From contig NEWP02000021.1 in the NCBI GenBank assembly GCA_002869895.2, forward strand, positions 29,491 through 93,490: a DNA stretch of 64,000 bases, read 5' to 3'. A model generated the notes under the pieces. That model was not told the origin of the DNA, ran no database searches, and saw only the letters and a list, made by a program, of their open reading frames with translations. The DNA comes from Nitrospira sp. CG24E (lineage in GTDB: Bacteria > Nitrospirota > Nitrospiria > Nitrospirales > Nitrospiraceae). Made by a program: the position numbers and the translations under genes. Shown here in pieces: positions 1 to 64,000 of this stretch (positions are counted from its first letter, which is position 1; the number at the start of each line of letters is the position of its first letter).

Positions 1-339
1 CGGGCCAGTCGTCTTGGCAGTTGCAGTGATGGTAATCGAGCAGCAGCCTTCACGATCCGGCTGCGATTCTTCTTTGAATGAGATATCGACGCTCGTCAGA
101 AGAATGGGATGACACATAGGAATGAGGTCCGGAGTCTTCTTCGCTCCCATCACTCCTGCCACCTGTGCGACGGACAAGACGTCCCCCTTGGCAATCCTGC
201 CACGCTGAATCCTTTTAAGGGTTTCTGGCTGGAGAAAGACTGTCGCCTGAGCGGTTGCGGCCCGTTCGGTCGTGACTTTGGAACTGACATCGACCATTCG
301 AGCTCGTCCTGACTCATTGAAGTGCGTAAATTCTGCCAT
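1..339 (-). CDS. moaC: MoaC, cyclic pyranopterin monophosphate synthase (3' end cut by window edge)
   Basis: The 113 visible residues match the N-terminal two thirds of MoaC, which with MoaA converts GTP-derived 3',8-cH2GTP to cyclic pyranopterin monophosphate in molybdenum-cofactor synthesis. Visible family signatures are the HMVDVS-like stretch (ARMVDVSSK, residues 13-21), K51 in RIAKGDVL, KKTPDLIP at 67-74 and MCHP at 75-78; K51 and H77 correspond to conserved active-site positions. The start ATG (337-339) fits the usual family N-terminus, but no clear Shine-Dalgarno lies before it. The gene runs off the left edge and is divergent from yajQ, with a repeat-filled gap between them. Molybdenum cofactor would serve nitrite oxidoreductase if the host is Nitrospira; that link is inference. 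Confidence 0.93.
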   Translation of the reverse strand, partial: MAEFTHFNESGRARMVDVSSKVTTERAATAQATVFLQPETLKRIQRGRIAKGDVLSVAQVAGVMGAKKTPDLIPMCHPILLTSVDISFKEESQPDREGCCSITITATAKTTGP

Positions 340-403
340 TATACGAAAGGATTCAGACGGTTACAGGAGGAAATGTGAAGAGATTATAGGAGCCGGGGGA
401 AAG

Positions 404-702
404 GGCAGTCAAGGGCGAGGAGGAGCGGCCAGGTGCCCTTTTTGCTCGCAGAACGCGCACGAGGAAGGGATGGGGCTGATGGTCTTCTGTGCTCACGCAA
501 CGCGCGGCCTCAGAAGGCCCTCGCCAGGGCTAAGGGCACGTCTCGGCGTGCCAGTGGGTGGGGAGGGTGAGCATGTTGCGCGCAGTAGAAGATCGATCAG
601 CCCCCATCCCTGAGAGAAAACGAGCAAGCTTGGAAGGATTATTCAGAAAGTGAAGTCGTTCGATGCGCGCACTCGAAGATCGACCCTGTTGCCCTGTTGT
701 TG
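404..702 (+). repeat. F1 repeat site A: a full element inside two half-copies
   Basis: Intergenic region between moaC and yajQ (340-738). A complete F1 element lies at 467-610. Its left arm (about 467-486, GGGATGGGGCTGAT...) pairs with its right arm (588-610, GATCAGCCCCCATCCC). Its core carries an extra stretch with a small hairpin (GGCACGTCTCGGCGTGCC). Left of it, 443-462 (TGCTCGCAGAACGCGCACGA) is an F1 half-site 1. Right of it, 655-702 resembles the right half of the copy at 36030-36064. No gene was seen here. Confidence 0.75.
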
Positions 703-738
703 AAAATAAAATGGTTCAAGTGATGAGAGGAGGGGATC

Positions 739-1236
739 GTGGCTGAGCAATTTTCGTTCGATGTGGTTTCGGAAGTGGACATGCAAGAGATGAAGAATGT
801 CGTCGATCAGGCGACAAAGGAGATTAAACAGCGCTTCGACTTTAAAGATTCGAAGACGGAGATTACGTTGAAGGAAAAGGAAAAAGAACTGGTTCTGCTG
901 TCCGACGATGAATATAAGCTTAATGCGGTGAACGACATCGTCAAAACCAAGTGTGTGAAGCGCGGAGTCTCGCTGAAGGCGTTCACCTATGGGGCCGTGG
1001 AGCCGGCGCTGAGCGGGACGGTGCGCCAGGTGGCGAAGATTCAAAGCGGCATCGCGGCGGATAAGGCCAAAGAAGTGGCAAAGGCCATCAAGGAGTCCAA
1101 GCTGAAAGTGCAGGCGCAGATTCAGGGCGAGCAGGTGCGCATGTTGAGTAAGAGCAAGGATGACCTCCAGGCGGCGATGGCGTTTCTCAAAACCAAAGAC
1201 TTTGGGATCGATCTGCAGTTCACCAACTACCGTTAA
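739..1236 (+). CDS. yajQ: YajQ family nucleotide/cyclic-di-GMP-binding protein
   Basis: The 165-residue product matches the full length of the YajQ family, which folds as two ferredoxin-like domains and binds nucleotides; some members bind cyclic di-GMP and act as transcription co-regulators. Diagnostic stretches are FSFDVVSEVDMQE at the N-terminus, QRFDFKDSK at about residues 31-39, CVKRGVSLKAF near 73-83 and the C-terminal QFTNYR. The start is GTG at 739, 4 nt after a purine-rich GAGAGGAGGGG site. The gene stands alone, with repeat-rich DNA on both sides. A PilZ protein elsewhere in the window (47864-48187) is another candidate cyclic-di-GMP receptor. The exact role in this organism is unknown. 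Confidence 0.93.
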   Translation: MAEQFSFDVVSEVDMQEMKNVVDQATKEIKQRFDFKDSKTEITLKEKEKELVLLSDDEYKLNAVNDIVKTKCVKRGVSLKAFTYGAVEPALSGTVRQVAKIQSGIAADKAKEVAKAIKESKLKVQAQIQGEQVRMLSKSKDDLQAAMAFLKTKDFGIDLQFTNYR

Positions 1237-1243
1237 CCGGTAA

Positions 1244-1366
1244 CGGGATGGTGAAAAATGCCGCCAGCTTTGTTCTCGCATCGTTCAGACCCTCAACGTA
1301 CCACAAGGGTACGCCTCGGGCCTTCACTCGCTGTGGCCTCGCTGGACGACATTTTTGACCATCCCG
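1244..1366 (+). repeat. F2 repeat copy a (123 nt, complementary ends)
   Basis: The left end CGGGATGGTGAAAAATG (1244-1260) is complementary to the right end CATTTTTGACCATCCCG (1350-1366) with one mismatch. The interior has a CGTACC-ACAA-GGGTACG hairpin and the family-typical CTGTGGCCTCGCTGGA. It sits 8 nt after the yajQ stop and could act as a terminator-like structure. Interior sequence is shared with 52982-53111 while the ends are different. Confidence 0.8.
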
Positions 1367-1384
1367 CAAGGCCTTGTCTTGTGC

Positions 1385-2404
1385 ATGGCTAGAATTCTTA
1401 TTCTCACTCTTTTTCTGGCGCTCTCCCTCGCCGGCTGCAATCGCAGCGATCCCATCGTCGTCATCCAGCTCAACCCGAAGAATCCTGACATTATTTACGT
1501 CGCGACGAACGACTACATCTATAAGACGCGCGATGGGGGGCAGACTTGGGCAAACCTTTCGAAAGGGATGAGCCATTCGCGCGTGATTTCGATGGCAGTC
1601 GATCCAGTCTATCCGGCCACGGTCTATGCTGGTACGAAGGGCGATGCGGTCTTTAAAAGTCATGATGGCGGGCAGCGCTGGGCTTCAATGCGTTCGGGGT
1701 TGGACGATGCCACGATCTCGTCGGTTGTCAATCAGTTTGTCTTCGATCCGGCGGACAACAATCACATCTATCTCGCCACGACGATGGGTGTGTCCGAAAC
1801 GAAAGACGGCGGCGAGCATTGGGTGAAGAAAATGGAAGGGATGAAGGAAGTGCTGATGGTGGTCACATTGGGTATGGATCCGACGAGACCGGCGATCTTA
1901 TATGCGGGTACGAGCGGCGGCGTGTACAAAACGATCGACGAGGCCGGTCACTGGGAAAAGGTGAACAACGGTCTTGTATCGCCGGACATCATTAAATCGT
2001 CGCGTGCGCTCAGCGTGACGTCGGTGTTGGTCGACCCGTTTGAGCCTGATACGGTCTATGCCTCCACGTTAACAGGACTCTATAAGACAATGGATGGTGG
2101 GAGGGCTTGGGTGCGGATCGGACAGTCTCTGCAAGACCAAATGTTGTTTTCGATGATCCTAGACCGTACGAAAAAGGGCGTCATTTATCTGGCTGGTCGG
2201 GAGGGTGTCCATCGGAGCGAAGATGGTGGGGCGACCTGGAGTACGCTGAATACTGGTCTTGCGACGCTCAACATCCGATCGCTCGTGCAGAGTCCGACCG
2301 ATCCGAACATGTTCTATGCAGGGACGAACGGGAGTGGTTTATATAGGAGTCACAATCGAGGGACGACATGGGAGTCAGTACCGACTGTACTCCCTAGCCA
2401 GTGA
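1385..2404 (+). CDS. Exported lipoprotein with seven BNR/Ycf48-like propeller repeats
   Basis: ATG at 1385 gives a short signal peptide (MARILILTLFLALSLAGC) ending in a LAGC lipobox, so the mature protein should be lipid-anchored from the Cys. An upstream in-frame TTG at 1355 would bury the signal peptide and is less likely. The rest is seven repeats of about 43-50 residues, each with an (I/V)YxxT...G-V/I-(Y/F)KS/T-xDGGxxW pattern, e.g. YKTRDGGQTW, FKSHDGGQRW, YKTMDGGRAW. Seven such Asp-box units usually form one beta-propeller, as in Ycf48/HCF136 or sortilin-like domains. No catalytic residues are recognisable. It may be a scaffold or assembly factor; the partner is unknown. Confidence 0.82.
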   Translation: MARILILTLFLALSLAGCNRSDPIVVIQLNPKNPDIIYVATNDYIYKTRDGGQTWANLSKGMSHSRVISMAVDPVYPATVYAGTKGDAVFKSHDGGQRWASMRSGLDDATISSVVNQFVFDPADNNHIYLATTMGVSETKDGGEHWVKKMEGMKEVLMVVTLGMDPTRPAILYAGTSGGVYKTIDEAGHWEKVNNGLVSPDIIKSSRALSVTSVLVDPFEPDTVYASTLTGLYKTMDGGRAWVRIGQSLQDQMLFSMILDRTKKGVIYLAGREGVHRSEDGGATWSTLNTGLATLNIRSLVQSPTDPNMFYAGTNGSGLYRSHNRGTTWESVPTVLPSQ

Positions 2405-2409
2405 GAGGG

Positions 2410-3438
2410 TTACTGTTGCGGGCCGGTGCTCCGTTCCTGGATAGTCGAACCGACTGAAGACGACCCGAACGACGAGCCGACAGCAGACTCTCGGAGGCTT
2501 GAGCCGACGCTCGAGTCCCCGAAGCTCGATCCTACCGTCGAGTCCGAGAGGCTCGACCCCACAGTGGAACGTTGCAGCGACGAGCCGACCGCCGAAGACG
2601 ATTCGCTGTTGAGGCTAGACTCGCCGATTGAAGGGCCCGCACGGCCCGTAGCGCCGATCCCAAATCCTGCCGGACCTGAGCTGCCGATATCGTGACTGTT
2701 TTTCGATGAGGCGCCGATGTGTTGACCAGTCAGACCTTCTGCGCCGATCGTGTTGCCGGTTTTCGGAGTTTTTCCGATACTCGGCCCTGCTGCCGGCACG
2801 TTGCCGATGCTGGCACCAGTCTTTGGCCCGGTCGAGAGCTTCGGCGCGCGGATGTCTGTCTCAATCGACCCTTCCATTTCACGGATTGCCAGCGCTTCAC
2901 GACCTGAGTTTTCAAAGTCCCCTGAGTCGCGAGCGTTGGTTGAAGTACTGATGCGTTCGAGCGTCGCACGCAGTTTCTTGAGATCAGCGCGAGCCTTGGC
3001 GACAGTCGGGATCATTTCGCGGAGCATGATGCCGCGCGAGGCCATCGAATGGTTCGACATGTTGGATTGAGTGGATGTGAGTAGCTCTCCGACTTCTTTT
3101 CCCATCTCTTCGACCTGCTGAAGCTCAGCGAGGTCGGTTTTGCAGCAATCGAGGAAGTTGCGATATTTGTTTAGAAATGTCGACACGTCACTCTGAAGAT
3201 TTTCAACCTTGAAGTCCTGTAGCGGTTTGTTGCCTACGGGCACATCCCCTTCTTGCTCTGATGTCTTGGCTTCTTCCTTTTCGGCAAGCGGCACGCATCC
3301 GGGTCCTTGTCTTGCTGAATATTGCCGATCGGCCTTTTGATCGGGACACCAGTAAAGCGATGATGCCGCCTGTGCCATGGTGGCCCCACCGATCACGGCA
3401 GTCAGACAGAGTGCTGTGGCAGTGATGAATGATCGCAT
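2410..3438 (-). CDS. Secreted protein with periodic Gly/Ser/Ile C-terminal repeats, unknown function
   Basis: The start at 3438 gives a classical signal peptide (MRSFITATALCLTAVIGGA...AQA), so export is likely; an in-frame upstream extension to 3504 would spoil it. The first part of the mature protein has four cysteines and a helical stretch, perhaps a coiled coil (about residues 70-180). The C-terminal third is strongly repetitive. About seven 10-residue units carry an (S/T/H/G)IG centre (GASIGN, GPSIGK, GNTIGA, GQHIGA, HDIGS). About six 9-residue units follow, of the type TVGSSLSDS, SVGSSLRES, AVGSSFGSS. The gene is convergent with the propeller lipoprotein, with 5 nt between the stops. I do not recognise a family; surface or periplasmic localisation is inference. 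Confidence 0.75.
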   Translation of the reverse strand: MRSFITATALCLTAVIGGATMAQAASSLYWCPDQKADRQYSARQGPGCVPLAEKEEAKTSEQEGDVPVGNKPLQDFKVENLQSDVSTFLNKYRNFLDCCKTDLAELQQVEEMGKEVGELLTSTQSNMSNHSMASRGIMLREMIPTVAKARADLKKLRATLERISTSTNARDSGDFENSGREALAIREMEGSIETDIRAPKLSTGPKTGASIGNVPAAGPSIGKTPKTGNTIGAEGLTGQHIGASSKNSHDIGSSGPAGFGIGATGRAGPSIGESSLNSESSSAVGSSLQRSTVGSSLSDSTVGSSFGDSSVGSSLRESAVGSSFGSSSVGSTIQERSTGPQQ

Positions 3439-3867
3439 GAAACTATTCTCAGCCCAGCTTGAATCCTTGTCAATGAAACTCGCCAACTTTGAGCCTGCTG
3501 CCATGCGCTGCCAATTCCTTGTCGGAAATATCTGTATGCGTAACCAAGATCCATGCCACAGCTCACTGTTTCGGCCAAGAGGTGAAGTCGTTTAGCTAAT
3601 GGAGTGAGTTTTCAGCTTACCCATAGAGTTTGCACATAGCCGACTAGATGTCGCGTACATCTCTCTGTAGAGCTCGGATCACCAAGAAACAGGAGTCCTC
3701 TTTCCCCACATGCGGCCGGTATCCTGCTTCAATGCCTTGATATTAGAGAAAAATCAGCGACATCCAGAACTTCATAAGTCCATGAATTTCCTGTTGACAA
3801 GTCCTATTGGGGGTGTATACTGCCGCGGCAGTGGGAGCAAGTGGGTGTATCTGGTAATAAATAATAT
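3439..3867. other. Intergenic region before the division/cell-wall cluster
   Basis: 429 nt between the divergent repeat protein and rsmH. It contains the strong promoter at 3794-3821. No RNA gene, mraZ, or other reading frame with coding character was seen in the rest. Confidence 0.7.
3794..3821 (+). promoter_or_regulatory. Sigma70-type promoter of the dcw cluster
   Basis: A perfect -35 hexamer TTGACA (3794-3799), a 16-nt spacer and a good -10 TATACT (3816-3821) lie about 47 nt before the rsmH start. This is the clearest promoter of the window and probably drives a very long cell-wall/division operon. Confidence 0.75.
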
Positions 3868-4785
3868 ATGGAGGTTTCTGGACATACCGCAGTAATGCCA
3901 GAAGAGGTTCTGTTTTGGCTGATTCAAGCTGATTGCCAAACCTATCTAGACTGTACGGTGGGGTATAGTGGGCATGCTGAAAAGCTCCTTCAGGCAAGTG
4001 GGCCTGGAAGCAGACTTATTGGGCTCGACCGCGATGAGGTGGCCATTGCAGCTAGCCAAAAAAGACTCTCACGCTTCGGCGACCGTGTGATCCTTTGCCA
4101 CGGTCACTTTGTGGATCTGAAGCAGCATCTCGCTGCCATTGGTATTGGGAAGGTCGATGGAATTTTGTTTGATCTTGGAGTCTCCTCCGTGCAGTTGGAA
4201 GACCCAGTCCGCGGCTTTAGCTTTCGGGGGGATGGGCCATTGGACATGCGTATGGATCAATCGATGAGCGGAACTGCAGCTGGCCTGATCAATCGATGGA
4301 CGGAAGCGCAGCTGGCCGACACGATTTTTCAGTTCGGCGAAGAACGGTTTTCTCGGCGAATTGCGCGTGCCATTGTTCGTGCGCGTGAACGTCAGCCATT
4401 GGCAACGACAAAAGAGTTGGTCTCCGTAATCGAAGGAGCCGTTCCTGCGAGTTATCGGCATGGTCGTATTCATTGTGCCACTCGTACGTTTCAGGCTTTT
4501 CGCATTGCAGTGAATCAAGAGCTCGACTGTCTGGAGCCGGCATTGCGCGATGCGGTAGATGCCTTGTCTCCCGGCGGACGTCTCTGCGTGATTTCATTCC
4601 ATTCGCTTGAAGATCGGATTGTCAAACACACGTTTCGGGCTCTCTCTGGCAAGGACAATCCTGCGCTGATGGTGCTGACCAAGAGACCACAGGTCCCCAC
4701 CAGTGAGGAGTCGGACAGGAATCCTCGATCCCGTAGCGCCAAGTTGCGGGCTGCTCAACGGGTATTCACGGGAGGTCGGCCATGA
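3868..4785 (+). CDS. rsmH: 16S rRNA (cytosine-1402-N4)-methyltransferase RsmH
   Basis: The 305-residue protein has the length and order of RsmH (MraW), which methylates N4 of C1402 in the P-site region of 16S rRNA using SAM. Family signatures are HTAVMPEEVL at the start, FDLGVSSVQLEDPVRGFSF at about 101-119, TRTFQAFRIAVNQEL around 207-221 and ISFHSLEDRIVKHTF near 245-259. The SAM-binding loop, usually GxGGHS, is VGYSGHA here (31-37), a mild departure. It is the first gene of the cluster, the position normally taken by mraZ-rsmH; no mraZ precedes it. The stop overlaps the next start (ATGA), suggesting translational coupling. Confidence 0.95.
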   Translation: MEVSGHTAVMPEEVLFWLIQADCQTYLDCTVGYSGHAEKLLQASGPGSRLIGLDRDEVAIAASQKRLSRFGDRVILCHGHFVDLKQHLAAIGIGKVDGILFDLGVSSVQLEDPVRGFSFRGDGPLDMRMDQSMSGTAAGLINRWTEAQLADTIFQFGEERFSRRIARAIVRARERQPLATTKELVSVIEGAVPASYRHGRIHCATRTFQAFRIAVNQELDCLEPALRDAVDALSPGGRLCVISFHSLEDRIVKHTFRALSGKDNPALMVLTKRPQVPTSEESDRNPRSRSAKLRAAQRVFTGGRP

Positions 4786-5117
4786 AGATGTTGACGATTG
4801 TGGCTGGTGTGATGTTGATCTTCGTATTTGTGTGGGAACGTGTCGATGTCGTTCGGTTGGGTTATCACGTCGAACGATTGAAGACGCAGAAAGTATTGCT
4901 GGAACGAGAACGGGATCAACTGCAAGTAAAGTTCTCTGCGTTGACGTCTCCGGAGCGGATCGCGAAGGTGGCGACCGAAAGGTTTGGGCTGGTTCCACCG
5001 ATGCAAGGCCAAGTACTGATGGTGCATGAGCGTGAAGAGGTCCCGGGGCCTCCACTCCTACCGGTTGAGCAAGTCCGTCTGGCGAAACATGTTTCACCTG
5101 GGAGGGCAAGCGAGTGA
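4782..5117 (+). CDS. ftsL: FtsL-like division protein
   Basis: A 111-residue bitopic protein: a short N-terminus, one membrane segment (about residues 4-18), then a heptad-rich coiled coil (RLKTQKVLLERERDQLQVKF, residues 33-52) and the ALTSPERIAKVATERFGL motif typical of FtsL/septum-formation initiators. FtsL joins FtsB and FtsQ to activate the FtsW-FtsI synthase at the septum. Sequence conservation is low in this family, so the call also rests on position between rsmH and ftsI. A Pro-rich tail of about 35 residues follows. It overlaps rsmH and ftsI by 4 bases each. Confidence 0.85.
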   Translation: MKMLTIVAGVMLIFVFVWERVDVVRLGYHVERLKTQKVLLERERDQLQVKFSALTSPERIAKVATERFGLVPPMQGQVLMVHEREEVPGPPLLPVEQVRLAKHVSPGRASE

Positions 5118-6832
5118 CTGCCGGCCCTTCTCGTGGTCGCCGCTATGTGCTGCTGCTCCTGCTGCTCTGCGGGTTCAGCATCATTCTGTTCCGCTTGGTC
5201 ACGCTACAAGTGCTTCAAGCGGCAGAACTCACGGCGAGGGCCGATCGGCAACATCAAAAGACCGTGTCGTTCGAAGGGGCTAGAGGCGTGGTCTCGGATC
5301 GGCACGGCAAAGTGCTGGCGATGAATGTGGAGGTACCCTCTGTGTTCGGTGTGCCGGCGTCGCTGGAGAGCCCGTCGACGGCTGCCCGCACTCTTTCGCC
5401 GGTGCTCAACATTCGAAGCGCTGAGCTTGAGAGAAAGCTTCGGCAAGACAAGAATTTCGTATGGCTGGCGAGAAAGGTCGAGCCTGAGCAGGGTCGCCGG
5501 CTGGAGCAGTTGTCGCTGGATGGTATCGGAGTGGTGATGGAGGGAAGGCGGTTTTATCCCAAGGGTCCGTTGCTGGCCCATGTCATCGGGTTTTCCGGGA
5601 TGGACGGCCAGGGGCTAGAGGGGCTTGAGCGCCGGTACGATTCGCATTTGCATGGAGAAAAGCGCGTCACCGTGTTGCAGCGCGATGCCTTAGGGCGAAC
5701 GGTGTTTCCTAAGGGTTTGGCCGAGCAAGCGGCGACACCGGGACATGCTTTGACGCTGACAGTAGATGAAGTCGTCCAATACATTGCAGAAAAAGAACTG
5801 GAAGAGGCAGTCGCCCATTCCCGCGCCAAGTCCGGAACGATTATCGTCATGGAGCCACGCTCTGGTGCGGTTCTTGCCCTGGCCGTCAGTCCCAGGTTCG
5901 ATCCGAATGTCGTTGCCGCGTTGACGCCGGACCGATGGCGCAATCGCGCTCTGACGGACACGTACGAGCCAGGATCAACCATGAAAATTGTCGTTGCGGC
6001 AGCGGCACTTGAAGAAAATGTCATGACGCCGGATTCCATGGTCTTCGGTGAAAATGGCCGTATGGTGATTGCAAACACAACCATACACGACCATGAGAAG
6101 CAGGGATGGATGACGTTCTCCGAGGTGATCCAAAAATCCAGCAACATCGGCGCTGCAAAAGCCGGAATGGCTCTTGGAGAGCAGCGGCTCTATCGCTATC
6201 TCCAGGCGTTCGGATTCGGCCAACGTACGGAGATCGATTTGCCGGGTGAGGTGAATGGATTATTAAAAGCTCCCAAAGACTGGGGCCGCCGTTCTCTGGC
6301 ATCGATCTCGATGGGACAAGAGGTCGGGGTGACGCCTCTCCAGATGGTGTCGGCGATGGCGACTCTGGCCAATGGGGGCGTGATGATGAAGCCCTACATC
6401 GTATCCGAGATTCGGGATGAGAAGGGTCGCTTGCTTAAGGAGGTGCTTCCACAAGTGAAGCGACGAGTCGTGTCACCGGACACCGCCAGATTGATGACAA
6501 CGATATTGGAAGGTGTCATTACGAATGGAACTGGAGCGAAGGGGGCTATTCCTGGGTTCCGTGTAGCGGGCAAGACCGGCACCGCACAAAAGATCGATCC
6601 ACGAACCGGCGCCTATTCTTCTACGCAGTTTATCGGGTCATTTGTCGGCTATGTGCCGGCAGAATCTCCGCGTTTAGCGATGATTGTGATTCTTGATGAG
6701 CCGCAGGGCGAAGCCTGGGGCGGGGCCGTGGCTGCGCCGGTTTTTCAGCGGGTCGGGGAGCAGGTGTTGAACTATCTCGGTGTGTCCAGGGAAGACACTG
6801 TGAAAATCGCCCTGGCGATGAAGGACTTCTAG
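5114..6832 (+). CDS. ftsI: FtsI/PBP3 peptidoglycan DD-transpeptidase
   Basis: A class B penicillin-binding protein of 572 residues: one N-terminal membrane anchor (about 11-29), a pedestal/dimerisation domain, then a transpeptidase domain. The three active-site motifs are visible: S288-x-x-K291 (STMK), SSN at 342-344 and KTGT at 487-490. Ser288 is the predicted acyl-enzyme nucleophile that crosslinks septal peptidoglycan. The start is GTG at 5114, overlapping the ftsL stop (GTGA). The neighbours ftsL upstream and ftsW downstream support a septal rather than elongation role. No C-terminal PASTA domain is present, which separates it from spore or Gram-positive types. Confidence 0.95.
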   Translation: MTAGPSRGRRYVLLLLLLCGFSIILFRLVTLQVLQAAELTARADRQHQKTVSFEGARGVVSDRHGKVLAMNVEVPSVFGVPASLESPSTAARTLSPVLNIRSAELERKLRQDKNFVWLARKVEPEQGRRLEQLSLDGIGVVMEGRRFYPKGPLLAHVIGFSGMDGQGLEGLERRYDSHLHGEKRVTVLQRDALGRTVFPKGLAEQAATPGHALTLTVDEVVQYIAEKELEEAVAHSRAKSGTIIVMEPRSGAVLALAVSPRFDPNVVAALTPDRWRNRALTDTYEPGSTMKIVVAAAALEENVMTPDSMVFGENGRMVIANTTIHDHEKQGWMTFSEVIQKSSNIGAAKAGMALGEQRLYRYLQAFGFGQRTEIDLPGEVNGLLKAPKDWGRRSLASISMGQEVGVTPLQMVSAMATLANGGVMMKPYIVSEIRDEKGRLLKEVLPQVKRRVVSPDTARLMTTILEGVITNGTGAKGAIPGFRVAGKTGTAQKIDPRTGAYSSTQFIGSFVGYVPAESPRLAMIVILDEPQGEAWGGAVAAPVFQRVGEQVLNYLGVSREDTVKIALAMKDF

Positions 6833-6838
6833 GAAGCC

Positions 6839-8356
6839 ATGGCCGGCGAACTTCTCACCGTTAAGCAGTTGCTCAACGCGCTTCGTGGGCAAGTCGAGGT
6901 GCTGGAGGAGCGAGGCGATGGAAATCGTCTCGTGCAGAGGATTACCGACGATTCGCGAGCCGTGACGGACGGGAGCCTGTTTGTCGCCGTCAAGGGTGAA
7001 CGGGTCGATGGTCATGAATTTATCGAACAGGCGGTCAAGGCCGGAGCGGTCGCGGTGGTTGGGCAGGAGTCTCTCGCGACCGGGCTGCCATCGTTCATAC
7101 GGGTGGCCGATTCGCGTAAGGCGCTCGGCCTTCTCGGGAGTCGGTTTCACGGAGATCCATCCAGCCATCTCAAGATGATCGGTGTGACGGGCACAAATGG
7201 GAAAACGACAACGACGTATCTCTGCAAGGCCCTACTGGAAGGGATTGGCCGACAGGTGGGGTTGATCGGCACGGTGGGATACCAGATTGGGCAGGAGACT
7301 CTTCCTGCTTCTCATACGACGCCTGGCGCGCTCGACCTTCAAGAGCTCTTGGCAAAGATGGTTGAAAGCAGGCTGACCGATGCGGTGATGGAAGTGTCAT
7401 CTCATGCCCTGGCCTTAGACCGGACATCAGGCTGCGAATATGATGTGGCTGTCTTCACGAACCTCACGCAGGATCATCTCGATTTTCATCGCACGATGGA
7501 TGAGTACTTTGAGGCGAAGTTGCGTCTATTTACCGGGTTGAGCGGGGGACAGAAGGTTGCGAAGCGAGCCATTGTCAATATGGACGATCCCCGCGGGAAT
7601 GCGATTCGCGCAGCCTGTTCTGTGCCGGTCTGGGGGTATGCTATTCAGAACCAGGCAGATCTTAGAGCGGAGCGAGTGCAGCTTTCGCTTACCGGGACCA
7701 CCTTTACCGCGGCGACTCCCGCTGGCACGTTTCTCGTCGAGAGCCGATTGGTCGGAGAGCATAACGTCTACAACTTACTGGGGGCGATCGGAGTGGCGCT
7801 GCACGAAGGGGCGACGTCCGATCAAATCTGCCAAGCCACCGCCCATATCGCCAACGTCCCAGGCCGCTTCGAGCGGGTCTCTTCCGGACAAGATTTTACC
7901 GTCGTCGTCGACTATGCCCATACAGAAGATGCTCTGCGCAGGCTGCTGACAGCAGCCCAAGCGTTGAAGACCGGGCGGATCATCACCGTGTTCGGTTGTG
8001 GAGGTGATCGGGACCGAGGAAAGCGGCCGAAGATGGGTCGCGCTGCCGTGGAATACAGTGACGTGGTGGTGTTGACGTCCGATAACCCCCGAACCGAGGA
8101 TCCGATGGCAATCCTTCGCGAGGTCGAAATCGGCGTGCGCGATGCGCTCACGCGCCGCAGGCAGGTGCAGTATCGCTTGGTATCGGACCGTCGCGAGGCG
8201 ATCGGCGCTGCTATCCGCGAGGCCCATCGTGGCGACATGGTGCTCATCGCCGGCAAGGGCCATGAAGATTATCAAATCATCGGCAGCAAGAAATTTCATT
8301 TTGACGATCGCGAGGTGGCTCGCGAGGCGATTCAGCAATTGCGGGATTGCGCGTGA
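6839..8356 (+). CDS. murE: MurE, UDP-MurNAc-tripeptide synthetase (meso-DAP type)
   Basis: A Mur ligase of 505 residues that adds the third stem-peptide residue in the cytoplasm with ATP. The N-terminal UDP-binding domain has TDDSRAVTDGSLFVAVKG. The central ATPase has GVTGTNGKTTTTYL (about 116-129) and a conserved HALALDR. The C-terminal domain carries DNPRTEDP (about 417-424). The DNPR box is the known signature for meso-diaminopimelate (lysine enzymes differ there), so this organism should have DAP-type peptidoglycan. ATG at 6839 lies 6 nt after the ftsI stop. The 3' end overlaps possible early starts of murF. Confidence 0.96.
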   Translation: MAGELLTVKQLLNALRGQVEVLEERGDGNRLVQRITDDSRAVTDGSLFVAVKGERVDGHEFIEQAVKAGAVAVVGQESLATGLPSFIRVADSRKALGLLGSRFHGDPSSHLKMIGVTGTNGKTTTTYLCKALLEGIGRQVGLIGTVGYQIGQETLPASHTTPGALDLQELLAKMVESRLTDAVMEVSSHALALDRTSGCEYDVAVFTNLTQDHLDFHRTMDEYFEAKLRLFTGLSGGQKVAKRAIVNMDDPRGNAIRAACSVPVWGYAIQNQADLRAERVQLSLTGTTFTAATPAGTFLVESRLVGEHNVYNLLGAIGVALHEGATSDQICQATAHIANVPGRFERVSSGQDFTVVVDYAHTEDALRRLLTAAQALKTGRIITVFGCGGDRDRGKRPKMGRAAVEYSDVVVLTSDNPRTEDPMAILREVEIGVRDALTRRRQVQYRLVSDRREAIGAAIREAHRGDMVLIAGKGHEDYQIIGSKKFHFDDREVAREAIQQLRDCA

Positions 8357-8397
8357 AAGTCCAGACCTCTGTCGGAGCCGCGCAGGATGGGGAATCG

Positions 8398-9852
8398 ATG
8401 GGACTCTTTACGGTCGAGGAGTTACGAGAAGTTATCAGCGTGAAAGTTCTTGCGGGACAGGACTCCTTGTCGGGGAAGCATCGGATCAGACAGATCAGTA
8501 CGGATTCCAGATCGGTTCGCCGGGGTGATTTATTCGTGGCGCTCAGGGGCGACCGGTATGACGGGCATGAGTTCGTGCCTGGCGCTCTCGCTCAGGGCGC
8601 AGTGGGAGCCATCGTTCACGATGAATATCGGCTTCCTCCGAACTCCGCAGCGGTACGCCGCATCGACAACCGATCTACGCCCGTTCTCTTCGGGGTGCGT
8701 GACCCGTTGTTCGCCTACCAACAATTGGCGACTCACCATCGCAGTCGGTTCCATATCCCTGTTGTGGCGGTGACCGGAAGCAACGGCAAGACGACGACGA
8801 AAGACATGGTAGCGGCGGTGCTGGCCCAGCGGTGGCCGGTCTTGAAGACCGAAGGGAATTTCAATAATCGAATCGGCGTGCCGGCTACCCTCTTTCGGAT
8901 CACGGCTCGCCATCGCGCCGCCGTCATTGAGTTGGGGGTGGATCAGCAAGGGCAGACGACCAGGCTCTGTGAGATTGTGAGGCCCACGATCGGAGTGATC
9001 ACGAATATTGGTCCCGATCATCTCGAGTTTTTCGGAGGCATGGAGGGGTCGGCGCAGGCCAAGGCGGAATTATTGGACATGCTTCCAGTCGATGGCACGG
9101 CCATTTTAAACGCCGACGATCCCTACTTTGGCTACCTCGCTGCGCGTGCACAATGCCGTGTCATGTCCTTCGGATTTTCAGAGATGGCCGATGTCCGCGC
9201 GAGCGGAGTCACGTCCGATGCTCGTCAGGGGACGACCTTTCGCCTGCACCTCCCCGGAAAGAGCCGTCCGACCATTGCCCGCATCAAGGTGCACGGCAAT
9301 CACAACGTTACCAATGCGCTTGCCGCGGCGGCGGTGGGTGCTGTGTTGAGCCTGTCAGGTGCGATGATTGCCCAAGGGCTGGGCCGATTCCGCCCTGCTG
9401 CGATGCGGTCGCAGGTCGTGACCCATCAGGGAGTCCACATCATCAACGATTGCTACAACGCCAATCCCGCTTCGATGAAGGCGGCGCTTCAATTACTGGC
9501 AGAGTGGAGCCCTGCACGGGAACGCATTGCCGTGTTGGGAGACATGTTGGAGCTTGGCCCGGAGACCGGAAAGATGCACCGTGAGGTTGGAGAGTTTCTT
9601 GCCGCACAGGGGTTGTCGCGATTGATCGTCTGCGGGACGTTGGGTCGGGACATTGCGGAGGGAGCCAGGAGGGGCGGGATGGCAGGCTCGCAGATCGGGG
9701 AAGTGGCCGATGCGGCCGCCGTAGCCGATCACCTCAAGAGCCTTGTACGACAAGGTGACGTGGTGTTGGTGAAGGCCTCTCGCGGAATGAAAATGGAGCA
9801 GATTGTGCAAGTTCTGACGGGGGTGAGGGCGATCATTAAGCGAGCGTCGTAA
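8398..9852 (+). CDS. murF: MurF, UDP-MurNAc-tripeptide:D-Ala-D-Ala ligase
   Basis: I chose ATG 8398 because it gives MGLFTVEELREVI, the usual MurF N-terminus, and follows AGGATGGGG. In-frame GTG 8353 (overlapping the murE stop) or TTG 8347 would add 15-17 residues. The protein (484 residues) attaches the D-Ala-D-Ala dipeptide made by Ddl, using ATP. Visible features: TDSRSVRRGDLFVAL in the substrate domain, VTGSNGKTTTKDMV as P-loop, ITNIGPDHLEFFG, HGNHNVTNALAAAAVG, and NDCYNANPASMKAAL in the C-terminal domain. All are standard MurF landmarks. Its partner ddl lies in the same cluster. Confidence 0.95.
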   Translation: MGLFTVEELREVISVKVLAGQDSLSGKHRIRQISTDSRSVRRGDLFVALRGDRYDGHEFVPGALAQGAVGAIVHDEYRLPPNSAAVRRIDNRSTPVLFGVRDPLFAYQQLATHHRSRFHIPVVAVTGSNGKTTTKDMVAAVLAQRWPVLKTEGNFNNRIGVPATLFRITARHRAAVIELGVDQQGQTTRLCEIVRPTIGVITNIGPDHLEFFGGMEGSAQAKAELLDMLPVDGTAILNADDPYFGYLAARAQCRVMSFGFSEMADVRASGVTSDARQGTTFRLHLPGKSRPTIARIKVHGNHNVTNALAAAAVGAVLSLSGAMIAQGLGRFRPAAMRSQVVTHQGVHIINDCYNANPASMKAALQLLAEWSPARERIAVLGDMLELGPETGKMHREVGEFLAAQGLSRLIVCGTLGRDIAEGARRGGMAGSQIGEVADAAAVADHLKSLVRQGDVVLVKASRGMKMEQIVQVLTGVRAIIKRAS

Positions 9853-9919
9853 GGAGTCGGCGTCAAGCCCGCGCAAAAGTCGGTCGAACGGACAGGCTCA
9901 CTTTTAAGGTAAAGACGGC

Positions 9920-10996
9920 ATGCTCTATAACTGGTTGTATCCGTTTCATACGGATTATTCGTTTCTGAACGTCTTTCGTTATCTGAGCTTTCGCATCATC
10001 TATGCGGCTGTGACGGCGTTCTTGATCGCTTTTGTCCTGGCTCCGCAGGTGATCAAGAAGCTGCAACTCCTGAAGCTGGGTCAGCAGATTCGCGACGATG
10101 GTCCCAAACGCCATTTGGCGAAGAGTGGGACTCCCACCATGGGCGGGATTCTGATCCTCTTCGCCGTGGTTCTTTCGACGCTCCTCTGGGCGGACATCGC
10201 GAAACCCTATATCTGGCTGGTGCTTGCAGCCATGGTGGGGTTCGGAGCGATAGGATTCGCCGATGACTATCTCAAGATCACCAAGGCCCAATCGAAGGGG
10301 TTGTCGGCGGGGCAGAAGTTCGCGGCACAGGTGACTCTTGCCTTGGCGATCGCGCTGGTCCTCTACTTCCTGCCCGGTTATTCGACCAAGCTCAGCATCC
10401 CATTTTTCAAGAATGTCGTGCCCGACCTCGGCTGGTTCTACGTCGTCTTTGCCGTAGTAGTGATTGTCGGGAGTTCCAACGCTGTCAATCTGACCGATGG
10501 TCTCGATGGGTTGGCCATCGGACCGGTCATGATCACGGCCTTGGCCTATACAATCGTCGCCTATGTCGCCGGTCATCGACTCATGTCGGACTATCTGCTC
10601 ATTCAACATATCGAAGGAGCCGGTGAACTTGCGGTATTTACCGCCGCCATCCTGGGGGCGAGTCTGGGGTTTCTGTGGTTCAACACCTATCCGGCTTCCG
10701 TGTTTATGGGAGATGTCGGTTCGCTTCCACTGGGAGCGGCGCTGGGCACAGTTGCGGTGATCAGCAAGCACGAGTTGCTGCTTCTGATGGTCGGCGGAGT
10801 GTTTGTGATCGAAGCGGTCTCGGTCATTTTTCAGGTGCTCTCATTCAAGTCGCGCGGGAAACGCATTTTTCTCATGGCGCCCATTCATCATCACTTTGAA
10901 ATGAAGGGGTGGGAGGAGCCGAAGGTTGTCGTGCGTTTGTGGATTATCGCCATCCTATTGGCTTTGTTGAGTCTGAGCACCTTAAAGCTTCGGTGA
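9920..10996 (+). CDS. mraY: MraY, phospho-MurNAc-pentapeptide translocase
   Basis: A polytopic membrane enzyme of 358 residues that moves phospho-MurNAc-pentapeptide from UDP to undecaprenyl phosphate, giving lipid I. Conserved blocks are [13 protein letters not shown] (about 73-85), GFADDYLKI with the catalytic Asp pair (about 113-121), the [15 protein letters not shown] loop (about 192-206) and [15 protein letters not shown] near 320-334. About ten hydrophobic segments fit the known topology. It lies 67 nt after murF with an ATG start. The 3' end is separated by only 4 nt from murD. Confidence 0.97.
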
Positions 10997-11000
10997 TGAC

Positions 11001-12410
11001 ATGAGGGGAGCAGCATCGGTGGAATTTGCGGGCGCACGAGTCACGGTCATGGGGCTTGCCAGAAGCGGCGTGGCTGCTTGCCGGTTGCTTCAGACGGCGG
11101 GCGCACGAGTCACGGTAGCCGATCGGAAAGAATCGGAGGAGCTGACCTCGGTCCTCGGCTCCATCGACCGAGACCACGTCGGTGTGACTGTCGGCGCGCG
11201 TTACGAAACGTCGCTCGATGAGGCAGACCTGGTCGTGATCAGCCCTGGAGTGCCCTATCGGCTCGCCTTGCTCGAAGCGGTGCGTCGGCGTGGCGTGAAG
11301 GTGATCAGTGAGCTGGAGCTGGCCTCGCAGTTTCTCCGAAGTCCACTCCTTGCTGTGACCGGGACCAACGGCAAGAGCACCACTGTGACCTTGATCGGAA
11401 AATTTCTCGCCGAACACGGTCAACGGGCGTTTGTCGGCGGCAATTTGGGCATTGCCTTGAGCGAAGCGGCGGTGGAAGACCTTCGCGCCTGTCAATCAGG
11501 GAAGCCGAGTCCGTACGACTATCTCGTTGTGGAGGTTTCCAGTTTTCAGCTTGAAACGATCGACCGGTTCCACCCCTGGGTCGCGTCCTTACTCAATGTG
11601 ACGGTCGATCACCAAGACCGATATCAGTCATTGGATGACTACATCGCGGCGAAACAGCGGATTTTCGAGAACCTTACCGAGTCAGACTTCGCCCTGTTCA
11701 ACCTCGACGATGATCGCGTAGCCACGTTGCGACATCGAGTCCGCGCGAAGCGCCTGGGCTTTACGACCACGTCGAAGATCGGCGTTGATTTGTCCGGAGG
11801 AACCTATCTCGAAGGCGACCGGATCGTGACGACGGTTACCGGTATACGGCAAGAGATTTGTCATCGAAGCGAGATCCGCATCATCGGTAATCACAATGTG
11901 GGTAACGTCATGGCGGCTGCGACCTATGCCCTGGTGTGTGGATGTTCTCTCGATGCGATTCGTCGAGTCCTCGCAACGTTTCCCGGACTCGAGCATGCCC
12001 TTGAGATCGTCCGTGAGCGTCGCGGCGTTCGGTTTGTGAATGATTCGAAGGGAACAAATGTCGATGCCACGCTCAAAGCGTTGGAGAGTATCGATCAGCC
12101 GATTTGGCTTATTGCCGGTGGACGGGATAAGGGTGGAGATTTTTCTCGACTTGCCCAGGCGATCAGCCGACGGGTCACGCAGGTGATTCTGATCGGAGAA
12201 GCAGCGCCATTGCTGCGACAGGCATGGGCTGGTGTCGCCACCCTAACCGAGGCGGCGACGTTGCAGGATGCCGTGGGCTATGCGGCGCAGGGCGCATCAC
12301 CGGGTGACGTGGTGTTGTTGTCACCGGCCTGTGCCAGCTTCGACATGTTTTCCGACTATCAAGACCGTGGTCGTCAATTCAAGGCATTGGTTCATGCCTT
12401 ACCTGGGTGA
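11001..12410 (+). CDS. murD: MurD, UDP-MurNAc-L-Ala:D-Glu ligase
   Basis: 469 residues, within the family range of about 440-470. It adds D-glutamate to UDP-MurNAc-L-Ala in the cytoplasm. The N-terminal Rossmann-like domain begins [17 protein letters not shown]. The ATPase domain shows [16 protein letters not shown] (about 118-133) and [10 protein letters not shown]. The C-terminal domain shows [17 protein letters not shown] and [12 protein letters not shown], plus [19 protein letters not shown] near the end, all typical of MurD. ATG 11001 lies just after the mraY stop. No anomaly was seen. Confidence 0.96.
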
Positions 12411-12442
12411 CGTGCAAGGAGTGGGAGGGGCGGTTCTGAGCA

Positions 12443-13639
12443 ATGGCACATCGATCAGCGGGGACTCTTTCGCTTCCATGGTCCCAGACCAGTCAGCGAA
12501 CGGGCAAGCAGCGGGTGGTGGCGGACCATGCATTGCTTGCAGTCACCATGATCCTGGCCTTGGTGGGACTGGTCATGGTGTTCAGTGCGAGCGCCATTGT
12601 GGCGGGCAACCGGTTCCAGGATCCTGGATTTTTTCTGAAGCGGCAGGTGGCTTGGCTTGGAGTCGGCTTTCTGTTGATGCAGCTCACGTCGAGAATCGAC
12701 TACACGTTATGGAAGAAACTCTCCATTCCGATGCTGGCATGCATGTTGCTGTTGCTCGTCATGGTGTTGGTGCCGTCACTTGGGGTGGCGGCGAAGGGAG
12801 CGCGGCGATGGCTGCCGATGGGACTCTTCTCGGTTCAACCGGCAGAAATGGTCAAGCTTGTGGCTGTCATTTATATGGCGGCCTATCTGACCAGAAAAGG
12901 AGACAAGATCACGCTGTTTCGCGAAGGTCTTCTGCCGGCCCTGATTGTGATGGGCTTGCTGAGCGGGTTGGTGCTGCTCGAGCCGGACTTGGGAACGGTT
13001 GTGGTACTGGGATTGGTGACGGTCGGGATGTGTTTCCTCGCAGGGGCGCGGGTATCCCATCTTCTGGCTTTGGGCCTCTGCGCTATTCCGGTCGTGCTGG
13101 CGCTGGTCCTTGGTTCGAGTTATCGGCGTCAACGGCTCATGACGTTTCTCGCTCCATGGAAGGACGCGTCGGATGCCGGGTTTCAGATCACGCAGTCCTT
13201 CCTGGCCTTCGGGAGCGGCGGGCCGTTCGGAGTGGGATTGGGAGAAGGCAAACAGAAACTCTACTTTCTCCCGGAGGCGCATACAGATTTTGTGCTGGCG
13301 CTGGTCGGGGAAGAACTGGGGTTCATCGGGACTGCCATCGTGATCCTGCTGTTTGTATTTTTTGTGTGGCGGGGGTTTCAAATTGCCGCACGCGCTCGCG
13401 TGCCGTTCGGCCGGTATCTGGGCATGGGTATTACCCTGCTGATCGGCGGCCAGGCATTAGTGAATGCAGGGGTGGTGACAGGGCTCTTGCCGACGAAAGG
13501 TCTGACCTTACCGTTCGTCAGCTACGGAGGGTCCTCGCTGGTGGTCAGTCTGATCGGGGTGGGGATCTTGCTCAGTATTTCTCGCGATCGGCATGCCGGT
13601 GGGCCTCGAGGTGGACGTGGTGGGTTGGATCACGAATGA
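12443..13639 (+). CDS. ftsW: FtsW, septal peptidoglycan glycosyltransferase (SEDS)
   Basis: A SEDS-family membrane protein of 398 residues with about ten hydrophobic segments. With FtsI it polymerises lipid II at the septum. Family landmarks: VFSASAIVAGNRFQDPGFFL in the first loop, KGARRWLPMGLFSVQPAEMVKL (about 113-134), LLEPDLGTVVV with the conserved Asp, QITQSFLAFGSGG, FLPEAHTDFVLALVGEELG and the C-terminal LPFVSYGGSSLVVSL. The N-terminus has about 30 hydrophilic residues before the first membrane helix. The stop overlaps the murG start (ATGA). Confidence 0.96.
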   Translation: MAHRSAGTLSLPWSQTSQRTGKQRVVADHALLAVTMILALVGLVMVFSASAIVAGNRFQDPGFFLKRQVAWLGVGFLLMQLTSRIDYTLWKKLSIPMLACMLLLLVMVLVPSLGVAAKGARRWLPMGLFSVQPAEMVKLVAVIYMAAYLTRKGDKITLFREGLLPALIVMGLLSGLVLLEPDLGTVVVLGLVTVGMCFLAGARVSHLLALGLCAIPVVLALVLGSSYRRQRLMTFLAPWKDASDAGFQITQSFLAFGSGGPFGVGLGEGKQKLYFLPEAHTDFVLALVGEELGFIGTAIVILLFVFFVWRGFQIAARARVPFGRYLGMGITLLIGGQALVNAGVVTGLLPTKGLTLPFVSYGGSSLVVSLIGVGILLSISRDRHAGGPRGGRGGLDHE

Positions 13640-14760
13640 TGATCATCATTGCAGCGGGAGGGACCGGAGGCCATCTCTATCCGGCCGTGGCTTTGGCGCG
13701 AGAGTTTCTTCTGCGCGATCCCGCAAACAGGGTGCTCTTCGTGGGGACCGAACGTGGGCTTGAGTTGAACGTGCTGACCCATGAGGGACTCGACCTGGCC
13801 TTGATCGACGCCAAGCCGGTGATGGGCAAGGGGCTGTGGGGGGCAGTAGCAGGCTTGTGCGCGATGCCGGTCAGTTTATGGCAGTGCGTTCGGATATTGA
13901 AAACGAGACGGGCGGATTTGGTCATTGGAGTCGGCGGGTATACGAGTCCGATGATGGTACTCGCTGCCGCATTGACCGGGGTGATGCGCGTGATACTTGA
14001 GCCGAATGCGAATCCAGGCATGGCCAACAAAGCAGTAGGGCCGTTCGCGCAACGAGTTTTTCTCGCATTCGAGTCGTCTGCTGATTCGTTCGATCAGTCC
14101 AAGGTCCGTGTGGTGGGGACTCCGATTCGCAAGGCATTTTTAGAGGGCCGCCCCCAGGGTCAGGAGAAGTCGAGGCCGTTTCATCTCTTGATTTTCGGCG
14201 GGAGCCAGGGGGCGAAGGCGGTGAATACGGTGGTGATGGAGGCGTTGCCTGAACTGATGAGGCAATTGCCACAGCTCACGGTTACCCATCAGACCGGCGA
14301 GTCTGATCATGCGCGAGTAATTGAGGCCTATCGTCTCGCCGGAATCGAGTCACAGGTTCACGCCGTGCCGTTTCTCTATGATATGCCGGTAGTACTGCGG
14401 GGGGTGGATCTGGTCATCGCCAGAGCCGGCGCCATGACAGTAGCTGAACTTACGACTTGTGGGAAGCCCGCTATCCTGATTCCGTTGCCGTCGGCGATTT
14501 ATGACCATCAAACGCAGAATGCCAAGGTGCTGGAAGCAGCCGGGGCTGCTGTGCTGCTCCCGCAATCTAGACTTACGGGATCCATGCTCGTTCTCACTAT
14601 TGCCGGCATTCTCGGGAACCCAGAGCGATTACGGGCCATGGGGACAGCCAGTCTATCGATGAGACGAATCGATGCAGCCGAGGCGATCGTTCGTGAGTGT
14701 TATCTACTCATGGGGGGCCATCATGATGCCAATCGCTCTGTTGGAGCGTCAGGAGTCTAA
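13636..14760 (+). CDS. murG: MurG, UDP-GlcNAc:lipid I N-acetylglucosaminyltransferase
   Basis: A GT-B fold enzyme of 374 residues making lipid II at the inner face of the membrane. The start ATG at 13636 overlaps the ftsW stop and gives MMIIIAAGGTGGHLYPAVAL with the GGTGGH loop; the long open frame continuing upstream is only a shadow of ftsW. Other landmarks: GVGGYTSPMMVLAA (about 95-108), EPNANPGMANK (usually QNxxPGxANK), FGGSQGAKAVN (about 189-199), and RAGAMTVAELTTCGKPAILIP near 266-286, the UDP-GlcNAc site. The 3' end lies 67 nt before the murC start chosen here. Confidence 0.96.
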   Translation: MMIIIAAGGTGGHLYPAVALAREFLLRDPANRVLFVGTERGLELNVLTHEGLDLALIDAKPVMGKGLWGAVAGLCAMPVSLWQCVRILKTRRADLVIGVGGYTSPMMVLAAALTGVMRVILEPNANPGMANKAVGPFAQRVFLAFESSADSFDQSKVRVVGTPIRKAFLEGRPQGQEKSRPFHLLIFGGSQGAKAVNTVVMEALPELMRQLPQLTVTHQTGESDHARVIEAYRLAGIESQVHAVPFLYDMPVVLRGVDLVIARAGAMTVAELTTCGKPAILIPLPSAIYDHQTQNAKVLEAAGAAVLLPQSRLTGSMLVLTIAGILGNPERLRAMGTASLSMRRIDAAEAIVRECYLLMGGHHDANRSVGASGV

Positions 14761-14827
14761 TGGTATCGGGCAACGCGGACAGGGATCACAGTCGTATCCA
14801 CCGGTCGGTGGAGTAAGGCGCGCGACG

Positions 14828-16219
14828 ATGTTTCGCAAGACGCAACAGATTCACTTAGTCGGAATCGGGGGATCGGGGATGAGCGGCATCGCCGAGGTGC
14901 TGTTGACGATGGGCTACAAAGTGACGGGCTCAGACCTGCAGGCTTCCGATACGACGAGGAGATTACAAGAGCTTGGCGGGCGCATCTTTCTCGGCCATCA
15001 GGAATCGAACGTGGGGGAAGCGCAAGTGGTGGTCATCTCTTCCGCCGTGTCGGCGCAGAACCCCGAAGTCGTGGCGGCTAAGGCAAAGCAGATTCCCGTG
15101 ATTCCTCGAGCCGAGATGCTTGCGGAGCTGATGCGATTAAAATTCGGGGTTGCCATTGCCGGAGCCCACGGAAAAACGACGACGACGTCGATGGTGGCCA
15201 ATGTGTTGGCCCAGGGCGGGTTGGACCCGACGATGGTGATCGGGGGCAAGGTGAATGCGCTGGGGAGTCATGCTCGCCTTGGGCGAGGCGAGCTTCTGGT
15301 GGCGGAAGCCGATGAGAGTGACGGGTCGTTTCTCCGTCTGTCTCCGACGATTGTCGCGGTGACAAATCTCGATCGGGAACATCTCGATCATTACGGCAGC
15401 ATGGAACGCATCAACGAGTGTTTTCTCGAGTTTATCAATAAGGTGCCGTTCTATGGGTTGGCGGTATTGTGTGCTGACGACGACCGGCTCAGGGCGCTTT
15501 TCCCGAACATCGTGAAGCGCTATCAGACCTATGGGCTGAATGAGCGTGAGGGGGTCACGCCGGACTTCTTTGCGACAGAGATCAACTTGAACCAATGGGG
15601 CGCCGAGTTTCGGGCACAGTACCGTGGGCGCAACTTGGGCCCATTCCGTCTGGCGGTGCCAGGCCGACACAATGTCTCTAACGCGCTCGTGGCGATTGCG
15701 ATCGGTATCGAATTGGATGTGCCGGTGGACCTCATCAGGAAAGCGCTAGCGGCCTATAGCGGAGTGGAGCGTCGTTTTCATCTGCGAGGGGAAGCAGGTG
15801 GGATCATGGTCGTGGACGACTACGGGCACCATCCAACTGAGATCAAGGCCACCCTGGCTGCAGCGAAGCAAGGGTGGAGAGACCGGCGGTTGGTGGTGCT
15901 GTTTCAGCCGCATCGCTATACCAGGACACGAGACTTGCTGGAGGACTTTGCGAAGGCATTCGCCCAATCGGATCTGCTGTTCTTGGCGGACATCTATGCA
16001 GCGGGAGAGCAACCGATTCCCGGGGTATCAGGAGCCAACCTGGCCGACATAGTTCGTGAGACAGGCCATCCTTCTGTGACCTTTGTGGAACAAAAAGACA
16101 TGTTGGTGGATCAGGTGCTGCCCCACCTGAAGTCTGGTGATCTCGTCATCACGTTAGGGGCGGGGGATATTTGGAAGGCAGGGATTGGTTTGTTGGCCAA
16201 ATTGAATTCCGCCACATGA
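14828..16219 (+). CDS. murC: MurC, UDP-MurNAc:L-Ala ligase
   Basis: ATG 14828 gives MFRKTQQIHLVGIGGSGMSG, the normal MurC N-terminus, after GGAGTAAGG; the open frame extends 52 codons further upstream but overlaps murG and lacks family similarity. The 463-residue protein adds L-alanine to UDP-MurNAc, the first stem-peptide step. Landmarks: GIGGSGMSGIAEVL, the P-loop AGAHGKTTTTSMVAN (about 108-122), EADESDGSFLRL (about 155-166), NLDREHLDHYG and VVDDYGHHPTEI (about 328-339). The order murG-murC-murB-ddl is the common dcw order. Confidence 0.96.
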   Translation: MFRKTQQIHLVGIGGSGMSGIAEVLLTMGYKVTGSDLQASDTTRRLQELGGRIFLGHQESNVGEAQVVVISSAVSAQNPEVVAAKAKQIPVIPRAEMLAELMRLKFGVAIAGAHGKTTTTSMVANVLAQGGLDPTMVIGGKVNALGSHARLGRGELLVAEADESDGSFLRLSPTIVAVTNLDREHLDHYGSMERINECFLEFINKVPFYGLAVLCADDDRLRALFPNIVKRYQTYGLNEREGVTPDFFATEINLNQWGAEFRAQYRGRNLGPFRLAVPGRHNVSNALVAIAIGIELDVPVDLIRKALAAYSGVERRFHLRGEAGGIMVVDDYGHHPTEIKATLAAAKQGWRDRRLVVLFQPHRYTRTRDLLEDFAKAFAQSDLLFLADIYAAGEQPIPGVSGANLADIVRETGHPSVTFVEQKDMLVDQVLPHLKSGDLVITLGAGDIWKAGIGLLAKLNSAT

Positions 16220-16223
16220 TGTC

Positions 16224-17174
16224 ATGAAGCGAGGTAGCCGACGTGTCGCGGCAGTTGCGAAGGTTCATAGGCCATTCACGAAGACCGATTTATCGGCTGC
16301 GGTGGCTGGTTTCCGAGGGGCCGTGTCGTTCCAGGCCCTGTTACGGAATTACACCTCGTTCAAGATCGGAGGGCCGGCGGATGTGTTGGTTGAGCCGACT
16401 GATATTGAAGATGTCTGTCTGGTGGTCAGGCAGGCGCGCGCACACAAGATCCCGTTCTTCGTGTTGGGCGGGACGAATTTGCTTATTCGAGATGGGGGAA
16501 TCCGCGGCATCGTGATGAGTCTGGCGGGGTTGCGAAAGATCAGGGAGGAACCTGGTTCTGTTCTCTTTGCCGAAGGGGGGGTTGGGATGCCGACATTGAT
16601 CGGCCACGCCATCCGCCACTCCCTGGCGGGATTGGAATGGGCTGCGGGAATTCCAGGGACCGTGGCAGGCTCCGTGGTGATGAACGCCGGAACGAAGCTC
16701 GGAGAAATGAAGGACTCGGTTAAGGCCGTCCGCATGGTGAATATGAAAGGCCAGATCGTGGATATCGACGCCAGTCAGGTGCGGTTCGAGTATCGCCGGG
16801 CTCTGCTGCCTCGTGGTGTGGTCGTGGGGGTATGGGTTCAGTTGCAACAAGGAATTCGATCGGAAATTGAACGTGTCGTCAAGGAGTACCTTCGCTACCG
16901 ACGAGACACCCAGCCACTCGCGTTGCCGAGCGCCGGTTGTGTATTCAAAAACCCTCCGAGCGATTCCGCCGGCCGATTGATCGAAGCGGCTGGACTAAAG
17001 GGGGCGCGTGTCGGCGATGCGGAGGTATCGATGAAGCATGCCAACTTCATAGTGAATCGGGGGCAGGCGCGCGCAGCGGACGTAATGGCGTTGATCGGGA
17101 AGGTTCGTGGCGCGATTCGCCGCCGGGCCGGTGTGCGGTTGGATCTTGAACTCAAAATCGTAGGAAAGACGTAA
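16224..17174 (+). CDS. murB: MurB, UDP-N-acetylenolpyruvoylglucosamine reductase
   Basis: An FAD enzyme of 316 residues that reduces UDP-GlcNAc-enolpyruvate to UDP-MurNAc with NADPH. FAD-domain signatures are SFKIGGPADVLVEP (about 47-60), FVLGGTNLLIRDGGIRG, EWAAGIPGTVAGSVVMNAG (about 139-157) and EYRRALL. The substrate domain has LPSAGCVFKNP, with Cys at the position that is Ser in the E. coli enzyme, followed by GRLIEAAGLKG. It lacks the long extra loop of the E. coli type, so it looks like the short type II form. About 20 extra residues precede the conserved core, so the true start may be slightly downstream. Confidence 0.95.
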   Translation: MKRGSRRVAAVAKVHRPFTKTDLSAAVAGFRGAVSFQALLRNYTSFKIGGPADVLVEPTDIEDVCLVVRQARAHKIPFFVLGGTNLLIRDGGIRGIVMSLAGLRKIREEPGSVLFAEGGVGMPTLIGHAIRHSLAGLEWAAGIPGTVAGSVVMNAGTKLGEMKDSVKAVRMVNMKGQIVDIDASQVRFEYRRALLPRGVVVGVWVQLQQGIRSEIERVVKEYLRYRRDTQPLALPSAGCVFKNPPSDSAGRLIEAAGLKGARVGDAEVSMKHANFIVNRGQARAADVMALIGKVRGAIRRRAGVRLDLELKIVGKT

Positions 17175-17178
17175 CGGT

Positions 17179-18189
17179 ATGAGCGAGCCTCGTCCGACAG
17201 AGCGGCCCCTCCTGACCCTCGCCCGAATCGGGGTGTTGATGGGTGGGCGATCAGCTGAGCGTGATGTGTCTCTCAGGACTGGTGCAGCAGTGCACCGGTC
17301 GCTGGTCCGTCGTGGCTACAACGCGGTGGCCATCGATGTCGGATCGACGCTCTTTCAGGACTTACACGACCAGAAGATCGAGCTGGTATTTCTCGCGTTG
17401 CACGGACCAGGCGGTGAAGATGGCGCGATTCAAGGATTTCTGGACACCCTGGGAATTGCCTATACCGGGTCCGGCATCCAGGCCAGTGCGATCGGCATGC
17501 ATAAAGTGACCACAAAAACTCTCTTGACGTCAGCGCACATTCCTGTGCCGGCCGGCATGGTGGTGAAGCGCGGGGAGAAGGTCTCAAGCGCCACCGTGAT
17601 GAAGACGGTGAAATTGCGTTGGCCTGTCGTGGTGAAGCCGGCGTCGCAAGGGTCCACAATCGGGGTCTCTATCGTGCGGAAGCCGTCACAATGGCGTGAG
17701 GCCCTGGCCTTGGCCCATCGTTACGACGCGGAGGCTCTGGTCGAGGCCTATATCCCGGGACATGAAGTCACGGTGCCGATTATTGGGAGACACCACGCTT
17801 CTCCATTGGTGCTTCCAGCCGTAGAAGTTGTAGCGCCGGGAGGCTTTTACGACTTTTCAGCGAAATATGAGTCGGGGAAAACGCAATATCTCTGTCCTGC
17901 GCCGCTGACTGCATCGGTGACCAAGCAGATTCGGAGCTTGGCGCTACACACCTATGAGGTGCTGGGCTGTGAAGGCGCGGTCCGGGTCGATTTCCGTATC
18001 ACGCCGCGCGGCCGTCCTGTTGTGTTGGAGATCAATACGGTGCCTGGCATGACCGAAACAAGTTTGTTGCCAATGGCGGCAGCGCAGGCCGGGATTGACT
18101 ATGACGCATTGACCGAACGAATTCTCGAGTCCGCACTCGGCCGCGCAGCCCGTTTCGACCGTCCGTCAGGGGAAGGCGGTATGGCATGA
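17179..18189 (+). CDS. ddl: D-alanine:D-alanine ligase
   Basis: An ATP-grasp enzyme of 336 residues providing D-Ala-D-Ala for MurF. The N-terminal substrate site is RIGVLMGGRSAERDVSLRTG (about 14-33). The core has ALHGPGGEDGAIQGFLDTLGIAYTGSG. Near residues 152-166 is KPASQGSTIGVSIV. The C-terminal catalytic part shows CEGAVRVDFRI and LEINTVPGMTETSLLPMAA with the metal-binding Glu/Asn. ATG 17179 follows murB by 4 nt. The stop overlaps ftsQ by 4 nt. Nothing suggests a D-Ala-D-Lac variant, though this was not tested. Confidence 0.95.
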   Translation: MSEPRPTERPLLTLARIGVLMGGRSAERDVSLRTGAAVHRSLVRRGYNAVAIDVGSTLFQDLHDQKIELVFLALHGPGGEDGAIQGFLDTLGIAYTGSGIQASAIGMHKVTTKTLLTSAHIPVPAGMVVKRGEKVSSATVMKTVKLRWPVVVKPASQGSTIGVSIVRKPSQWREALALAHRYDAEALVEAYIPGHEVTVPIIGRHHASPLVLPAVEVVAPGGFYDFSAKYESGKTQYLCPAPLTASVTKQIRSLALHTYEVLGCEGAVRVDFRITPRGRPVVLEINTVPGMTETSLLPMAAAQAGIDYDALTERILESALGRAARFDRPSGEGGMA

Positions 18190-19055
18190 AGGTGTTTTGG
18201 CAAAAGCGAGCGGTGAAAACAGTCGGCCCTCGTCTGAACCAATGGAAGGGTGCGCGCGCCGGCCAGGTATCGGATCAACGTCAACAGGCTCGTCGGGAAA
18301 GACTTCTCTCGCGGGGGCGACGTGTGCTGCACGTGGGACAATGGATCCTCGGTCTTGCGGTAGTAGTGTGGGGTCTGACCGTCGTCGCGCGAGAGATAGG
18401 ACCGGTTCTTCAGAGCTGGCTGGAAATCCGCGCGGTAGAGGTTGAGGGTATCCACCATGTGACGAAGCAAGAAATATTGGAGCGGCTGGTCTTAAAACCC
18501 GGCATGGGACTCCATCAAGTCAGTACAGCATTTCTTGCCGAGCGGGTACAGAGACATGCTTGGATCAAAGAAGCAACCGTTGAACGCAGGCCTCCGCATC
18601 TGCTGTCTGTCACAGTCGTAGAGCGCACGCCGTCGGTCATTGTTCGGGCCGGCGTGGACCATTGGTTGAGCGATGAGAACGGCTATCTTCTTGCCAAGCT
18701 GGGCAGACAGGATGACCGGACGCTGGCATTGTTGACCGGGCTGGATCCTCAGTCCCTTCAACTCGGCGAGGCACGGGTCCGCAATGCCATTCAGTCCGGG
18801 GTCGTTCTGGCCAGGCTCATCGCCAACACCTTCGATGGACGGGTCGAAATCGATCTCACGAATTCTTCGAATGTGGTGGCGTCTGCGAATGGGGTGCGTT
18901 TTCAATTCGGCGACGACTCTCTGGTCGATCAGTGGGAACGGTTCCAGAAAGTCAGATCGTCGTTCAAGACTGCTTCAATCGATGGGCGGAAGCGCGAGAT
19001 CAGCGAGATCGATCTGCGTTATGACAATCGTGTCATTGTGCGAGAAGGGGTGTGA
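18186..19055 (+). CDS. ftsQ: FtsQ/DivIB division protein with POTRA domain
   Basis: A 289-residue bitopic protein: a basic cytoplasmic N-terminus of about 48 residues, one membrane helix (about 51-68, ILGLAVVVWGLTVVA), then a POTRA domain starting IRAVEVEGIHHVTKQEILERL and the following FtsQ beta domain with RRPPHLLSVTVVERTPSVIV. FtsQ links FtsB/FtsL to the septal synthase. ATG 18186 overlaps the ddl stop, and the stop overlaps the ftsA start. It is typical of the family in length and order; sequence identity in this family is always low. Confidence 0.92.
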   Translation: MKVFWQKRAVKTVGPRLNQWKGARAGQVSDQRQQARRERLLSRGRRVLHVGQWILGLAVVVWGLTVVAREIGPVLQSWLEIRAVEVEGIHHVTKQEILERLVLKPGMGLHQVSTAFLAERVQRHAWIKEATVERRPPHLLSVTVVERTPSVIVRAGVDHWLSDENGYLLAKLGRQDDRTLALLTGLDPQSLQLGEARVRNAIQSGVVLARLIANTFDGRVEIDLTNSSNVVASANGVRFQFGDDSLVDQWERFQKVRSSFKTASIDGRKREISEIDLRYDNRVIVREGV

Positions 19056-20296
19056 GGACTGTGCCGAAGCGTGATCACATTCTTGTCGGGTTGGATATCG
19101 GGACGACGAAGATCTGCGCCATCGTTTCGGAAATCACCGATGAGGGCATGCTCAACATCATCGGGGTCGGGTCGAGCCCGTCTCGCGGGCTCCGCAAAGG
19201 CGTGGTGGTCGATATCGAGAGCACCGTGGAATCCATCAAGAAGGCGGTCGAAGAGGCCGAGCTCATGGCGGCAGTGCAGATCAATTCCGTCTATACCGGC
19301 ATCGCCGGCAGCCATATCTCAGCCGAGAATTGCAAAGGGGTCGTGGCGCTCAAGAAAGCAGAAGTTACACGGGAAGATATCCATCGGGCGATCGAGAGTG
19401 CGAGAACTCTGGCGGTGATTCCCCATGAACGACGGATTCTCCACGTGTTGCCTCGGGAATTTATGGTGGATGGACAGGAGGGGGTCCGGGAACCGTTGGG
19501 TCTGTCAGGCAACCGTCTGGAAGTCAATGTGCATGTGATTACCGGCGCTGTGACATCGGCCCAGAACATCATCAAGTGTGTGAATCGCGCGGGGCTCGAC
19601 GTCGTGGATATGGTGCTGCAGCCGTTGGCTTCGAGTGAGGCAGTCCTCAGCCAGGAAGAGCGTGATCTGGGGGTCGTCATGGTCGATCTGGGTGGTGGAA
19701 CGACCGACCTTGCGATTTTTCTCGATGGAAGCATCAGGCACTCAGCGGTTTTGCCGATCGGCGGGCAGAATCTGACGAAGGATCTGGCAATCGGGTTGCT
19801 GACCTCTCAGACCGAAGCCGAAAAGATCAAGTTGCATCGTGGGATCGCCCGAACAGGATTGGTGCAGGGCCATGAAACGGTGGAGGTTCCGTCGGTGGGA
19901 GACCGTCCTGCGCGGACGTTCTCGCGCCGTGATATTGCCGAGATTCTTGAGCCGCGTGTTGAAGAAATATTCGAGTTGGTTCGTCGAGAAATCGTGCGTG
20001 CCGGCTACGAAGGCATGTTGGGGGCGGGGGTGGTGATTACGGGTGGAACGTCGTTGTTGGAAGGGATGCCTGATGCGGCCGAGCAGGTCTTGAATCTTCC
20101 GGCCCGCCGCGGTGCGCCCAGCGGGATCGGAGGGCTTCGCGACATCGTCAGTAATCCCATGCATGCCACGGGTGTCGGCTTGCTGCTCCATGCCAGGCAC
20201 CATGCTGAGGAAATGGCCACGGCCGGGCTGCGGAGCGGGCGGCCGTTGCACAAGGTATTCGACCGTATGAAGTCCTGGATGTTCGAGTTCTTTTAA
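19052..20296 (+). CDS. ftsA: FtsA, actin-like Z-ring membrane tether
   Basis: An actin-fold ATPase of 414 residues anchoring FtsZ to the membrane. The N-terminal phosphate loop is VGLDIGTTKICAIVSE (about 12-27). The SHS2/1C domain includes AGSHISAENCKGVVAL. The second phosphate region is VMVDLGGGTTDLAIF (about 209-223) and the adenosine motif is GAGVVITGGTSLLEGM (about 326-341). The C-terminus ends in a short amphipathic helix (VFDRMKSWMFEFF), the expected membrane-targeting segment. The start is GTG 19052 overlapping ftsQ; GTG 19061 would remove only three residues. Confidence 0.96.
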   Translation: MRTVPKRDHILVGLDIGTTKICAIVSEITDEGMLNIIGVGSSPSRGLRKGVVVDIESTVESIKKAVEEAELMAAVQINSVYTGIAGSHISAENCKGVVALKKAEVTREDIHRAIESARTLAVIPHERRILHVLPREFMVDGQEGVREPLGLSGNRLEVNVHVITGAVTSAQNIIKCVNRAGLDVVDMVLQPLASSEAVLSQEERDLGVVMVDLGGGTTDLAIFLDGSIRHSAVLPIGGQNLTKDLAIGLLTSQTEAEKIKLHRGIARTGLVQGHETVEVPSVGDRPARTFSRRDIAEILEPRVEEIFELVRREIVRAGYEGMLGAGVVITGGTSLLEGMPDAAEQVLNLPARRGAPSGIGGLRDIVSNPMHATGVGLLLHARHHAEEMATAGLRSGRPLHKVFDRMKSWMFEFF

Positions 20297-20350
20297 CCAT
20301 TCTGCGACGCGGATGACCGCGACGCGGATTCTATCAAGGGAGGTGTCTTG

Positions 20351-21526
20351 ATGTTTTCATTTGAAGAGGATGTCGTATCCCCCGTTCGGATCAAAGTGAT
20401 CGGTGTCGGTGGCGCCGGGTGCAACGCGCTGAACACCATGATCATGTCCGGATTGGCGCGGGTCGATTTCATCGCGGCGAATACCGATCTGCAGGCGTTG
20501 GATCGGTCGCGTGCATCGTACAAGGTTCAACTGGGTCCTGAGAGGACCAGAGGACTCGGCGCCGGAGCGAAGCCGGAAGTGGGAAAAGATTCGGCGTTAG
20601 AAAGCAAAGATCAAATTCGGGAATGCCTCGAGGGCGCGGACATGGTCTTTGTGACTGCCGGAATGGGTGGTGGAACCGGGACTGGCGCCGCGCCGATCGT
20701 GGCGAGTATCGCACGCGAACTCGGGATCTTGACGGTCGGAGTCGTGACGAAGCCTTTCTCATACGAAGGTCATCGCCGGATGATTCATGCGGACGAGGGG
20801 ATTCGCGATCTTCGTCGTCATGTCGATACGTTGCTCGTGATTCCGAATCAGCGGTTGCTCGGCATCGTCGACAAGGCGACGCCCCTGCTCGAAGCCTTCA
20901 AGGTCGCCGATGACGTTCTGCGGCAGGCCATCCAAGGGATCGCGGATGTGATCACGACCACCGGCCATGTGAATGTAGACTTTGCCGACGTGCGCACCGT
21001 GATGTCGCATACGGGGCGTGCCGTGATGGGCATGGGAGTGGCGCGTGGGACGAATCGGGCGATTGAAGCGGCGCAAAAGGCGATCTGCAGCCCGTTGTTG
21101 GAGGAAGGGAGTGTGGAGGGCGCCCGTGGCGTGCTGCTGAACATTACCGGCGGACCCAACATGTCGCTGCATGAGATCGAGGAAGCGGCTACGATCGTCC
21201 AGCAACCGGCCGATCCTGAAGCCAATATCATTGTCGGACAGGTGATCAACCCCGATATGGGCGATGACCTGGTCGTGACGGTGATTGCCACCGGATTTGA
21301 ATCGACAGAGCAGTCTTCACAGGTTCCCGTGGCTGCGGCTAGGACGTCCCGCGCCGGACAACAGACGATGGGCGAGCGGTCATATGCGGAACGGCCCATG
21401 AAAGATCTCGATCGTCCGACCTTCTTGCGACGAATGGGAGAGGCGAGAGAGTCGATGGAGAGGACTGCGGCGGTGGTCGACGATGAATGGGACGTACCGA
21501 CATTCCTGCGCAAGCAGGCAGACTGA
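20351..21526 (+). CDS. ftsZ: FtsZ, tubulin-like division GTPase with two C-terminal peptide motifs
   Basis: 391 residues from ATG 20351, which follows a GGGAGGTG site. The GTPase signatures are [13 protein letters not shown] (about 18-30) and the tubulin motif [15 protein letters not shown] (about 104-118). FtsZ polymerises into the Z ring, tethered by FtsA through a conserved C-terminal peptide. Here that peptide appears twice: D354-RPTFLRR and, at the end, D381[10 protein letters not shown], separated by an acidic linker of about 19 residues. Only the last is in the canonical position. The 54-nt gap after ftsA holds a duplicated CGACGCGGAT that can form a small CGCGG/CCGCG hairpin. Confidence 0.96.
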
Positions 21527-21564
21527 GCCGATAGGTCTGTAGTGGAGAATAATCTCAACGGAGT

Positions 21565-22302
21565 ATGGACATGGGCATAGAGGTCATCACGGTTCCTGCC
21601 TTCGCCTCTGCGCGCGACGGTGTCCGACACTTCTTTGGCACGCGCAGCCATGCGGACTCTCTGGTACTTGACGTAGGCGTCCCGGTCCGTCAGTCCGGGG
21701 TGCAGGGGCGCGGTTGGCTGCTGTCTGTCAAGCAAGTGCATGGGACCGATGCTCTGGTGCTGGACCGTCCGCTCGCCGAATCGGATCAGTTCCTAGGAGG
21801 GTGGGATGCCTTGGTGACCGATCAGCCGGGTGTGACGGTAGCGGTGCGAACGGCGGATTGTGTTCCTATTCTCATGCATGACGTACGCCGGGGCATCGTG
21901 GCGGCGATTCACGCAGGCTGGCGGGGGGCAGTGGCAGAGATTGTGCCGAAGACGATGACTCTGATGGCGGCCAGATTTGGATCGAGGCAGTCGGATCTGC
22001 GAGTCAGTATCGGACCCTCGGCCGGTCCCTGCTGTTATGAAGTGGACGAGCCGGTGCTGGACCAGCTCCGGAAGGGATTGCCTGGCTGGGAGTCGGTTGT
22101 GCGGGACTATCGAGTAAACAAGGCTCGGCTGGACCTCAAGGCCTTGATCCGTCGGCAAGTGGAGGGAGAAGGTGTCCCTAGGCCCTCTATTTCAGCCGTG
22201 AACCTCTGTACGATTTGCCATGACCAGCTCTTTTATTCCTATCGACGGGAAGGCCGTGTGAATGGAACGATGGTCAGCGGGATTACTCTGCTCTCCCACT
22301 GA
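21565..22302 (+). CDS. pgeF: PgeF (YfiH) peptidoglycan editing factor, laccase-domain protein
   Basis: 245 residues of the YfiH/PgeF family (multicopper-polyphenol-oxidase-like fold), shown in E. coli to remove misincorporated L-Ser from UDP-MurNAc-L-Ser; some homologues have purine nucleoside activities. Metal-site motifs are visible: KQVHGTDALV (about 54-63), RTADCVPILM (about 95-104) and AAIHAGWRGAVAEIV (about 112-126), giving the two His and one Cys cluster. The C-terminal NLCTICHDQLFYSYRREG is also typical. It sits right after ftsZ, in the same orientation with a 38-nt gap, as in many genomes, and fits the peptidoglycan context. Confidence 0.93.
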   Translation: MDMGIEVITVPAFASARDGVRHFFGTRSHADSLVLDVGVPVRQSGVQGRGWLLSVKQVHGTDALVLDRPLAESDQFLGGWDALVTDQPGVTVAVRTADCVPILMHDVRRGIVAAIHAGWRGAVAEIVPKTMTLMAARFGSRQSDLRVSIGPSAGPCCYEVDEPVLDQLRKGLPGWESVVRDYRVNKARLDLKALIRRQVEGEGVPRPSISAVNLCTICHDQLFYSYRREGRVNGTMVSGITLLSH

Positions 22303-22644
22303 TAGGAATTGGTCCCGGTGTGCGCCTGACATTTGTCCGACAGTTTGGGTACAATAGTTTTGAATTTCCGGTGAGCAGTGCTTCGGCTGTGGCTGCTCAG
22401 GTGTGATGATTCTGAGGATAGGCGGCGGGTGCAGAAAGTTGGTTGATTCAACCTCTTAAGTAACGATCTGGAACAGATTCGTCATATTTTCTTTGCCTAG
22501 GTGAGTTGCATCGGCTGCTCATGCAACCGTTCAATGCCATTTCCCTGAAGGGATTCGCGGTGGGCCTGTCGAGCGAGAATCCGGTTGAAGTTGAAAAGAA
22601 GGTCGCGATGGCGCGATTCGGCATAGCTAATCAAGGAGTGTGGG
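22303..22644. other. Intergenic region between pgeF and proC
   Basis: 342 nt with a possible promoter at 22326-22355. The YggS gene often found before proC is not present. Short open frames here have no recognisable product. Confidence 0.55.
22326..22355 (+). promoter_or_regulatory. Possible promoter for proC-yggT-divIVA
   Basis: CTGACA (22326-22331), an 18-nt spacer and TACAAT (22350-22355) each differ from consensus by one base. It lies about 290 nt before proC, so the leader would be long. Confidence 0.4.
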
Positions 22645-23463
22645 GTGTCTAGTCCAACGATTGCGAGCAAGATCACATTCATTGGAGGAGGCCAGATGGC
22701 TGAGGCCATGATCGGTGGTCTTCTCGCGGGACGGATCTGTTCTGCTGAGTCGATATGGGCCACAGATCCCATTGCCGAGCGCCGCGATCGCTTAAAAAGT
22801 CAGTTTGGCGTTCGGGTTGGTTCTGCCAATCGTGAGGCTGTTGCCTGGCCGGACGTGATCGTCTTGGCGGTAAAGCCTCAGACGCTCCCTGCCGTGCTCC
22901 GTGAGATCGGTTCAAGCCTGGCCCATGCGCTTGTGATATCTATTGTGGCAGGAGTGACAATTCGGACGATTGGCGAACTGACGCAGGGGGCTGCACGCGT
23001 GGTCCGGGCGATGCCGAATACTCCGGCATTGGTTCGAGAGGGTATGACCGCGCTTGCGACAGGCGCTGGGGTTTCGGACGATGATGCTCGGCTGGCTCGA
23101 ACGATATTTGAAACGGTCGGCAAGGTAGTGGTGGTAGAGGAGAGGCTCATGGATGCGGTGACAGGATTGAGCGGCAGCGGTCCTGCCTATGTCTTTCAGG
23201 CTATCGAGGCGCTGGCAGATGGAGGGGTCATGATGGGCTTACCGCGCCAGACGGCAGAACTCCTTGCCGCCCAGACTGTGTTCGGGTCGGCCCGATTGGT
23301 GCTCGAGTCGGGAGTGCACCCAGCCCAATTGAAAGATCGGGTGGCATCGCCCGGAGGCACGACCATTGCCGGACTTCACCAGCTCGAACAGAGAGGATTC
23401 CGCGCTGCGCTGATGGCAGCGGTCGAAGCGGCCACCACACGATCGAAGGAGTTGGGACGCTGA
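22645..23463 (+). CDS. proC: ProC, pyrroline-5-carboxylate reductase
   Basis: 272 residues, GTG start. It reduces 1-pyrroline-5-carboxylate to proline with NAD(P)H. The Rossmann motif is ITFIGGGQMAEAMIGGL (about 10-26). The catalytic half has VRAMPNTPALVREGMTAL (about 117-134), GLSGSGPAYVFQAIEALADGGV and VASPGGTTIAGLHQLE (about 233-248), all diagnostic. It starts a short co-directional unit with yggT (TGATG overlap) and divIVA, an arrangement seen beside division genes in many bacteria. Confidence 0.96.
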   Translation: MSSPTIASKITFIGGGQMAEAMIGGLLAGRICSAESIWATDPIAERRDRLKSQFGVRVGSANREAVAWPDVIVLAVKPQTLPAVLREIGSSLAHALVISIVAGVTIRTIGELTQGAARVVRAMPNTPALVREGMTALATGAGVSDDDARLARTIFETVGKVVVVEERLMDAVTGLSGSGPAYVFQAIEALADGGVMMGLPRQTAELLAAQTVFGSARLVLESGVHPAQLKDRVASPGGTTIAGLHQLEQRGFRAALMAAVEAATTRSKELGR

Positions 23464-23759
23464 TGTTTGTCGCGGGCAATGCTCTTTCAGCGGTGGCGAC
23501 CATCCTCGACTATGTGTTATGGCTGTATATGTGGGTGATCATTGCTCGTGCCCTGATTTCGTGGGTTAACCCGGATCCATGGAATCCGATTGTGCAATTT
23601 CTAAACAGGGCGACCGAGCCGGTCTTGGCGCCGATTCGTCGGATGATCGGGCTGCGGATCGGAATGGATGTGTCGCCGATCATTGCGATATTGATCATTA
23701 CCTTTCTGCAAATTGCCGTTGTGCAGTCACTCAAAGAATTTGCCATGAGGATGAACTGA
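23463..23759 (+). CDS. yggT: YggT family membrane protein
   Basis: 98 residues with two hydrophobic segments (about 1-30 and 62-85) around a conserved loop containing RALISWVNPDPWNPIVQFLNRATEPVL (residues 27-53), the YggT/YCF19 signature. The family is linked to membrane and division or thylakoid organisation, but its biochemical function is not settled. ATG overlaps the proC stop; divIVA follows 1 nt after the stop. The triplet proC-yggT-divIVA downstream of ftsZ supports a role near the division machinery. Confidence 0.88.
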   Translation: MFVAGNALSAVATILDYVLWLYMWVIIARALISWVNPDPWNPIVQFLNRATEPVLAPIRRMIGLRIGMDVSPIIAILIITFLQIAVVQSLKEFAMRMN

Positions 23760-23760
23760 G

Positions 23761-24291
23761 ATGACCATGGGGGATGCCATGAGAATTACACCGCTCGATA
23801 TCCAGCAAATGGTGTTCAAGGTCACCATGCGTGGGTACGACAAAGAAGAGGTCAATCGCTTTCTTGAAGAACTGGCGCAGACAGTCGAAACATTGAATCG
23901 GGACAATGCGGTCCAGCGGGAGAAGATCATATTTCTGGAGCAGCAGCTCGCTGAACTGAAGCGGGCGGAAGCGACATTGTCGAATACTCTCATGTCTGCT
24001 CAATCGCTGGCAGAAGATGTGAAGCGGAACGCTCATCGGGAAGCGGATCTTGTCATCAAGGAGGCGGAACTGAAGGCTGGTGAGTTGATCCATCAGGCCA
24101 GGGTCGAGTTGACGGAAACGCAGCGCGACATTTCGTCGCTTCAGAAGCAGCGATTGCTCATGATTGAACGGTTGCGCGCATCATTGCGGATGTTCGAGCG
24201 TCTGTTCGAAGTGGAAGAACGGGAAGCGCTCCATGACGCAGCTGCCGCATCAGAGGAGAAGCTTGAAGGAGAATCGAGCCCGGCTTTGTGA
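23761..24291 (+). CDS. divIVA: DivIVA-domain cell pole/septum protein
   Basis: 176 residues; three in-frame ATGs (23761, 23770, 23779) are possible, and the last gives MRITPLDIQQMVFKVTMRGY, the canonical start. The N-terminal DivIVA lipid-binding domain contains YDKEEVNRFLEEL. Then comes a long coiled coil with acidic and basic heptads to about residue 155. DivIVA proteins bind negatively curved membranes at septa and poles and recruit division or wall-growth factors. It closes the division cluster; 80 nt follow before the next gene. Confidence 0.9.
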   Translation: MTMGDAMRITPLDIQQMVFKVTMRGYDKEEVNRFLEELAQTVETLNRDNAVQREKIIFLEQQLAELKRAEATLSNTLMSAQSLAEDVKRNAHREADLVIKEAELKAGELIHQARVELTETQRDISSLQKQRLLMIERLRASLRMFERLFEVEEREALHDAAAASEEKLEGESSPAL

Positions 24292-24371
24292 CCTATTGAC
24301 CTGATCGGTTCTTGTTACCCGATACGGTGTTGTTTATTTTGCACCGCCCACCCCAGCAGATTTCATGACTC

Positions 24372-25529
24372 ATGACAGGTGCTGTGCCTATGGCTACCCC
24401 TCATATTATTCAGGCGGCGCTGCAATCGGCCGTTGACGAGGGTGTGTTCCCCGGTGTTCAGTTGGCGGTGCGTGTATCTGGAAAGCTGCAATGTGTGGCT
24501 GTAGCTGGACGACTGTCGTCCGAGCCGCCTGGCCTTGCGGTGCAACCCACGACTCTGTATGACCTCGCCTCTCTCACAAAACCTCTGGCAACGGTCACGT
24601 CTTTGGCACTATTGATTCAGCGTGCCAAAGTCGGTCTTGAGGATCCCGTGCAACGGGTATTGGTCGAACTTGAAGGAGCGCCGATCGGATTGGTAACGGT
24701 GCGAGATCTCGTGACCCATCGTTCAGGTCTGCCGGGGTGGCGGCCGTTCTACGAGCGGTTTGACGTGCAGGGTATCGTTCCCGGGCTCTCCGGTGAAAAT
24801 CGGCTAGCCAAACAACAGGTATTGCGAATGGTTCGTGACGAACCGTTGATCTATGCGCGCGGAGAGCGTAGCGTCTATAGCGACCTTGGATTCATGTTGT
24901 TAGGATTTCTGGTAGAGCGTCTCAGTGGAATGGCGCTAGATCTCTGGTGCGAAGAGGCCATCGTCCGACCGTTACAGGCCGACCCACTGATGTTTTGTCC
25001 CACGGCAGGGCGAACGCAACAAGGTGCCGCATGCCAAAATACCGATCCATGGCACATAGCCCTGACCGAGCGGGACGAGTGGCGTAATCGATTACTATGC
25101 GGGGAAGTTCATGACGAGAATGCCGCGGCGATGGGTGGCGTCGCGGGCCATGCAGGATTATTCGGGACCGCCGAGTCGGTATTGGCTATTTCTGGTGCCT
25201 GGCTCCGTGGCTACTATGGCAGAGAGTCGATTCTGGATAAGCGACTTGTCAGGCAGTTTACGATCCGTCAAGATTTTGCGGCTGAATCGAGTTGGGCCCT
25301 AGGGTGGGACACCCCATCGGTTCTGTCTTCATCCGGGTCTTATTTTTCAGAAAGGTCGTTTGGGCATCTCGGCTACACTGGGACGTCGCTGTGGATCGAT
25401 CCGTTGCGCGAGTTGGAGGTGGTGCTGTTATCTAACCGAGTACATCCGAGCCGAAGGAATGAAAAGATAAAGGCCTTCCGCCCGCTGATTCACGATCTGG
25501 TCTATCAGGAGTATCTGTCGGCGCGATAG
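24372..25529 (+). CDS. Serine hydrolase of the beta-lactamase/class C (esterase, DD-peptidase) family
   Basis: 385 residues. The SxxK nucleophile motif is SLTKPLA (about 72-78), the second motif YSDLGFMLLG supplies the conserved Tyr, and HRSGLPGW and GGVAGHAGLFGTA are typical of the AmpC-like/EstB group (PF00144). The C-terminal HLGYTGTSLW corresponds to the third motif. No clear signal peptide is present, so it may be cytoplasmic. Substrates of this family range from beta-lactams to D-peptides and esters, so the substrate cannot be read from sequence. In-frame ATG 24390 is an alternative start. It lies after the division cluster but is not clearly part of it. Confidence 0.85.
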   Translation: MTGAVPMATPHIIQAALQSAVDEGVFPGVQLAVRVSGKLQCVAVAGRLSSEPPGLAVQPTTLYDLASLTKPLATVTSLALLIQRAKVGLEDPVQRVLVELEGAPIGLVTVRDLVTHRSGLPGWRPFYERFDVQGIVPGLSGENRLAKQQVLRMVRDEPLIYARGERSVYSDLGFMLLGFLVERLSGMALDLWCEEAIVRPLQADPLMFCPTAGRTQQGAACQNTDPWHIALTERDEWRNRLLCGEVHDENAAAMGGVAGHAGLFGTAESVLAISGAWLRGYYGRESILDKRLVRQFTIRQDFAAESSWALGWDTPSVLSSSGSYFSERSFGHLGYTGTSLWIDPLRELEVVLLSNRVHPSRRNEKIKAFRPLIHDLVYQEYLSAR

Positions 25530-25540
25530 TGGGGGGGGGG

Positions 25541-25858
25541 CTAGGCCGGATCCTGGTAATCGATCCAGGTTTCTTTTTCGGCGAGATACTTCGTGCCTTT
25601 AAAATTGGCTCTGGTTCTCAGTTTGCTGAAACCAAATCCCTGCATCAACTCGATGAGTTCTTGTACCGCAGCTGGTATGGTCGAGTGTGAGTGCCCTTCA
25701 GCAGTCAGGGCTTCATACATGACCTTGGCGGAGTAGCCAGAGGGTGTTCGATTGACGAGGACGGTTCGATTAAAATACCGGTCGCTGGGGTCGACTCCTT
25801 CAACCTGGTGCTTTTCAACGAGCCCTTCTTTCTTGAAGAGCAACGGAAGCGAACTCAT
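25541..25858 (-). CDS. Small conserved-looking protein of unknown function (105 aa)
   Basis: ATG at 25858 is preceded on this strand by a strong CACGGAGGAAGTC Shine-Dalgarno, so the open frame upstream of it is not used. The product is mixed charged and hydrophobic with no signal peptide or membrane segment: MSSLPLLFKKEGLVEKHQ, then an EALTAEGHSHSTIPAAVQEL stretch, ending in YLAEKETWIDYQDPA. No family is recognised. It is convergent with the serine hydrolase, and the 11-nt gap between the two stops contains a run of ten G (25531-25540). Confidence 0.7.
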   Translation of the reverse strand: MSSLPLLFKKEGLVEKHQVEGVDPSDRYFNRTVLVNRTPSGYSAKVMYEALTAEGHSHSTIPAAVQELIELMQGFGFSKLRTRANFKGTKYLAEKETWIDYQDPA

Positions 25859-25999
25859 GACTTCCTCCGTGAGAATCGACTGGAAAAGTTCAGCATACCG
25901 ATTATAGGGCGGCACCCAGTGGACTGCAAGCCGTTGACAACTGGGTAATGCCCTCCTATCATTTCCCCCCGCCGTGGTAGGCTCTGTGTTTCTGAAGAT

Positions 26000-26536
26000 A
26001 TGAATATCCCCAACAGTTTGACCATCCTCCGTATTCTCCTTATCCCCTGTTACATTGGGCTCCTCATATATGGCAGATTTACCGAAGCCCTCATCGTTCT
26101 TATTGTAGCCGGACTTACCGATGCCCTCGACGGGGCGATCGCCCGTGTCAAGAATCAACATACTCGCCTTGGAGCCGTGTTGGACCCGCTGGCCGATAAG
26201 CTGCTCCTCACCTCCGGGTTCGTCACGCTCTCGATGATTCATTTGATTCCGTCATGGGTTACCATCCTTGTGGTCAGCCGAGACGTGATACTGCTGATGG
26301 GAACGGCGGTGGCGCACTTCGCCGATTATCGCCTGGATCTTACCCCTACCTTCTTGGGCAAGGGCACCACGTTTCTCCAACTGTCCTATGTCGTGTTGGT
26401 CATATTCCTGAGTTCCCGTCACATCGATCTCACCCTTCTGCTGCCTCTTTTACTGGGCATGGTTTCCTTCACGCTATTATCCGGCTTTCATTATCTCTAT
26501 CGAGGCGTTCGGCCTCCAAGTGCGATCAACAGCTGA
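26000..26536 (+). CDS. pgsA: CDP-diacylglycerol:glycerol-3-phosphate phosphatidyltransferase
   Basis: 178 residues with four or more membrane segments. The CDP-alcohol phosphotransferase signature is complete at about residues 47-72 (DALDGAIARV...GAVLDPLADK, pattern DxxDGxxAR-x8-GxxxDxxxD). The N-terminal NIPNSLTILRILLIPCYIGL is typical of PgsA, which makes phosphatidylglycerol phosphate; the close relative cardiolipin synthase of this fold cannot be fully excluded. It stands alone, 141 nt after the divergent 105-residue gene. Confidence 0.88.
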   Translation: MNIPNSLTILRILLIPCYIGLLIYGRFTEALIVLIVAGLTDALDGAIARVKNQHTRLGAVLDPLADKLLLTSGFVTLSMIHLIPSWVTILVVSRDVILLMGTAVAHFADYRLDLTPTFLGKGTTFLQLSYVVLVIFLSSRHIDLTLLLPLLLGMVSFTLLSGFHYLYRGVRPPSAINS

Positions 26537-26593
26537 CGCGCCGTTTGCTTGCGCTTCGGTGCCTCGTCGCCTGCGCGAAGATCGTGCTTTTGT

Positions 26594-26622
26594 TTGACAG
26601 GTTTAGGGGTGGTCAGTAGACT
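26594..26622 (+). promoter_or_regulatory. Promoter before the pilC-like gene
   Basis: TTGACA (26594-26599), a 17-nt spacer and TAGACT (26617-26622) form a good sigma70-type promoter about 70-100 nt before the candidate starts of the PilC-like gene. Confidence 0.6.
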
Positions 26623-26694
26623 CGCCTGGTAGGTATTCTTCTCAGCTTACAACCGGCCAGGCTGATGGCCACATCGAAGGGCGGAATGTCGCGT

Positions 26695-27912
26695 ATGGCT
26701 ACCTTTGCGTATGTCGGACGAACCAGATCTGGCGCCGTCAAGAAGGGGGAACTGAGCGCAAAAACCCGCGATGAGGCGGTTGATCAACTCCGTAAGCAGA
26801 GCGTCGTCGTCACTAGCCTTGAAGAAAAAAAAGGCGGCGCGGGCGGATTCAAGATAAGTCTCGGATCCGGTCTCACCGATAAAGACCTGGTTGTATTTAC
26901 ACGACAATTTGGAACAATGATCAATGCTGGTCTGCCCTTGGTGCAGTGCCTCGAAATCCTCTCGACCCAGTCGGAGAATAAAGTGCTGCGAGAGACGATC
27001 GGGGAAGTGAAGACCCAGGTGGAGGCCGGTTCAACATTTTCCGACGCCTTGCGTCGCTTTCCCAAAGTCTTCGACGATCTGTACGTCAACTTGGTGCATG
27101 CGGGTGAAGTGGGCGGTCTGCTGGATACGATCTTGACGCGCCTCGCACAATACATTGAAAAAGCGATGAAGCTCAAAGGGCAGATCAAGTCTGCCATGGT
27201 CTATCCAATGACGATCATGGGGGTCGCCGTTGCCGTTATTACCATCCTTATGCTTTTTGTTATTCCCATCTTTGCAAAGATGTTTCTTGAGCTGTCAGGC
27301 GGGAAAGTGGCGTTGCCTGGCCCTACGCAAATCGTTATCGACATCAGCAATGCCTTTATAGCCTACTGGTACATTATACTCGGGGCTATTGTGGGGACCA
27401 TCGTCGGGATTAAAAAATACTATGGGACCGTTCAAGGGAGAAAGGTCATCGATACGCTGCTTCTCAAGTTGCCAGTGGTGGGAGATTTGATCAGAAAAGC
27501 CTCTGTGGCCAAGTTTACCCGTACGCTTGGGACGTTGCTCTCCAGCGGGGTCCCATTACTCGATGGGATGACCATCTGTGCAAAAACGTCGGGCAATAAA
27601 GTTATTGAAGAGACGTTGATCAGTGCTCGCCAGAGTATCAGCGGCGGGAAGACCATTGCCGACCCCCTGGCGGCAAGCGGAGTATTCCCGAAGATGGTGA
27701 CGCATATGATCGCCGTCGGAGAGTCGACTGGCGCACTGGATTCGATGTTGGGGAAGATTGCAGACTTTTACGAAGACGAAGTCGATCAGGCGGTTGCCTC
27801 GCTGACGGCGTTGCTTGAGCCGGCGATGATGGTGTTCTTGGGGGTTGTGATTGGGTTTATCGTAATTGCGATGTATCTCCCAATATTTAAAATGGCCTCT
27901 GCAATCGGATAA
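26695..27912 (+). CDS. pilC: PilC/GspF type IV pilus or type II secretion inner-membrane platform protein
   Basis: ATG 26695 gives MATFAYVGRTRSGAVKKGEL, the usual start; ATGs at 26665 and 26686 are in frame. The protein (405 residues) holds two T2SSF domains (about 65-190 and 268-390), each with FxRxLxxLxxSGxPL: FTRQFGTMINAGLPL and FTRTLGTLLSSGVPLLDG. Three membrane helices fit the family. It organises the assembly ATPase at the base of the pilus. The adjacent pilS and pilR favour type IV pili over a secretion system; pilB/pilT are not in the window. Confidence 0.9.
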   Translation: MATFAYVGRTRSGAVKKGELSAKTRDEAVDQLRKQSVVVTSLEEKKGGAGGFKISLGSGLTDKDLVVFTRQFGTMINAGLPLVQCLEILSTQSENKVLRETIGEVKTQVEAGSTFSDALRRFPKVFDDLYVNLVHAGEVGGLLDTILTRLAQYIEKAMKLKGQIKSAMVYPMTIMGVAVAVITILMLFVIPIFAKMFLELSGGKVALPGPTQIVIDISNAFIAYWYIILGAIVGTIVGIKKYYGTVQGRKVIDTLLLKLPVVGDLIRKASVAKFTRTLGTLLSSGVPLLDGMTICAKTSGNKVIEETLISARQSISGGKTIADPLAASGVFPKMVTHMIAVGESTGALDSMLGKIADFYEDEVDQAVASLTALLEPAMMVFLGVVIGFIVIAMYLPIFKMASAIG

Positions 27913-28093
27913 GGCTGTTGGTACATCCATCTTTCTCACGGAGTCGGGCCTAAAATCTTTCTGCTCAAGTCATTCAGCGCCTCATCATAAGTGCAATGAC
28001 AAGATTTCTGGCTCCAAGGTCAGAGGGGAATGAACAAGCCAGATCTCTCCTCATATTCTTCGGATATCTTTCTCTCCCATCGGTCTTCCATCC

Positions 28094-29791
28094 ATGAATA
28101 ATCTGCGCACAAGACTCTATTGGATCATGGGGCTTCGGATGGCCCTTGTGACCCTGATGCTCGGCCTGTCTCTTGTTTTTCAAGTTGGGAATGGCGGGCG
28201 GGTCGAAACGTTTTATACCCTGATTATTGTCACCTACGTTCTGACGATCCCTTCTGCCATTCTGCTCCGTGCGCTCACCTCGCTATCGGCCCTCACGGTG
28301 CTGTTTTGGTCCCAGGTGGCGATCGACTTTTTTCTTGAAACTGTGCTGATTACGAGGACAGGGGGGATCGAGAGTCCCTTCGCGGTGCTGTATGTGATGA
28401 CGGTGGCCGTCGCCAGTCTCGTTCCCCGTCGGCGAGTGGGGCTGCTTACTGCCTGTTTCTGCATTATTTTGTTCGGGCTCTTAACGAACATTCAACTCTA
28501 TGGCCTTTTCGATGGGTGGGGGTGGATGCCGCCGAGTCGGCTGAATTTGCCTGAAATATTTCAGACATTCGGGGTCTATGCCCTCGCCCTGCTTGTCGTT
28601 GGAATACTAGGCGGAACCTTAGCCGAACAGCTTCAGCAGGCGGATCGATCGCTTCGCGAGAAGGAACAGGGATTGACTCGACTCCAAGTCTTTCATGAGA
28701 ATATCGTTCACAGCATCAGCAGCGGCGTGTTCACGGCAGATGCCATGGGCTGTATCACGTCGTTCAATCCGGCGGCGCAGGAAGCGACGGGATATACGAT
28801 CGCACATGTGGCCGGGCGTCCCTGGCGCGAAGTCTTCAACTGGCATCCCAGCGAACAATCAGAGGAACAACTCAAGGGCGCGGTGTCTACGACGACGCGA
28901 TTCGAGGTGGAGTGTAAGCGCGCGGATGGGAATCGCCTGATTCTCGGTATGACCCTTTCGCCATTGCACGAGCAGGGGAAGCAGGCGGGCTTGGTCGGCG
29001 TGTTCAAAGATCTCACGCAAATTCGGGACCTCGAAGAGGAGATGCGCCGCAAGGATTGGCTGGCAAGCTTGGGTGAAATGTCCGCCGGGATGGCCCATGA
29101 GATCCGGAATCCGCTTGGCGCACTGGCCGGTGCCATGCAAATGCTTCGGAAAGACGCCATAGAAGACGAGACCAATCGCCGGTTGATGGATATTGCGATT
29201 CGGGAGGCCACCAGGCTCGACAACATTATCACCGAATTTCTTCAGTATGCTCGTCCCCCGGCGCTCAATCTTGTGGAGCGCGATCTTAATAAAGTACTTG
29301 CCGAGACGCTCGATCTCGTTCAACATGAAGCGCGAACTCGTTCCAAGATTAAAATCGTCACTTCTTTGGCAAGCGGGGCGCTGACGGCACTGGTCGATCA
29401 GGATCAGTTCCGGCAAGTCTTGTGGAATATGGCGACGAACGCGTTTGAAGCGATGCCTGAGGGTGGGCAATTGACGATCTCGACGAGCTGCCGCCATGTC
29501 GATGCCGGTGAACGCAAGGGCGACGTCATTGAAATCGCCTTCCAGGACACAGGGGAAGGTATCCCGAGACAGAACCTGGACAAGATCTTTCTTCCATTTT
29601 TTACGACGAAGAAGGAAGGCTCTGGACTGGGTCTTGCCGCCGTGCATCGCATCGTCGATCTGCACGGGGGGTGGATTAAAGTCGAAAGTCAGGAGCGCCA
29701 AGGATCGAGATTTGTCGTCTGTATGCCGCGTTCAGGGGAAGCCGGCGTGCGATTATGGCATGAGGGGCGGACACCGTGGAAAAGATCTTAG
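28094..29791 (+). CDS. pilS: PilS-type sensor histidine kinase
   Basis: 565 residues: six hydrophobic segments in the first 180 residues, a short coiled linker, a PAS domain (about 195-310, with ITSFNPAAQEATGYT), then HisKA with the phospho-acceptor H335 in AGMAHEIRNPLGALAGAM, and a HATPase_c domain with N, DTGEGIP and KEGSGLGLAAVHRIV boxes. The six-helix N-terminus plus PAS matches PilS, which controls pilin transcription with PilR. The 3' end overlaps pilR by 16 nt, so the pair is co-translated. A 181-nt gap separates it from pilC. Confidence 0.9.
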   Translation: MNNLRTRLYWIMGLRMALVTLMLGLSLVFQVGNGGRVETFYTLIIVTYVLTIPSAILLRALTSLSALTVLFWSQVAIDFFLETVLITRTGGIESPFAVLYVMTVAVASLVPRRRVGLLTACFCIILFGLLTNIQLYGLFDGWGWMPPSRLNLPEIFQTFGVYALALLVVGILGGTLAEQLQQADRSLREKEQGLTRLQVFHENIVHSISSGVFTADAMGCITSFNPAAQEATGYTIAHVAGRPWREVFNWHPSEQSEEQLKGAVSTTTRFEVECKRADGNRLILGMTLSPLHEQGKQAGLVGVFKDLTQIRDLEEEMRRKDWLASLGEMSAGMAHEIRNPLGALAGAMQMLRKDAIEDETNRRLMDIAIREATRLDNIITEFLQYARPPALNLVERDLNKVLAETLDLVQHEARTRSKIKIVTSLASGALTALVDQDQFRQVLWNMATNAFEAMPEGGQLTISTSCRHVDAGERKGDVIEIAFQDTGEGIPRQNLDKIFLPFFTTKKEGSGLGLAAVHRIVDLHGGWIKVESQERQGSRFVVCMPRSGEAGVRLWHEGRTPWKRS

Positions 29792-31158
29792 TTGTCGATG
29801 ATGAGAGAGGCTTGCGTGAAGTGTTGAGCATCATGCTCAAACGCGCGGGCTATGTCGTGACCGAAGCGTCGGACGGCGAAGAGGCCATCGGCCAGATAAA
29901 CAAGGAAATTTTCGACCTTGTCATTACAGACCTCCGTATGCCGAAGGCCGACGGCATGGCAGTCTTGAAGGCAGTGAAGTCTTCTGCTCCTGAAACTGTG
30001 GTCCTCGTCATTACGGCGTTTGCCACCGCGGACTCGGCGGTTGATGCGATGAAACAGGGTGCGTACGACTACCTGACCAAGCCGTTCCAGGTCGATGAAG
30101 TGCAGCTGATCATTCGAAATGCTCTGGAGAAGCGGCGTCTTTCAGCGGAGAACATTCTCCTCAAGCGTGAAATGGCGAGCCAATCGTCGTTTGCGCAACT
30201 TGTCGGCCAAAGCGAGAGTATGCAGAAGGTGTTCAATGTGGTACGCCAAGTCTCGGACGCCAAGAGCAATGTGCTGATTTGCGGGGAAAGTGGAACGGGA
30301 AAAGAGCTGGTGGCCCGCGCGATTCACTATAACAGCGCCCGAAGCTCAATGCCTTTTGTGGCGGTGAATTGCAGCGCCGTGCCGGAGACGTTACTCGAAA
30401 GCGAACTCTTCGGGCATATGAAGGGGTCCTTTACCGGTGCGATGGCCAATAAGGCTGGCCTGTTCGAAGTCGCCAACGGCGGCACGATTTTCCTGGATGA
30501 AATCGGCGATACGACGCCGACGATTCAAGTGAAGCTGCTGCGGGTGATTCAGGAACGAGAGTTCCGCCGCGTAGGCGGCAGCCAGGATGTCAAGGTCGAT
30601 GTGCGAATCGTGGCTGCGACCAATAGGGATCTTGAAAAGGCTGTGGCGGACGGATCGTTTCGTGAAGACCTGTACTATCGCCTGGATGTAATCCCGATTC
30701 GGCTTCCACCGTTGCGGCTTCGAACGGGAGATATCCCGCTCCTTGTGAACCATTTTCTCGGAAAATTTTCGCAGGAGAGCGGCAAGCCGGCTCCTGTATT
30801 GACATCGGAAGCGATGCATGTGTTGCTGGGCCATGAGTGGCGCGGCAACGTTCGTGAGCTTGAAAATCTGATCGAGCGAGTGGTCACGTTTTCCGCCGGC
30901 GCCCCTGTGACGGATCAGGACATCCGGGGCTGGCTTCACCGTGCTGTGACTCCACAGCAGCAGGGCCTGCCCACCGATCTGCCTGAAGACGGGTTGGATT
31001 TGGAGGAGCTTATCAACGGCATAGAAAAGGATCTGCTCCTGAAGGCGCTCGAACGGGCCATGTGGGTGAAGAAAAAAGCCGCACGGTTGCTGAGACTGAA
31101 TACACGATCCTTCCGCTATCGATTGGAAAAGTACGCCATCAAGGGAGGCCGTGATTAG
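29776..31158 (+). CDS. pilR: PilR-type sigma54-dependent response regulator
   Basis: 460 residues, GTG start inside pilS. A receiver domain carries D9, D52 (predicted phosphorylation site, ITDLRMP) and K102. The AAA+ domain carries Walker A GESGTGKE (170-177), GTIFLDEIGD as Walker B, and the sigma54-contact loop GSFTGA (217-222), a known variant of GAFTGA. A Fis-type helix-turn-helix (AARLLRLNTRSFRYRLEKY) ends the protein. It should activate sigma54 promoters, probably of pilin genes outside the window. The stop overlaps the ispE start. Confidence 0.93.
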   Translation: MEKILVVDDERGLREVLSIMLKRAGYVVTEASDGEEAIGQINKEIFDLVITDLRMPKADGMAVLKAVKSSAPETVVLVITAFATADSAVDAMKQGAYDYLTKPFQVDEVQLIIRNALEKRRLSAENILLKREMASQSSFAQLVGQSESMQKVFNVVRQVSDAKSNVLICGESGTGKELVARAIHYNSARSSMPFVAVNCSAVPETLLESELFGHMKGSFTGAMANKAGLFEVANGGTIFLDEIGDTTPTIQVKLLRVIQEREFRRVGGSQDVKVDVRIVAATNRDLEKAVADGSFREDLYYRLDVIPIRLPPLRLRTGDIPLLVNHFLGKFSQESGKPAPVLTSEAMHVLLGHEWRGNVRELENLIERVVTFSAGAPVTDQDIRGWLHRAVTPQQQGLPTDLPEDGLDLEELINGIEKDLLLKALERAMWVKKKAARLLRLNTRSFRYRLEKYAIKGGRD

Positions 31159-32059
31159 TTCCCAGCCAAGTCCATCCGAGATCACCGTCTTTGCTCCCGC
31201 AAAAATCAATGTGATCCTGCGTATCCTCGACCGCCGTCCCGACGGATTCCACAACCTCTGGTCGATCATGCAGACGGTTGCCCTCGAGGATGAGGTGCAG
31301 ATCAGGTTATGCGCCGACCGGCAGGATATTCAGCTGAGGTGCGATGCGGCGCAGCTGGCTGCGGACCAGAGTAACCTCGTCTATCGAGCGGCAACGGTGG
31401 TGTTGGCGCAAGCCCGGCAATCGATCGGGCTGGATATCGAGTTGCGCAAACGTATTCCGATGGGAGCAGGCCTTGGCGGCGGGAGTAGCGATGCGGCAGC
31501 CACCATCATAGGGCTGAATAGGCTGTTACAGCTGGAGTGGTCTCCGACGCAAATGGCTGAGGTCGGGCAATCGTTAGGGAGCGATGTGCCGTTTTTTCTC
31601 TTTGCTCCTTCGGCGTACGTGGCAGGCCGAGGAGAAACAGTGCAACCGATCGTTGTCGAAGGAGTCCGATGGGTCGTCCTTGTCAATCCTGGGTTTGGGG
31701 TCAATACCAAGTGGGCCTATCAAGAATTGGCTGCTACCAGAACGGCCGTGACACCGTTATCGACGGTTCAGCAAGAACTCGGTCGGCAATCGCGTGTGGA
31801 CTGGGCTCAACTGGTTGCCACGGCAGAAAACGATTTCGAAGCGCCGGTTTTTGCAACACATGAGAAGCTTCGGGAGATCAAACGGAGTTTGCTGGATCAC
31901 GGAGCCGAGATCGCCTTATTGTCCGGAAGTGGGGCGACGGTGTTCGGACTGTTCGCAGATGAGGCGCGCGCTCGCCTGGCCCAGGCTCAGTTTATGAGCA
32001 AGAATGGGATGAAAATATTTGTCGTTCCCACCTGTTCAGGTCCACTTGTCTGGCGATAG
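31151..32059 (+). CDS. ispE: IspE, 4-diphosphocytidyl-2-C-methyl-D-erythritol kinase
   Basis: A GHMP kinase of 302 residues in the MEP isoprenoid pathway, phosphorylating CDP-methylerythritol. Motif 1 is FAPAKINVILRILDRRPDGFH (residues 13-33), motif 2 is the ATP loop PMGAGLGGGSSDAAATI (about 101-117) and motif 3 is LLSGSGATVFGLF (about 256-268). The GTG start overlaps the end of pilR by 8 nt. It is followed by prs, an arrangement common in bacteria (ispE-prs-ctc-pth). Confidence 0.95.
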   Translation: MISSQPSPSEITVFAPAKINVILRILDRRPDGFHNLWSIMQTVALEDEVQIRLCADRQDIQLRCDAAQLAADQSNLVYRAATVVLAQARQSIGLDIELRKRIPMGAGLGGGSSDAAATIIGLNRLLQLEWSPTQMAEVGQSLGSDVPFFLFAPSAYVAGRGETVQPIVVEGVRWVVLVNPGFGVNTKWAYQELAATRTAVTPLSTVQQELGRQSRVDWAQLVATAENDFEAPVFATHEKLREIKRSLLDHGAEIALLSGSGATVFGLFADEARARLAQAQFMSKNGMKIFVVPTCSGPLVWR

Positions 32060-32087
32060 CAACGGCCACCGATAGGCCGCGACTCGG

Positions 32088-32117
32088 TTGACAAGTCCCC
32101 GTGCATTCCGTTAGAGT
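32088..32117 (+). promoter_or_regulatory. Promoter for prs-rplY-pth
   Basis: TTGACA (32088-32093), an 18-nt spacer and TAGAGT (32112-32117) lie about 145 nt before the prs start. The leader has no obvious riboswitch fold. Confidence 0.5.
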
Positions 32118-32262
32118 TTGCCCCCTTAGTTGGCTTCCTCAACAGCGCGCAGTGAATGTAGGTAGGCGGGTTTGAATTACGCCCACCGACGCCCGCCGTC
32201 GAGACGAACCATAGACGAAACCGAACGCTAGACTGTTGCATCAAGCACCCTCTGAGGAATCG

Positions 32263-33204
32263 ATGAGCGGAGATCTCAAGATATTCTCTGGCAACGCGAA
32301 TCCGGCCCTGGCCCATGAGATTTGTGCCTATCTCGGGACCAAGCTCGGTGAGGCGACGGTCGGGTCTTTCAGTGACGGTGAAATTCGAGTCAAGATCGAG
32401 GAAAATGTACGCGGCGGCGACATATTCGTCGTGCAGTCGAGTTGCCAGCCGGTTAACGACTCCCTGATGGAGTTGCTGATTATTATCGACGCGCTCAAGC
32501 GATCCTCCGCACAGCGGATCACCGCAGTCATCCCCTATTTCGGCTACGCTCGCCAGGATCGTAAGGATCAGCCCCGTGTGCCGATTTCGGCAAAACTCGT
32601 CGCCGATCTCATCAGCACAGCCGGAACCGATCGGGTGCTGACGATGGACCTCCATGCGGGACAGATCCAGGGGTTCTTCAATGTGCCGGTGGACCACCTG
32701 TACGCATTGCCCGTGTTGTTGGACTACATTACAAAAAAGCAGGTGAGCGACCTGGTCGTGGTCTCGCCGGACGCAGGCGGAGTCGAGCGGGCTCGCGCCT
32801 TTGCAAAGCGGCTTGATGCGAGCTTGGCGATTATCGATAAGCGGCGTGAAGGACCCAATCAGACAGCCATCATGAACATCATCGGCGACGTCGCAGGGAA
32901 GAGCGCGCTCTTGTTGGATGACATGATCGACACGGCCGGCACTATTGTGAAGGGGGCGCAAGCCTGCATGGATCGAGGGGCTCGGGAAGTGTGGACCGCC
33001 TGTACCCATGCAGTGCTCACTGGGCCGGCATTGGAACGGATCCAGCAATCCTGTCTGAAACAAGTCATTGTGACCAATTCGATCCCCTTACGGGGTAAAG
33101 AGCTGATCTGCCCAAAGTTACATCAACTATCGATCGCTCCATTGTTAGGAGAGGCAATCAGGCGTATCCATGAAGATGAGTCGGTCAGTTCATTATTTGC
33201 CTAG
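32263..33204 (+). CDS. prs: Ribose-phosphate pyrophosphokinase
   Basis: 313 residues from ATG 32263, which follows CTGAGGAATCG; an in-frame TTG at 32236 would add nine unsupported residues. It makes PRPP from ribose 5-phosphate and ATP for nucleotide, His and Trp synthesis. Landmarks: [20 protein letters not shown] (about 35-54), [11 protein letters not shown], the metal-binding [13 protein letters not shown] (about 127-139) and the PRPP loop [17 protein letters not shown] (about 216-232). Length and motifs match the bacterial class I enzyme throughout. Confidence 0.96.
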
Positions 33205-33256
33205 TTTGTACTGAGGCATCTGAAGATTAGAGAAGAGAAGGGGGCGGAGGAGCACC

Positions 33257-34042
33257 ATGAAGTTCGAACTAGCAGTCACAGTGAGAGAGAAGACGGGGAA
33301 AGGTGCGGCGCGCCAGCTGCGGCGGGAGGGCAAGGTTCCCGGCGTATTGTATGGGCAGGGCGAATGCCTACTCTTAACGATTGAGCCGGATAGCCTGGTC
33401 AAGATTTTGAAGGCACAGGCGGGAGGAGCCGCGCTCGTGTCTCTTACTCTCGCCGGTGCAAAGTCGAAGCCGAACCGAACGGCACTGTTGCGTGATTTTC
33501 AGGTCGATCCGGTCGAAGGGAATGTGTTGCATGCGGATCTGTTCGAAATTTCGATGGACAAGCCGATTCGCGTGAAGGTGCCGCTGCATTTGACCGGTGG
33601 AGTGCCGGCCGGTGTCAAAGAAGGTGGCGTTCTTCACCACAATATGCGTGAGTTGCATATCGAGTGCCTGCCCGGTGCGCTGCCGGACTTCATCGAAGTC
33701 GATGCCTCGGGCCTCGCGATTGCGCAGGGCCTTCACCTGAAAGACCTGGCTGCGCGCGAGGGAATCCGTTATCTCGACGATCCTGAACAGATGGTCGTGA
33801 GTGTGGCAGCTCCGATGACGGAAGCCAAGCTTGAGTCGCTCCTCGCAAGCGGCGCAGCCGCGCCGGATGCAGGGAAAGAGCCGGAAGTGGCCGCAAAGGG
33901 TAAAGTGGCCGGTGAGGCTCCTGAGGGCGGCGATGCAGCAAAAGCCGGAGCGGCCGCTGGGGCTGCCGATGCGAAGGGCGGCGATAAGAAAGGCGCTGCA
34001 GCGCCAAAAGCTGAGAAGAAAGAAGCAGAAAAGAAGAAGTAA
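33257..34042 (+). CDS. rplY: Ribosomal protein bL25 (CTC form) with long Ala/Lys/Glu tail
   Basis: A 5S rRNA-binding bL25 domain (about 1-90, with VTVREKTGKGAARQLRREGKVPGVLYG and LLRDFQVDPVEGNVLHADLFEIS), followed by the CTC beta domain (about 92-185, ending GIRYLDDPEQMVVSV). The last 65 or so residues are an Ala/Gly/Lys/Glu low-complexity extension (GDKKGAAAPKAEKKEAEKKK), making the 261-residue protein longer than the usual CTC of about 200-220. The start follows GGGGCGGAGGAGCACC. It directly precedes pth, as in many genomes. Confidence 0.93.
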   Translation: MKFELAVTVREKTGKGAARQLRREGKVPGVLYGQGECLLLTIEPDSLVKILKAQAGGAALVSLTLAGAKSKPNRTALLRDFQVDPVEGNVLHADLFEISMDKPIRVKVPLHLTGGVPAGVKEGGVLHHNMRELHIECLPGALPDFIEVDASGLAIAQGLHLKDLAAREGIRYLDDPEQMVVSVAAPMTEAKLESLLASGAAAPDAGKEPEVAAKGKVAGEAPEGGDAAKAGAAAGAADAKGGDKKGAAAPKAEKKEAEKKK

Positions 34043-34044
34043 CC

Positions 34045-34635
34045 TTGCGCCTCATCGTTGGGCTGGGCAACCCTGGCGCTGCCTATGCCCCAACCCGCCA
34101 CAACGCCGGTATGTGGGTCATCGAGCGGGCTGCGGCTCGGTGGTCCATCCGTCTCGCCAAGCGCGGCGTCGCTCAACGTGGATCGGGACGGCTTGGGTCG
34201 GAACTCCTCGAACTTGCCGGCACCCTCGACTGGATGAACGTCACCGGTCCTCCGCTCAAAGGCCTTCTGCGCGAGTATTCGCTGACCGCCGACGATTTGA
34301 TTCTTGTCCATGACGACCTTGACCTCGATCTGGGGCGTCTCCGGATCAAGCAAGCCGGCGGGCATGGGGGCCATAATGGGATCAAGTCGGTGATCGAGGC
34401 GATCGGAACCGCTCAGTTTGTGCGGGTGAAGATCGGAATCGGCCGACCGGCGCCTCGTCAGGACTCGGCGGACTATGTGTTGCAGCCATTCACGAAAGAA
34501 GAGCTTGAGGTGTTGAACCCTTGTCTCGACCGAGCAATCGAATCCTTGGAATGTCTGGTCCACCGGGGAACAGCCGTGGCGATGAATCAGTTTAATGTGC
34601 GGGACAAGGTAGAAGGAGAGGAGCAATCTGACTGA
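34045..34635 (+). CDS. pth: Peptidyl-tRNA hydrolase
   Basis: 196 residues from TTG 34045, which gives MRLIVGLGNPGAAYAPTRHNAG, the canonical N-terminus with the catalytic His in TRHNAG (residues 19-24). Further conserved parts are DLILVHDDLDLDLGRLRIKQAGGHGGHNGIKS (about 90-121) and RVKIGIGRP. It recycles peptidyl-tRNA released from stalled ribosomes. Only 2 nt separate it from rplY. The last six codons and the stop form the left arm of an F1 repeat hairpin (34616-34634). Confidence 0.95.
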   Translation: MRLIVGLGNPGAAYAPTRHNAGMWVIERAAARWSIRLAKRGVAQRGSGRLGSELLELAGTLDWMNVTGPPLKGLLREYSLTADDLILVHDDLDLDLGRLRIKQAGGHGGHNGIKSVIEAIGTAQFVRVKIGIGRPAPRQDSADYVLQPFTKEELEVLNPCLDRAIESLECLVHRGTAVAMNQFNVRDKVEGEEQSD

Positions 34636-34714
34636 CTCTCTGCTCGCGGAACGCGCACGATGAGGCCATGCTCGTTCGACGCGCGCAGGAAAAGCCAGTC
34701 AGACTGCTCCTCTC
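34616..34714 (+). repeat. F1 repeat site B (single simple copy)
   Basis: The left arm 34616-34634 and right arm 34696-34714 are 19-bp inverted repeats with one mismatch. The core has half-site 1 TGCTCGCGGAACGCGCACGA (34641-34660), an 8-nt spacer and half-site 2 TGCTCGTTCGACGCGCGCAG (34669-34688). The left arm lies inside the pth coding end. Confidence 0.85.
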
Positions 34715-34755
34715 AGAAATTGTCCCTCCACAAGGGAGGAGGAAGGTAGGAAGAA

Positions 34756-35847
34756 ATGGGACTCTGTTGTGGAATGATCGGGCTGCCGAATGTGGGAAAG
34801 ACCACCGTCTTCAACGCGCTCACCGGTAGTGGTGCGTTGGCGGCAAACTATCCCTTCGCGACGGTCGATCCCAATACCGGCATTGCCCTGGTGCCCGATC
34901 CGCGGCTCGGAGTCCTGACCGATCTCTTCAAATCGAAGAAGACGACGTTCAGTACGCTAGAGGTTCGCGACATTGCCGGTTTGGTGGAAGGGGCGAGCAA
35001 GGGCGAGGGGCTCGGCAATCAGTTTCTCGGCCACATCCGGGAAGTCGATGCGCTGCTCCATGTCGTCCGCTGTTTCCAGGGAACGGATGTCGTCCATGTC
35101 AGCGGAGCGGTCAATCCTCTCCGTGATATCGGTATCATTGAAACCGAATTGCTGTTGGCCGATCTCGACACGCTCGATCGGCGAAAGCAAAAGACGGAAA
35201 AGAAAGTCCGGGCAGGCGACAAAAAGGCCGCGTTTGAGCTGGCGTTCATCGACAAACTGGTTGGATTACTGGACAAGGGCGAATGGCTGGGCAATCTGAC
35301 ATACACTCCTGAAGAGCGCGTGGTACTCGATGAATGTCAATTGCTGGCGGCGAAGCCGGTGCTCTTCGTGGCCAATGTGTCGGAGCAGGCAAGCGCCGAC
35401 GAGGCGATGGTCAAGGCGGTTCGTGAGTTTGCCGACAAGCGAGGCGCGCGGGTGGTGACGATCTGCGGCCAGCTCGAAGCGGAGCTGTCCACTCTTCCTG
35501 AGACTGAGCGGATGGACTTTCTGAAGGAAATGGGCCTCACGGAATCGGGGCTTGTGCGGCTGACCCGTGAAGCCTACACGTTGCTGAACATCATCACCTT
35601 CTTCACGGCCGGAGAAATCGAATCGCGGGCCTGGCCGATTCCCAAAGGCATGAAGGCGCCGCAAGCGGCCGGTAAAATCCACTCCGACATGGAACGGGGC
35701 TTCATCCGCGCCGAGATCTATCATTACGACGATCTCATGGCTTGCGGATCGGAAGCGAAGGTGAAGGAGAAGGGGTTGTTCCGGCTCGAAGGGAAGGATT
35801 ACATCATCAAAGAAGCCGACATCGTGTACTTCCGATTCAATGTGTAG
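34756..35847 (+). CDS. ychF: YchF/OLA1 ribosome-associated ATPase
   Basis: A TRAFAC P-loop protein of 363 residues. Walker A is GLPNVGKTTVFNALT (about 9-23), switch regions are near YPFATVDPNTG and DIAGLVEGASKGEGLGNQFL (about 73-92). The nucleotide-specificity box is NVSE where GTPases have NKxD, which fits the ATP preference known for YchF. The C-terminal TGS domain (about 278-363) ends in YIIKEADIVYFRFNV. It acts on ribosomes under stress and in translation start control. It lies between two F1 sites, downstream of pth, as in many bacteria. Confidence 0.96.
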   Translation: MGLCCGMIGLPNVGKTTVFNALTGSGALAANYPFATVDPNTGIALVPDPRLGVLTDLFKSKKTTFSTLEVRDIAGLVEGASKGEGLGNQFLGHIREVDALLHVVRCFQGTDVVHVSGAVNPLRDIGIIETELLLADLDTLDRRKQKTEKKVRAGDKKAAFELAFIDKLVGLLDKGEWLGNLTYTPEERVVLDECQLLAAKPVLFVANVSEQASADEAMVKAVREFADKRGARVVTICGQLEAELSTLPETERMDFLKEMGLTESGLVRLTREAYTLLNIITFFTAGEIESRAWPIPKGMKAPQAAGKIHSDMERGFIRAEIYHYDDLMACGSEAKVKEKGLFRLEGKDYIIKEADIVYFRFNV

Positions 35848-35908
35848 TTCCAGGGCGCGGATCCTGTCGACGAGCAGCCCAAGCGCGCGCTCACCCCGCC
35901 TGGTGTAG

Positions 35909-36064
35909 GAGGGGAAGGGTAGCCCGTTAGTCTCCTTTGCTCGCGCAACGCGCGGCCTCCGAAGGATGGGAAGGGCAGCCCAGTCGTCCTCCTGCTCGCG
36001 GAACGCGCACGATAAGAATGTGCTCGTTCGACGCGCGCAATCGAGGATCGACCAGGCTGCCCTT
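35909..36064 (+). repeat. F1 repeat site C (orphan left half followed by full copy)
   Basis: The full element has its left arm at 35971-35991 and right arm at 36043-36064 (AAGGGCAGCC pairs with GGCTGCCCTT). Half-site 1 is at 35993-36012, an 8-nt spacer follows, and half-site 2 is at 36021-36040. Immediately left (35909-35970) is an orphan left half of the D-type (CTCGCGCAACGCGCGGCC). The junction TCCGAAGGATGGGAAGGG is shared with site E. Confidence 0.85.
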
Positions 36065-36185
36065 GAAAATGAAATGGAAAATTGAAAGACTGCGCGCAGT
36101 TGGAGACCAATCGGGCACCTTTTAACAGAAGATTCAGGCGGACGGGCACCCAGCTCGGCGCCACCGTCAATGGAATCAAGATCAG

Positions 36186-36350
36186 TCACTCCTGCCCTTT
36201 AAGTAGCACTCTCGTGGGGTTCTGGTTGATGGAGATCCCGACCGTTTTCTCCTGCACGTCGCATTCACCGCGGCCAATGACTATCATGTATCCCTTGGGA
36301 TTGAATTCATCAAGAATTCTGTCGTTGAAGTTGCAGACCGCCCGAACCAT
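36186..36350 (-). CDS. Small protein (54 aa) coupled to the HEPN-like gene
   Basis: Translation from ATG 36350 gives 54 residues starting MVRAVCNFNDRILDEFNP and ending NQNPTRVLLKGQE, with a central MIVIGRGECDVQEKTV. The start overlaps the stop of the upstream gene as TAATG, a classic coupling arrangement, which is the main argument that it is real. No family is recognised. It has no membrane segment and one hydrophobic beta-like strand. It could be an antitoxin or accessory subunit for the HEPN-like protein; that is inference from position only. Confidence 0.55.
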   Translation of the reverse strand: MVRAVCNFNDRILDEFNPKGYMIVIGRGECDVQEKTVGISINQNPTRVLLKGQE

Positions 36351-37291
36351 TAAAAGTTTCCGTGAAATTCGTCGAAGCGAAGGGTTTCATAGTTCGCAAG
36401 GTGATCGACATCATTGCTCTCCGCGTCCTTCAATACATCGATGAGACACAATTTTGCATTTCCACGTGCCCGAAGAAAGCTGCGGGCTTGGTCTGCGTTC
36501 CCAAAGGGATGTCTCGGTGCATTAACAACTGCTGGATCAAGCAAGGATTCTTTTAAGATGGCTTCATTGAAGTATTCCATAATTCTGGAGTGAAGACGGC
36601 CTCTATAGTCTGTTTCTCCTGTATCTTGTGGGTCAAAATATTCCCCATGCGTCAGTCGATGGCGTAGCGCATCGCCATGGTTATCCTTTGTTCCCCAAAA
36701 AAGTTCTTTTAGTTCTTTGCCGAGGATTTGTTCCAGTCGTTGGTAATAGGCTGCCCCTTTTCGTTCAGCGTAGGGGATACCGGTCAAGGCTTCCACGGCA
36801 GAGAGCATGAGTAAGAGCCTCGATGAATAACCGAATGTGTTGACCGCATCCCGCCAGTAATAGAAAAACTCTTCTGGTATGTCGGGATGTCCAAGAAGCA
36901 GATCCAGGGCACTTTTCTCCTTCTCCATAAACATGAGGCCCGTAGCTCCTTTTCGATCCAGAACCCACCAGACAAAAGCCACCTTCAAATCGCGGCGCTC
37001 GATCAGAATCGGTTGGTTGAGATGCTCCGTATAACACTGACTCACCAGAGCCATTCGTGGAACAATCCGCAGGAGACGTTTTATAAAGAGTCGCCATGCT
37101 GCCATATAGTCATTGGCTTCAATTTCAGTCGTGGCAAGCCAATAAGGATGCGTCAACCATTCATCGCTTTCATCAACCAGCCAGGATGAAAAAGTCACAC
37201 CTTCAGCAGTAAATGCAGTTGTGTGGGTTGTTGCTCTGCCAACACCAATGTGAGCCAGCGTATGGATTCTTTGCTCCAACCGATACAGCAT
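36350..37291 (-). CDS. HEPN-like (ApeA-type) protein of unknown function
   Basis: 313 residues, ATG preceded by AAAGGAGAGCCCCT on this strand. The C-terminal half resembles Apea-like HEPN domains: helices around YSSRLLLMLSAVEALTG (155-171), a variable helix, then R210-HRLT-H215 followed by GEYF, which fits the Rx4-6H active-site motif of HEPN ribonucleases. The N-terminal 150 residues are unassigned. The sequence looks less GC-rich than its neighbours and lies between housekeeping genes, suggesting acquisition. HEPN proteins are often toxins or anti-phage effectors. Neither activity nor family was verified by search. Confidence 0.6.
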   Translation of the reverse strand: MLYRLEQRIHTLAHIGVGRATTHTTAFTAEGVTFSSWLVDESDEWLTHPYWLATTEIEANDYMAAWRLFIKRLLRIVPRMALVSQCYTEHLNQPILIERRDLKVAFVWWVLDRKGATGLMFMEKEKSALDLLLGHPDIPEEFFYYWRDAVNTFGYSSRLLLMLSAVEALTGIPYAERKGAAYYQRLEQILGKELKELFWGTKDNHGDALRHRLTHGEYFDPQDTGETDYRGRLHSRIMEYFNEAILKESLLDPAVVNAPRHPFGNADQARSFLRARGNAKLCLIDVLKDAESNDVDHLANYETLRFDEFHGNF

Positions 37292-37678
37292 AGGGGCTCT
37301 CCTTTATCTCTGCGCACAAACTAAGTTCCAGCCAATGCAGGTGTAACGGTTCTGTGAAAGAACTATCAAGCGGGGGGCTATCGCGTTTTCGCATCAGTCC
37401 TCTGACTCGCCAATGTGGGGATATTGTTCTGGTTCGGTTAGATTGGTCTCTATAGTCTCAGGGGCGGGGTCGAGCTTAAAATCCCTTGCGTCCTACTCGT
37501 AGTCTTTTTATCAACGATCAAGCGGTTCCGGGATGCCCCGTCTATCCTGTACCAGGTCATTTCGTTGACAGTCTCAGTTTGGCTGTGATACCGTCCACCC
37601 TTCTTCAGCCTCATATAGAGGCGCCTACACCTCGCTCCGGGCAATAGCTCCGGGGCCTTTGTCCAGGAGGATTGCTGC
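37292..37678. other. Intergenic region between HEPN-like gene and rpsF
   Basis: 387 nt holding divergent signals: the ribosome-binding site of the minus-strand HEPN gene and, at 37565-37570, a TTGACA that may be the -35 of the rpsF operon (a poor -10, GATACC, follows after 16 nt, with TGT before it). Near 37632-37655 a GCTCCGGG sequence is repeated. No RNA gene was recognised. Confidence 0.45.
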
Positions 37679-38026
37679 ATGGAGCTCTACGAGTCTCTGT
37701 TCATTATTCGTGCGTCTGTCTCCGACCAGGAGACCGCTGCCTTGATCGAGAAGATGAAGGCGGTGGCAGAAAAGACCGGCGCACAGTTCATCAAGTCGGA
37801 AAACTGGGGTAAGAAGAAACTTGCCTATGAAGTGAAGCGGGAGCGCAAGGGCACCTACGGTTACTTCTACTTCAGAGCGCCCAATATCACGGTCGGTGAA
37901 TTGGAGCGGTCTTACCGGTTGGAGGATTCGATCATCAAGTTCTTGACGGTCCATCTCAAAAAAGAACTTGTGCCGCCACGGCCGCGCGAGGCGATATCGG
38001 AGGAGTTTGCCGGTGGCAGGCTTTAA
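37679..38026 (+). CDS. rpsF: 30S ribosomal protein bS6
   Basis: 115 residues with the bS6 pattern: MELYESLFIIRASVSDQE at the N-terminus, FIKSENWGKKKLAYEVKRERKGTYGYFYF (about 39-67) and IIKFLTVHL. bS6 pairs with bS18 on the 30S platform, and rpsR is three features downstream. The start follows CAGGAGGATTGCTGC, a strong site. The C-terminal tail of about 20 residues overlaps the ssb start. Confidence 0.96.
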   Translation: MELYESLFIIRASVSDQETAALIEKMKAVAEKTGAQFIKSENWGKKKLAYEVKRERKGTYGYFYFRAPNITVGELERSYRLEDSIIKFLTVHLKKELVPPRPREAISEEFAGGRL

Positions 38027-38417
38027 TAAAGTCATCCTCCTCGGGAACCTCACGAGGAATCCTGAGCTGCGGTACACGCCGAACGGGACACCGGTGGCCA
38101 GTTTAGGTCTCGCGGTCAGCCGGCGATACAAGCAGGGCGAGGAATTGAAAGAAGAGGTCTGCTTTGTCGACATCGTTGTGTTCGGCAAGCAGGCGGAACA
38201 TTGCGGACAGTATCTGAGTAAGGGAAACGGAATCATCGTCGATGGGCGGCTGCAGCAGCGCCGGTGGGAAACAGAAGACGGCCAGAAGCGCAGCAAACAC
38301 GAGGTGGTGGCTCAGACAGTCACGTTTATGCCGAAACGCCAGGATGGCGGAGGTGGCGGCGGGTTTGAAGCGCCGGCGCATGATGACGCCGGATATGAAC
38401 CGGAAGAGCACGTCTGA
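38013..38417 (+). CDS. ssb: Single-stranded DNA-binding protein
   Basis: 134 residues from GTG 38013, after TCGGAGGAGTTTGCCG; this start gives MAGFNKVILLGNLTRNPELR, the standard SSB N-terminus. The OB fold continues with TPNGTPVASLGLAVSRRYK, VDIVVFGKQAEHCGQYLSKG and DGRLQQRRWETEDGQKR. The Gly-rich linker (about 108-118) is short and the acidic tip ends PEEHV rather than the DDDIPF type. It overlaps rpsF by 14 nt in the usual rpsF-ssb-rpsR order. Confidence 0.95.
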   Translation: MAGFNKVILLGNLTRNPELRYTPNGTPVASLGLAVSRRYKQGEELKEEVCFVDIVVFGKQAEHCGQYLSKGNGIIVDGRLQQRRWETEDGQKRSKHEVVAQTVTFMPKRQDGGGGGGFEAPAHDDAGYEPEEHV

Positions 38418-38430
38418 GTGAAGCCCAGTG

Positions 38431-38571
38431 TGTCTGGTTCATCTGGTTTGTTTTGTTTATCTGGCGAATTTGGTTCAGCTGGTTAGTTTCGTCTAACCAA
38501 ACAAACAAGACAAACCAAACAACGAGATAAACTGAATAGACCAGATAGACCAAACGAACAAGACAAGCTGG
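38431..38571. repeat. F3 low-complexity hairpin repeat (TG-rich arm, AC-rich arm)
   Basis: The left arm is made of (T)TTGG/TCTGG units and the right arm of CCAAA/CCAGA units, so the strand can fold into an imperfect hairpin of about 50 bp. A shorter relative is at 59942-60013. It separates ssb from rpsR. Confidence 0.65.
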
Positions 38572-38606
38572 TGGACTTTTCAGCATCCTGATAAATAGAG
38601 AGGGAG

Positions 38607-38873
38607 ATGGGTATGGAGCGTGAACAGAGCGGAGACCGAGACGGTGGAGGCGGGGGTCGGTTTTTCCAACGCCGTCGGCCCTGCCGATTTTGTATCGACC
38701 AGGGAGCGATCGATTTTAAGGATGTCGGGTTGCTGAGGAGCTTTTTAACCGAGCGGGGCCGGATCGTCCCGCGGCGTATTTCCGGCAATTGTATGAGGCA
38801 CCAGCGCGAATTGACGGCCGCCGTCAAGCGGGCTCGGCACATCGCTCTCATCAGTTTTGCTGAAGAGCGATAA
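38607..38873 (+). CDS. rpsR: 30S ribosomal protein bS18
   Basis: 88 residues: a Gly/Arg-rich N-terminal extension (about 1-22) and then the bS18 core [18 protein letters not shown] (about 27-44), [20 protein letters not shown] and [11 protein letters not shown]. CxxC...C residues that bind zinc in some bS18 proteins are visible (C27, C30, with C65 possible). It partners bS6. The start follows GAGAGGGAGATGGGT, with the F3 hairpin upstream. Confidence 0.95.
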
Positions 38874-38887
38874 CGATCGCGTTGGGG

Positions 38888-39502
38888 ATGGGAATGCAGG
38901 TAGGTGCCGCGATGGAATTGCTTAGGCCGCTGCTGGCCGACATAACGGTCGATGGGCTTTCGCTGGTCGGCGAGGCGACGGCTGAAGACCTCGGTCTCTC
39001 TGAGGATGATGCCGTCGTTTTGGGATCGCTGGCTGTGAGTCTGGACCTGACCAACGTCGAAGGGTTGGTTGCCGTGACGGGAGTGTTGGAAGGCACGACC
39101 GTCCGAGAATGTGTACGATGCCTGAAAAAGTACGAGGATCCACTGGCTTTTTCTGTGCGGGCCGCCTTCGCTCCGGAGCCCAAGTCGGCGCCGCGTCATC
39201 CGAAGCGGGTCGATTTGCGAAAGACGAGCACGAAGGTTGCCGAGGCTGAGCCGGAAGAGGAGCCGGACGATCAGTACCAGTATCAAGGCAATCAGCTGGA
39301 ACTGGCTCCCATGTTGCGTGAACACCTCATTCTGTCGGCGCCGATGCAGCCCCTCTGCAGCGACGACTGTTTGGGGCTCTGTGCGCGATGTGGGAAAAAT
39401 TTGAATGAGGGGCCCTGTCAATGTGCCGAGGAATTACCGATCCCGAGAGTTCGAGTCATCCAAGCCGCAAACCGCAAGCCCGGTGGATCGTCAGCGTCCT
39501 AG
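38888..39502 (+). CDS. yceD: YceD (DUF177) family protein
   Basis: 204 residues from ATG 38888 (TTG 38882 and ATG 38894 are in frame). The DUF177 family is needed for normal 23S rRNA levels in E. coli and plants and is nearly always followed by rpmF, as here (37 nt away). Typical motifs: VRECVRCLKKYEDPL (about 77-91) and the C-terminal zinc-ribbon-like CSDDCLGLCARCGKNLNEGPCQC with five cysteines before the end. An acidic insert (EAEPEEEPDD) lies between them. The exact function is not established. Confidence 0.9.
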   Translation: MGMQVGAAMELLRPLLADITVDGLSLVGEATAEDLGLSEDDAVVLGSLAVSLDLTNVEGLVAVTGVLEGTTVRECVRCLKKYEDPLAFSVRAAFAPEPKSAPRHPKRVDLRKTSTKVAEAEPEEEPDDQYQYQGNQLELAPMLREHLILSAPMQPLCSDDCLGLCARCGKNLNEGPCQCAEELPIPRVRVIQAANRKPGGSSAS

Positions 39503-39539
39503 CGTGACCGCCTGCTATTGAAAGTGAGAAACAGTTGCC

Positions 39540-39725
39540 ATGCCAAATCCGAAACATAAACATTCACGAGAACGACGCGACAAACGGCGCACACAAAAAC
39601 TGCGTATCGCCCCTCCGGGCATGTCCGTTTGTCCTCAGTGCCACGAACTGAAGCTGCCGCATTACACCTGTTTGAATTGCGGGACCTATAAGGGTAAGGC
39701 GGTTATCCAGGTCGAAGAGTCCTAA
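39540..39725 (+). CDS. rpmF: 50S ribosomal protein bL32
   Basis: 61 residues with the bL32 signature MPNPKHKHSRERRDKRRTQ, followed by a four-cysteine zinc ribbon (CPQC at about 31-34 and CLNCG at about 44-48). Because all four Cys are kept, this is the zinc-binding (C+) form. yceD-rpmF-plsX-fabH is a widely conserved string linking ribosome and lipid synthesis. Confidence 0.97.
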   Translation: MPNPKHKHSRERRDKRRTQKLRIAPPGMSVCPQCHELKLPHYTCLNCGTYKGKAVIQVEES

Positions 39726-39742
39726 CGAGGTTCATGAGGGGG

Positions 39743-39772
39743 CCGTTGAGCGCTGCTCTTAGGGCTCAACGG
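39743..39772 (+). terminator. Hairpin after rpmF
   Basis: CCGTTGAGC (39743-39751) and GCTCAACGG (39764-39772) form a 9-bp stem with a 12-nt loop, 18 nt after the rpmF stop. No T-run follows, so it may attenuate rather than stop transcription into plsX. Confidence 0.45.
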
Positions 39773-39918
39773 TCGCCTGAATCACCACAGGATTGTGCTC
39801 GTTTCCTGTTGCGTCGATCATGTCACTGCTCTAAACTCCTGCCGCATGCAGCATGGTAACAGCTGCGCTCCTTGTGTGACCACGTAACATATCGTTGTTC
39901 GATGAGCACTCAGCAGCT

Positions 39919-40944
39919 ATGAAGATTGCACTTGATGCCATGGGCTCTGACCATGGACCGGCTCCACTCATTGAAGGGGCTCTCCAGGCCGCCCAGGAAT
40001 GCGATGTCGAGGTGCTGCTGGTCGGTGACGAGGCCATTCTCACCGCCGAATGTCATCGTCTCGGTTGCACGGACTCCCGCCTGTCCATTCGGCATGCCTC
40101 GCAGGTCGTCGAAATGCACGAATCGCCTGCTGCTGTGGCCCGCAAGAAGCGGGACTCCTCTATCTGGATTGCTACGGAATTGGTCAAGAGCGGCGAGGCA
40201 AGTGCCGTGGTCAGTCCCGGGAATACCGGCGCCAGCATGGTGGCGTCGTTCTTTGTGCTCGGCCTGACAAAGGGTGTTGAACGACCGGCGATCGCAACAA
40301 GCCTGCCAACTCTGACCGGTACGGCGATCATGTTGGATGTGGGGGCGAATGTGGACTGTACCGCCCAGCATCTGGCCCAATTCGCCATCATGGGAAATGA
40401 GTATGGAAAATATCTTTTTGGGAAGCCTAACCCCCGTGTCGGGCTGTTGAGTATCGGGGAAGAGGACAGCAAGGGAAATGAGGTCACGAAGGAGGCGTTC
40501 AAGCTCCTCAAAGCGAGCCCGCTCAACTTCATCGGCAATGTCGAGGGCCGCGATGTATATAGTGGGGCCACCGATGTGGTGGTGTGCGACGGCTTTATCG
40601 GAAATGTCGCGCTGAAGATCTCTGAAGGGGTGGCCGATACGATTAAGAAGTTATTGCTCAAAGAGATCTCCGGCTCCTTCTTCGGCCGCTTAGCCTATCC
40701 TCTCATTGCCAAACCGCTCCTGAACTTGAAAAAGAAAATCGATTACGCGGAATTCGGCGGAGCGCCGCTTCTTGGAGTCAATGGTATCACCATGATCTGC
40801 CACGGTCGTTCGTCCGCCAAGGCGATCAAGAATGCCATCCGCCGAGCGAAGGGATTGGCAGAGCATCGCGTCGACGAACTGATTCGACGCGATATTGAAG
40901 AGAGTTTCTCGCAAGCCAAACCCACCGAGGATGCGCCGGTATGA
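39919..40944 (+). CDS. plsX: PlsX, phosphate acyltransferase
   Basis: 341 residues from ATG 39919, giving MKIALDAMGSDHGPAPLIEG, the standard start; the frame upstream is unsupported. PlsX converts acyl-ACP to acyl-phosphate for PlsY in phospholipid synthesis. Landmarks: VSPGNTGASMVASFFVLG (about 95-112), MLDVGANVDCTAQHLAQFA, GLLSIGEEDSKGNEVTKEAF (about 174-193) and VVCDGFIGNVALK. The stop overlaps the fabH start (ATGA). Confidence 0.96.
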   Translation: MKIALDAMGSDHGPAPLIEGALQAAQECDVEVLLVGDEAILTAECHRLGCTDSRLSIRHASQVVEMHESPAAVARKKRDSSIWIATELVKSGEASAVVSPGNTGASMVASFFVLGLTKGVERPAIATSLPTLTGTAIMLDVGANVDCTAQHLAQFAIMGNEYGKYLFGKPNPRVGLLSIGEEDSKGNEVTKEAFKLLKASPLNFIGNVEGRDVYSGATDVVVCDGFIGNVALKISEGVADTIKKLLLKEISGSFFGRLAYPLIAKPLLNLKKKIDYAEFGGAPLLGVNGITMICHGRSSAKAIKNAIRRAKGLAEHRVDELIRRDIEESFSQAKPTEDAPV

Positions 40945-41915
40945 GAGCTCGCATTGCAGGAACCGGGGCCTATGCGCCGACTAAGGTGCTGACCAATGCC
41001 GACCTCGAACGAATGGTGGCTACATCGGACGAATGGATTGTCGAACGAACCGGGATCCGTGAGCGACATGTGGCAGGTCCGGGCGAGGCCTGTTCCGATC
41101 TGGCGGTAAAGGCGGCTGAGCGGGCATTGAGGGCCGCAGGGGTGAATGCGGCCGATCTCGATCTGATCCTGTTGGCCACCTGTACCGGCGATTATCCGCT
41201 TCCTGCCACCGCCTGTCTCATTCAACATAAGCTGGGGGCGACGCGCGCGGCTGCCTGCGATCTATCGGCTGCCTGTTGCGGGTTCGTCTACGCGCTGTCG
41301 GTGGCGGATGCTTATGTGAAGACCGGCATGCGCCATGTATTGATTATTGGATCGGAAGTGATGTCGGCGATTACCGACTGGACCGATCGCAACACCTGTA
41401 TTTTGTTTGGCGATGGGGCTGGGGCGGCAGTCGTCAGCGCGAGCGAGAACGACCGGGGCATCCTCTCGACCCATCTTCGTTCCGATGGCGCCCTCTGCGA
41501 ATTGATCGCAGTGCCGGGGGGAGGATCGCGTTTGCCGCCTTCTGAAAAGGTTGTGGTGGAGCGGATGCAGTATATCAAGATGAGGGGAAACGAGACTTTT
41601 AAGGTGGCGGTTCGGACCTTGGAAGAAGTCGCGCGCGAGACCTTGGCTGCGAATCATCTTCGTATTGAAGATCTCGATCTCTATGTGCCCCACCAGGCGA
41701 ATGTGCGTATCCTCAAGGCCGTGGCCGAACGTCTTAGACTTCCGCCGGAGAAAGTGATGTTGAATCTCGATCGGTACGGGAATACGTCGGCTGCGTCGAT
41801 TCCCATTGCGTTGGACGAGGCGGTGCTGCAGGGGAGAATCAAAGAGGGGAGCTTGGTGATGTTAGGGGCCTTCGGCGCGGGATTGACCTGGGCCTCCGCG
41901 CTCATCAGGTGGTAG
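40941..41915 (+). CDS. fabH: FabH, beta-ketoacyl-ACP synthase III
   Basis: 324 residues of the condensing-enzyme fold. It joins acetyl-CoA and malonyl-ACP to start fatty-acid synthesis. The catalytic triad is visible: Cys in CDLSAACCGFVYAL (about 112), His in PHQANVRIL (about 250) and Asn in GNTSAASIP (about 280). The N-terminal DEWIVERTGIRERH is typical. It overlaps plsX by 4 nt; a 220-nt gap then separates it from fabD. Confidence 0.95.
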   Translation: MRARIAGTGAYAPTKVLTNADLERMVATSDEWIVERTGIRERHVAGPGEACSDLAVKAAERALRAAGVNAADLDLILLATCTGDYPLPATACLIQHKLGATRAAACDLSAACCGFVYALSVADAYVKTGMRHVLIIGSEVMSAITDWTDRNTCILFGDGAGAAVVSASENDRGILSTHLRSDGALCELIAVPGGGSRLPPSEKVVVERMQYIKMRGNETFKVAVRTLEEVARETLAANHLRIEDLDLYVPHQANVRILKAVAERLRLPPEKVMLNLDRYGNTSAASIPIALDEAVLQGRIKEGSLVMLGAFGAGLTWASALIRW

Positions 41916-42014
41916 TGGGGGGAGCGATCGACAGTCAGTTGCCAGCTCGGACTTGGAAGTTGGAGTTGCGCGCTGATGGCTTATGGCTGACAACGTCCCC
42001 GGAACTTTTTCCCG

Positions 42015-42045
42015 TTGACATTCAAAGGAAATTCGACGATATCTA
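42015..42045 (+). promoter_or_regulatory. Weak promoter candidate before fabD
   Basis: A perfect TTGACA (42015-42020) is followed by GATATC after 17 nt or TATCTA after 19 nt, about 90 nt before fabD. The -10 is poor. The surrounding 220-nt gap has no recognised gene. Confidence 0.3.
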
Positions 42046-42135
42046 ACCACGCAGGAACGGCGCGCGTGCCCTTTCCAGCTGTGAATATTTCGATGATGCA
42101 AGCAACCGGTAGCCTCGTGCAATCACTTCGGTAGC

Positions 42136-43137
42136 ATGGCAATTCTCCAATCAACCAACTCATCCGGCATCGGGCTGGTCTTTCCAGGCCAGGGGTCTCA
42201 GTCGGTTGGGATGGGAAGAGCGCTGCTGGAGGTCCAGCCCACTATTCGGAGTCTCTATGAAGAAGCCTCGTCGGTGCTGGGATATGACATTGCCGCTCTG
42301 TGTTTTGAAGGGCCGGCAGAACAGTTGAATCTGACGGAATATACTCAGCCTGCCTTGCTGGTGAGCAGCATGGCCGCGCTCCAGGCATTGAAGCCGCTTG
42401 GTATTTCTCCGATCGCAGTGGCCGGTCACAGCCTGGGTGAATACTCGGCTCTTGTCGCTGCCGAGGGAATGACGTATCGTGATGCGGTCGGGATCGTCCA
42501 GAAGCGAGGCCGGTATATGGCCGAAGCGGTCCCGCCCGGGACTGGGCTTGTCGCTGCGTTACTCGGTCTCGCCGCAGACGTGGTGAAGGATGTCTGCAAG
42601 GAAGCCTCATCCGTAGGAGTCGTGGCTGCGGCAAACTTCAATTCTCCCGGACAGATTGTCATTGCCGGGGAAAAGGCTGCCGTGGAGAGGGCCATTGAAC
42701 TGGCAAAGACTAAAGGCTGTAAGAGGGCGATTCCCCTCCCTGTCAGTGTGCCGGTGCATACACCACTGATGCAGAAGGCGGCGGATCGACTCGCGGGCGA
42801 ATTGGCCGCCATTTCCTGGTCCGATCTCAAGATGCCATTGGTAAATAATGCGGAAGCAAGAGCGATTACGAAGGCCGGCGATATCCAGGCGTCGTTAGTA
42901 CGGCAACTTCCCTCTTCCGTGCTCTGGGAAGATACGGTGAGAACCATGTCTACGATGGGTGTGAATACGTTTGTCGAAGTTGGGCCTGGAACGGTCTTAA
43001 GCGGTTTGATCAAGCGGATTCTGCCGGAAGCGGTGACGCTGAACGTCAACGATCCTAAGTCGCTCGAGGCGACTCTAAGGACGTTAAATGTGAATCGTGA
43101 AACGGTGTTGTCAGAGCGTTTAACGAATAACGTTTAG
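42136..43137 (+). CDS. fabD: FabD, malonyl-CoA:ACP transacylase
   Basis: 333 residues. FabD loads malonyl groups on ACP. The N-terminal LVFPGQGSQSVGMGRALLE (about 14-32) and the nucleophile motif AGHSLGEYSALVAA (about 95-108, Ser at about 98) are visible, with the catalytic His in VPVHTPLM (about 211-218) and a conserved Gln/Arg loop between them. The protein is slightly longer than typical (about 310). It is followed after 17 nt by fabG. Confidence 0.95.
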   Translation: MAILQSTNSSGIGLVFPGQGSQSVGMGRALLEVQPTIRSLYEEASSVLGYDIAALCFEGPAEQLNLTEYTQPALLVSSMAALQALKPLGISPIAVAGHSLGEYSALVAAEGMTYRDAVGIVQKRGRYMAEAVPPGTGLVAALLGLAADVVKDVCKEASSVGVVAAANFNSPGQIVIAGEKAAVERAIELAKTKGCKRAIPLPVSVPVHTPLMQKAADRLAGELAAISWSDLKMPLVNNAEARAITKAGDIQASLVRQLPSSVLWEDTVRTMSTMGVNTFVEVGPGTVLSGLIKRILPEAVTLNVNDPKSLEATLRTLNVNRETVLSERLTNNV

Positions 43138-43154
43138 CGATTAACGGAGTTGTG

Positions 43155-43898
43155 ATGTCTCTTCAAGGTAAAGTTGCGATAGTGACCGGAGCGGCGCAAG
43201 GGATCGGTCGAGCGATTGCGGAAGCGCTGGCTCAAGCTGGGGCTGATATTGTGGTGGCCGATCTCGATCCGAGCCGGTCGAAGGACACGGTTGCGGCGGT
43301 GGAGCAGTTGGGCCGCAAGGCGCTGAATGTCAAAGTCAATGTGGCGGATGCAACCGATACCAAAGCGATGGTCGATCAGGTCCTGAAGGAATGGGGGAAG
43401 GTCGACATTTTAGTGAACAATGCCGGGATTACGCGTGACGGGCTATTGTTGCGGATGAAGGAGGAAGACTGGAACCTCGTGTTGCAAGTCAATTTGAACG
43501 GGACGTTCAATTGCATCAAGGCGGTCTTGCTCTCGATGACCAAACAGCGCTATGGTCGCATCGTCAACATCGCGTCGATTGTCGGAGTGATGGGTAATGT
43601 GGGGCAAGCGAATTACGCGGCATCCAAAGCGGCGGTGATCGGATTGACCAAGACGGTTGCACGTGAATATGCCAGCCGCTCGGTTACGGTGAACGCAGTT
43701 GCGCCGGGATTCATCGATACGGCCATGACGCAGGGATTATCGGCGGAGGTAAAAGATACACTACAGAAGCAAATCCCGTTGGGACGATTGGGCACTGCAG
43801 CCGATATTGCGGCAGCGGTGCGTTTTCTCGTATCGGACGAGGCAGCCTACATCACAGGACATGTCTTGCACGTGAACGGTGGGATGTTGATGACTTGA
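43155..43898 (+). CDS. fabG: FabG, 3-oxoacyl-ACP reductase
   Basis: 247 residues of the short-chain dehydrogenase family. ATG 43155 gives MSLQGKVAIVTGAAQGIGRA with the TGxxxGIG nucleotide loop. NNAGITRDGLLLRM, the Ser of NIASIVG and the YxxxK of NYAASKAAVIGLT give the catalytic tetrad, and the C-terminal GHVLHVNGGMLM closes the fold. It reduces beta-ketoacyl-ACP with NADPH. A GTG just upstream (43152) is a less likely start. Confidence 0.95.
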   Translation: MSLQGKVAIVTGAAQGIGRAIAEALAQAGADIVVADLDPSRSKDTVAAVEQLGRKALNVKVNVADATDTKAMVDQVLKEWGKVDILVNNAGITRDGLLLRMKEEDWNLVLQVNLNGTFNCIKAVLLSMTKQRYGRIVNIASIVGVMGNVGQANYAASKAAVIGLTKTVAREYASRSVTVNAVAPGFIDTAMTQGLSAEVKDTLQKQIPLGRLGTAADIAAAVRFLVSDEAAYITGHVLHVNGGMLMT

Positions 43899-43986
43899 CG
43901 ACTCTGTGAACGGAATATTGTATGATGCTGCGGCAGGTTCGCAGCTATAAGGAGGAGGCAGGATGGGAAAGGAGGCAGGAAAAGCA

Positions 43987-44220
43987 ATGGGCACTGTGGA
44001 TGAGCGGGTAAAGAAAATTATCGGTGAACAGCTTGGAGTCGAAGAGGATGAGGTGACGCCGGAAGCCAGCTTCGTGGAAGACCTTGGCGCCGACTCGCTC
44101 GATACGGTTGAGTTGGTGATGGCCCTCGAAGAAGAATTCGGTATCGAGATTCCGGACGAAGATGCAGAAAAGATCCTGACGGTCGGGAAAGCGTTGGACT
44201 ATATTAAGGAAAAGGCCTAG
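43987..44220 (+). CDS. acpP: Acyl carrier protein
   Basis: ATG 43987 gives a 77-residue ACP ([18 protein letters not shown]), the family size, with AAAGGAGG at 43968-43975. ATG 43963 is also preceded by a strong AAGGAGGAGG and would add eight residues (MGKEAGKA), so both starts may be used. The 4'-phosphopantetheine Ser is in [18 protein letters not shown]. It carries growing acyl chains for FabH, FabF and PlsX, all encoded close by. It is very acidic, as expected. Confidence 0.95.
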
Positions 44221-44235
44221 CGGTCGCAGGATGTG

Positions 44236-45486
44236 ATGAGTCCTCGCTCGACCAGGCGAATTGTGGTGACGGGCCTGGGGCTGATTACGCCTCTGGGAAC
44301 CGGTGTCGACAAGACCTGGAAGGCCATCTGTGCCGGTGAATCCGGCATCGGTCGTATCACGAAATTCGATCCTGCCGCGTACGATGCTCAGATTGCCGGT
44401 GAAGTCAAAGATTTCGATCCGGCTCAGTTCATCGAAAAAAAAGAAATCAAAAAGATGGATACGTTCATCCATTATGCCGTGGGCGCGGCCCATCTGGCTG
44501 TGGATGATGCGGGGTTTACCGTGGCGCCGGAAGAGGCGACAAGGGTCGGTGTCTATATCGGGTCCGGTATCGGGGGGCTTGGCTCGATCGAGCACTACCA
44601 TAGGATTCTGCAGGAGAAAGGCCCCGGGCGTGTCTCGCCGTTTTTCATTCCGATGACCATCATCAATCTGGCTTCCGGGCAGGTGGCGATCAGACTGGGC
44701 GCCAAGGGGCCGAACTCCTGCGCGGTCACCGCCTGTGCGACGGGCAATCACTGTATCGGCGATGCGTACCGTCTGATTCAGGCAGGCGATGCCGACGTTA
44801 TGATTGCGGGTGGGGCGGAAGCTGCTATCACCCCGTTGGGGGTCGCGGGCTTTGCGGCGGCGAAAGCTTTGTCGTTTCGCAATGATGACCCGCCGAAAGC
44901 GAGCCGACCGTTCGACAAGGATCGCGACGGGTTCGTACTGGGCGAAGGCGCGGGCGTCGTGGTCTTGGAAGAATTGGAGCACGCGCGGCGGCGTGGCGTT
45001 CGGATCTATGCCGAACTCATCGGTTATGGCATGAACAGCGATGCCTATCATATTACTGCTCCGTCCGAGGAAGGCGAAGGTGCGGTCCGGTGCATGGAGA
45101 TCGCGCTTAAGGATGCCGGAATCGGCAAGGAGCAGGTCGGGTATATCAACGCGCATGGAACCTCGACGATGGCGGATGCCATTGAGACCAAGGCCATCAA
45201 GCAGGTATTCGGTGAGCAGGCCTATCGCATTCCGGTGAGTTCAACCAAGTCGATGACCGGCCACCTACTTGGGGCGGCCGGAGGAATTGAAGCGGTGTTC
45301 AGCGTTTTGGCGCTGCATCACGGAATACTCCCTCCAACGATCAACCTGGATCATCCGGATTCTGCTTGCGATCTGGACTATATCCCACATAAGGCCAGAC
45401 CGGCTGCAGTAACAGTGGCGTTATCGAATTCTTTTGGATTCGGCGGGGTTAATGCCTGTCTGCTCTTTAAAAAGCCCGATGTCTAA
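44236..45486 (+). CDS. fabF: FabF, beta-ketoacyl-ACP synthase II
   Basis: 416 residues. Cys-His-His condensing enzyme: Cys in [15 protein letters not shown] (about 164), His in [14 protein letters not shown] (about 305) and His in [14 protein letters not shown] (about 342). The N-terminal [15 protein letters not shown] and [15 protein letters not shown] at the C-terminus are standard. It elongates acyl-ACP. It lies 15 nt after acpP in the order fabD-fabG-acpP-fabF-rnc. Confidence 0.96.
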
Positions 45487-45568
45487 CCAGCATCACTTAT
45501 GAGCGCTTCAGCTGGATTTGCTGGTCTACCACTACGAGCCTCGGGCCAGCAGGCTTGTCTCTCTGACA

Positions 45569-45604
45569 GGGACAGGCACCGTCGCAGGCGGCGGAGCCTG
45601 TCCC
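45569..45604. repeat. GC-rich palindrome between fabF and rnc
   Basis: GGGACAGGC (45569-45577) pairs perfectly with GCCTGTCCC (45596-45604) around an 18-nt GC-rich loop. No T-run is present. It resembles a small REP-like palindrome more than a terminator. Confidence 0.5.
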
Positions 45605-45632
45605 CAGGACTTAGCGCGTAGGTCTCGCCACT

Positions 45633-46340
45633 ATGACTTCGGCTTCTTCCGCCGACTCGCTCCAATCTTCGTTAGACTATCGATTCAAGGTCCTCGCCTT
45701 ACTTGAAGAGGCCTTGACCCATTCCTCTCTCGTCAATGAACAAAAATCTACTTCGCCCCAACATAACGAACGGCTCGAATTTCTGGGCGATGCGGTGTTG
45801 TCGCTTGTGATCAGCGAGTATCTGGCTTCCGTGTTGCCGCAGTCTTCAGAAGGCGCTCTCTCGAAGCTGAAAGCCCAGTTGGTGAGTGAGGCATCATTGG
45901 CGCAGGTGGCTCGACAGCTCAGGCTCGGGGAGCATCTCAAGCTTGGGCGTGGAGAAGACCGGTCGAAGGGGCGCGAGAAAGATTCATTGTTAGCCGATGC
46001 GCTGGAGGCGGTGCTTGCAGCGGTTCATCTTGACGGAGGGTTCGAGGCAAGCCGCAGGGTGACGCGCCACATTTTTGCGGAAAAACTTGTGCATATTGCC
46101 GCGCAACAGGAACTGCCTGGAGCGGGCGACTACAAGACTCAGTTTCAGGAGTGGTGCCAAAAGCGGCATGACACATTGCCGCGTTATACGACGGTTCGAG
46201 AAGCAGGACCGGACCATCAGAAGCTGTTCGAAGTAGAACTATCGATTCGGGGAGAGGTTGTCGGCGCTGGGTCTGGACGAAGCAAGAAGGAAGCAGAGCA
46301 ACAGGCGGCGAAGCAGGCTCTCCAACAGTTAGGGGTCTGA
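45633..46340 (+). CDS. rnc: Ribonuclease III
   Basis: 235 residues. The catalytic RNase III domain carries the signature HNERLEFLGDAVLSLVISEYL (about 44-64), with acidic metal-binding residues and later DALEAVLAAVHLDGGF. A double-stranded RNA-binding domain follows (about 165-233: GDYKTQFQEWCQ ... SGRSKKEAEQQAAKQALQQL). It processes rRNA precursors and structured RNAs, so it is a plausible processor of the hairpin repeats described here. It ends the fatty-acid gene string. Confidence 0.96.
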   Translation: MTSASSADSLQSSLDYRFKVLALLEEALTHSSLVNEQKSTSPQHNERLEFLGDAVLSLVISEYLASVLPQSSEGALSKLKAQLVSEASLAQVARQLRLGEHLKLGRGEDRSKGREKDSLLADALEAVLAAVHLDGGFEASRRVTRHIFAEKLVHIAAQQELPGAGDYKTQFQEWCQKRHDTLPRYTTVREAGPDHQKLFEVELSIRGEVVGAGSGRSKKEAEQQAAKQALQQLGV

Positions 46341-46399
46341 TCCGGTCGCTATGGTAGGATCACCTCGTAACGAGACCAGTTATCATTCCAGGGAGGTTG

Positions 46400-47008
46400 A
46401 TGATGCAGAGACGAATTTTCGTAAGGATGGTGGCGGCGACAGTTGTGCTCGGTGCAAGTCTGTTGCTGGGGGTAGGCGCCCTCTGGGCAGCTGACAAGGC
46501 TCCGGCGGGAAAAGCAGAAGGGGTGAAAGGACCCAAGGCCACTCTCAAAACAAAATTTGGAGACATCGACATCGTCTTCTTTCCTGAGAAGGCTCCCAAG
46601 CACGTTGAGAATTTCATTTCATTGGCGAAATCCGGCTTCTATAACGGCACGATCTTTCATCGGGTGATTCCAGGCTTCATGATTCAGGGTGGCGATCCCA
46701 ACACTAAAGATCTGAATAAGCCCGAGACCTATGGCCAGGGGGGGCCTAGCCAGCGCCTCAAGGCCGAGTTCAGCGACATTCCTCACAGGCGAGGGATTCT
46801 CTCTATGGCACGTACGAACGATCCGAACAGCGCCGGTTCGCAGTTCTTCATTGTCGTGAAGGATTCGAACTTTCTCGATGGGCAATATACGGTCTTTGGC
46901 GAGGTGGTGAAGGGCATGGAGGTGGTGGATAAAATTGTCAGCTTGCCGAGGAACAGCCGTGATCTTCCGACGGAACGGGCAGAGATGACGGTTGTGGTGG
47001 TCGAGTAA
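46400..47008 (+). CDS. Exported cyclophilin-type peptidyl-prolyl isomerase
   Basis: ATG 46400 follows CAGGGAGGTTG. A signal peptide (about 1-30, ending ALWAADKA) precedes a compact cyclophilin domain: FHRVIPGFMIQGGDP (about 87-101), AEFSDIPHRRGILSMAR, SAGSQFFIVV (about 149-158) and YTVFGEVVKGMEVVDKI. The active-site Arg, Phe, Met and Gln of the FHR/FMxQGGD core are kept. It should assist proline isomerisation in the periplasm. A second, lipid-anchored copy follows directly. Confidence 0.92.
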   Translation: MMQRRIFVRMVAATVVLGASLLLGVGALWAADKAPAGKAEGVKGPKATLKTKFGDIDIVFFPEKAPKHVENFISLAKSGFYNGTIFHRVIPGFMIQGGDPNTKDLNKPETYGQGGPSQRLKAEFSDIPHRRGILSMARTNDPNSAGSQFFIVVKDSNFLDGQYTVFGEVVKGMEVVDKIVSLPRNSRDLPTERAEMTVVVVE

Positions 47009-47050
47009 ATGGTGCCGGCTTCGAGGGTGCTGGCCTGTGATTCGGCTGCC

Positions 47051-47650
47051 ATGAGAAGTTTCATACTATGCGGAGTATTGTTGGGTGTCAGCCTACTCAC
47101 TGGTTGCGGAGGGAAGGCCGACGTGAAACCAGTGACTCCTCCGCCGAGCCTCGGTCCCAAAGCCATTATTAAGACGAAGTTCGGAGATATGCAGATCAAA
47201 TTGTATCCGGAGGTAGCTCCGAATCATGTCGGAAACTTTATCAAGTTGGCCAAGTCAGGCTTCTACGATGGGACGATCTTTCACCGAGTGATCCAAGGAT
47301 TTATGATCCAGGGGGGGGATCCCAACACCAAGAACTCGCTGCGCAAGGACACCTATGGGCAGGGTGGGCCGAAAGATGAAAAGGGCAATCCGGTCCTATT
47401 GAAGGCAGAGTTCAGCGACATTCCACACAAGCGCGGCATTGTGTCCATGGCGCGGGCGAATGAGCCCGACACAGCTGGGTCGCAGTTTTTCATCGTCGTC
47501 GAGCAGTCTCCTTTTCTCGATGGAAAATACACGGTGTTCGGCGAAGTGGTCAGAGGTCTTGGAATTGCCGATAAAATCGTGGGTTTGGCAAAAAACAGTC
47601 AGGACTTGCCGAATGAGCGAATTGAGATGACGGTCACGATTGTTGAATAA
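47051..47650 (+). CDS. Lipoprotein cyclophilin-type peptidyl-prolyl isomerase
   Basis: ATG 47051 gives a lipoprotein signal (MRSFILCGVLLGVSLLTGC) with an LLTGC lipobox; ATG 47009 directly after the previous stop is an alternative that would lengthen the leader. The mature part is a cyclophilin domain very similar to its neighbour (FHRVIQGFMIQGGDP, AGSQFFIVV, YTVFGEVVRGLGIADKI). It also has an insert (GPKDEKGNPVLLKAEF), common in cyclophilins. The tandem pair looks like a duplication that produced a soluble and a membrane-tethered form. Confidence 0.9.
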   Translation: MRSFILCGVLLGVSLLTGCGGKADVKPVTPPPSLGPKAIIKTKFGDMQIKLYPEVAPNHVGNFIKLAKSGFYDGTIFHRVIQGFMIQGGDPNTKNSLRKDTYGQGGPKDEKGNPVLLKAEFSDIPHKRGIVSMARANEPDTAGSQFFIVVEQSPFLDGKYTVFGEVVRGLGIADKIVGLAKNSQDLPNERIEMTVTIVE

Positions 47651-47752
47651 GAGCGGGGTCGCAGGGGATAGCCCTATCTGAGTGTTGACAAACTACTGAA
47701 GCATGGCAAAAACGCAAGGCCTGGATACCCACTTGCTTATTCAGAAGCCGTC

Positions 47753-47864
47753 GCAGGCTGTCCAGCAAGGTCGCAGCAAGCGACGAGGCGAAGCGTACTC
47801 TCTGCGTACATTGAGCCTCTGAGCGCCGCGAGAACGCCGCTGGCAGACTTTCTCAACAGCCTGC
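47753..47864 (-). repeat. F2 repeat copy d, abutting the PilZ stop codon
   Basis: Ends GCAGGCTGT (47753-47761) and AACAGCCTGC (47855-47864) are complementary, with a GCGTAC/GTACATTGAG centre and CTTGCTGG-type flanks matching copies a and b in opposite orientation. Read on the minus strand, the element starts with the G of the PilZ stop codon TAG (47864-47866). Confidence 0.75.
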
Positions 47865-48187
47865 TATCTGAGTTTTTCGATGAACGTGCGCAAGCGCGCC
47901 CGTTCAGAGGGGAAGATCAGAATGAAATTCAGGCCAAAGGCACGGCCTGAGACCCAACGGACGGAGGCTCGTTCGACTTTCACCGGGGGTGACTGGTCGG
48001 GGAGATGAATCGAGAGCTGAACATCGAGCCCTTCCGCCATATTGACGTCCGATTCGGCTCGACAGCCTGAGGTCGAGATATTTGTGATGGTGGCGTCGCC
48101 TTCGATCTCTCCGGAAGCAAATCCCAGGACACAGCGTAACTCTACTCGGCGCGCTTTTCTGATTTTGTGCTCTTTCTCTGCGCTCAT
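47864..48187 (-). CDS. PilZ-domain protein
   Basis: 107 residues forming one PilZ domain: an N-terminal RKARRVELRC with the Rxxx(R) cyclic-di-GMP motif (about 10-15) and the second motif TNISTSGCRAES (about 34-45, pattern N/DxSxxG). It ends in a helix (SERARLRTFIEKLR). It is likely a stand-alone c-di-GMP receptor, possibly linked to pili or motility. It is the last gene of a minus-strand run with the Cys/His protein and the NHL protein. A second possible c-di-GMP binder (YajQ) is at 739-1236. Confidence 0.85.
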   Translation of the reverse strand: MSAEKEHKIRKARRVELRCVLGFASGEIEGDATITNISTSGCRAESDVNMAEGLDVQLSIHLPDQSPPVKVERASVRWVSGRAFGLNFILIFPSERARLRTFIEKLR

Positions 48188-48223
48188 AATGTGCCGCCTG
48201 CAGTTCTCGGGAGTGGTGACCCG

Positions 48224-48919
48224 TCAATGGTGATGACACCCCGGGCCATGGGTATGGGCTTCAGGCTCCGGGGGCGGCATGAATTGCTGTCCCGGCAAGA
48301 TGATGTGGCCCGGTTCACGTTGTTTGGTCAGGTGTTCAGCGATGTCCGGATGGTAAGCCCGCACATAGCCAATGAGTCCGCCGAGGAACCGCTGCGATTG
48401 GAAGCCCGTGCCTGAGAATCGTGAGACGAACGAGATCGCACGGTCCAGTATTTCAGGCGCGGCTGAGATATCGGCAATCTGCTCTGGATTCTGTTTCTTG
48501 AACGTGTCGTATTCTTTCCCCAGATATTCGGCAAAGACCGGCATCGGTGCGGCAGGCACATGGAGAGGGCTGAGTGTTCGTCGCAAGGCCTGCAGCGCTG
48601 CCACGACTTCTGCATCCTGCCCGTCGTGGCGTCTCTGGAAGTAACCGAAGGTCACCACTTCAACCAGGTTGAACAGGGCCACGGATTTTTCACCGCCCAG
48701 CTCCGTCAGTTCGCGATAGAACTCGCGGCGTAGGGGCATGAATTGAACCGCCAGCCGTTTTTGTTGATAGTCGCTTCCTGATTCGAGATAGACGCAATCA
48801 GCCGGGCATGAGACCCGCACGATTCGATGTTCGCCGCAACATTGGCTGCAGATCAACCCTGCCAAGGCGGGACAGGGTCGCTTGCCTTTCCGTTGTGTGC
48901 AGTAGGCGCAGTGGCTCAT
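48224..48919 (-). CDS. Cys-rich N-terminal zinc-binding-like protein with His-rich tail
   Basis: 231 residues. The N-terminus has eight cysteines in 42 residues (C4, C7, C16, C24, C27, C28, C38, C42) around RKGKRPCPALAGLICSQCCG, suggesting one or two zinc sites. The middle is helical, with no clear domain. The C-terminus ends HTHGPGCHHH, which could bind metal. I do not recognise a named family. The start overlaps the upstream NHL gene (ATGA), so they are probably co-translated. Role unknown; cytoplasmic, with no signal peptide. Confidence 0.8.
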   Translation of the reverse strand: MSHCAYCTQRKGKRPCPALAGLICSQCCGEHRIVRVSCPADCVYLESGSDYQQKRLAVQFMPLRREFYRELTELGGEKSVALFNLVEVVTFGYFQRRHDGQDAEVVAALQALRRTLSPLHVPAAPMPVFAEYLGKEYDTFKKQNPEQIADISAAPEILDRAISFVSRFSGTGFQSQRFLGGLIGYVRAYHPDIAEHLTKQREPGHIILPGQQFMPPPEPEAHTHGPGCHHH

Positions 48920-49929
48920 TTTTTTGTTGATCCTTCCGGCGCCGGCTTCGGCGGTGGGGGAATAAATCCGTAGTCCGCCAAGGTCCGTTTTTCTTGTTTG
49001 GACTTTCCGCTGCTCGGCGTTTCAAGCCCATTCATTTCAGCCGCATGGGCCAACTCAAACGGAACAAGGATAAGGTTGTTGGCACGGTCGATGCTGAGGT
49101 CTCCCGGCGAGGGCAAAAATTCGGCAATGACCTGAAATCGCTTGTCCCAGCTCATGCGCCAGACTTTCCCCGTCGTAAAATCCGACACGTACATATTGCC
49201 CCAGCGGTCGAAGTCCACTCCCCGGAGATTCTGGAAGCGGCTGGAAAAAAAACTGTTGGAGAAGAGTTCTGTCACTACGCCTTCCGGAGAGATCTCAGAG
49301 ATCTTGCCTTTGTCCCAGCTCACCGCAATGAGCTGGCCGGACTTGGGATGGACGACAAGGCCGGTCGGGCCAGCGAGGGCGAGGTTTGTGACGAGTATGG
49401 AAAGGGTCTGGGTGGCCAGATCGATACGGTAAATTGTATTGGCCTTCTGATCGGAGCAATAGAGGTGGCCCTTGCCATCGAAGGTCACGTCGCTCAGGGA
49501 TGCCTGCTGCGGCTCAGATGGTGAGGTCGCGGGTGATCGGATGGCGAGTGTCAGGACCGGTGCGCCGGTGGTGGTGTCAAAGCCCCGCAGCGTGTTGAGA
49601 TCGGCCACATAGAGCACGTGTTCCACCACGGCCATGCCTTTGGGGGCATGGAGGATGACGTCTCCCTTCCCTCCCTGGATGAATTTGAGATTCAGGAGCT
49701 TGCCATTGGGATCGAGCTTGGTGATGAATCCGTTGTTATCGGCCGTCTCCGGTTCTCCGTTGACGCTTGAGATGAAATAACCTTTATCAAGGGGATCGTT
49801 CACAAAGCTATAGGGAGATTGGAGCTCGGTCACAGTGATCTGAGCGCCGAGCGGGCTGACGATCACGAGAGAGATGATCCAGATAAGCCAGGCTGCTGGA
49901 TGGCGGATGATGCGTGTCAGAAGGGACAT
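48916..49929 (-). CDS. Exported NHL/beta-propeller protein
   Basis: 337 residues from the ATG at 49929, giving a signal peptide or anchor (MSLLTRIIRHPAAWLIWIISLVIV...GAQ). The frame continues 49 codons upstream into the TTTCACG repeat and is not coding there. The rest has NHL-like strands such as APKGMAVVEHVLYVADLNTLRGFD, DVTFDGKGHLYCSDQKANTIYRID, GPTGLVVHPKSGQLIAVSW and LRGVDFDRWGNMYVSDFTTGKVWRMS, consistent with a six-bladed propeller. A Pro/Lys-rich tail follows. Ligand and role are unknown; it resembles SMP-30-like sugar-lactonase folds without proven catalysis. Confidence 0.75.
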   Translation of the reverse strand: MSLLTRIIRHPAAWLIWIISLVIVSPLGAQITVTELQSPYSFVNDPLDKGYFISSVNGEPETADNNGFITKLDPNGKLLNLKFIQGGKGDVILHAPKGMAVVEHVLYVADLNTLRGFDTTTGAPVLTLAIRSPATSPSEPQQASLSDVTFDGKGHLYCSDQKANTIYRIDLATQTLSILVTNLALAGPTGLVVHPKSGQLIAVSWDKGKISEISPEGVVTELFSNSFFSSRFQNLRGVDFDRWGNMYVSDFTTGKVWRMSWDKRFQVIAEFLPSPGDLSIDRANNLILVPFELAHAAEMNGLETPSSGKSKQEKRTLADYGFIPPPPKPAPEGSTKK

Positions 49930-50021
49930 CACGGAGGAGGTTCTGCTCACAGGCTCGATGGCTATCGATGGTGGTTGACGAATCCATCGTAGCTGTCGAG
50001 CGAAGAGCCTGTCAAGAAAGA

Positions 50022-50100
50022 GGCGTGAAACGTGAAAGGTTAGACGCGAGAGGTATAAGGTGAGGCGTCGTTTCACTTTTTACGTTTTACGTTTCACGCC
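50022..50100. repeat. F4 TTTCACG hairpin repeat
   Basis: GGCGTGAAACGTGAAA (50022-50037) pairs with TTTTACGTTTCACGCC (50085-50100). The arms are built from CGTGAAA/TTTCACG units. A single-arm relative is at 55009-55040. Confidence 0.7.
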
Positions 50101-50110
50101 TGGAGGGTCG

Positions 50111-50140
50111 TTGACTTGATCAAAAATCCCCTGCTATGGT
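50111..50140 (+). promoter_or_regulatory. Promoter for folD
   Basis: TTGACT (50111-50116), an 18-nt spacer and TATGGT (50135-50140) lie 44 nt before the folD start. Confidence 0.5.
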
Positions 50141-50183
50141 GCTGTGATTTTTTCCTGCAGCTCTCTCAACGGAGGAGGAATCC

Positions 50184-51044
50184 GTGACAGCACGATTGAT
50201 CGACGGTAAAGCATTGGCATTGAAGGTACGTGAAGGGTTGGTGGCCGAATCTGCGGCGGTCTTGGCTAAGACCGGGATGAAGCCTGGCCTGGCGACAATC
50301 CTGGTGGGCGATGATCCGGCCTCGCATCTCTATGTGAAGAGCAAGCAGAAAGCCTGTGATGCGGCGGGCATCTATATCGACGATCACAAATTGCCGGCGA
50401 GTACGACGCAAGCAGAGCTATTGGCGTTGATCCAAAAAGAAAACGCCGACCCCAGGATCCACGGGATACTGGTTCAATTACCGCTTCCGAAGCATATCGA
50501 CAGCAAAGTGGTGCTCGAAGCTGTCTCTCCCGACAAGGACGCAGACGGGTTTCATCCGTATAATTTCGGCCGACTTGTTGAGGGCCATCCCGTATTTGAA
50601 GCCTGCACGCCGAAGGGTGTCATCAAGATGATCGAATCCACCGGCGTGAGTATCGAAGGCAAGCGCGCTGTCGTATTGGGACGGAGTAACATCGTCGGCA
50701 AGCCGCTGGCGCTCATGTTGCTCCAACGCAACGCCACGGTGACGATTTGCCACTCCAAGACAAAGGATTTGCCGGCGGTCTGTCGCGAAGCCGAGTTGTT
50801 GCTGGTCGCAATTGGGAAAGCCAAGTTTGTCACGGCCGACATGGTGCGCGACGGGGCCGTCGTCATCGATGTGGGCACAAACAAAACTCCTGAGGGAAAA
50901 TTGTGCGGCGATGTCGATTTTGAACCGGTCAGTCAAAAGGCTGGCTGGATCAGTCCTGTGCCGGGCGGTGTCGGGCCGATGACGATTGCGATGTTGCTGG
51001 ACAACACGGTGGAGTCTGCGAAGAGAATGGCGGGGATGCTGTAG
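50184..51044 (+). CDS. folD: FolD, methylene-THF dehydrogenase / methenyl-THF cyclohydrolase
   Basis: 286 residues, GTG start after CGGAGGAGGAATCC. It is the bifunctional enzyme interconverting methylene-, methenyl- and 10-formyl-THF. Catalytic region YVKSKQKACDAAGI (about 52-65) contains the key Lys; also LVQLPLPKHID (about 98-108), SPDKDADGFHPYN, the NADP loop VLGRSNIVGKPLALMLL (about 165-181) and the C-terminal PVPGGVGPMTIAMLLDNT. It stands at the head of a one-carbon gene group with metF and panB, separated from them by an F1 element. Confidence 0.96.
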   Translation: MTARLIDGKALALKVREGLVAESAAVLAKTGMKPGLATILVGDDPASHLYVKSKQKACDAAGIYIDDHKLPASTTQAELLALIQKENADPRIHGILVQLPLPKHIDSKVVLEAVSPDKDADGFHPYNFGRLVEGHPVFEACTPKGVIKMIESTGVSIEGKRAVVLGRSNIVGKPLALMLLQRNATVTICHSKTKDLPAVCREAELLLVAIGKAKFVTADMVRDGAVVIDVGTNKTPEGKLCGDVDFEPVSQKAGWISPVPGGVGPMTIAMLLDNTVESAKRMAGML

Positions 51045-51082
51045 GAAAACTGGGGCGTTCCCTTGCTCCAGCGAACAGGGAG

Positions 51083-51179
51083 GGGATGGAGCCTGATGAT
51101 CTTCTGTGCTCGCGCAACGCGCGGCCTCCGAAGGCCCTCGTTGGACGCGCGCAGTGGAAGATCAATCAGGCCCCATCCC
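51083..51179 (+). repeat. F1 repeat site D
   Basis: The left arm 51083-51104 (GGGATGGAGCCTGATGATCTTC) pairs with the right arm 51157-51179. Half-site 1 variant TGCTCGCGCAACGCGCGGCC (51107-51126), an 8-nt spacer (TCCGAAGG) and half-site 2 variant CCCTCGTTGGACGCGCGCAG (51135-51154) form the core. Here the core itself contains a GGCCT-CCGA-AGGCC hairpin. Sequence similarity to site A continues about 45 nt beyond the right arm. Confidence 0.85.
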
Positions 51180-51303
51180 TGAAGAAATGACGAGCGAGCT
51201 TGGAAGAATCATGTAGCAAAGATGAGGGGCATCGAATGCATACAGGGGAGCACTTTATTGTTCCTACAGCTGTGGATGGGAGTAGGGGAGTAACATAGAA
51301 AAC

Positions 51304-52194
51304 ATGAGTCGGGAGCCGAGGCGATTACGGGAGGTGCTCGATCAGGGACAGTTTGCTGTCACGATTGAGTACAATCCCCCTAAGGGCACCAATATTTCAG
51401 GTGTGTTGGAGAATGCCAAGCAGTTGGTGGGGCGGGTGCATGGGGTCAACGTGACGGACAACACGGCCGCCATTGTGCGGGCCGGGTCCCTTTCCGTCTG
51501 CCGACTCCTCTATGAACTCGGCCATGATCCTGTGATGCAAATGACCTGTCGCGATCGAAATCGTATTGCGATGCAATCGGATCTCATGGGCGCCTCCATG
51601 CTCGGTATCCGCAACATTCTCTGCCTCACGGGAGACTATCCGACCGTTGGAGATCACAAAGAAGCGAAGCCGGTTTACGATTTGGACTCTGTTCAAGTCA
51701 TGCAGCTCGTACAGGGGCTTAACAATGGACGGGACCTTGTTGGAAACAAATTGGATGGTGCGACGCAGTTTACGATTGGAGCTGCCGTGACTCCGGAGGC
51801 AGATCCGCTGGGTCCGATGCTCGCCAAGTTTGAAGTGAAAGTGAAGGCCGGCGCCCAGTTTTTCCAGACCCAGGCAATCTATCATCCGGAACAGTTTGCC
51901 TCCTTTATGCAGGCCGTGCGTCCCTTCAAGGCCAAGGTGTTGGCTGGTATTCTCGTCCTCCGGAACGCCAAGATGGCGGAGTTCATGAACGCGAACATTC
52001 CCGGCGTGTCGGTTCCCCAGGAGATGATCGACGAACTCAGGGCTGCCGGTCCCGAGCGCGCGGAGGATGCAGGGGTGGACATCGCGGTGCGAACCATCAA
52101 GGCCGTGAAGCCCTATTGCGACGGGGTTCATATCATGGCGATCAAGGCTACGCACCGGTTGGCCGACATTATTACCAAGGCGGAAGTAGGCTAA
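51304..52194 (+). CDS. metF: Methylenetetrahydrofolate reductase (MetF family)
   Basis: 296 residues. The MetF TIM-barrel is recognised from TIEYNPPKGTNIS (about 22-34), VNVTDNTAAIVRAGSL (about 49-64), MTCRDRNRIAMQSDLMGA (about 81-98), ILCLTGDYPTVGDH (about 105-118) and AQFFQTQAIY (about 191-200). It should reduce methylene-THF to methyl-THF using FAD. Like the MetF of acetogens it lacks the long regulatory extension of animals. A MetV-like partner candidate is encoded at 55043-55291. The stop overlaps panB (TAATG). Confidence 0.9.
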   Translation: MSREPRRLREVLDQGQFAVTIEYNPPKGTNISGVLENAKQLVGRVHGVNVTDNTAAIVRAGSLSVCRLLYELGHDPVMQMTCRDRNRIAMQSDLMGASMLGIRNILCLTGDYPTVGDHKEAKPVYDLDSVQVMQLVQGLNNGRDLVGNKLDGATQFTIGAAVTPEADPLGPMLAKFEVKVKAGAQFFQTQAIYHPEQFASFMQAVRPFKAKVLAGILVLRNAKMAEFMNANIPGVSVPQEMIDELRAAGPERAEDAGVDIAVRTIKAVKPYCDGVHIMAIKATHRLADIITKAEVG

Positions 52195-52982
52195 TGACGA
52201 TTCCTGAATTTCAACGATACAAGCGCGAGAAGAAGAAACTCATCGTCGTCACGGCCTACGATGCGCTGTTCACACGCATTCTCGAAGAGGCCGGGATCGA
52301 TACGATTCTGGTCGGTGATTCACTGGGGGTCGTTGTGCAGGGGAAGGCCAACACGATTTCGGTGACGATGGAAGACATGCTCTATCACACTAAACTTGTG
52401 GCAGGAGCCGCCCAACTAGCGCTTGTCATCGGCGATATGCCGTTCATGTCTTATCAGACAAGCAGGGAAGATGCGCTTCGCAATGCGGGACGATTTCTGC
52501 AGGTCGGGGCTCAGGCAGTCAAGTTGGAAGGAGGCGCGGCTGTGGCCGATCAGGTGGCTGCGATGACCAGTATCGGCATTCCGGTAATGGGGCACCTCGG
52601 CATGACGCCGCAGTCCGTTCATCGATACGGTGGGTACAAAGTGCAAGGGAAAGAATCGGATCATGCGCTGGCGTTGCTCAATGATGCCAAGGTTCTTGAA
52701 GCGGCGGGCGCCTTCGGGATCGTGCTCGAAGCGATTCCTGCCGAGTTGGCCAAGACTGTTACGGAACAGGTGTCCATTCCGACTATCGGAATCGGCGCCG
52801 GCCCGCACTGCGATGGCCAGGTCCTTGTCCTCTATGATCTGCTCGGGCTATTCGATGATTTCGTGCCGAAGTTTGTGAAACCCTACGCTCACCTCAAGGC
52901 GGATGCATTACAAGCCCTTCGACGCTACAAAGAGGAAGTTGAGCAGGGTAAGTTCCCGTCGGACTCCGAGTCCTACCACTAG
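52194..52982 (+). CDS. panB: PanB, ketopantoate hydroxymethyltransferase
   Basis: 262 residues from ATG 52194, overlapping the metF stop by one base. It transfers a hydroxymethyl group from methylene-THF to alpha-ketoisovalerate in pantothenate synthesis. Landmarks: VVTAYDALFTRILEEAGID (about 18-36), LVGDSLGVVVQG (Mg-binding Asp), IGDMPFMSY (about 80-88), VKLEGGAAVADQ, GHLGMTPQSVHRYGGYKVQGK and TIGIGAGPHCDGQVLVLYD. Coupling with metF and folD makes sense because all use the same C1-folate pool. Its TAG stop is the edge of an F2 repeat. Confidence 0.95.
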   Translation: MTIPEFQRYKREKKKLIVVTAYDALFTRILEEAGIDTILVGDSLGVVVQGKANTISVTMEDMLYHTKLVAGAAQLALVIGDMPFMSYQTSREDALRNAGRFLQVGAQAVKLEGGAAVADQVAAMTSIGIPVMGHLGMTPQSVHRYGGYKVQGKESDHALALLNDAKVLEAAGAFGIVLEAIPAELAKTVTEQVSIPTIGIGAGPHCDGQVLVLYDLLGLFDDFVPKFVKPYAHLKADALQALRRYKEEVEQGKFPSDSESYH

Positions 52983-53111
52983 CAGGCCGCTGAAAAAGGC
53001 TCCCAACTTCGTTCTCGGCTCGAAATAATCCTCAACGCCGTACCCCAAAGGGTATGCTTCCGGTTATTTCTCGCCTGCGGCCTCGTTGGATAACCTTTTT
53101 AAGCAGCCTGC
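52982..53111 (+). repeat. F2 repeat copy b, starting at the panB stop codon
   Basis: The left end GCAGGCCGCTGAAAAAGGCT (52982-53001) is complementary to the right end AACCTTTTTAAGCAGCCTGC (53092-53111) with a few mismatches. The interior has a GTACCC-CAAA-GGGTAT hairpin and CTGCGGCCTCGTTGGA. Its first base is the G of the panB TAG stop. Confidence 0.85.
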
Positions 53112-53158
53112 GTGAGCATTCTCCTAAGTTCCCCACAGGTAAGGATCATCAATATTCC

Positions 53159-53240
53159 CGCAGGCTATTGAAAAAATCCTCAACGCTTAACCTCAGCCTT
53201 CTTCACACGCTGTGGCCTTGTTCCTGAAGCGTGGCCCTTG
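53159..53240 (+). repeat. F2 repeat copy c (decayed)
   Basis: GCAGGCTATTGAAAAAATCCTCAACG begins like copy b, and CACGCTGTGGCCTTGTTCC matches the right interior, but the centre and right end are shortened. It lies just before the DUF309 gene stop. Together with copy b it fills the gap 52983-53245. Confidence 0.6.
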
Positions 53241-53245
53241 TGCCA

Positions 53246-53749
53246 TTAGCTTAAAGCGATGAGTGGGGCATGCCGGCGGGGACTGATCAGGTGTGCTTGC
53301 AGCTCTTTGGTTAGGTGAAGCACATCGATGCCAAGATATGAGGGAGGAACGTTTTGTAATCGAACGATGCCACTGCGATAGAGGTTATGTGCTGCCGCCT
53401 GATTACCGAGACAATATTTTAGATTCCCAGCAGCGAGTTGAATAAGGGCTTGGAAAAAGCTTCCCTGCTCACTCTCCCGTCCCACCGCATGCCATAGTCC
53501 CTCGAGGACCTCGTGACATTCCCACCAAAAGGCGAAATTGTAGAGATCGATTCCATACCGATAGTCTTCAGAACCGTGCCATTGATCGGCGGGGAACGGC
53601 GTTAGTTTCGGTTCTGGTTGGCCATAGGAATGGCCAAGGGGATTTCGTCGTGGATGCGGTGTCAGGCCCGGCAGAAAACGATAGGGTGGGAATGGGTGTC
53701 GAGAGTAACGGGGCCAGTTGGGATCGGGTGGTTCAGGTTCAGTCACCAC
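53246..53749 (-). CDS. DUF309 domain protein
   Basis: 167 residues from GTG 53749 (or GTG 53746), overlapping the apaH end by 11 nt. The DUF309 signature is at about 70-125: IDLYNFAFWWECHEVLEGLW, then FFQALIQLAAGNLKYCLGN and HNLYRSGIVRLQNV. The family is a small helical domain of unknown biochemical role. The first 60 residues are Pro-rich and lack a domain. It is translationally linked to apaH, and possibly related to it functionally; that is inference. Confidence 0.8.
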   Translation of the reverse strand: MVTEPEPPDPNWPRYSRHPFPPYRFLPGLTPHPRRNPLGHSYGQPEPKLTPFPADQWHGSEDYRYGIDLYNFAFWWECHEVLEGLWHAVGRESEQGSFFQALIQLAAGNLKYCLGNQAAAHNLYRSGIVRLQNVPPSYLGIDVLHLTKELQAHLISPRRHAPLIALS

Positions 53750-54560
53750 GACACCCCAAATTGTTGCAGCCGACTTGAAAGACCTTTCGGTCCTCCAATC
53801 GCATGGCTGTGAGCTGTTTCCCCCACACACAACCGCTATCGATGGCCAGGAGATGTTCGTCGCAATAGAGTCCGAGTGAGGCCCAGTGTCCGCAGACGAT
53901 GGTCCTATCCCCTCGTTGGGGATTCTCAATTCGAAACCATGGAAGAAAGCCTGCAGGAATATGGTCCGGCGGCCCGGAGTAAGATGACTCCATCAAGCCT
54001 TCAGCGGAACAGGCCCGGATCCTTGTAAGCACTTTGATGATGGTGGCAAGCCTGGTCGCCCCGGTCAGGTTCGAAGACCATTGTAAGTGCTTGCTGGGGT
54101 ACAGAGCGCGGAGCACGTCTTTGTAAGCGGGACCGTGCAGTGTTGTTTCAACTTCGCGAGCCAGCCTTTCAGCCTCATCGATCGACCACTGCGGCAGTAA
54201 ACCGGCGTGGACGAGAACGAACTGCCGTTCGCGGTAGAGAAGGCGTTGCTGGCGTAGCCAGTCAAGCAATGCATCGCGATCTGGCGCTGCAAGAATTGCT
54301 TGCAAGGTGTCTTCCGGGCGCAATGTTGCAATGCCTTCGGCAACGGCCAGCAAAAACAAGTCGTGGTTGCCCAGGACTATGACAGCCGAGTCTCCAAGGC
54401 TTTTAATATAACGGAGGACCTTGAGCGAATCTGGCCCGCGGTTGACCAGATCGCCGACGAACCAGAGGTGATCGGCTGTCGGGTCGAATTGAATCTGTTG
54501 GACTAAGCGTTGCAGGGCTTCATGGCATCCCTGCACATCGCCGATTGCGTATGTAGCCAT
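53739..54560 (-). CDS. apaH: ApaH, symmetrical diadenosine tetraphosphatase
   Basis: 273 residues of the calcineurin-like phosphoesterase family. Metal-binding motifs: YAIGDVQGCHEAL (about 4-16), WFVGDLVNRGPDSL (about 33-46), VLGNHDLFLLAVAEG (about 62-76), and the later FVLVHAGLLPQW and VCGHWASLG. It splits Ap4A into two ADP and also affects NpnN RNA caps in E. coli. It heads a two-gene unit with the DUF309 protein. Confidence 0.94.
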   Translation of the reverse strand: MATYAIGDVQGCHEALQRLVQQIQFDPTADHLWFVGDLVNRGPDSLKVLRYIKSLGDSAVIVLGNHDLFLLAVAEGIATLRPEDTLQAILAAPDRDALLDWLRQQRLLYRERQFVLVHAGLLPQWSIDEAERLAREVETTLHGPAYKDVLRALYPSKHLQWSSNLTGATRLATIIKVLTRIRACSAEGLMESSYSGPPDHIPAGFLPWFRIENPQRGDRTIVCGHWASLGLYCDEHLLAIDSGCVWGKQLTAMRLEDRKVFQVGCNNLGCRGD

Positions 54561-54605
54561 GGGCGTGAGTTATTCAGGAAAAGGCGCAGGGACAGAGAGT
54601 GGAGC

Positions 54606-55022
54606 TCACGGGTATTTCGCCTCAATGACGCTTCGGAGTCCGCCACGGGCGGCGAAGGTGCCGGTCACTCTGGCCCACACAGGCCGGCACCTTTTCACGA
54701 TATCTTCCAGAATGCGGTTGACCGCATTCTCATAAAAGATGCCGAGATTTCTATAGGCATGGAGATACATTTTCAACGACTTGAGTTCCAAACATTCTTT
54801 GTCCGGCATGTAGTGCAAGGTGATGACGCCGAAGTCTGGAAGGCCGGTCTTTGGGCAGATCGCGGTATATTCGGGAATCTCGATGGTGATTTCGTAGCCC
54901 TTGTATTGGTTCGGGAATGTTTCGATAGCCGGTAGTGGAGCAGTTATGCCGCTCTTTGCATGGTCTTCGTTATAGCCGAGCTTCGTGGCCTTTGATTTTC
55001 TTCCTGCCGTTTCACGCTTCAC
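54606..55022 (-). CDS. queF: QueF, NADPH-dependent preQ0 reductase
   Basis: 138 residues of the short (unimodular) QueF type. It reduces 7-cyano-7-deazaguanine to preQ1 in queuosine tRNA modification. Landmarks: IPEYTAICPKTGLPDFGVI (about 49-67, with the nucleophilic Cys in CPKTGLPDFG) and CLELKSLKMYLHAYRNLGIFYENAVN (about 76-101), the QueF motif that contains the NADPH-binding ELKSLK. The start is GTG 55022, whose first codons (MKRETAG) lie in an F4 repeat. No other start is obvious downstream before the conserved core. Confidence 0.95.
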   Translation of the reverse strand: MKRETAGRKSKATKLGYNEDHAKSGITAPLPAIETFPNQYKGYEITIEIPEYTAICPKTGLPDFGVITLHYMPDKECLELKSLKMYLHAYRNLGIFYENAVNRILEDIVKRCRPVWARVTGTFAARGGLRSVIEAKYP

Positions 55023-55040
55023 GTTTCACGCCTCACGTCT
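55009..55040. repeat. F4 TTTCACG repeat arm at the queF start
   Basis: Two TTTCACGC(T/C) units and further CACG units, the same unit as at 50022-50100. The queF start codon and first codons lie within it. Confidence 0.6.
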
Positions 55041-55042
55041 CT

Positions 55043-55291
55043 TTAGACTTGTTTCATCCACTCCACTTGGCCGATTTTTTCCAATTGAATGTAGAGGGTC
55101 ACCCAGGGGCAAGCCATCTCGGGATATACCTCACAGAGGCCTCCTTTACGCACGCCTCCGCAGGGGCCATGGCTCATGAACTTCGGACACTCAGCTTTGA
55201 GTGTATTGTCAGGAATCGGGGGGCGTTTGTGGACTCCACCGGTATGCTGAGCAGCTTCGTCTTCCCCCGGTATGATCACGTGTGTCGACAT
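55043..55291 (-). CDS. MetV-like small protein (MTHFR C-terminal domain family)
   Basis: 82 residues with four cysteines at 35, 44, 53 and 61 in a pattern seen in the 'methylene-tetrahydrofolate reductase C-terminal' family (PF12225): ECPKFMSHGPCGGVRKGG, then LCEVYPEMACPWVTLY. In acetogens this domain is MetV, a partner of MetF that carries metal or iron-sulfur centres; here it is a free-standing minimal version. metF lies 2.8 kb away, on the opposite strand. Electron transfer to MetF is inference. Its neighbour queF follows 20 nt downstream on the same strand. Confidence 0.75.
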   Translation of the reverse strand: MSTHVIIPGEDEAAQHTGGVHKRPPIPDNTLKAECPKFMSHGPCGGVRKGGLCEVYPEMACPWVTLYIQLEKIGQVEWMKQV

Positions 55292-55704
55292 AAGGGCTCT
55301 AGTCTAGACAGATTTTCTGAAATCAGCAATCTCTCTTTCCAATGCCGGAATGCGACAGCCTATCCGTCAAGTGCGAGACCATCGTGAAACGCAAGTCGTT
55401 AGGGCAAATGGCCTACTGGCTTGGACAGTGCTGGGTCTTCTTTCTGGCATGGTGGGCCCTATGAGAAGTTGCGTTGATTATCAGGAAGTTATAGTATCGC
55501 ACGGTGACCGTATGGTTTGAGGGCATATGGCGGTTTCTCATTGACAGTCTTTTTTGGGCTTTGCTACCATGCACCGTCGTGTCAATGAGTTATGTGCGAG
55601 TCAGTGCCACTCAGCCGTCCTCGAGTTCAGGCGGTTTTGTTACATAGCTGTATTTTTTGATAGGCCATAAGCATTCCGTTAAAACGGTATAGGGAGGTGT
55701 TCCA
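55292..55704. other. Intergenic region before the oxidoreductase operon
   Basis: 413 nt between divergent genes; contains the promoter at 55541-55570. No RNA gene, or binding-site palindrome I could name, was seen in the rest. Confidence 0.6.
55541..55570 (+). promoter_or_regulatory. Promoter of the 2-oxoacid:ferredoxin oxidoreductase operon
   Basis: A perfect TTGACA (55541-55546), an 18-nt spacer and TACCAT (55565-55570), about 135 nt before the first gene. The leader is about 125 nt. Confidence 0.6.
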
Positions 55705-56607
55705 ATGAGTCTCGACTATGTAAAATTCTCCGGCGGATTCGAGAAGTTCATGCCCAAAGAATATCGGGACATGGTTGAACATGGCCCGTTCGGAAAGAAA
55801 ATTACGGTTTCCCAAATGGGTAGCTTCAAGGAAATTCTCGAAGAGCATCCCATGTGTGCCGGTTGCGCGATGACGCTGTTCATCCGACTGGCGATCATTG
55901 CGTTCCCCAACCCGGAAGACACGATCACCGTTGGGACGGCAGGCTGTGGACGGCTGGCGATTTCTCAGGCCGCGATCCCGTTCGTGTACGGGAACTACGG
56001 AGATCAGAATGGTGTGGCAAGCGGATTGTCCCGCGGGCTGCGGCTGCGGTTCGGCGATAAGCCGAAAGATGTGGTCGTCATGGCGGGAGACGGCGGTACG
56101 GCGGATATCGGCTTTCAGCAAGTGCTCCATTCCTGGTTCCGAAAGGAACGATTCACCACGATCATGCTGGACAATGAAGTGTACGGCAACACCGGTGGGC
56201 AGGAGAGTGGGATGACCAACCGTGGCGCGGTCTTGAAGATGGCTCCGTTGGGAAAGAAATTCGAAAAGATGGATATGTTGCAGATGGCGAAGGTGGCCGG
56301 CTGTGCCTATGTGGCGACGGTAGTTCCAAACAATCCCCGCCGCGTCGAGAGCGTGATTAAGAAGGCTGTGCTGATTGCCCGCGAAGTGGGCTCCACCTAC
56401 ATTCAAGCCTACACCTCTTGCAATATCGAGTACGCGATCCCAACCGATAAGGTGATGGAAGACGCGAAGACCGTTGAGAACGATCGGTATCAGTTTACGG
56501 AATATGTGAGTGATGAGGCCAAGCAGTATTTGACCGAGCGGTATGGCTACAAAGACTATCTTCCGAAGCCGGCTGCTCCTGCCGCTGCAATTCCAAACAA
56601 GGCATAG
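55705..56607 (+). CDS. 2-oxoacid:ferredoxin oxidoreductase, beta subunit (TPP-binding)
   Basis: 300 residues, start after GGGAGGTGTTCC. The TPP/Mg motif is GDGG (128-131) with DNEVYGNTGGQ (156-166). CAGC (C51, C54) plus C81 and C239 are candidate ligands of the proximal [4Fe-4S] cluster. This family makes or breaks pyruvate or 2-oxoglutarate with CoA and ferredoxin. The gene set beta-gamma-delta-epsilon-alpha matches the five-subunit enzymes of Aquificales and Nitrospira that work in the reductive TCA cycle. Pyruvate versus 2-oxoglutarate specificity cannot be decided by eye. The C-terminal 40 residues are an extension ending in Pro/Ala. Confidence 0.92.
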   Translation: MSLDYVKFSGGFEKFMPKEYRDMVEHGPFGKKITVSQMGSFKEILEEHPMCAGCAMTLFIRLAIIAFPNPEDTITVGTAGCGRLAISQAAIPFVYGNYGDQNGVASGLSRGLRLRFGDKPKDVVVMAGDGGTADIGFQQVLHSWFRKERFTTIMLDNEVYGNTGGQESGMTNRGAVLKMAPLGKKFEKMDMLQMAKVAGCAYVATVVPNNPRRVESVIKKAVLIAREVGSTYIQAYTSCNIEYAIPTDKVMEDAKTVENDRYQFTEYVSDEAKQYLTERYGYKDYLPKPAAPAAAIPNKA

Positions 56608-56629
56608 GCGACTCTGAGGGAGGCTGGAT

Positions 56630-57343
56630 ATGGCAAAGCGCTTCAATATTCGGATGGCAGGGGTCGGTGGCCAGGGTGTCGTGACTGGGTCGCACATTCT
56701 CAGCACCGCAGTAATCCATGCCGGCGGTGAAAGCACGATCGTTCCATTTTACGGGTCGGAAAAGCGGATGGCGCCGGTCGAGAGTTACGTCCGGGTGTCG
56801 GATGAGCCGATCTATGAAATTGGAGAGATCACGTTTCCGCACATCATCATTATTTTCCATCCACAAGTGATTACCCATGGCAAGTCCTATACGATGCCGT
56901 TCTACTTCGGATTAAAGGAAAATGGCATTGCGCTGATCAATAACGATGGACCTATGAGCCTTCATCGGGATCAGGCACGTGAGCTGGAAGAGCGTCATGC
57001 CAAGCTCTACTATTTTCCTGCCACCAAGCTATCCCTCGAGGTTGCAGGGATGGATCTTGCGACAAACATGGCATTGATGGGCGCGATCGGAGCGATCACG
57101 GGCCTCACTTCCGTTGAGGCCCTGGAGGAGTCGGTGAAGGAACGATTCCTTGGCAAAGGATTCGTCGTATCCGGCGGAACTGCGGCGTTGGACAGTGTCG
57201 TCGAGCGGAAATTCAAAAAGAAGCAAGAACTGATCGATAAAAATGTGGCGGTGATTCAGGCCGGTTGGAACTACGCGGTCGATCACGGTTGGGCTGCAGA
57301 GTCGGTTAAACGGTCGGAAGTCCGTGTGCCTGTAAGCGCCTAA
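56630..57343 (+). CDS. 2-oxoacid:ferredoxin oxidoreductase, gamma subunit
   Basis: 237 residues of the POR/KorC gamma domain (PF01558). The N-terminal RMAGVGGQGVVTGSHILSTAV (about 8-28) is the family hallmark, followed by PFYGSEKRMAPVESYVRVSD and the GAIGAITGL segment (about 144-152). The gamma subunit binds CoA and completes the alpha-beta-gamma core. It lies 22 nt after the beta gene with an AGGGAGGCTGGAT site. The C-terminus includes an extra helix of about 40 residues. Confidence 0.92.
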   Translation: MAKRFNIRMAGVGGQGVVTGSHILSTAVIHAGGESTIVPFYGSEKRMAPVESYVRVSDEPIYEIGEITFPHIIIIFHPQVITHGKSYTMPFYFGLKENGIALINNDGPMSLHRDQARELEERHAKLYYFPATKLSLEVAGMDLATNMALMGAIGAITGLTSVEALEESVKERFLGKGFVVSGGTAALDSVVERKFKKKQELIDKNVAVIQAGWNYAVDHGWAAESVKRSEVRVPVSA

Positions 57344-57369
57344 CCAGGATGTAGTACGAAGGAGTCACA

Positions 57370-57702
57370 ATGTATCTGGTTGCCAATATCAGCGTTGAGA
57401 TCTGCGCCTCGAAGAGCTGCAAGCTCTGCACACAATACTGCCCTGAAGCGAACACCATTCAGTATAGCGAAGATATGGGTACGAACGCGGGGTTCAAGTA
57501 CGGCACTGCATATGTGGCGGTGGACCGGTGTAAGGGTTGCGCGCTCTGCGTGTGGGTCTGTGACACGATGGCGAAAAACAATGCCATCAAAATGACTATG
57601 ATCGATCAATTGCCGCTGGCTGCCGTGACCGACAACATCCGGTATGAAGAGAAGACGACGGTCGCGGTCTTGTCCAATCCAATGATTGTGATCGGTAATT
57701 AA
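57370..57702 (+). CDS. 2-oxoacid:ferredoxin oxidoreductase, delta subunit (2x[4Fe-4S] ferredoxin)
   Basis: 110 residues with two four-cysteine clusters: C12, C17, C20, C24 (CASKSCKLCTQYCP) and C54, C57, C60, C64 (CKGCALCVWVC). The first has CX4C instead of CX2C, a small departure. It passes electrons between external ferredoxin and the core. It sits 26 nt after the gamma gene. The second half is non-cluster sequence ending NPMIVIGN. Confidence 0.92.
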   Translation: MYLVANISVEICASKSCKLCTQYCPEANTIQYSEDMGTNAGFKYGTAYVAVDRCKGCALCVWVCDTMAKNNAIKMTMIDQLPLAAVTDNIRYEEKTTVAVLSNPMIVIGN

Positions 57703-57714
57703 GGGGGGACGCAG

Positions 57715-58479
57715 GTGGCAACGACGCAAGATACGAGAGAACGCATCATTGTCCCTGGTCCGGCAGGATTCCATCCGCCGTCGGCGGCTCAGTTGGGGGT
57801 CGCCCTGCCTGACCCAGGCGAGGGGCTATATTATGGGTTACTGGAGCCCAACGAAGACAAGGTTATCGAGGAGATGGCCCGTAAAATGCTGACCAGCCCC
57901 AACGCGACAATTTTTCCGGGGCCGTTAGTCCTCTGGGCGTGGAATGAGCATGCCATTGAAAAGGCCAAAGCAGTGCTGGAGATCGCCGCCCAGATTCCGA
58001 ATGTCCTGATTATCCCCATGCCGGACTACCGACCGAAATATCCGAAGATCGATCCGGAAGAAGTCATCAATCCGAACCATCCGAACCTCACGATCTGGGG
58101 TAACAAGATCGAAGCCTGCATCTTTGTCGGGGTACATTGCCATTACGCCAACCTGACCTTGAAGATGATTCGCGCGGGGACGAATTGTCTGACGATGGCG
58201 ATCTGTGCGGAGCAGGGGCATGAAGATGCGATGCTGACGATTCGAGATTCGGATGTGCTCAAATTGAAAAAGACCGCGCAGGTTTTCAAGCGGGTGCGGG
58301 AAGGAATGGGCATTAAATTGCCGGAGAACGGCGAGAACGTGCGATTTACCGGCACGCAATCGAGAGTTCACGGAGGCAAAACCCACACGAGTCCCCTCAC
58401 CTTTGCGCCAGTTACCGTCGGTGAAGCCAGCGCAGCTGCCTTCGGCCATTCCGCCGAACAGATGAAACGTGAAGGTTAA
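57715..58479 (+). CDS. 2-oxoacid:ferredoxin oxidoreductase, epsilon subunit
   Basis: 254 residues, GTG start 12 nt after the delta gene. It corresponds in size and position to the extra epsilon subunit known from the five-subunit oxidoreductases of Hydrogenobacter. It begins with a Pro-rich segment, then YYGLLEPNEDKVIEEMARKML, GPLVLWAWNEHAIEKAKAVL, a repeated PxYRPKYPKIDPEEVINPNHP loop and a core with HCHYANLTLKMIRAGTNCLTM. No cofactor motif is obvious. Its function is not well defined in the literature, so the name rests on operon context and family resemblance. Confidence 0.82.
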   Translation: MATTQDTRERIIVPGPAGFHPPSAAQLGVALPDPGEGLYYGLLEPNEDKVIEEMARKMLTSPNATIFPGPLVLWAWNEHAIEKAKAVLEIAAQIPNVLIIPMPDYRPKYPKIDPEEVINPNHPNLTIWGNKIEACIFVGVHCHYANLTLKMIRAGTNCLTMAICAEQGHEDAMLTIRDSDVLKLKKTAQVFKRVREGMGIKLPENGENVRFTGTQSRVHGGKTHTSPLTFAPVTVGEASAAAFGHSAEQMKREG

Positions 58480-58520
58480 GCAAGATCGAACAGCCCCGGG
58501 CAATATAGCCAAGAGGTGTC

Positions 58521-59876
58521 ATGATGAGTGAAGCACTCGAAGCAGAGCAAAAGACCAATCCACAGGGCGATCCCATCACGAGTGTCGCCGCGCCTAAACC
58601 GGAAGTGAGCGCCGCCAGGAAGGATCCCCATGCCGAAGCGAAACGGCAGAAGGTGGTCACGCCGGAGTATCTGTTCCTTGAAGCCCCGCGCACGAAAGAG
58701 TTCATTACTGGCAGCGAAGCGGCAAAAGAGGCGGTTCGGCGCTCCAGCGTGGACCTGGCCATTGCCTATCCCATTACCCCGCAGAGCGAAACGATGCAGC
58801 TCATCGGCGTGCTCTATGGCGAGGGGTATGTGAAAGAGTATTACCGAGGTGAAGAAGAAGTCGGTGTGATGGCGGCGATTGCCGGAGGATCACGGGCAGG
58901 CGTTCGGTGTTTTACGGCGACGGCCGGCCCTGGAACCTTGCGAGGGATGGAAGGAATTGCGTCATGGCCTGGCCACCGGTTGCCTGCTGTGGCGATGTTC
59001 ACCTGCCGTGTCGTCAATGCCCCGTTGGCCATTCAGCCTGACAATATTGAGGTTGCCTACTTATTGAACTGCGGCATGATCGTATTTCATGCCGAGAATC
59101 AGCAGGACATGTTCGATTTCATCATGGCTGGGTTTACGATCAGTGAAAAGAACGATGCGACCCTTCCGGTCGGTGTCTGTTGCGACGGGTTCTTTGTAAC
59201 CCACGCCCGTGGGTATGTCCGGATGCAGGATCGCAGCATGAGGCTTCCGCCTCGTGAAGCCTGGCGCGGAGCGGTTCCGGTGCTCGATGCGGAGAATCCT
59301 CCTGCCCGCCTATCACGCGACGCTCCGGTGCAGAAGTCCAACTTCATGGCCTATAATATTCACGCTGTGTGGCAGCAGGAAGTCTGGGCAGCTGTCGAGC
59401 GGTCCCGCAAGTACATCAATAAGTATGTAGGTGGCTTGCTCACCGCTGAGAATGTGGACGGTGCCGAGGCGGTGATCATCGCCTCAGGCAGCGCTGCGGC
59501 CCAGTCACGAGAAGCTGTTCGTATCTGCGCAGAAAAGGGTATCAAAATCGGCTTAATCAAGATCCGATCGCTTCGCCCGTTTCCGACGCAGGAATTGCGG
59601 CAGCTCCTTGGCAAGACCAAGCTCATCGTTGTTCCGGAATTCAATTATGTCGGATGGCTGGCGAAAGAAGTGGCCACGGCGATCTACGGGTACTCCAATG
59701 CCAAGATTATCGGTGGGCCGAGGGTATACGGTGGCCAGTCGATGCCGGTTGAGTTGATTGTCGACGAAGTCGAGTCCGGTCTGACCGGTAAGAAGTCGAC
59801 CAACGTGGCGATGTCCGCCATCATGGGTGGTGCCGTCAATCAGGATGACGTAGCGCACTTCATGCGCAGCATCTAA
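58521..59876 (+). CDS. 2-oxoacid:ferredoxin oxidoreductase, alpha subunit
   Basis: 451 residues, start after AAGAGGTGTCATG (ATG 58521 or 58524). An N-terminal extension of about 55 residues precedes the pyrimidine-binding domain: TGSEAAKEAVRRS, AIAYPITPQSETMQ (81-94), EEEVGVMAAIAGGSRAGVRCFTATAGPG and the later transketolase-C domain with PEFNYVGWLAKEVA. It is the last gene of the operon, and a strong hairpin follows. CO2 fixation through this enzyme is established for Nitrospira in general and is inferred here. Confidence 0.93.
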   Translation: MMSEALEAEQKTNPQGDPITSVAAPKPEVSAARKDPHAEAKRQKVVTPEYLFLEAPRTKEFITGSEAAKEAVRRSSVDLAIAYPITPQSETMQLIGVLYGEGYVKEYYRGEEEVGVMAAIAGGSRAGVRCFTATAGPGTLRGMEGIASWPGHRLPAVAMFTCRVVNAPLAIQPDNIEVAYLLNCGMIVFHAENQQDMFDFIMAGFTISEKNDATLPVGVCCDGFFVTHARGYVRMQDRSMRLPPREAWRGAVPVLDAENPPARLSRDAPVQKSNFMAYNIHAVWQQEVWAAVERSRKYINKYVGGLLTAENVDGAEAVIIASGSAAAQSREAVRICAEKGIKIGLIKIRSLRPFPTQELRQLLGKTKLIVVPEFNYVGWLAKEVATAIYGYSNAKIIGGPRVYGGQSMPVELIVDEVESGLTGKKSTNVAMSAIMGGAVNQDDVAHFMRSI

Positions 59877-59893
59877 AACGGTTGTAGAAGCAG

Positions 59894-59939
59894 AAACACC
59901 ACGGGCCCATCCGGTTATCCGGATGGGCCCGTGGTGTTT
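59894..59939 (+). terminator. Perfect 21-bp hairpin after the oxidoreductase operon
   Basis: 59894-59914 and 59919-59939 are exact inverted complements with a TTAT loop, 17 nt after the last stop. The stem itself begins AAACACC and ends GGTGTTT, and T-rich sequence follows, as in a factor-independent terminator. As the next gene is convergent, it may work for both strands. Confidence 0.85.
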
Positions 59940-59941
59940 CT

Positions 59942-60013
59942 CGGTTTGTTTTGTTCATTTGGTTTGTTTGGTTGTGCCAGACAGACCAAATAAACCAGAC
60001 AAACCAAACGAAC
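59942..60013. repeat. F3 hairpin repeat, short copy
   Basis: TTTGG-rich left arm and CCAAA/CCAGA right arm, same unit type as 38431-38571. It lies between the terminator hairpin and the stop of the small minus-strand gene. Confidence 0.6.
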
Positions 60014-60019
60014 ATTCCT

Positions 60020-60268
60020 CTATCCCTGCAGTTCGTCCTGCACCAGGTCTTCACTCTCCGGCATGCCGTAGGCCACGTATTTGGCGTAGGAGAGATAGAT
60101 CATCGCGCTATCCCTCATTGCCTTGGATCCTTGCGATAAACGGAAAACTTGATCAGCATTGGGGGATGGGGCGGCGCCCATTGTGTCCACATGGCTCTGA
60201 AGAAGTTGGGTGAATCGTTCCATTGAACGTTCCACATCCTTGTACGCCAACAGAATTGCGTCTGTCAT
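60020..60268 (-). CDS. Small helical protein of unknown function (82 aa)
   Basis: Translation starts MTDAILLAYKDVERSMERF, with a GTAGGAGGACAACC Shine-Dalgarno on this strand, which strongly supports a real gene. It is predicted mostly helical, slightly acidic, ends SEDLVQDELQG, and has no membrane segment or cysteine. No family is recognised. It is convergent with the oxidoreductase operon (with F3 and the terminator between) and divergent from the Rsm22-like gene with only 32 nt between the starts. Confidence 0.7.
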   Translation of the reverse strand: MTDAILLAYKDVERSMERFTQLLQSHVDTMGAAPSPNADQVFRLSQGSKAMRDSAMIYLSYAKYVAYGMPESEDLVQDELQG

Positions 60269-60300
60269 GGTTGTCCTCCTACTCGTCGCCAGCTTACACT

Positions 60301-61524
60301 ATGGTCATGCAACCCTTCAATGAGAAGAAGTCCTCTAGTCTCTCATCGCAAATTCTAAAGATCCTGGCAAAGGTGTCGTCCGAAAGGGATCTTCATCGTG
60401 GCGGTTTAGCCCAGGCGGTCGTGAATCTTTCACGTCTCTTTACGACGGAGCGGGCCACGTTGCCCCAGCATTATCTGGATGACCCAGCCCATGCTTCCGC
60501 CTATTTCTCGTACTTTCTCCCAGTGAATCTTTCCAAAGTTCAAGTCCTGTTGGACGAGCTGTCAGAAAACAACGGTATAGAAACGTCGGAACATCCAATG
60601 GCCGTTCTTGATCTTGGCTGTGGCCCAGGGACCGGGTCCTTAGCCCTGCTGGATTGGCTCTGGCATCGAAAGCCAGAACAGGCGAGGATCCTGTCAGTCT
60701 TGGCCTCCGATGCTTCGTCCGCTCCATTGCAGGATGCGACGAAACTGTGGGAGGGCTATTGTCGCGGGGTAGGAATAGGCAGCACTGGCCTCCGGTCGGT
60801 CGAGGGCAACTTGGAACATCCGCTCAAAGGGGAACTCGGTAAGCAGATTGTGCGGGGAGGGCCCTATGATCTTATGATCATGGCGAACTGTCTCAATGAA
60901 TTGTTCCCTGGATCGATCGATCCCCCTGTGGAACGTGCTGCGGTTATCGAACAGCTTCTTCCGTTTCTTGCCCCGCACGGAACCATCATGATTATTGAGC
61001 CGGCGCTCCGACAGACGGCCAGGGCGCTCCATCAGATGCGTAATTATCTTCTCAAGAAGGGACTGTGTACGGTGTACAGTCCCTGTCTCCATGAGGGGGC
61101 CTGCCCAGCTCTAGACCATCCTGACGATTGGTGCCACGAGGAGCGCCCCTGGCAGACACCACCGACGATTGCTGCGCTTGATCGGGAAGTGGGGTTCATT
61201 AAAGATGCGTTGAAATTTTCGTATCTGCTGTTGCGCACAGACGGTCGCACGATTGCCAAGCGGAGCCTAAATACTTACCGGGTTGTGAGCGAGTTGCGGG
61301 AACTGAAGGGTGAGAAACGGGCCTGGTTGTGCAATGAAACCGGAAGGCCAGAGGTTGGTCGGCTGGATCGGAAGGCGTCTCCTCAAAACGCGGCTCTAGA
61401 TAGCTGGCACCGCGGTGCAATCGTGCAGATTGAGAGGATCGTGCGCAAGGAGAAAGAAGGGAAGGTCTCGCTAGTTGGAAGAATTGAGAGCGATGTGGCG
61501 GTCAAAATCGTTCGTTCCGTTTAA
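60301..61524 (+). CDS. Rsm22-like small-subunit rRNA methyltransferase family protein
   Basis: 407 residues from ATG 60301 (ATG 60307 also possible; no good Shine-Dalgarno). The SAM-binding motif VLDLGCGPGTGSLALLDW lies at about 102-119. The Rsm22 signature follows in the C-terminal half: SPCLHEGACPAL...DDWCHEERPW with C262, C268 and C278, plus C256 nearby. The family acts in mitochondrial and bacterial small-subunit assembly; the human homologue METTL17 has been reported to hold an iron-sulfur cluster through such cysteines. The N-terminal LARHxQ-like region is present. Exact methylation target unknown. Confidence 0.82.
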   Translation: MVMQPFNEKKSSSLSSQILKILAKVSSERDLHRGGLAQAVVNLSRLFTTERATLPQHYLDDPAHASAYFSYFLPVNLSKVQVLLDELSENNGIETSEHPMAVLDLGCGPGTGSLALLDWLWHRKPEQARILSVLASDASSAPLQDATKLWEGYCRGVGIGSTGLRSVEGNLEHPLKGELGKQIVRGGPYDLMIMANCLNELFPGSIDPPVERAAVIEQLLPFLAPHGTIMIIEPALRQTARALHQMRNYLLKKGLCTVYSPCLHEGACPALDHPDDWCHEERPWQTPPTIAALDREVGFIKDALKFSYLLLRTDGRTIAKRSLNTYRVVSELRELKGEKRAWLCNETGRPEVGRLDRKASPQNAALDSWHRGAIVQIERIVRKEKEGKVSLVGRIESDVAVKIVRSV

Positions 61525-61990
61525 GCCTTCGAAATTAGGACGAAGGAAGCATGCAGCTTCTCGCTTGGGCACCTCCCGCGGCACCCATTCCACGGCGCTC
61601 TGAAGCGGAAGGGGGAGGCGGGCCTGGTCGTCCTCCTGCTCGCGGAACAGAGGGGGGATGGAGTCTGATGATCTCCTGTGCTCGCGCAACGCGCGGCCTC
61701 CGAAGGATGGGAAGGGAGCGACCAAGTGCCCTCCTTGCTCGCAGAACGCGCACGATAAAGCCATGCTCGTTCGATGCGCGCAGTAGAGGGCAGCTTTGGC
61801 CGCTCCCTCTAAGAATGTTTAGGGAAATAGGAGGTCTTTGTTGGGCGCGCACACGTTTGAGGTCATCCCCACCACCCAAGCCAAAAGAGTAGTGGCTGGG
61901 ACAGACCGCTCATAGACCTGCCCCCGGTCGGAGTTGAACGCATAAACAGCGGAAGTTTGTAAGACTGCTGCAAAAGCGAGAGAGGGCTAC
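61525..61990. other. Intergenic region with F1 repeats
   Basis: 466 nt. 61626-61808 is F1 repeat DNA. 61809-61990 has no gene that I can recognise and may hold the promoter of the next gene. Confidence 0.6.
61626..61808 (+). repeat. F1 repeat site E (two orphan left halves, then full copy)
   Basis: The full element has its left arm at 61713-61733, right arm at 61786-61808, half-site 1 TGCTCGCAGAACGCGCACGA (61736-61755), an 8-nt spacer and half-site 2 TGCTCGTTCGATGCGCGCAG (61764-61783). Left of it lies an orphan D-type left half (about 61651-61712), and before that the start of another (CTCCTGCTCGCGGAAC, ending at about 61649). Confidence 0.85.
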
Positions 61991-62656
61991 ATGGCGAAAC
62001 CGGCTGGCAAAAGCGGGTTCTTTCAGGCCAGAGTCGGGGCAGACGGGGAAATTGTCGGATATTTCGAGCGAATCCCGTTCGCCAAGGAAAAGGCAGAGAT
62101 TGAAACATATATGGTTGAGCGCTTCATTGTTTCGATGAACAAAGGGATTAGCAAGACGGGGGATCGATTCTTTCTAGACAACCCACGACTCAATCCGGAA
62201 GACGATTTTGATTTTACCGTATCATCCCCAAATGGTCCGGCATACCTAGAGTTGATGGAGATAGCTCCCTTAGCTGGTTCACACGAGAAGGCGCCGTCGG
62301 CTTACAAGCCCTATGATTTTGGCAAGGTCATTCTTTCTGGCATCAGGGATAAATCGAATCGATACCCCACAAATCTTGGCCGTGATCTATTCCTACTCCT
62401 GTACGTCACACATTGGTTCTTCATGCTCTCAGACGTTGCCGTAGCGTGCCTTCGCCATTGGCTAAGGTCTCAGCCAACGATCTTTCGTGCGATATTCACC
62501 TATGAGCTATTGGATGCCAATGAGGGTGTACCTCGTTGGTTATATCCAGTCCCTCCTGAGCTGATTGGTCCCTTTGATCCCGAACAAGTCCGAGAAAATG
62601 TTTGCTTGCACCTGGACCCACAAGGGTTTCAAATAGCACATGAACGCAAGTCGTAA
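61991..62656 (+). CDS. Unknown protein of the accessory region (221 aa)
   Basis: The start ATG is preceded by GAGAGAGGGCTAC. The product has no signal peptide. It contains DDFDFTVSSPNGPAYLELME (about 72-91), which vaguely recalls the acidic core of PD-(D/E)XK nuclease folds, but the Lys is missing, so this is only a thought. A hydrophobic stretch (LGRDLFLLLYVTHWFFMLSDVAV, about 129-151) may be buried or membrane-bound. Base composition looks lower in GC than the housekeeping genes. Function unknown. Confidence 0.6.
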   Translation: MAKPAGKSGFFQARVGADGEIVGYFERIPFAKEKAEIETYMVERFIVSMNKGISKTGDRFFLDNPRLNPEDDFDFTVSSPNGPAYLELMEIAPLAGSHEKAPSAYKPYDFGKVILSGIRDKSNRYPTNLGRDLFLLLYVTHWFFMLSDVAVACLRHWLRSQPTIFRAIFTYELLDANEGVPRWLYPVPPELIGPFDPEQVRENVCLHLDPQGFQIAHERKS

Positions 62657-62760
62657 TACTCCGTTACCGCACGCTTCCTGAGAGAGTACGGAGTTTAAGG
62701 GGGCTGGCCCCTTTGTTTTGTCTACGTTCCACTCAATCAGTTTGTCGCGTAGGAGGATGC

Positions 62761-63591
62761 ATGAGCAAACCACGCAAAGCCACTGTGAACGTGAAGGGAA
62801 CTGCCATTACGGTATTGGTTCATCGCGAGCAGGACTACATTTCCCTCACGGATATTGCGCGGCACAAAGACTCCGAACGGACAGACTACCTGATCTCAAA
62901 CTGGCTGCGGAACCGGAATAGCATCGAGTTTCTCGGTATCTGGGAGGCCCTGAACAACCCTGGTTTTAATCCCATCGAATTCGATGGGTTTAGGAAAAGC
63001 GCGGGGCTGAACAGCTTCATTCTGACGGTCAAGCAGTGGGTCGAGCGGACGCGGGCGATCGGTCTCGTGTCCAGGGCTGGACGCTACGGGGGAACATTCG
63101 CCCATAAAGACATCGCCTTCGAGTTTGCTTCCTGGATATCGGTGGAGTTCAAGCTCTATCTGATCAAGGAATTCCAGCGGCTCAAGGAGGAGGAAAACAG
63201 CCGCCTGTCACTTGCCTGGAACCTGAACCGTACCCTCTCCAAGCTCAACTACCGCATCCACACAGACGCGATCAAGGCCCACCTGATCCCGACGCAGGTC
63301 ACGCCGGCTCAGGCCAGTATGACCTACGCGAGCGAGGCCGACCTTCTGAATGTCGCTTTGTTTGGTCACACGGCCGTGGATTGGCGCAGGGCAAACCAGG
63401 ACAAGAAAGGCAATGTGCGCGATTACGCCATGGTCGAGCAGTTGCTCGTCCTGGCTAATATCGAGAGCATGAATGCCGAATTGATTCGCATGGGTCTGCC
63501 CCAAGGCGAGCGGCTCACGCGCCTCAACGAAATCGCTATCCGCCAGATGCAGGTGCTGACTTCAGTGCCCACAATCAAACAGATCAAATAA
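62761..63591 (+). CDS. KilA-N domain protein
   Basis: 276 residues from ATG 62761, after GTAGGAGGATGC. The KilA-N DNA-binding domain covers about residues 15-120: DYISLTDIARHKDSERTDYLISNWLRNRNSIEFLGIWE and, at the end, KDIAFEFASWISVEFKLYLIKEFQRL. The second half is helical, with a probable oligomerisation role. KilA-N proteins occur in phages and mobile elements and as chromosomal accessory genes, often as regulators or anti-repressor-like proteins. The accessory surroundings fit acquired DNA. Confidence 0.85.
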   Translation: MSKPRKATVNVKGTAITVLVHREQDYISLTDIARHKDSERTDYLISNWLRNRNSIEFLGIWEALNNPGFNPIEFDGFRKSAGLNSFILTVKQWVERTRAIGLVSRAGRYGGTFAHKDIAFEFASWISVEFKLYLIKEFQRLKEEENSRLSLAWNLNRTLSKLNYRIHTDAIKAHLIPTQVTPAQASMTYASEADLLNVALFGHTAVDWRRANQDKKGNVRDYAMVEQLLVLANIESMNAELIRMGLPQGERLTRLNEIAIRQMQVLTSVPTIKQIK

Positions 63592-63632
63592 TTGCTGATT
63601 GTGGATTGGGGATTTTGGATTGGAAAATGGGA

Positions 63633-63926
63633 ATGAATGAGCAGGAGCTAAAGAACCGGACAAAGCAGTTTGCGTTGCGGGCCATCAAGCTGGTGGATGC
63701 CTTGCCAAGCACGACTGCGGGACGAGCCATAGGGAATCACCTGGTGCGCAGCGGAACATCAGTGGGCGAGAATTACCGGGAGGGGTTTAAGGGAGACATT
63801 CTGGTTTTCCTGCCGCGGAAAATGCATCATGGTCGAGGGAAATCCAGAATGTCCCCATTCCCTCACCCAATGAGCTTGTTGAAGAATGCCGCGCATTCGC
63901 TCCCGAACGAGTCAATCGGTATTTAA
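63633..63926 (+). pseudogene. Four-helix-bundle (23S rRNA intervening-sequence type) protein, disrupted
   Basis: The first 52 or so codons from ATG 63633 (MNEQELKNRTKQFALRAIKL ... RSGTSVGENYREG) match the N-terminal half of the four-helix-bundle family (TIGR02436-type). After GENYREG the similarity ends at a palindromic insertion: GGGAGACATTCTGGTTTTCC (63791-63810) and GGAAATCCAGAATGTCCC (63838-63855). Beyond it a different frame stays open from 63791 to the window edge (..NELVEECRAF..., product unknown), while the original frame stops at 63926. So the gene is truncated and fused to unrelated sequence. Confidence 0.65.
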
Positions 63927-64000
63927 AAGCTCGGCATCACGGCATCGTGGCGGATACACCTTTCGCCCCGGCGTCCGCGGAATGCATCGAGCTGTTCAGA

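Follow-up and report, generated by a model that had tools for sequence, protein, structure and literature searches.

A gene in the window (the full 64,000-nucleotide stretch of DNA analyzed here) encodes a protein with a repeat tail that occurs in most genomes of the family Nitrospiraceae, usually at one conserved locus. Its tail is under strong constraint and ends in a block of nonapeptides that, judging from the tree, was gained a single time. Our leading reading, held tentatively and at slightly less than even confidence, is that the protein is an exported, helical, cysteine-bearing anchor that displays a multivalent motif tail and is made from a leaderless mRNA. The gene, its parts and its neighbors lie in the window as follows.

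739 to 1236, plus strand: yajQ (DUF520), a conserved neighbor beyond the BNR lipoprotein gene.
1355 to 2404, plus strand: BNR lipoprotein gene (Sortilin-Vps10/Ycf48-type), the convergent neighbor, 5 bp separating its stop codon from that of the repeat gene.
2410 to 3438, minus strand: gene of the repeat-tail protein, with ATG at 3438 and TAA at 2410-2412, 342 amino acids; orthologs were found.
3367 to 3438, minus strand: presumed Sec signal peptide, residues 1-24, ending in MAQA (from inspection and the conservation of A24 and A25).
3277 to 3357, minus strand: motif LYWCPDxxxDxQYS...GPGCVPLxEK, residues 28-54, in which C31 and C48 do not vary across 70 family rows.
2836 to 3216, minus strand: predicted helical part, residues 75-201, with the invariant vicinal pair C98-C99 (from the alignment and a low-confidence AlphaFold model).
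2611 to 2835, minus strand: seven decapeptides xxxxxGxxIG, residues 202-276, with IGESSLN just past their end (from periodicity and row identity).
2590 to 2610, minus strand: junction between the two periods, residues 277-283, the site where relatives without nonapeptides end.
2428 to 2589, minus strand: six nonapeptides VGSS(L/F)xxSx, residues 284-337, with an 18-residue super-period; the most constrained part.
3439 to 3473, minus strand: promoter-like element, TTGACA at 3473-3468, 17 nt, GAGAAT at 3450-3445, 6 nt, then the ATG (from the pattern in orthologs).
3868 to 4785, plus strand: rsmH (mraW), first gene of a cell-wall/division cluster and the conserved divergent (head-to-head) neighbor.

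The open reading frame lies on the minus strand, the first-pass annotation having given no strand. A longer version of it starts at 3504, and we prefer the start at 3438 because the promoter-like element sits between the two. The description of the product as secreted was supported: by inspection, it has an export-like start with a basic residue, a hydrophobic core and an AxA site (MAQA-A), A24 is kept in at least 90% of 33 rows and A25 in all of them, and homologs keep such a start. The proposed helical domain was recovered at low confidence, since AlphaFold places helices at residues 81-97, 103-127, 133-170 and 179-196 of the whole protein, and no strand, with a low mean pLDDT of 41.8. The positions C31, C48, C98, C99, R150, T207 and G208 are invariant among 70 aligned members and are all present in the window protein. 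We hypothesize that the protein is exported to the periplasm or surface in Nitrospiraceae, where the two-cysteine segment and the helical domain with its vicinal cysteine pair, probably braced by disulfides, would fold or oligomerize to form the anchor. The YWC...YS...PG motif, a short motif near the signal peptide, may resemble DUF4124-like exported N-terminal segments. A DUF4124 identity was tried and rejected, as five N-terminal fragments from five family members gave no match up to an E-value of 10.

The spacing of I/V-G pairs, together with shuffling, confirmed the earlier count of seven decapeptides and six nonapeptides. These pairs fall at residues 211, 221, 231, 241, 251, 261 and 271 in the decapeptide block and at residues 284, 293, 302, 311, 320 and 329 in the nonapeptide block, with a 13-residue step from the last pair of the former to the first of the latter. 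Autocorrelation of the decapeptide block is 0.353 at lag 10 against a shuffle mean of 0.107, while that of the nonapeptide block is 0.549 and 0.571 at lags 9 and 18, respectively, against a shuffle mean of 0.16, and none of 5000 shuffles of either block matched the observed periodicity at any lag from 2 to 30. The nonapeptides follow a super-period of 18 residues, the similarity of units within the protein being 0.60 two units apart, 0.55 one apart and 0.50 three apart. The tail of our proposal would be a Ser/Gly/Thr-rich, Cys-free series of (I/V)-G-x-(S/T)-x-L repeats at 10-residue spacing, and also at 9-residue spacing in one clade, presumably without regular structure.

The history of the second block can be followed in relatives outside that clade, which stop at the end of the last decapeptide with IGDSxLN and a few further residues. 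In 30 of the 31 tree members without nonapeptides, a terminal IG(D/N/E/Q)S-like unit lies only a few residues from the end, the exception (L084) continuing for about 18 residues, and the 10-to-9 junction is therefore read as the old C-terminus. The rows with nonapeptides (39 of 70) fall on one side of one branch of a maximum-likelihood tree built from the region before the tail, with support of 100/99 and in 200 of 200 bootstrap trees. Several deep branches of this tree are long and some joins unsure, so we relied on the nonapeptide split alone. From tree and alignment we conclude that the block was gained once, at the base of one clade and at the old C-terminus. A descent of the block from IG(D/E)SxLN, the terminal unit, is no more than suggested, as shuffles reach the observed mean score in 4.7% of cases. 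The two repeat blocks of the first-pass annotation therefore stand, and its account of the shift in period as a recent expansion of two related units does not, the nonapeptides having been added once at the old C-terminus and held under purifying selection since. The underlying set of 71 genes omits fragments, broken copies and repeats (L028, L031, L042, L044, L083; L001, L032-L038, L046-L049); L045 gave no match, and L066, with a masked run, was omitted from the 70-row alignment and tree.

The strength of this selection differs among the parts of the protein. By a simple Nei-Gojobori count in 13 close species (78 pairs, with seven pair-by-region estimates undefined), the median dN/dS falls from 0.454 in the linker (53-74) and 0.40 in the signal peptide to 0.125 in the helical part, 0.12 in residues 25-52, 0.099 in the decapeptides and 0.060 in the nonapeptides, the lowest of all segments. 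Mean pairwise identity in 33 rows is 0.72 for the nonapeptides, 0.67 for the decapeptides, 0.63 for residues 75-170 and 0.36 for the linker. The final G of the decapeptides never varies, and the I before it is conserved at 0.84, flanking positions being at 0.37-0.38. A passive flexible spacer, with repeats growing and shrinking by slippage, would account for the variation in copy number (among the 39 genes, 32 have six nonapeptides, 5 have five and 2 have two). It is nevertheless improbable, since the low dN/dS of the nonapeptides comes with abundant synonymous changes, and recent slippage is not expected in the most constrained segment. Same-numbered nonapeptides are also more alike between species (0.73) than different units are within a protein (0.54; 30 full arrays), which argues for little repeat turnover, and equal residues between units of the window gene use different codons in 47 of 77 comparisons. 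A heavily O-glycosylated, mucin-like Ser/Thr stretch forming a hydrophilic brush would suit the composition of the last 141 residues (36 Ser, 11 Thr, 27 Gly and no Cys). Such stretches usually tolerate substitution, and here the exact residues are kept, which makes the brush unlikely as well; among the alternatives it ranks ahead of the spacer and behind a regular beta structure.

That first-ranked alternative, a regular beta-structured tail (beta-solenoid, beta-roll or fibre) that has two nonapeptides per 18-residue turn and projects stiffly from the surface, follows the beta-solenoid or fibre of the first-pass annotation. The strict periods of 10 and 9, the invariant Gly and Ile/Val positions, the 18-residue super-period and the very strong constraint on the tail are all in its favor, and constraint that is stronger on the tail than on the folded domain could just as well reflect a regular fold. 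On the other hand, strands are absent from both AlphaFold runs, the tail alone giving no secondary structure at a mean pLDDT of 42.3, although the underlying alignments held only 7 sequences of 78-92% identity and are too shallow to prove disorder. Besides, orthologs that share the locus differ in unit length or have irregularly spaced units, no GGxGxD RTX motif is seen by inspection, and Pfam gave no RTX, YadA-head or pentapeptide-repeat match. We therefore find the solenoid unsupported as it stands and consider it rather unlikely. Several lineages space their units by a constant 10 residues, others irregularly with steps of 13 or more, and one clade by 9, yet an I/V-G or I-x-D-(S/T) motif keeps recurring. 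Because spacing varies while the motif recurs, binding motifs suit these data better than a solenoid of fixed coils. A tail more constrained than the helical domain, with its motif kept while unit length differs among lineages, thus leads us to the multivalent ligand, in which many weak copies of the motif would bind a partner that is itself repeated, a polymer or a protein of the envelope or matrix.

The gene probably has its own promoter, as judged from the upstream sequence of its orthologs. The pattern TTGAC-N17..19-NANAAT-N4..8-start is found in 45 of the 67 orthologs with enough upstream DNA (a count that omits the three off-locus copies and L043, which has no upstream DNA), and the element ends 5-7 nt before the start; 37 of the 45 have the exact spacing of the window. 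Shuffled upstream regions gave 0.01 occurrences on average and 1 at most. As the start codons were picked by hand after the pattern had been seen, the counted spacing is partly set by that choice. Among the 22 orthologs that miss the pattern, some have TTGAC with another -10 element or spacing and some have neither. An SD-like 4-mer precedes the start in 7 of the 67. Since the -10 element of the window gene ends 6 nt before the ATG, the mRNA would lack a leader, and we propose that the gene is driven by its own promoter and translated from a probably leaderless transcript. In the same genome, the promoter pattern occurs before an ATG at six sites, including window positions 3436-3473, and at none in a reversed control; these sites are a possible set of leaderless genes.

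The order yajQ, BNR lipoprotein gene, repeat gene, rsmH is present in the window and is widely shared. In the fetched stretches around the 71 sampled genes, the same place and orientation are kept by the BNR gene in 67, yajQ in 60, rsmH in 49, and BNR and rsmH together in 48, absences partly reflecting short stretches or contig ends. The four genes without an adjacent BNR gene are L057, where a BNR gene lies further out on the contig, and the second copies L055, L059 and L067 (in genomes G127, G067 and G064, respectively), which lie elsewhere. These off-locus copies have decapeptide-only tails of the TPPTGPEIG type, and two of the three sit between genes for a sodium/calcium exchanger and an HlyD-type membrane-fusion protein. 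A dedicated partnership with the BNR lipoprotein was considered and is weakened by the range of the BNR gene, which 79 of 80 relatives have, among them genomes that lack the repeat gene and members of other families in the order. We conclude from this range that the BNR gene is older and independent, though its product could still bind the tail. The window BNR lipoprotein has a second homolog in its own genome, at 47% identity, and relatives throughout the order.

The family is nearly confined to Nitrospiraceae. A search with the protein itself matched 165 of 175 Nitrospiraceae genomes, including 111 of the 114 better ones (completeness of at least 90%, contamination of at most 5%), and none of 24 genomes from other families of the order matched in the single-protein search. 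A profile search of 395 genomes of the phylum matched 109, of which 108 are Nitrospiraceae and one (G438) is the sole match outside. The G438 array, of the PTGREIQKPA type, lies at a contig edge (L114:3-521, plus strand) in another family of the phylum; it is designed like a decapeptide tail, and its N-terminal part is off the contig. Named records among the relatives are Nitrospira, Nitrospiraceae and Nitrospirae MAGs. The window genome has a single copy of the gene, and the N-terminal segment alone found one further match there (E-value 1.26), taken as chance, so that no paralog was seen. The first-pass annotation recognized no family, and this agrees with our searches: scans of the protein against Pfam, NCBIfam and PDB gave nothing above cut-off, only Lectin_N and AHSP appeared below cut-off in Pfam up to an E-value of 1, and the family profile reached an unconvincing best E-value of 0.036 against PDB. 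When 70 members were scanned against Pfam at an E-value of 0.1, the matches were weak and scattered, each Pfam family appearing in at most three members. The tail likewise matched no known domain.

A literature search found no account of the protein. A highly transcribed exported protein of N. moscoviensis, NITMOv2_2496, is described in PMC6606698, the accessible part of which holds no evidence linking it to the repeat-tail gene, and the accessible parts of PMC8115632 and PMC7291052 make no recognizable mention of the repeat-tail protein.

The window genome encodes a 1010-residue open reading frame matching nitrite oxidoreductase subunit A (NxrA; PDB 7b04, 1347 bits), so its owner is likely a nitrite oxidizer, and an NxrA match is present in 131 of the 175 Nitrospiraceae genomes. 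This overlap in range could place the repeat-tail protein in the nitrite-oxidation machinery of Nitrospira, an idea that the pattern of gene loss renders very improbable. All four genomes of at most 2.0 Mb and at least 90% completeness (G016, G138, G197 and G020) are without an intact repeat gene: it lies in broken pieces at the locus in G016 (L042) and G138 (L107), leaves remnants there in G197 (L100; best E-value 1e-6, with no match in a reversed control), and in G020 (L099) the locus has an empty 1.3-kb interval in which no remnant was detected. These four genomes retain yajQ, BNR, rsmH and NxrA, from which we conclude that the repeat gene is not needed for nitrite oxidation. Moreover, several genomes with the gene, e.g. 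G033 and G035, have no NxrA match, some of them perhaps through assembly gaps. The small-genome rule itself has counterexamples, since G061 (1.9 Mb, 89% complete) has a whole gene, whereas in G121 (3.1 Mb) the gene is split over two frames and no match was obtained in G190 (2.7 Mb, 96% complete). A link to motility was also examined and dropped, as flagellin is absent from the four gene-losing genomes but also from 7 of 14 others tested, all of which bear the gene.

Beyond the anchor and its multivalent tail, we raise with distinctly less assurance the possibility that this is an envelope protein that defines the Nitrospiraceae as a lineage, with selection maintaining the repeated motif and not a fold or a fixed period, and with the nine-residue block, gained once, now its strictest part; it would act as a matrix- or envelope-organizing ligand of nitrite-oxidizing bacteria with no described relative. 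Nitrite oxidation in soils, waters and treatment plants is driven by Nitrospira, about whose construction of envelope and flocs little is known. Because most of the family genomes sampled keep this gene, usually at one site, and small genomes tend to lose it, it is a good candidate for an envelope or lifestyle function specific to the family. It also offers a clean natural case of repeat evolution, in which the former end of the protein, the one-time gain and the subsequent freezing of the new block can all be seen.

Several known systems resemble parts of this protein. RTX proteins are likewise exported and carry C-terminal arrays of nine-residue units with a possible 18-residue turn. However, the VGSS(L/F)xxSx units of the window protein have few acidic residues and, by inspection, no GGxGxD, and they gave no Pfam RTX match. 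RTX proteins have a C-terminal type I secretion signal and no N-terminal signal peptide, whereas the window protein starts, by inspection and in its orthologs, with a signal-peptide-like segment. Beta-solenoid repeats such as the hexapeptide, pentapeptide and YadA-head types share short regular units with one hydrophobic residue and a Gly, but the unit length of the tail changes inside the protein and between orthologs, and it has neither a Pfam match nor predicted strands. Ser/Gly- or Thr/Pro-rich extracytoplasmic linkers and mucin-like stretches are similar in composition and in their lack of predicted structure, yet the tail is far more conserved, as shown by the true linker of the same protein (53-74), with a dN/dS of 0.45 against 0.06 in the nonapeptides. 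The family is therefore undescribed while its general kind, an exported anchor with a repeat tail, is known, and what sets it apart is a repeat block that was added late and has since been frozen.
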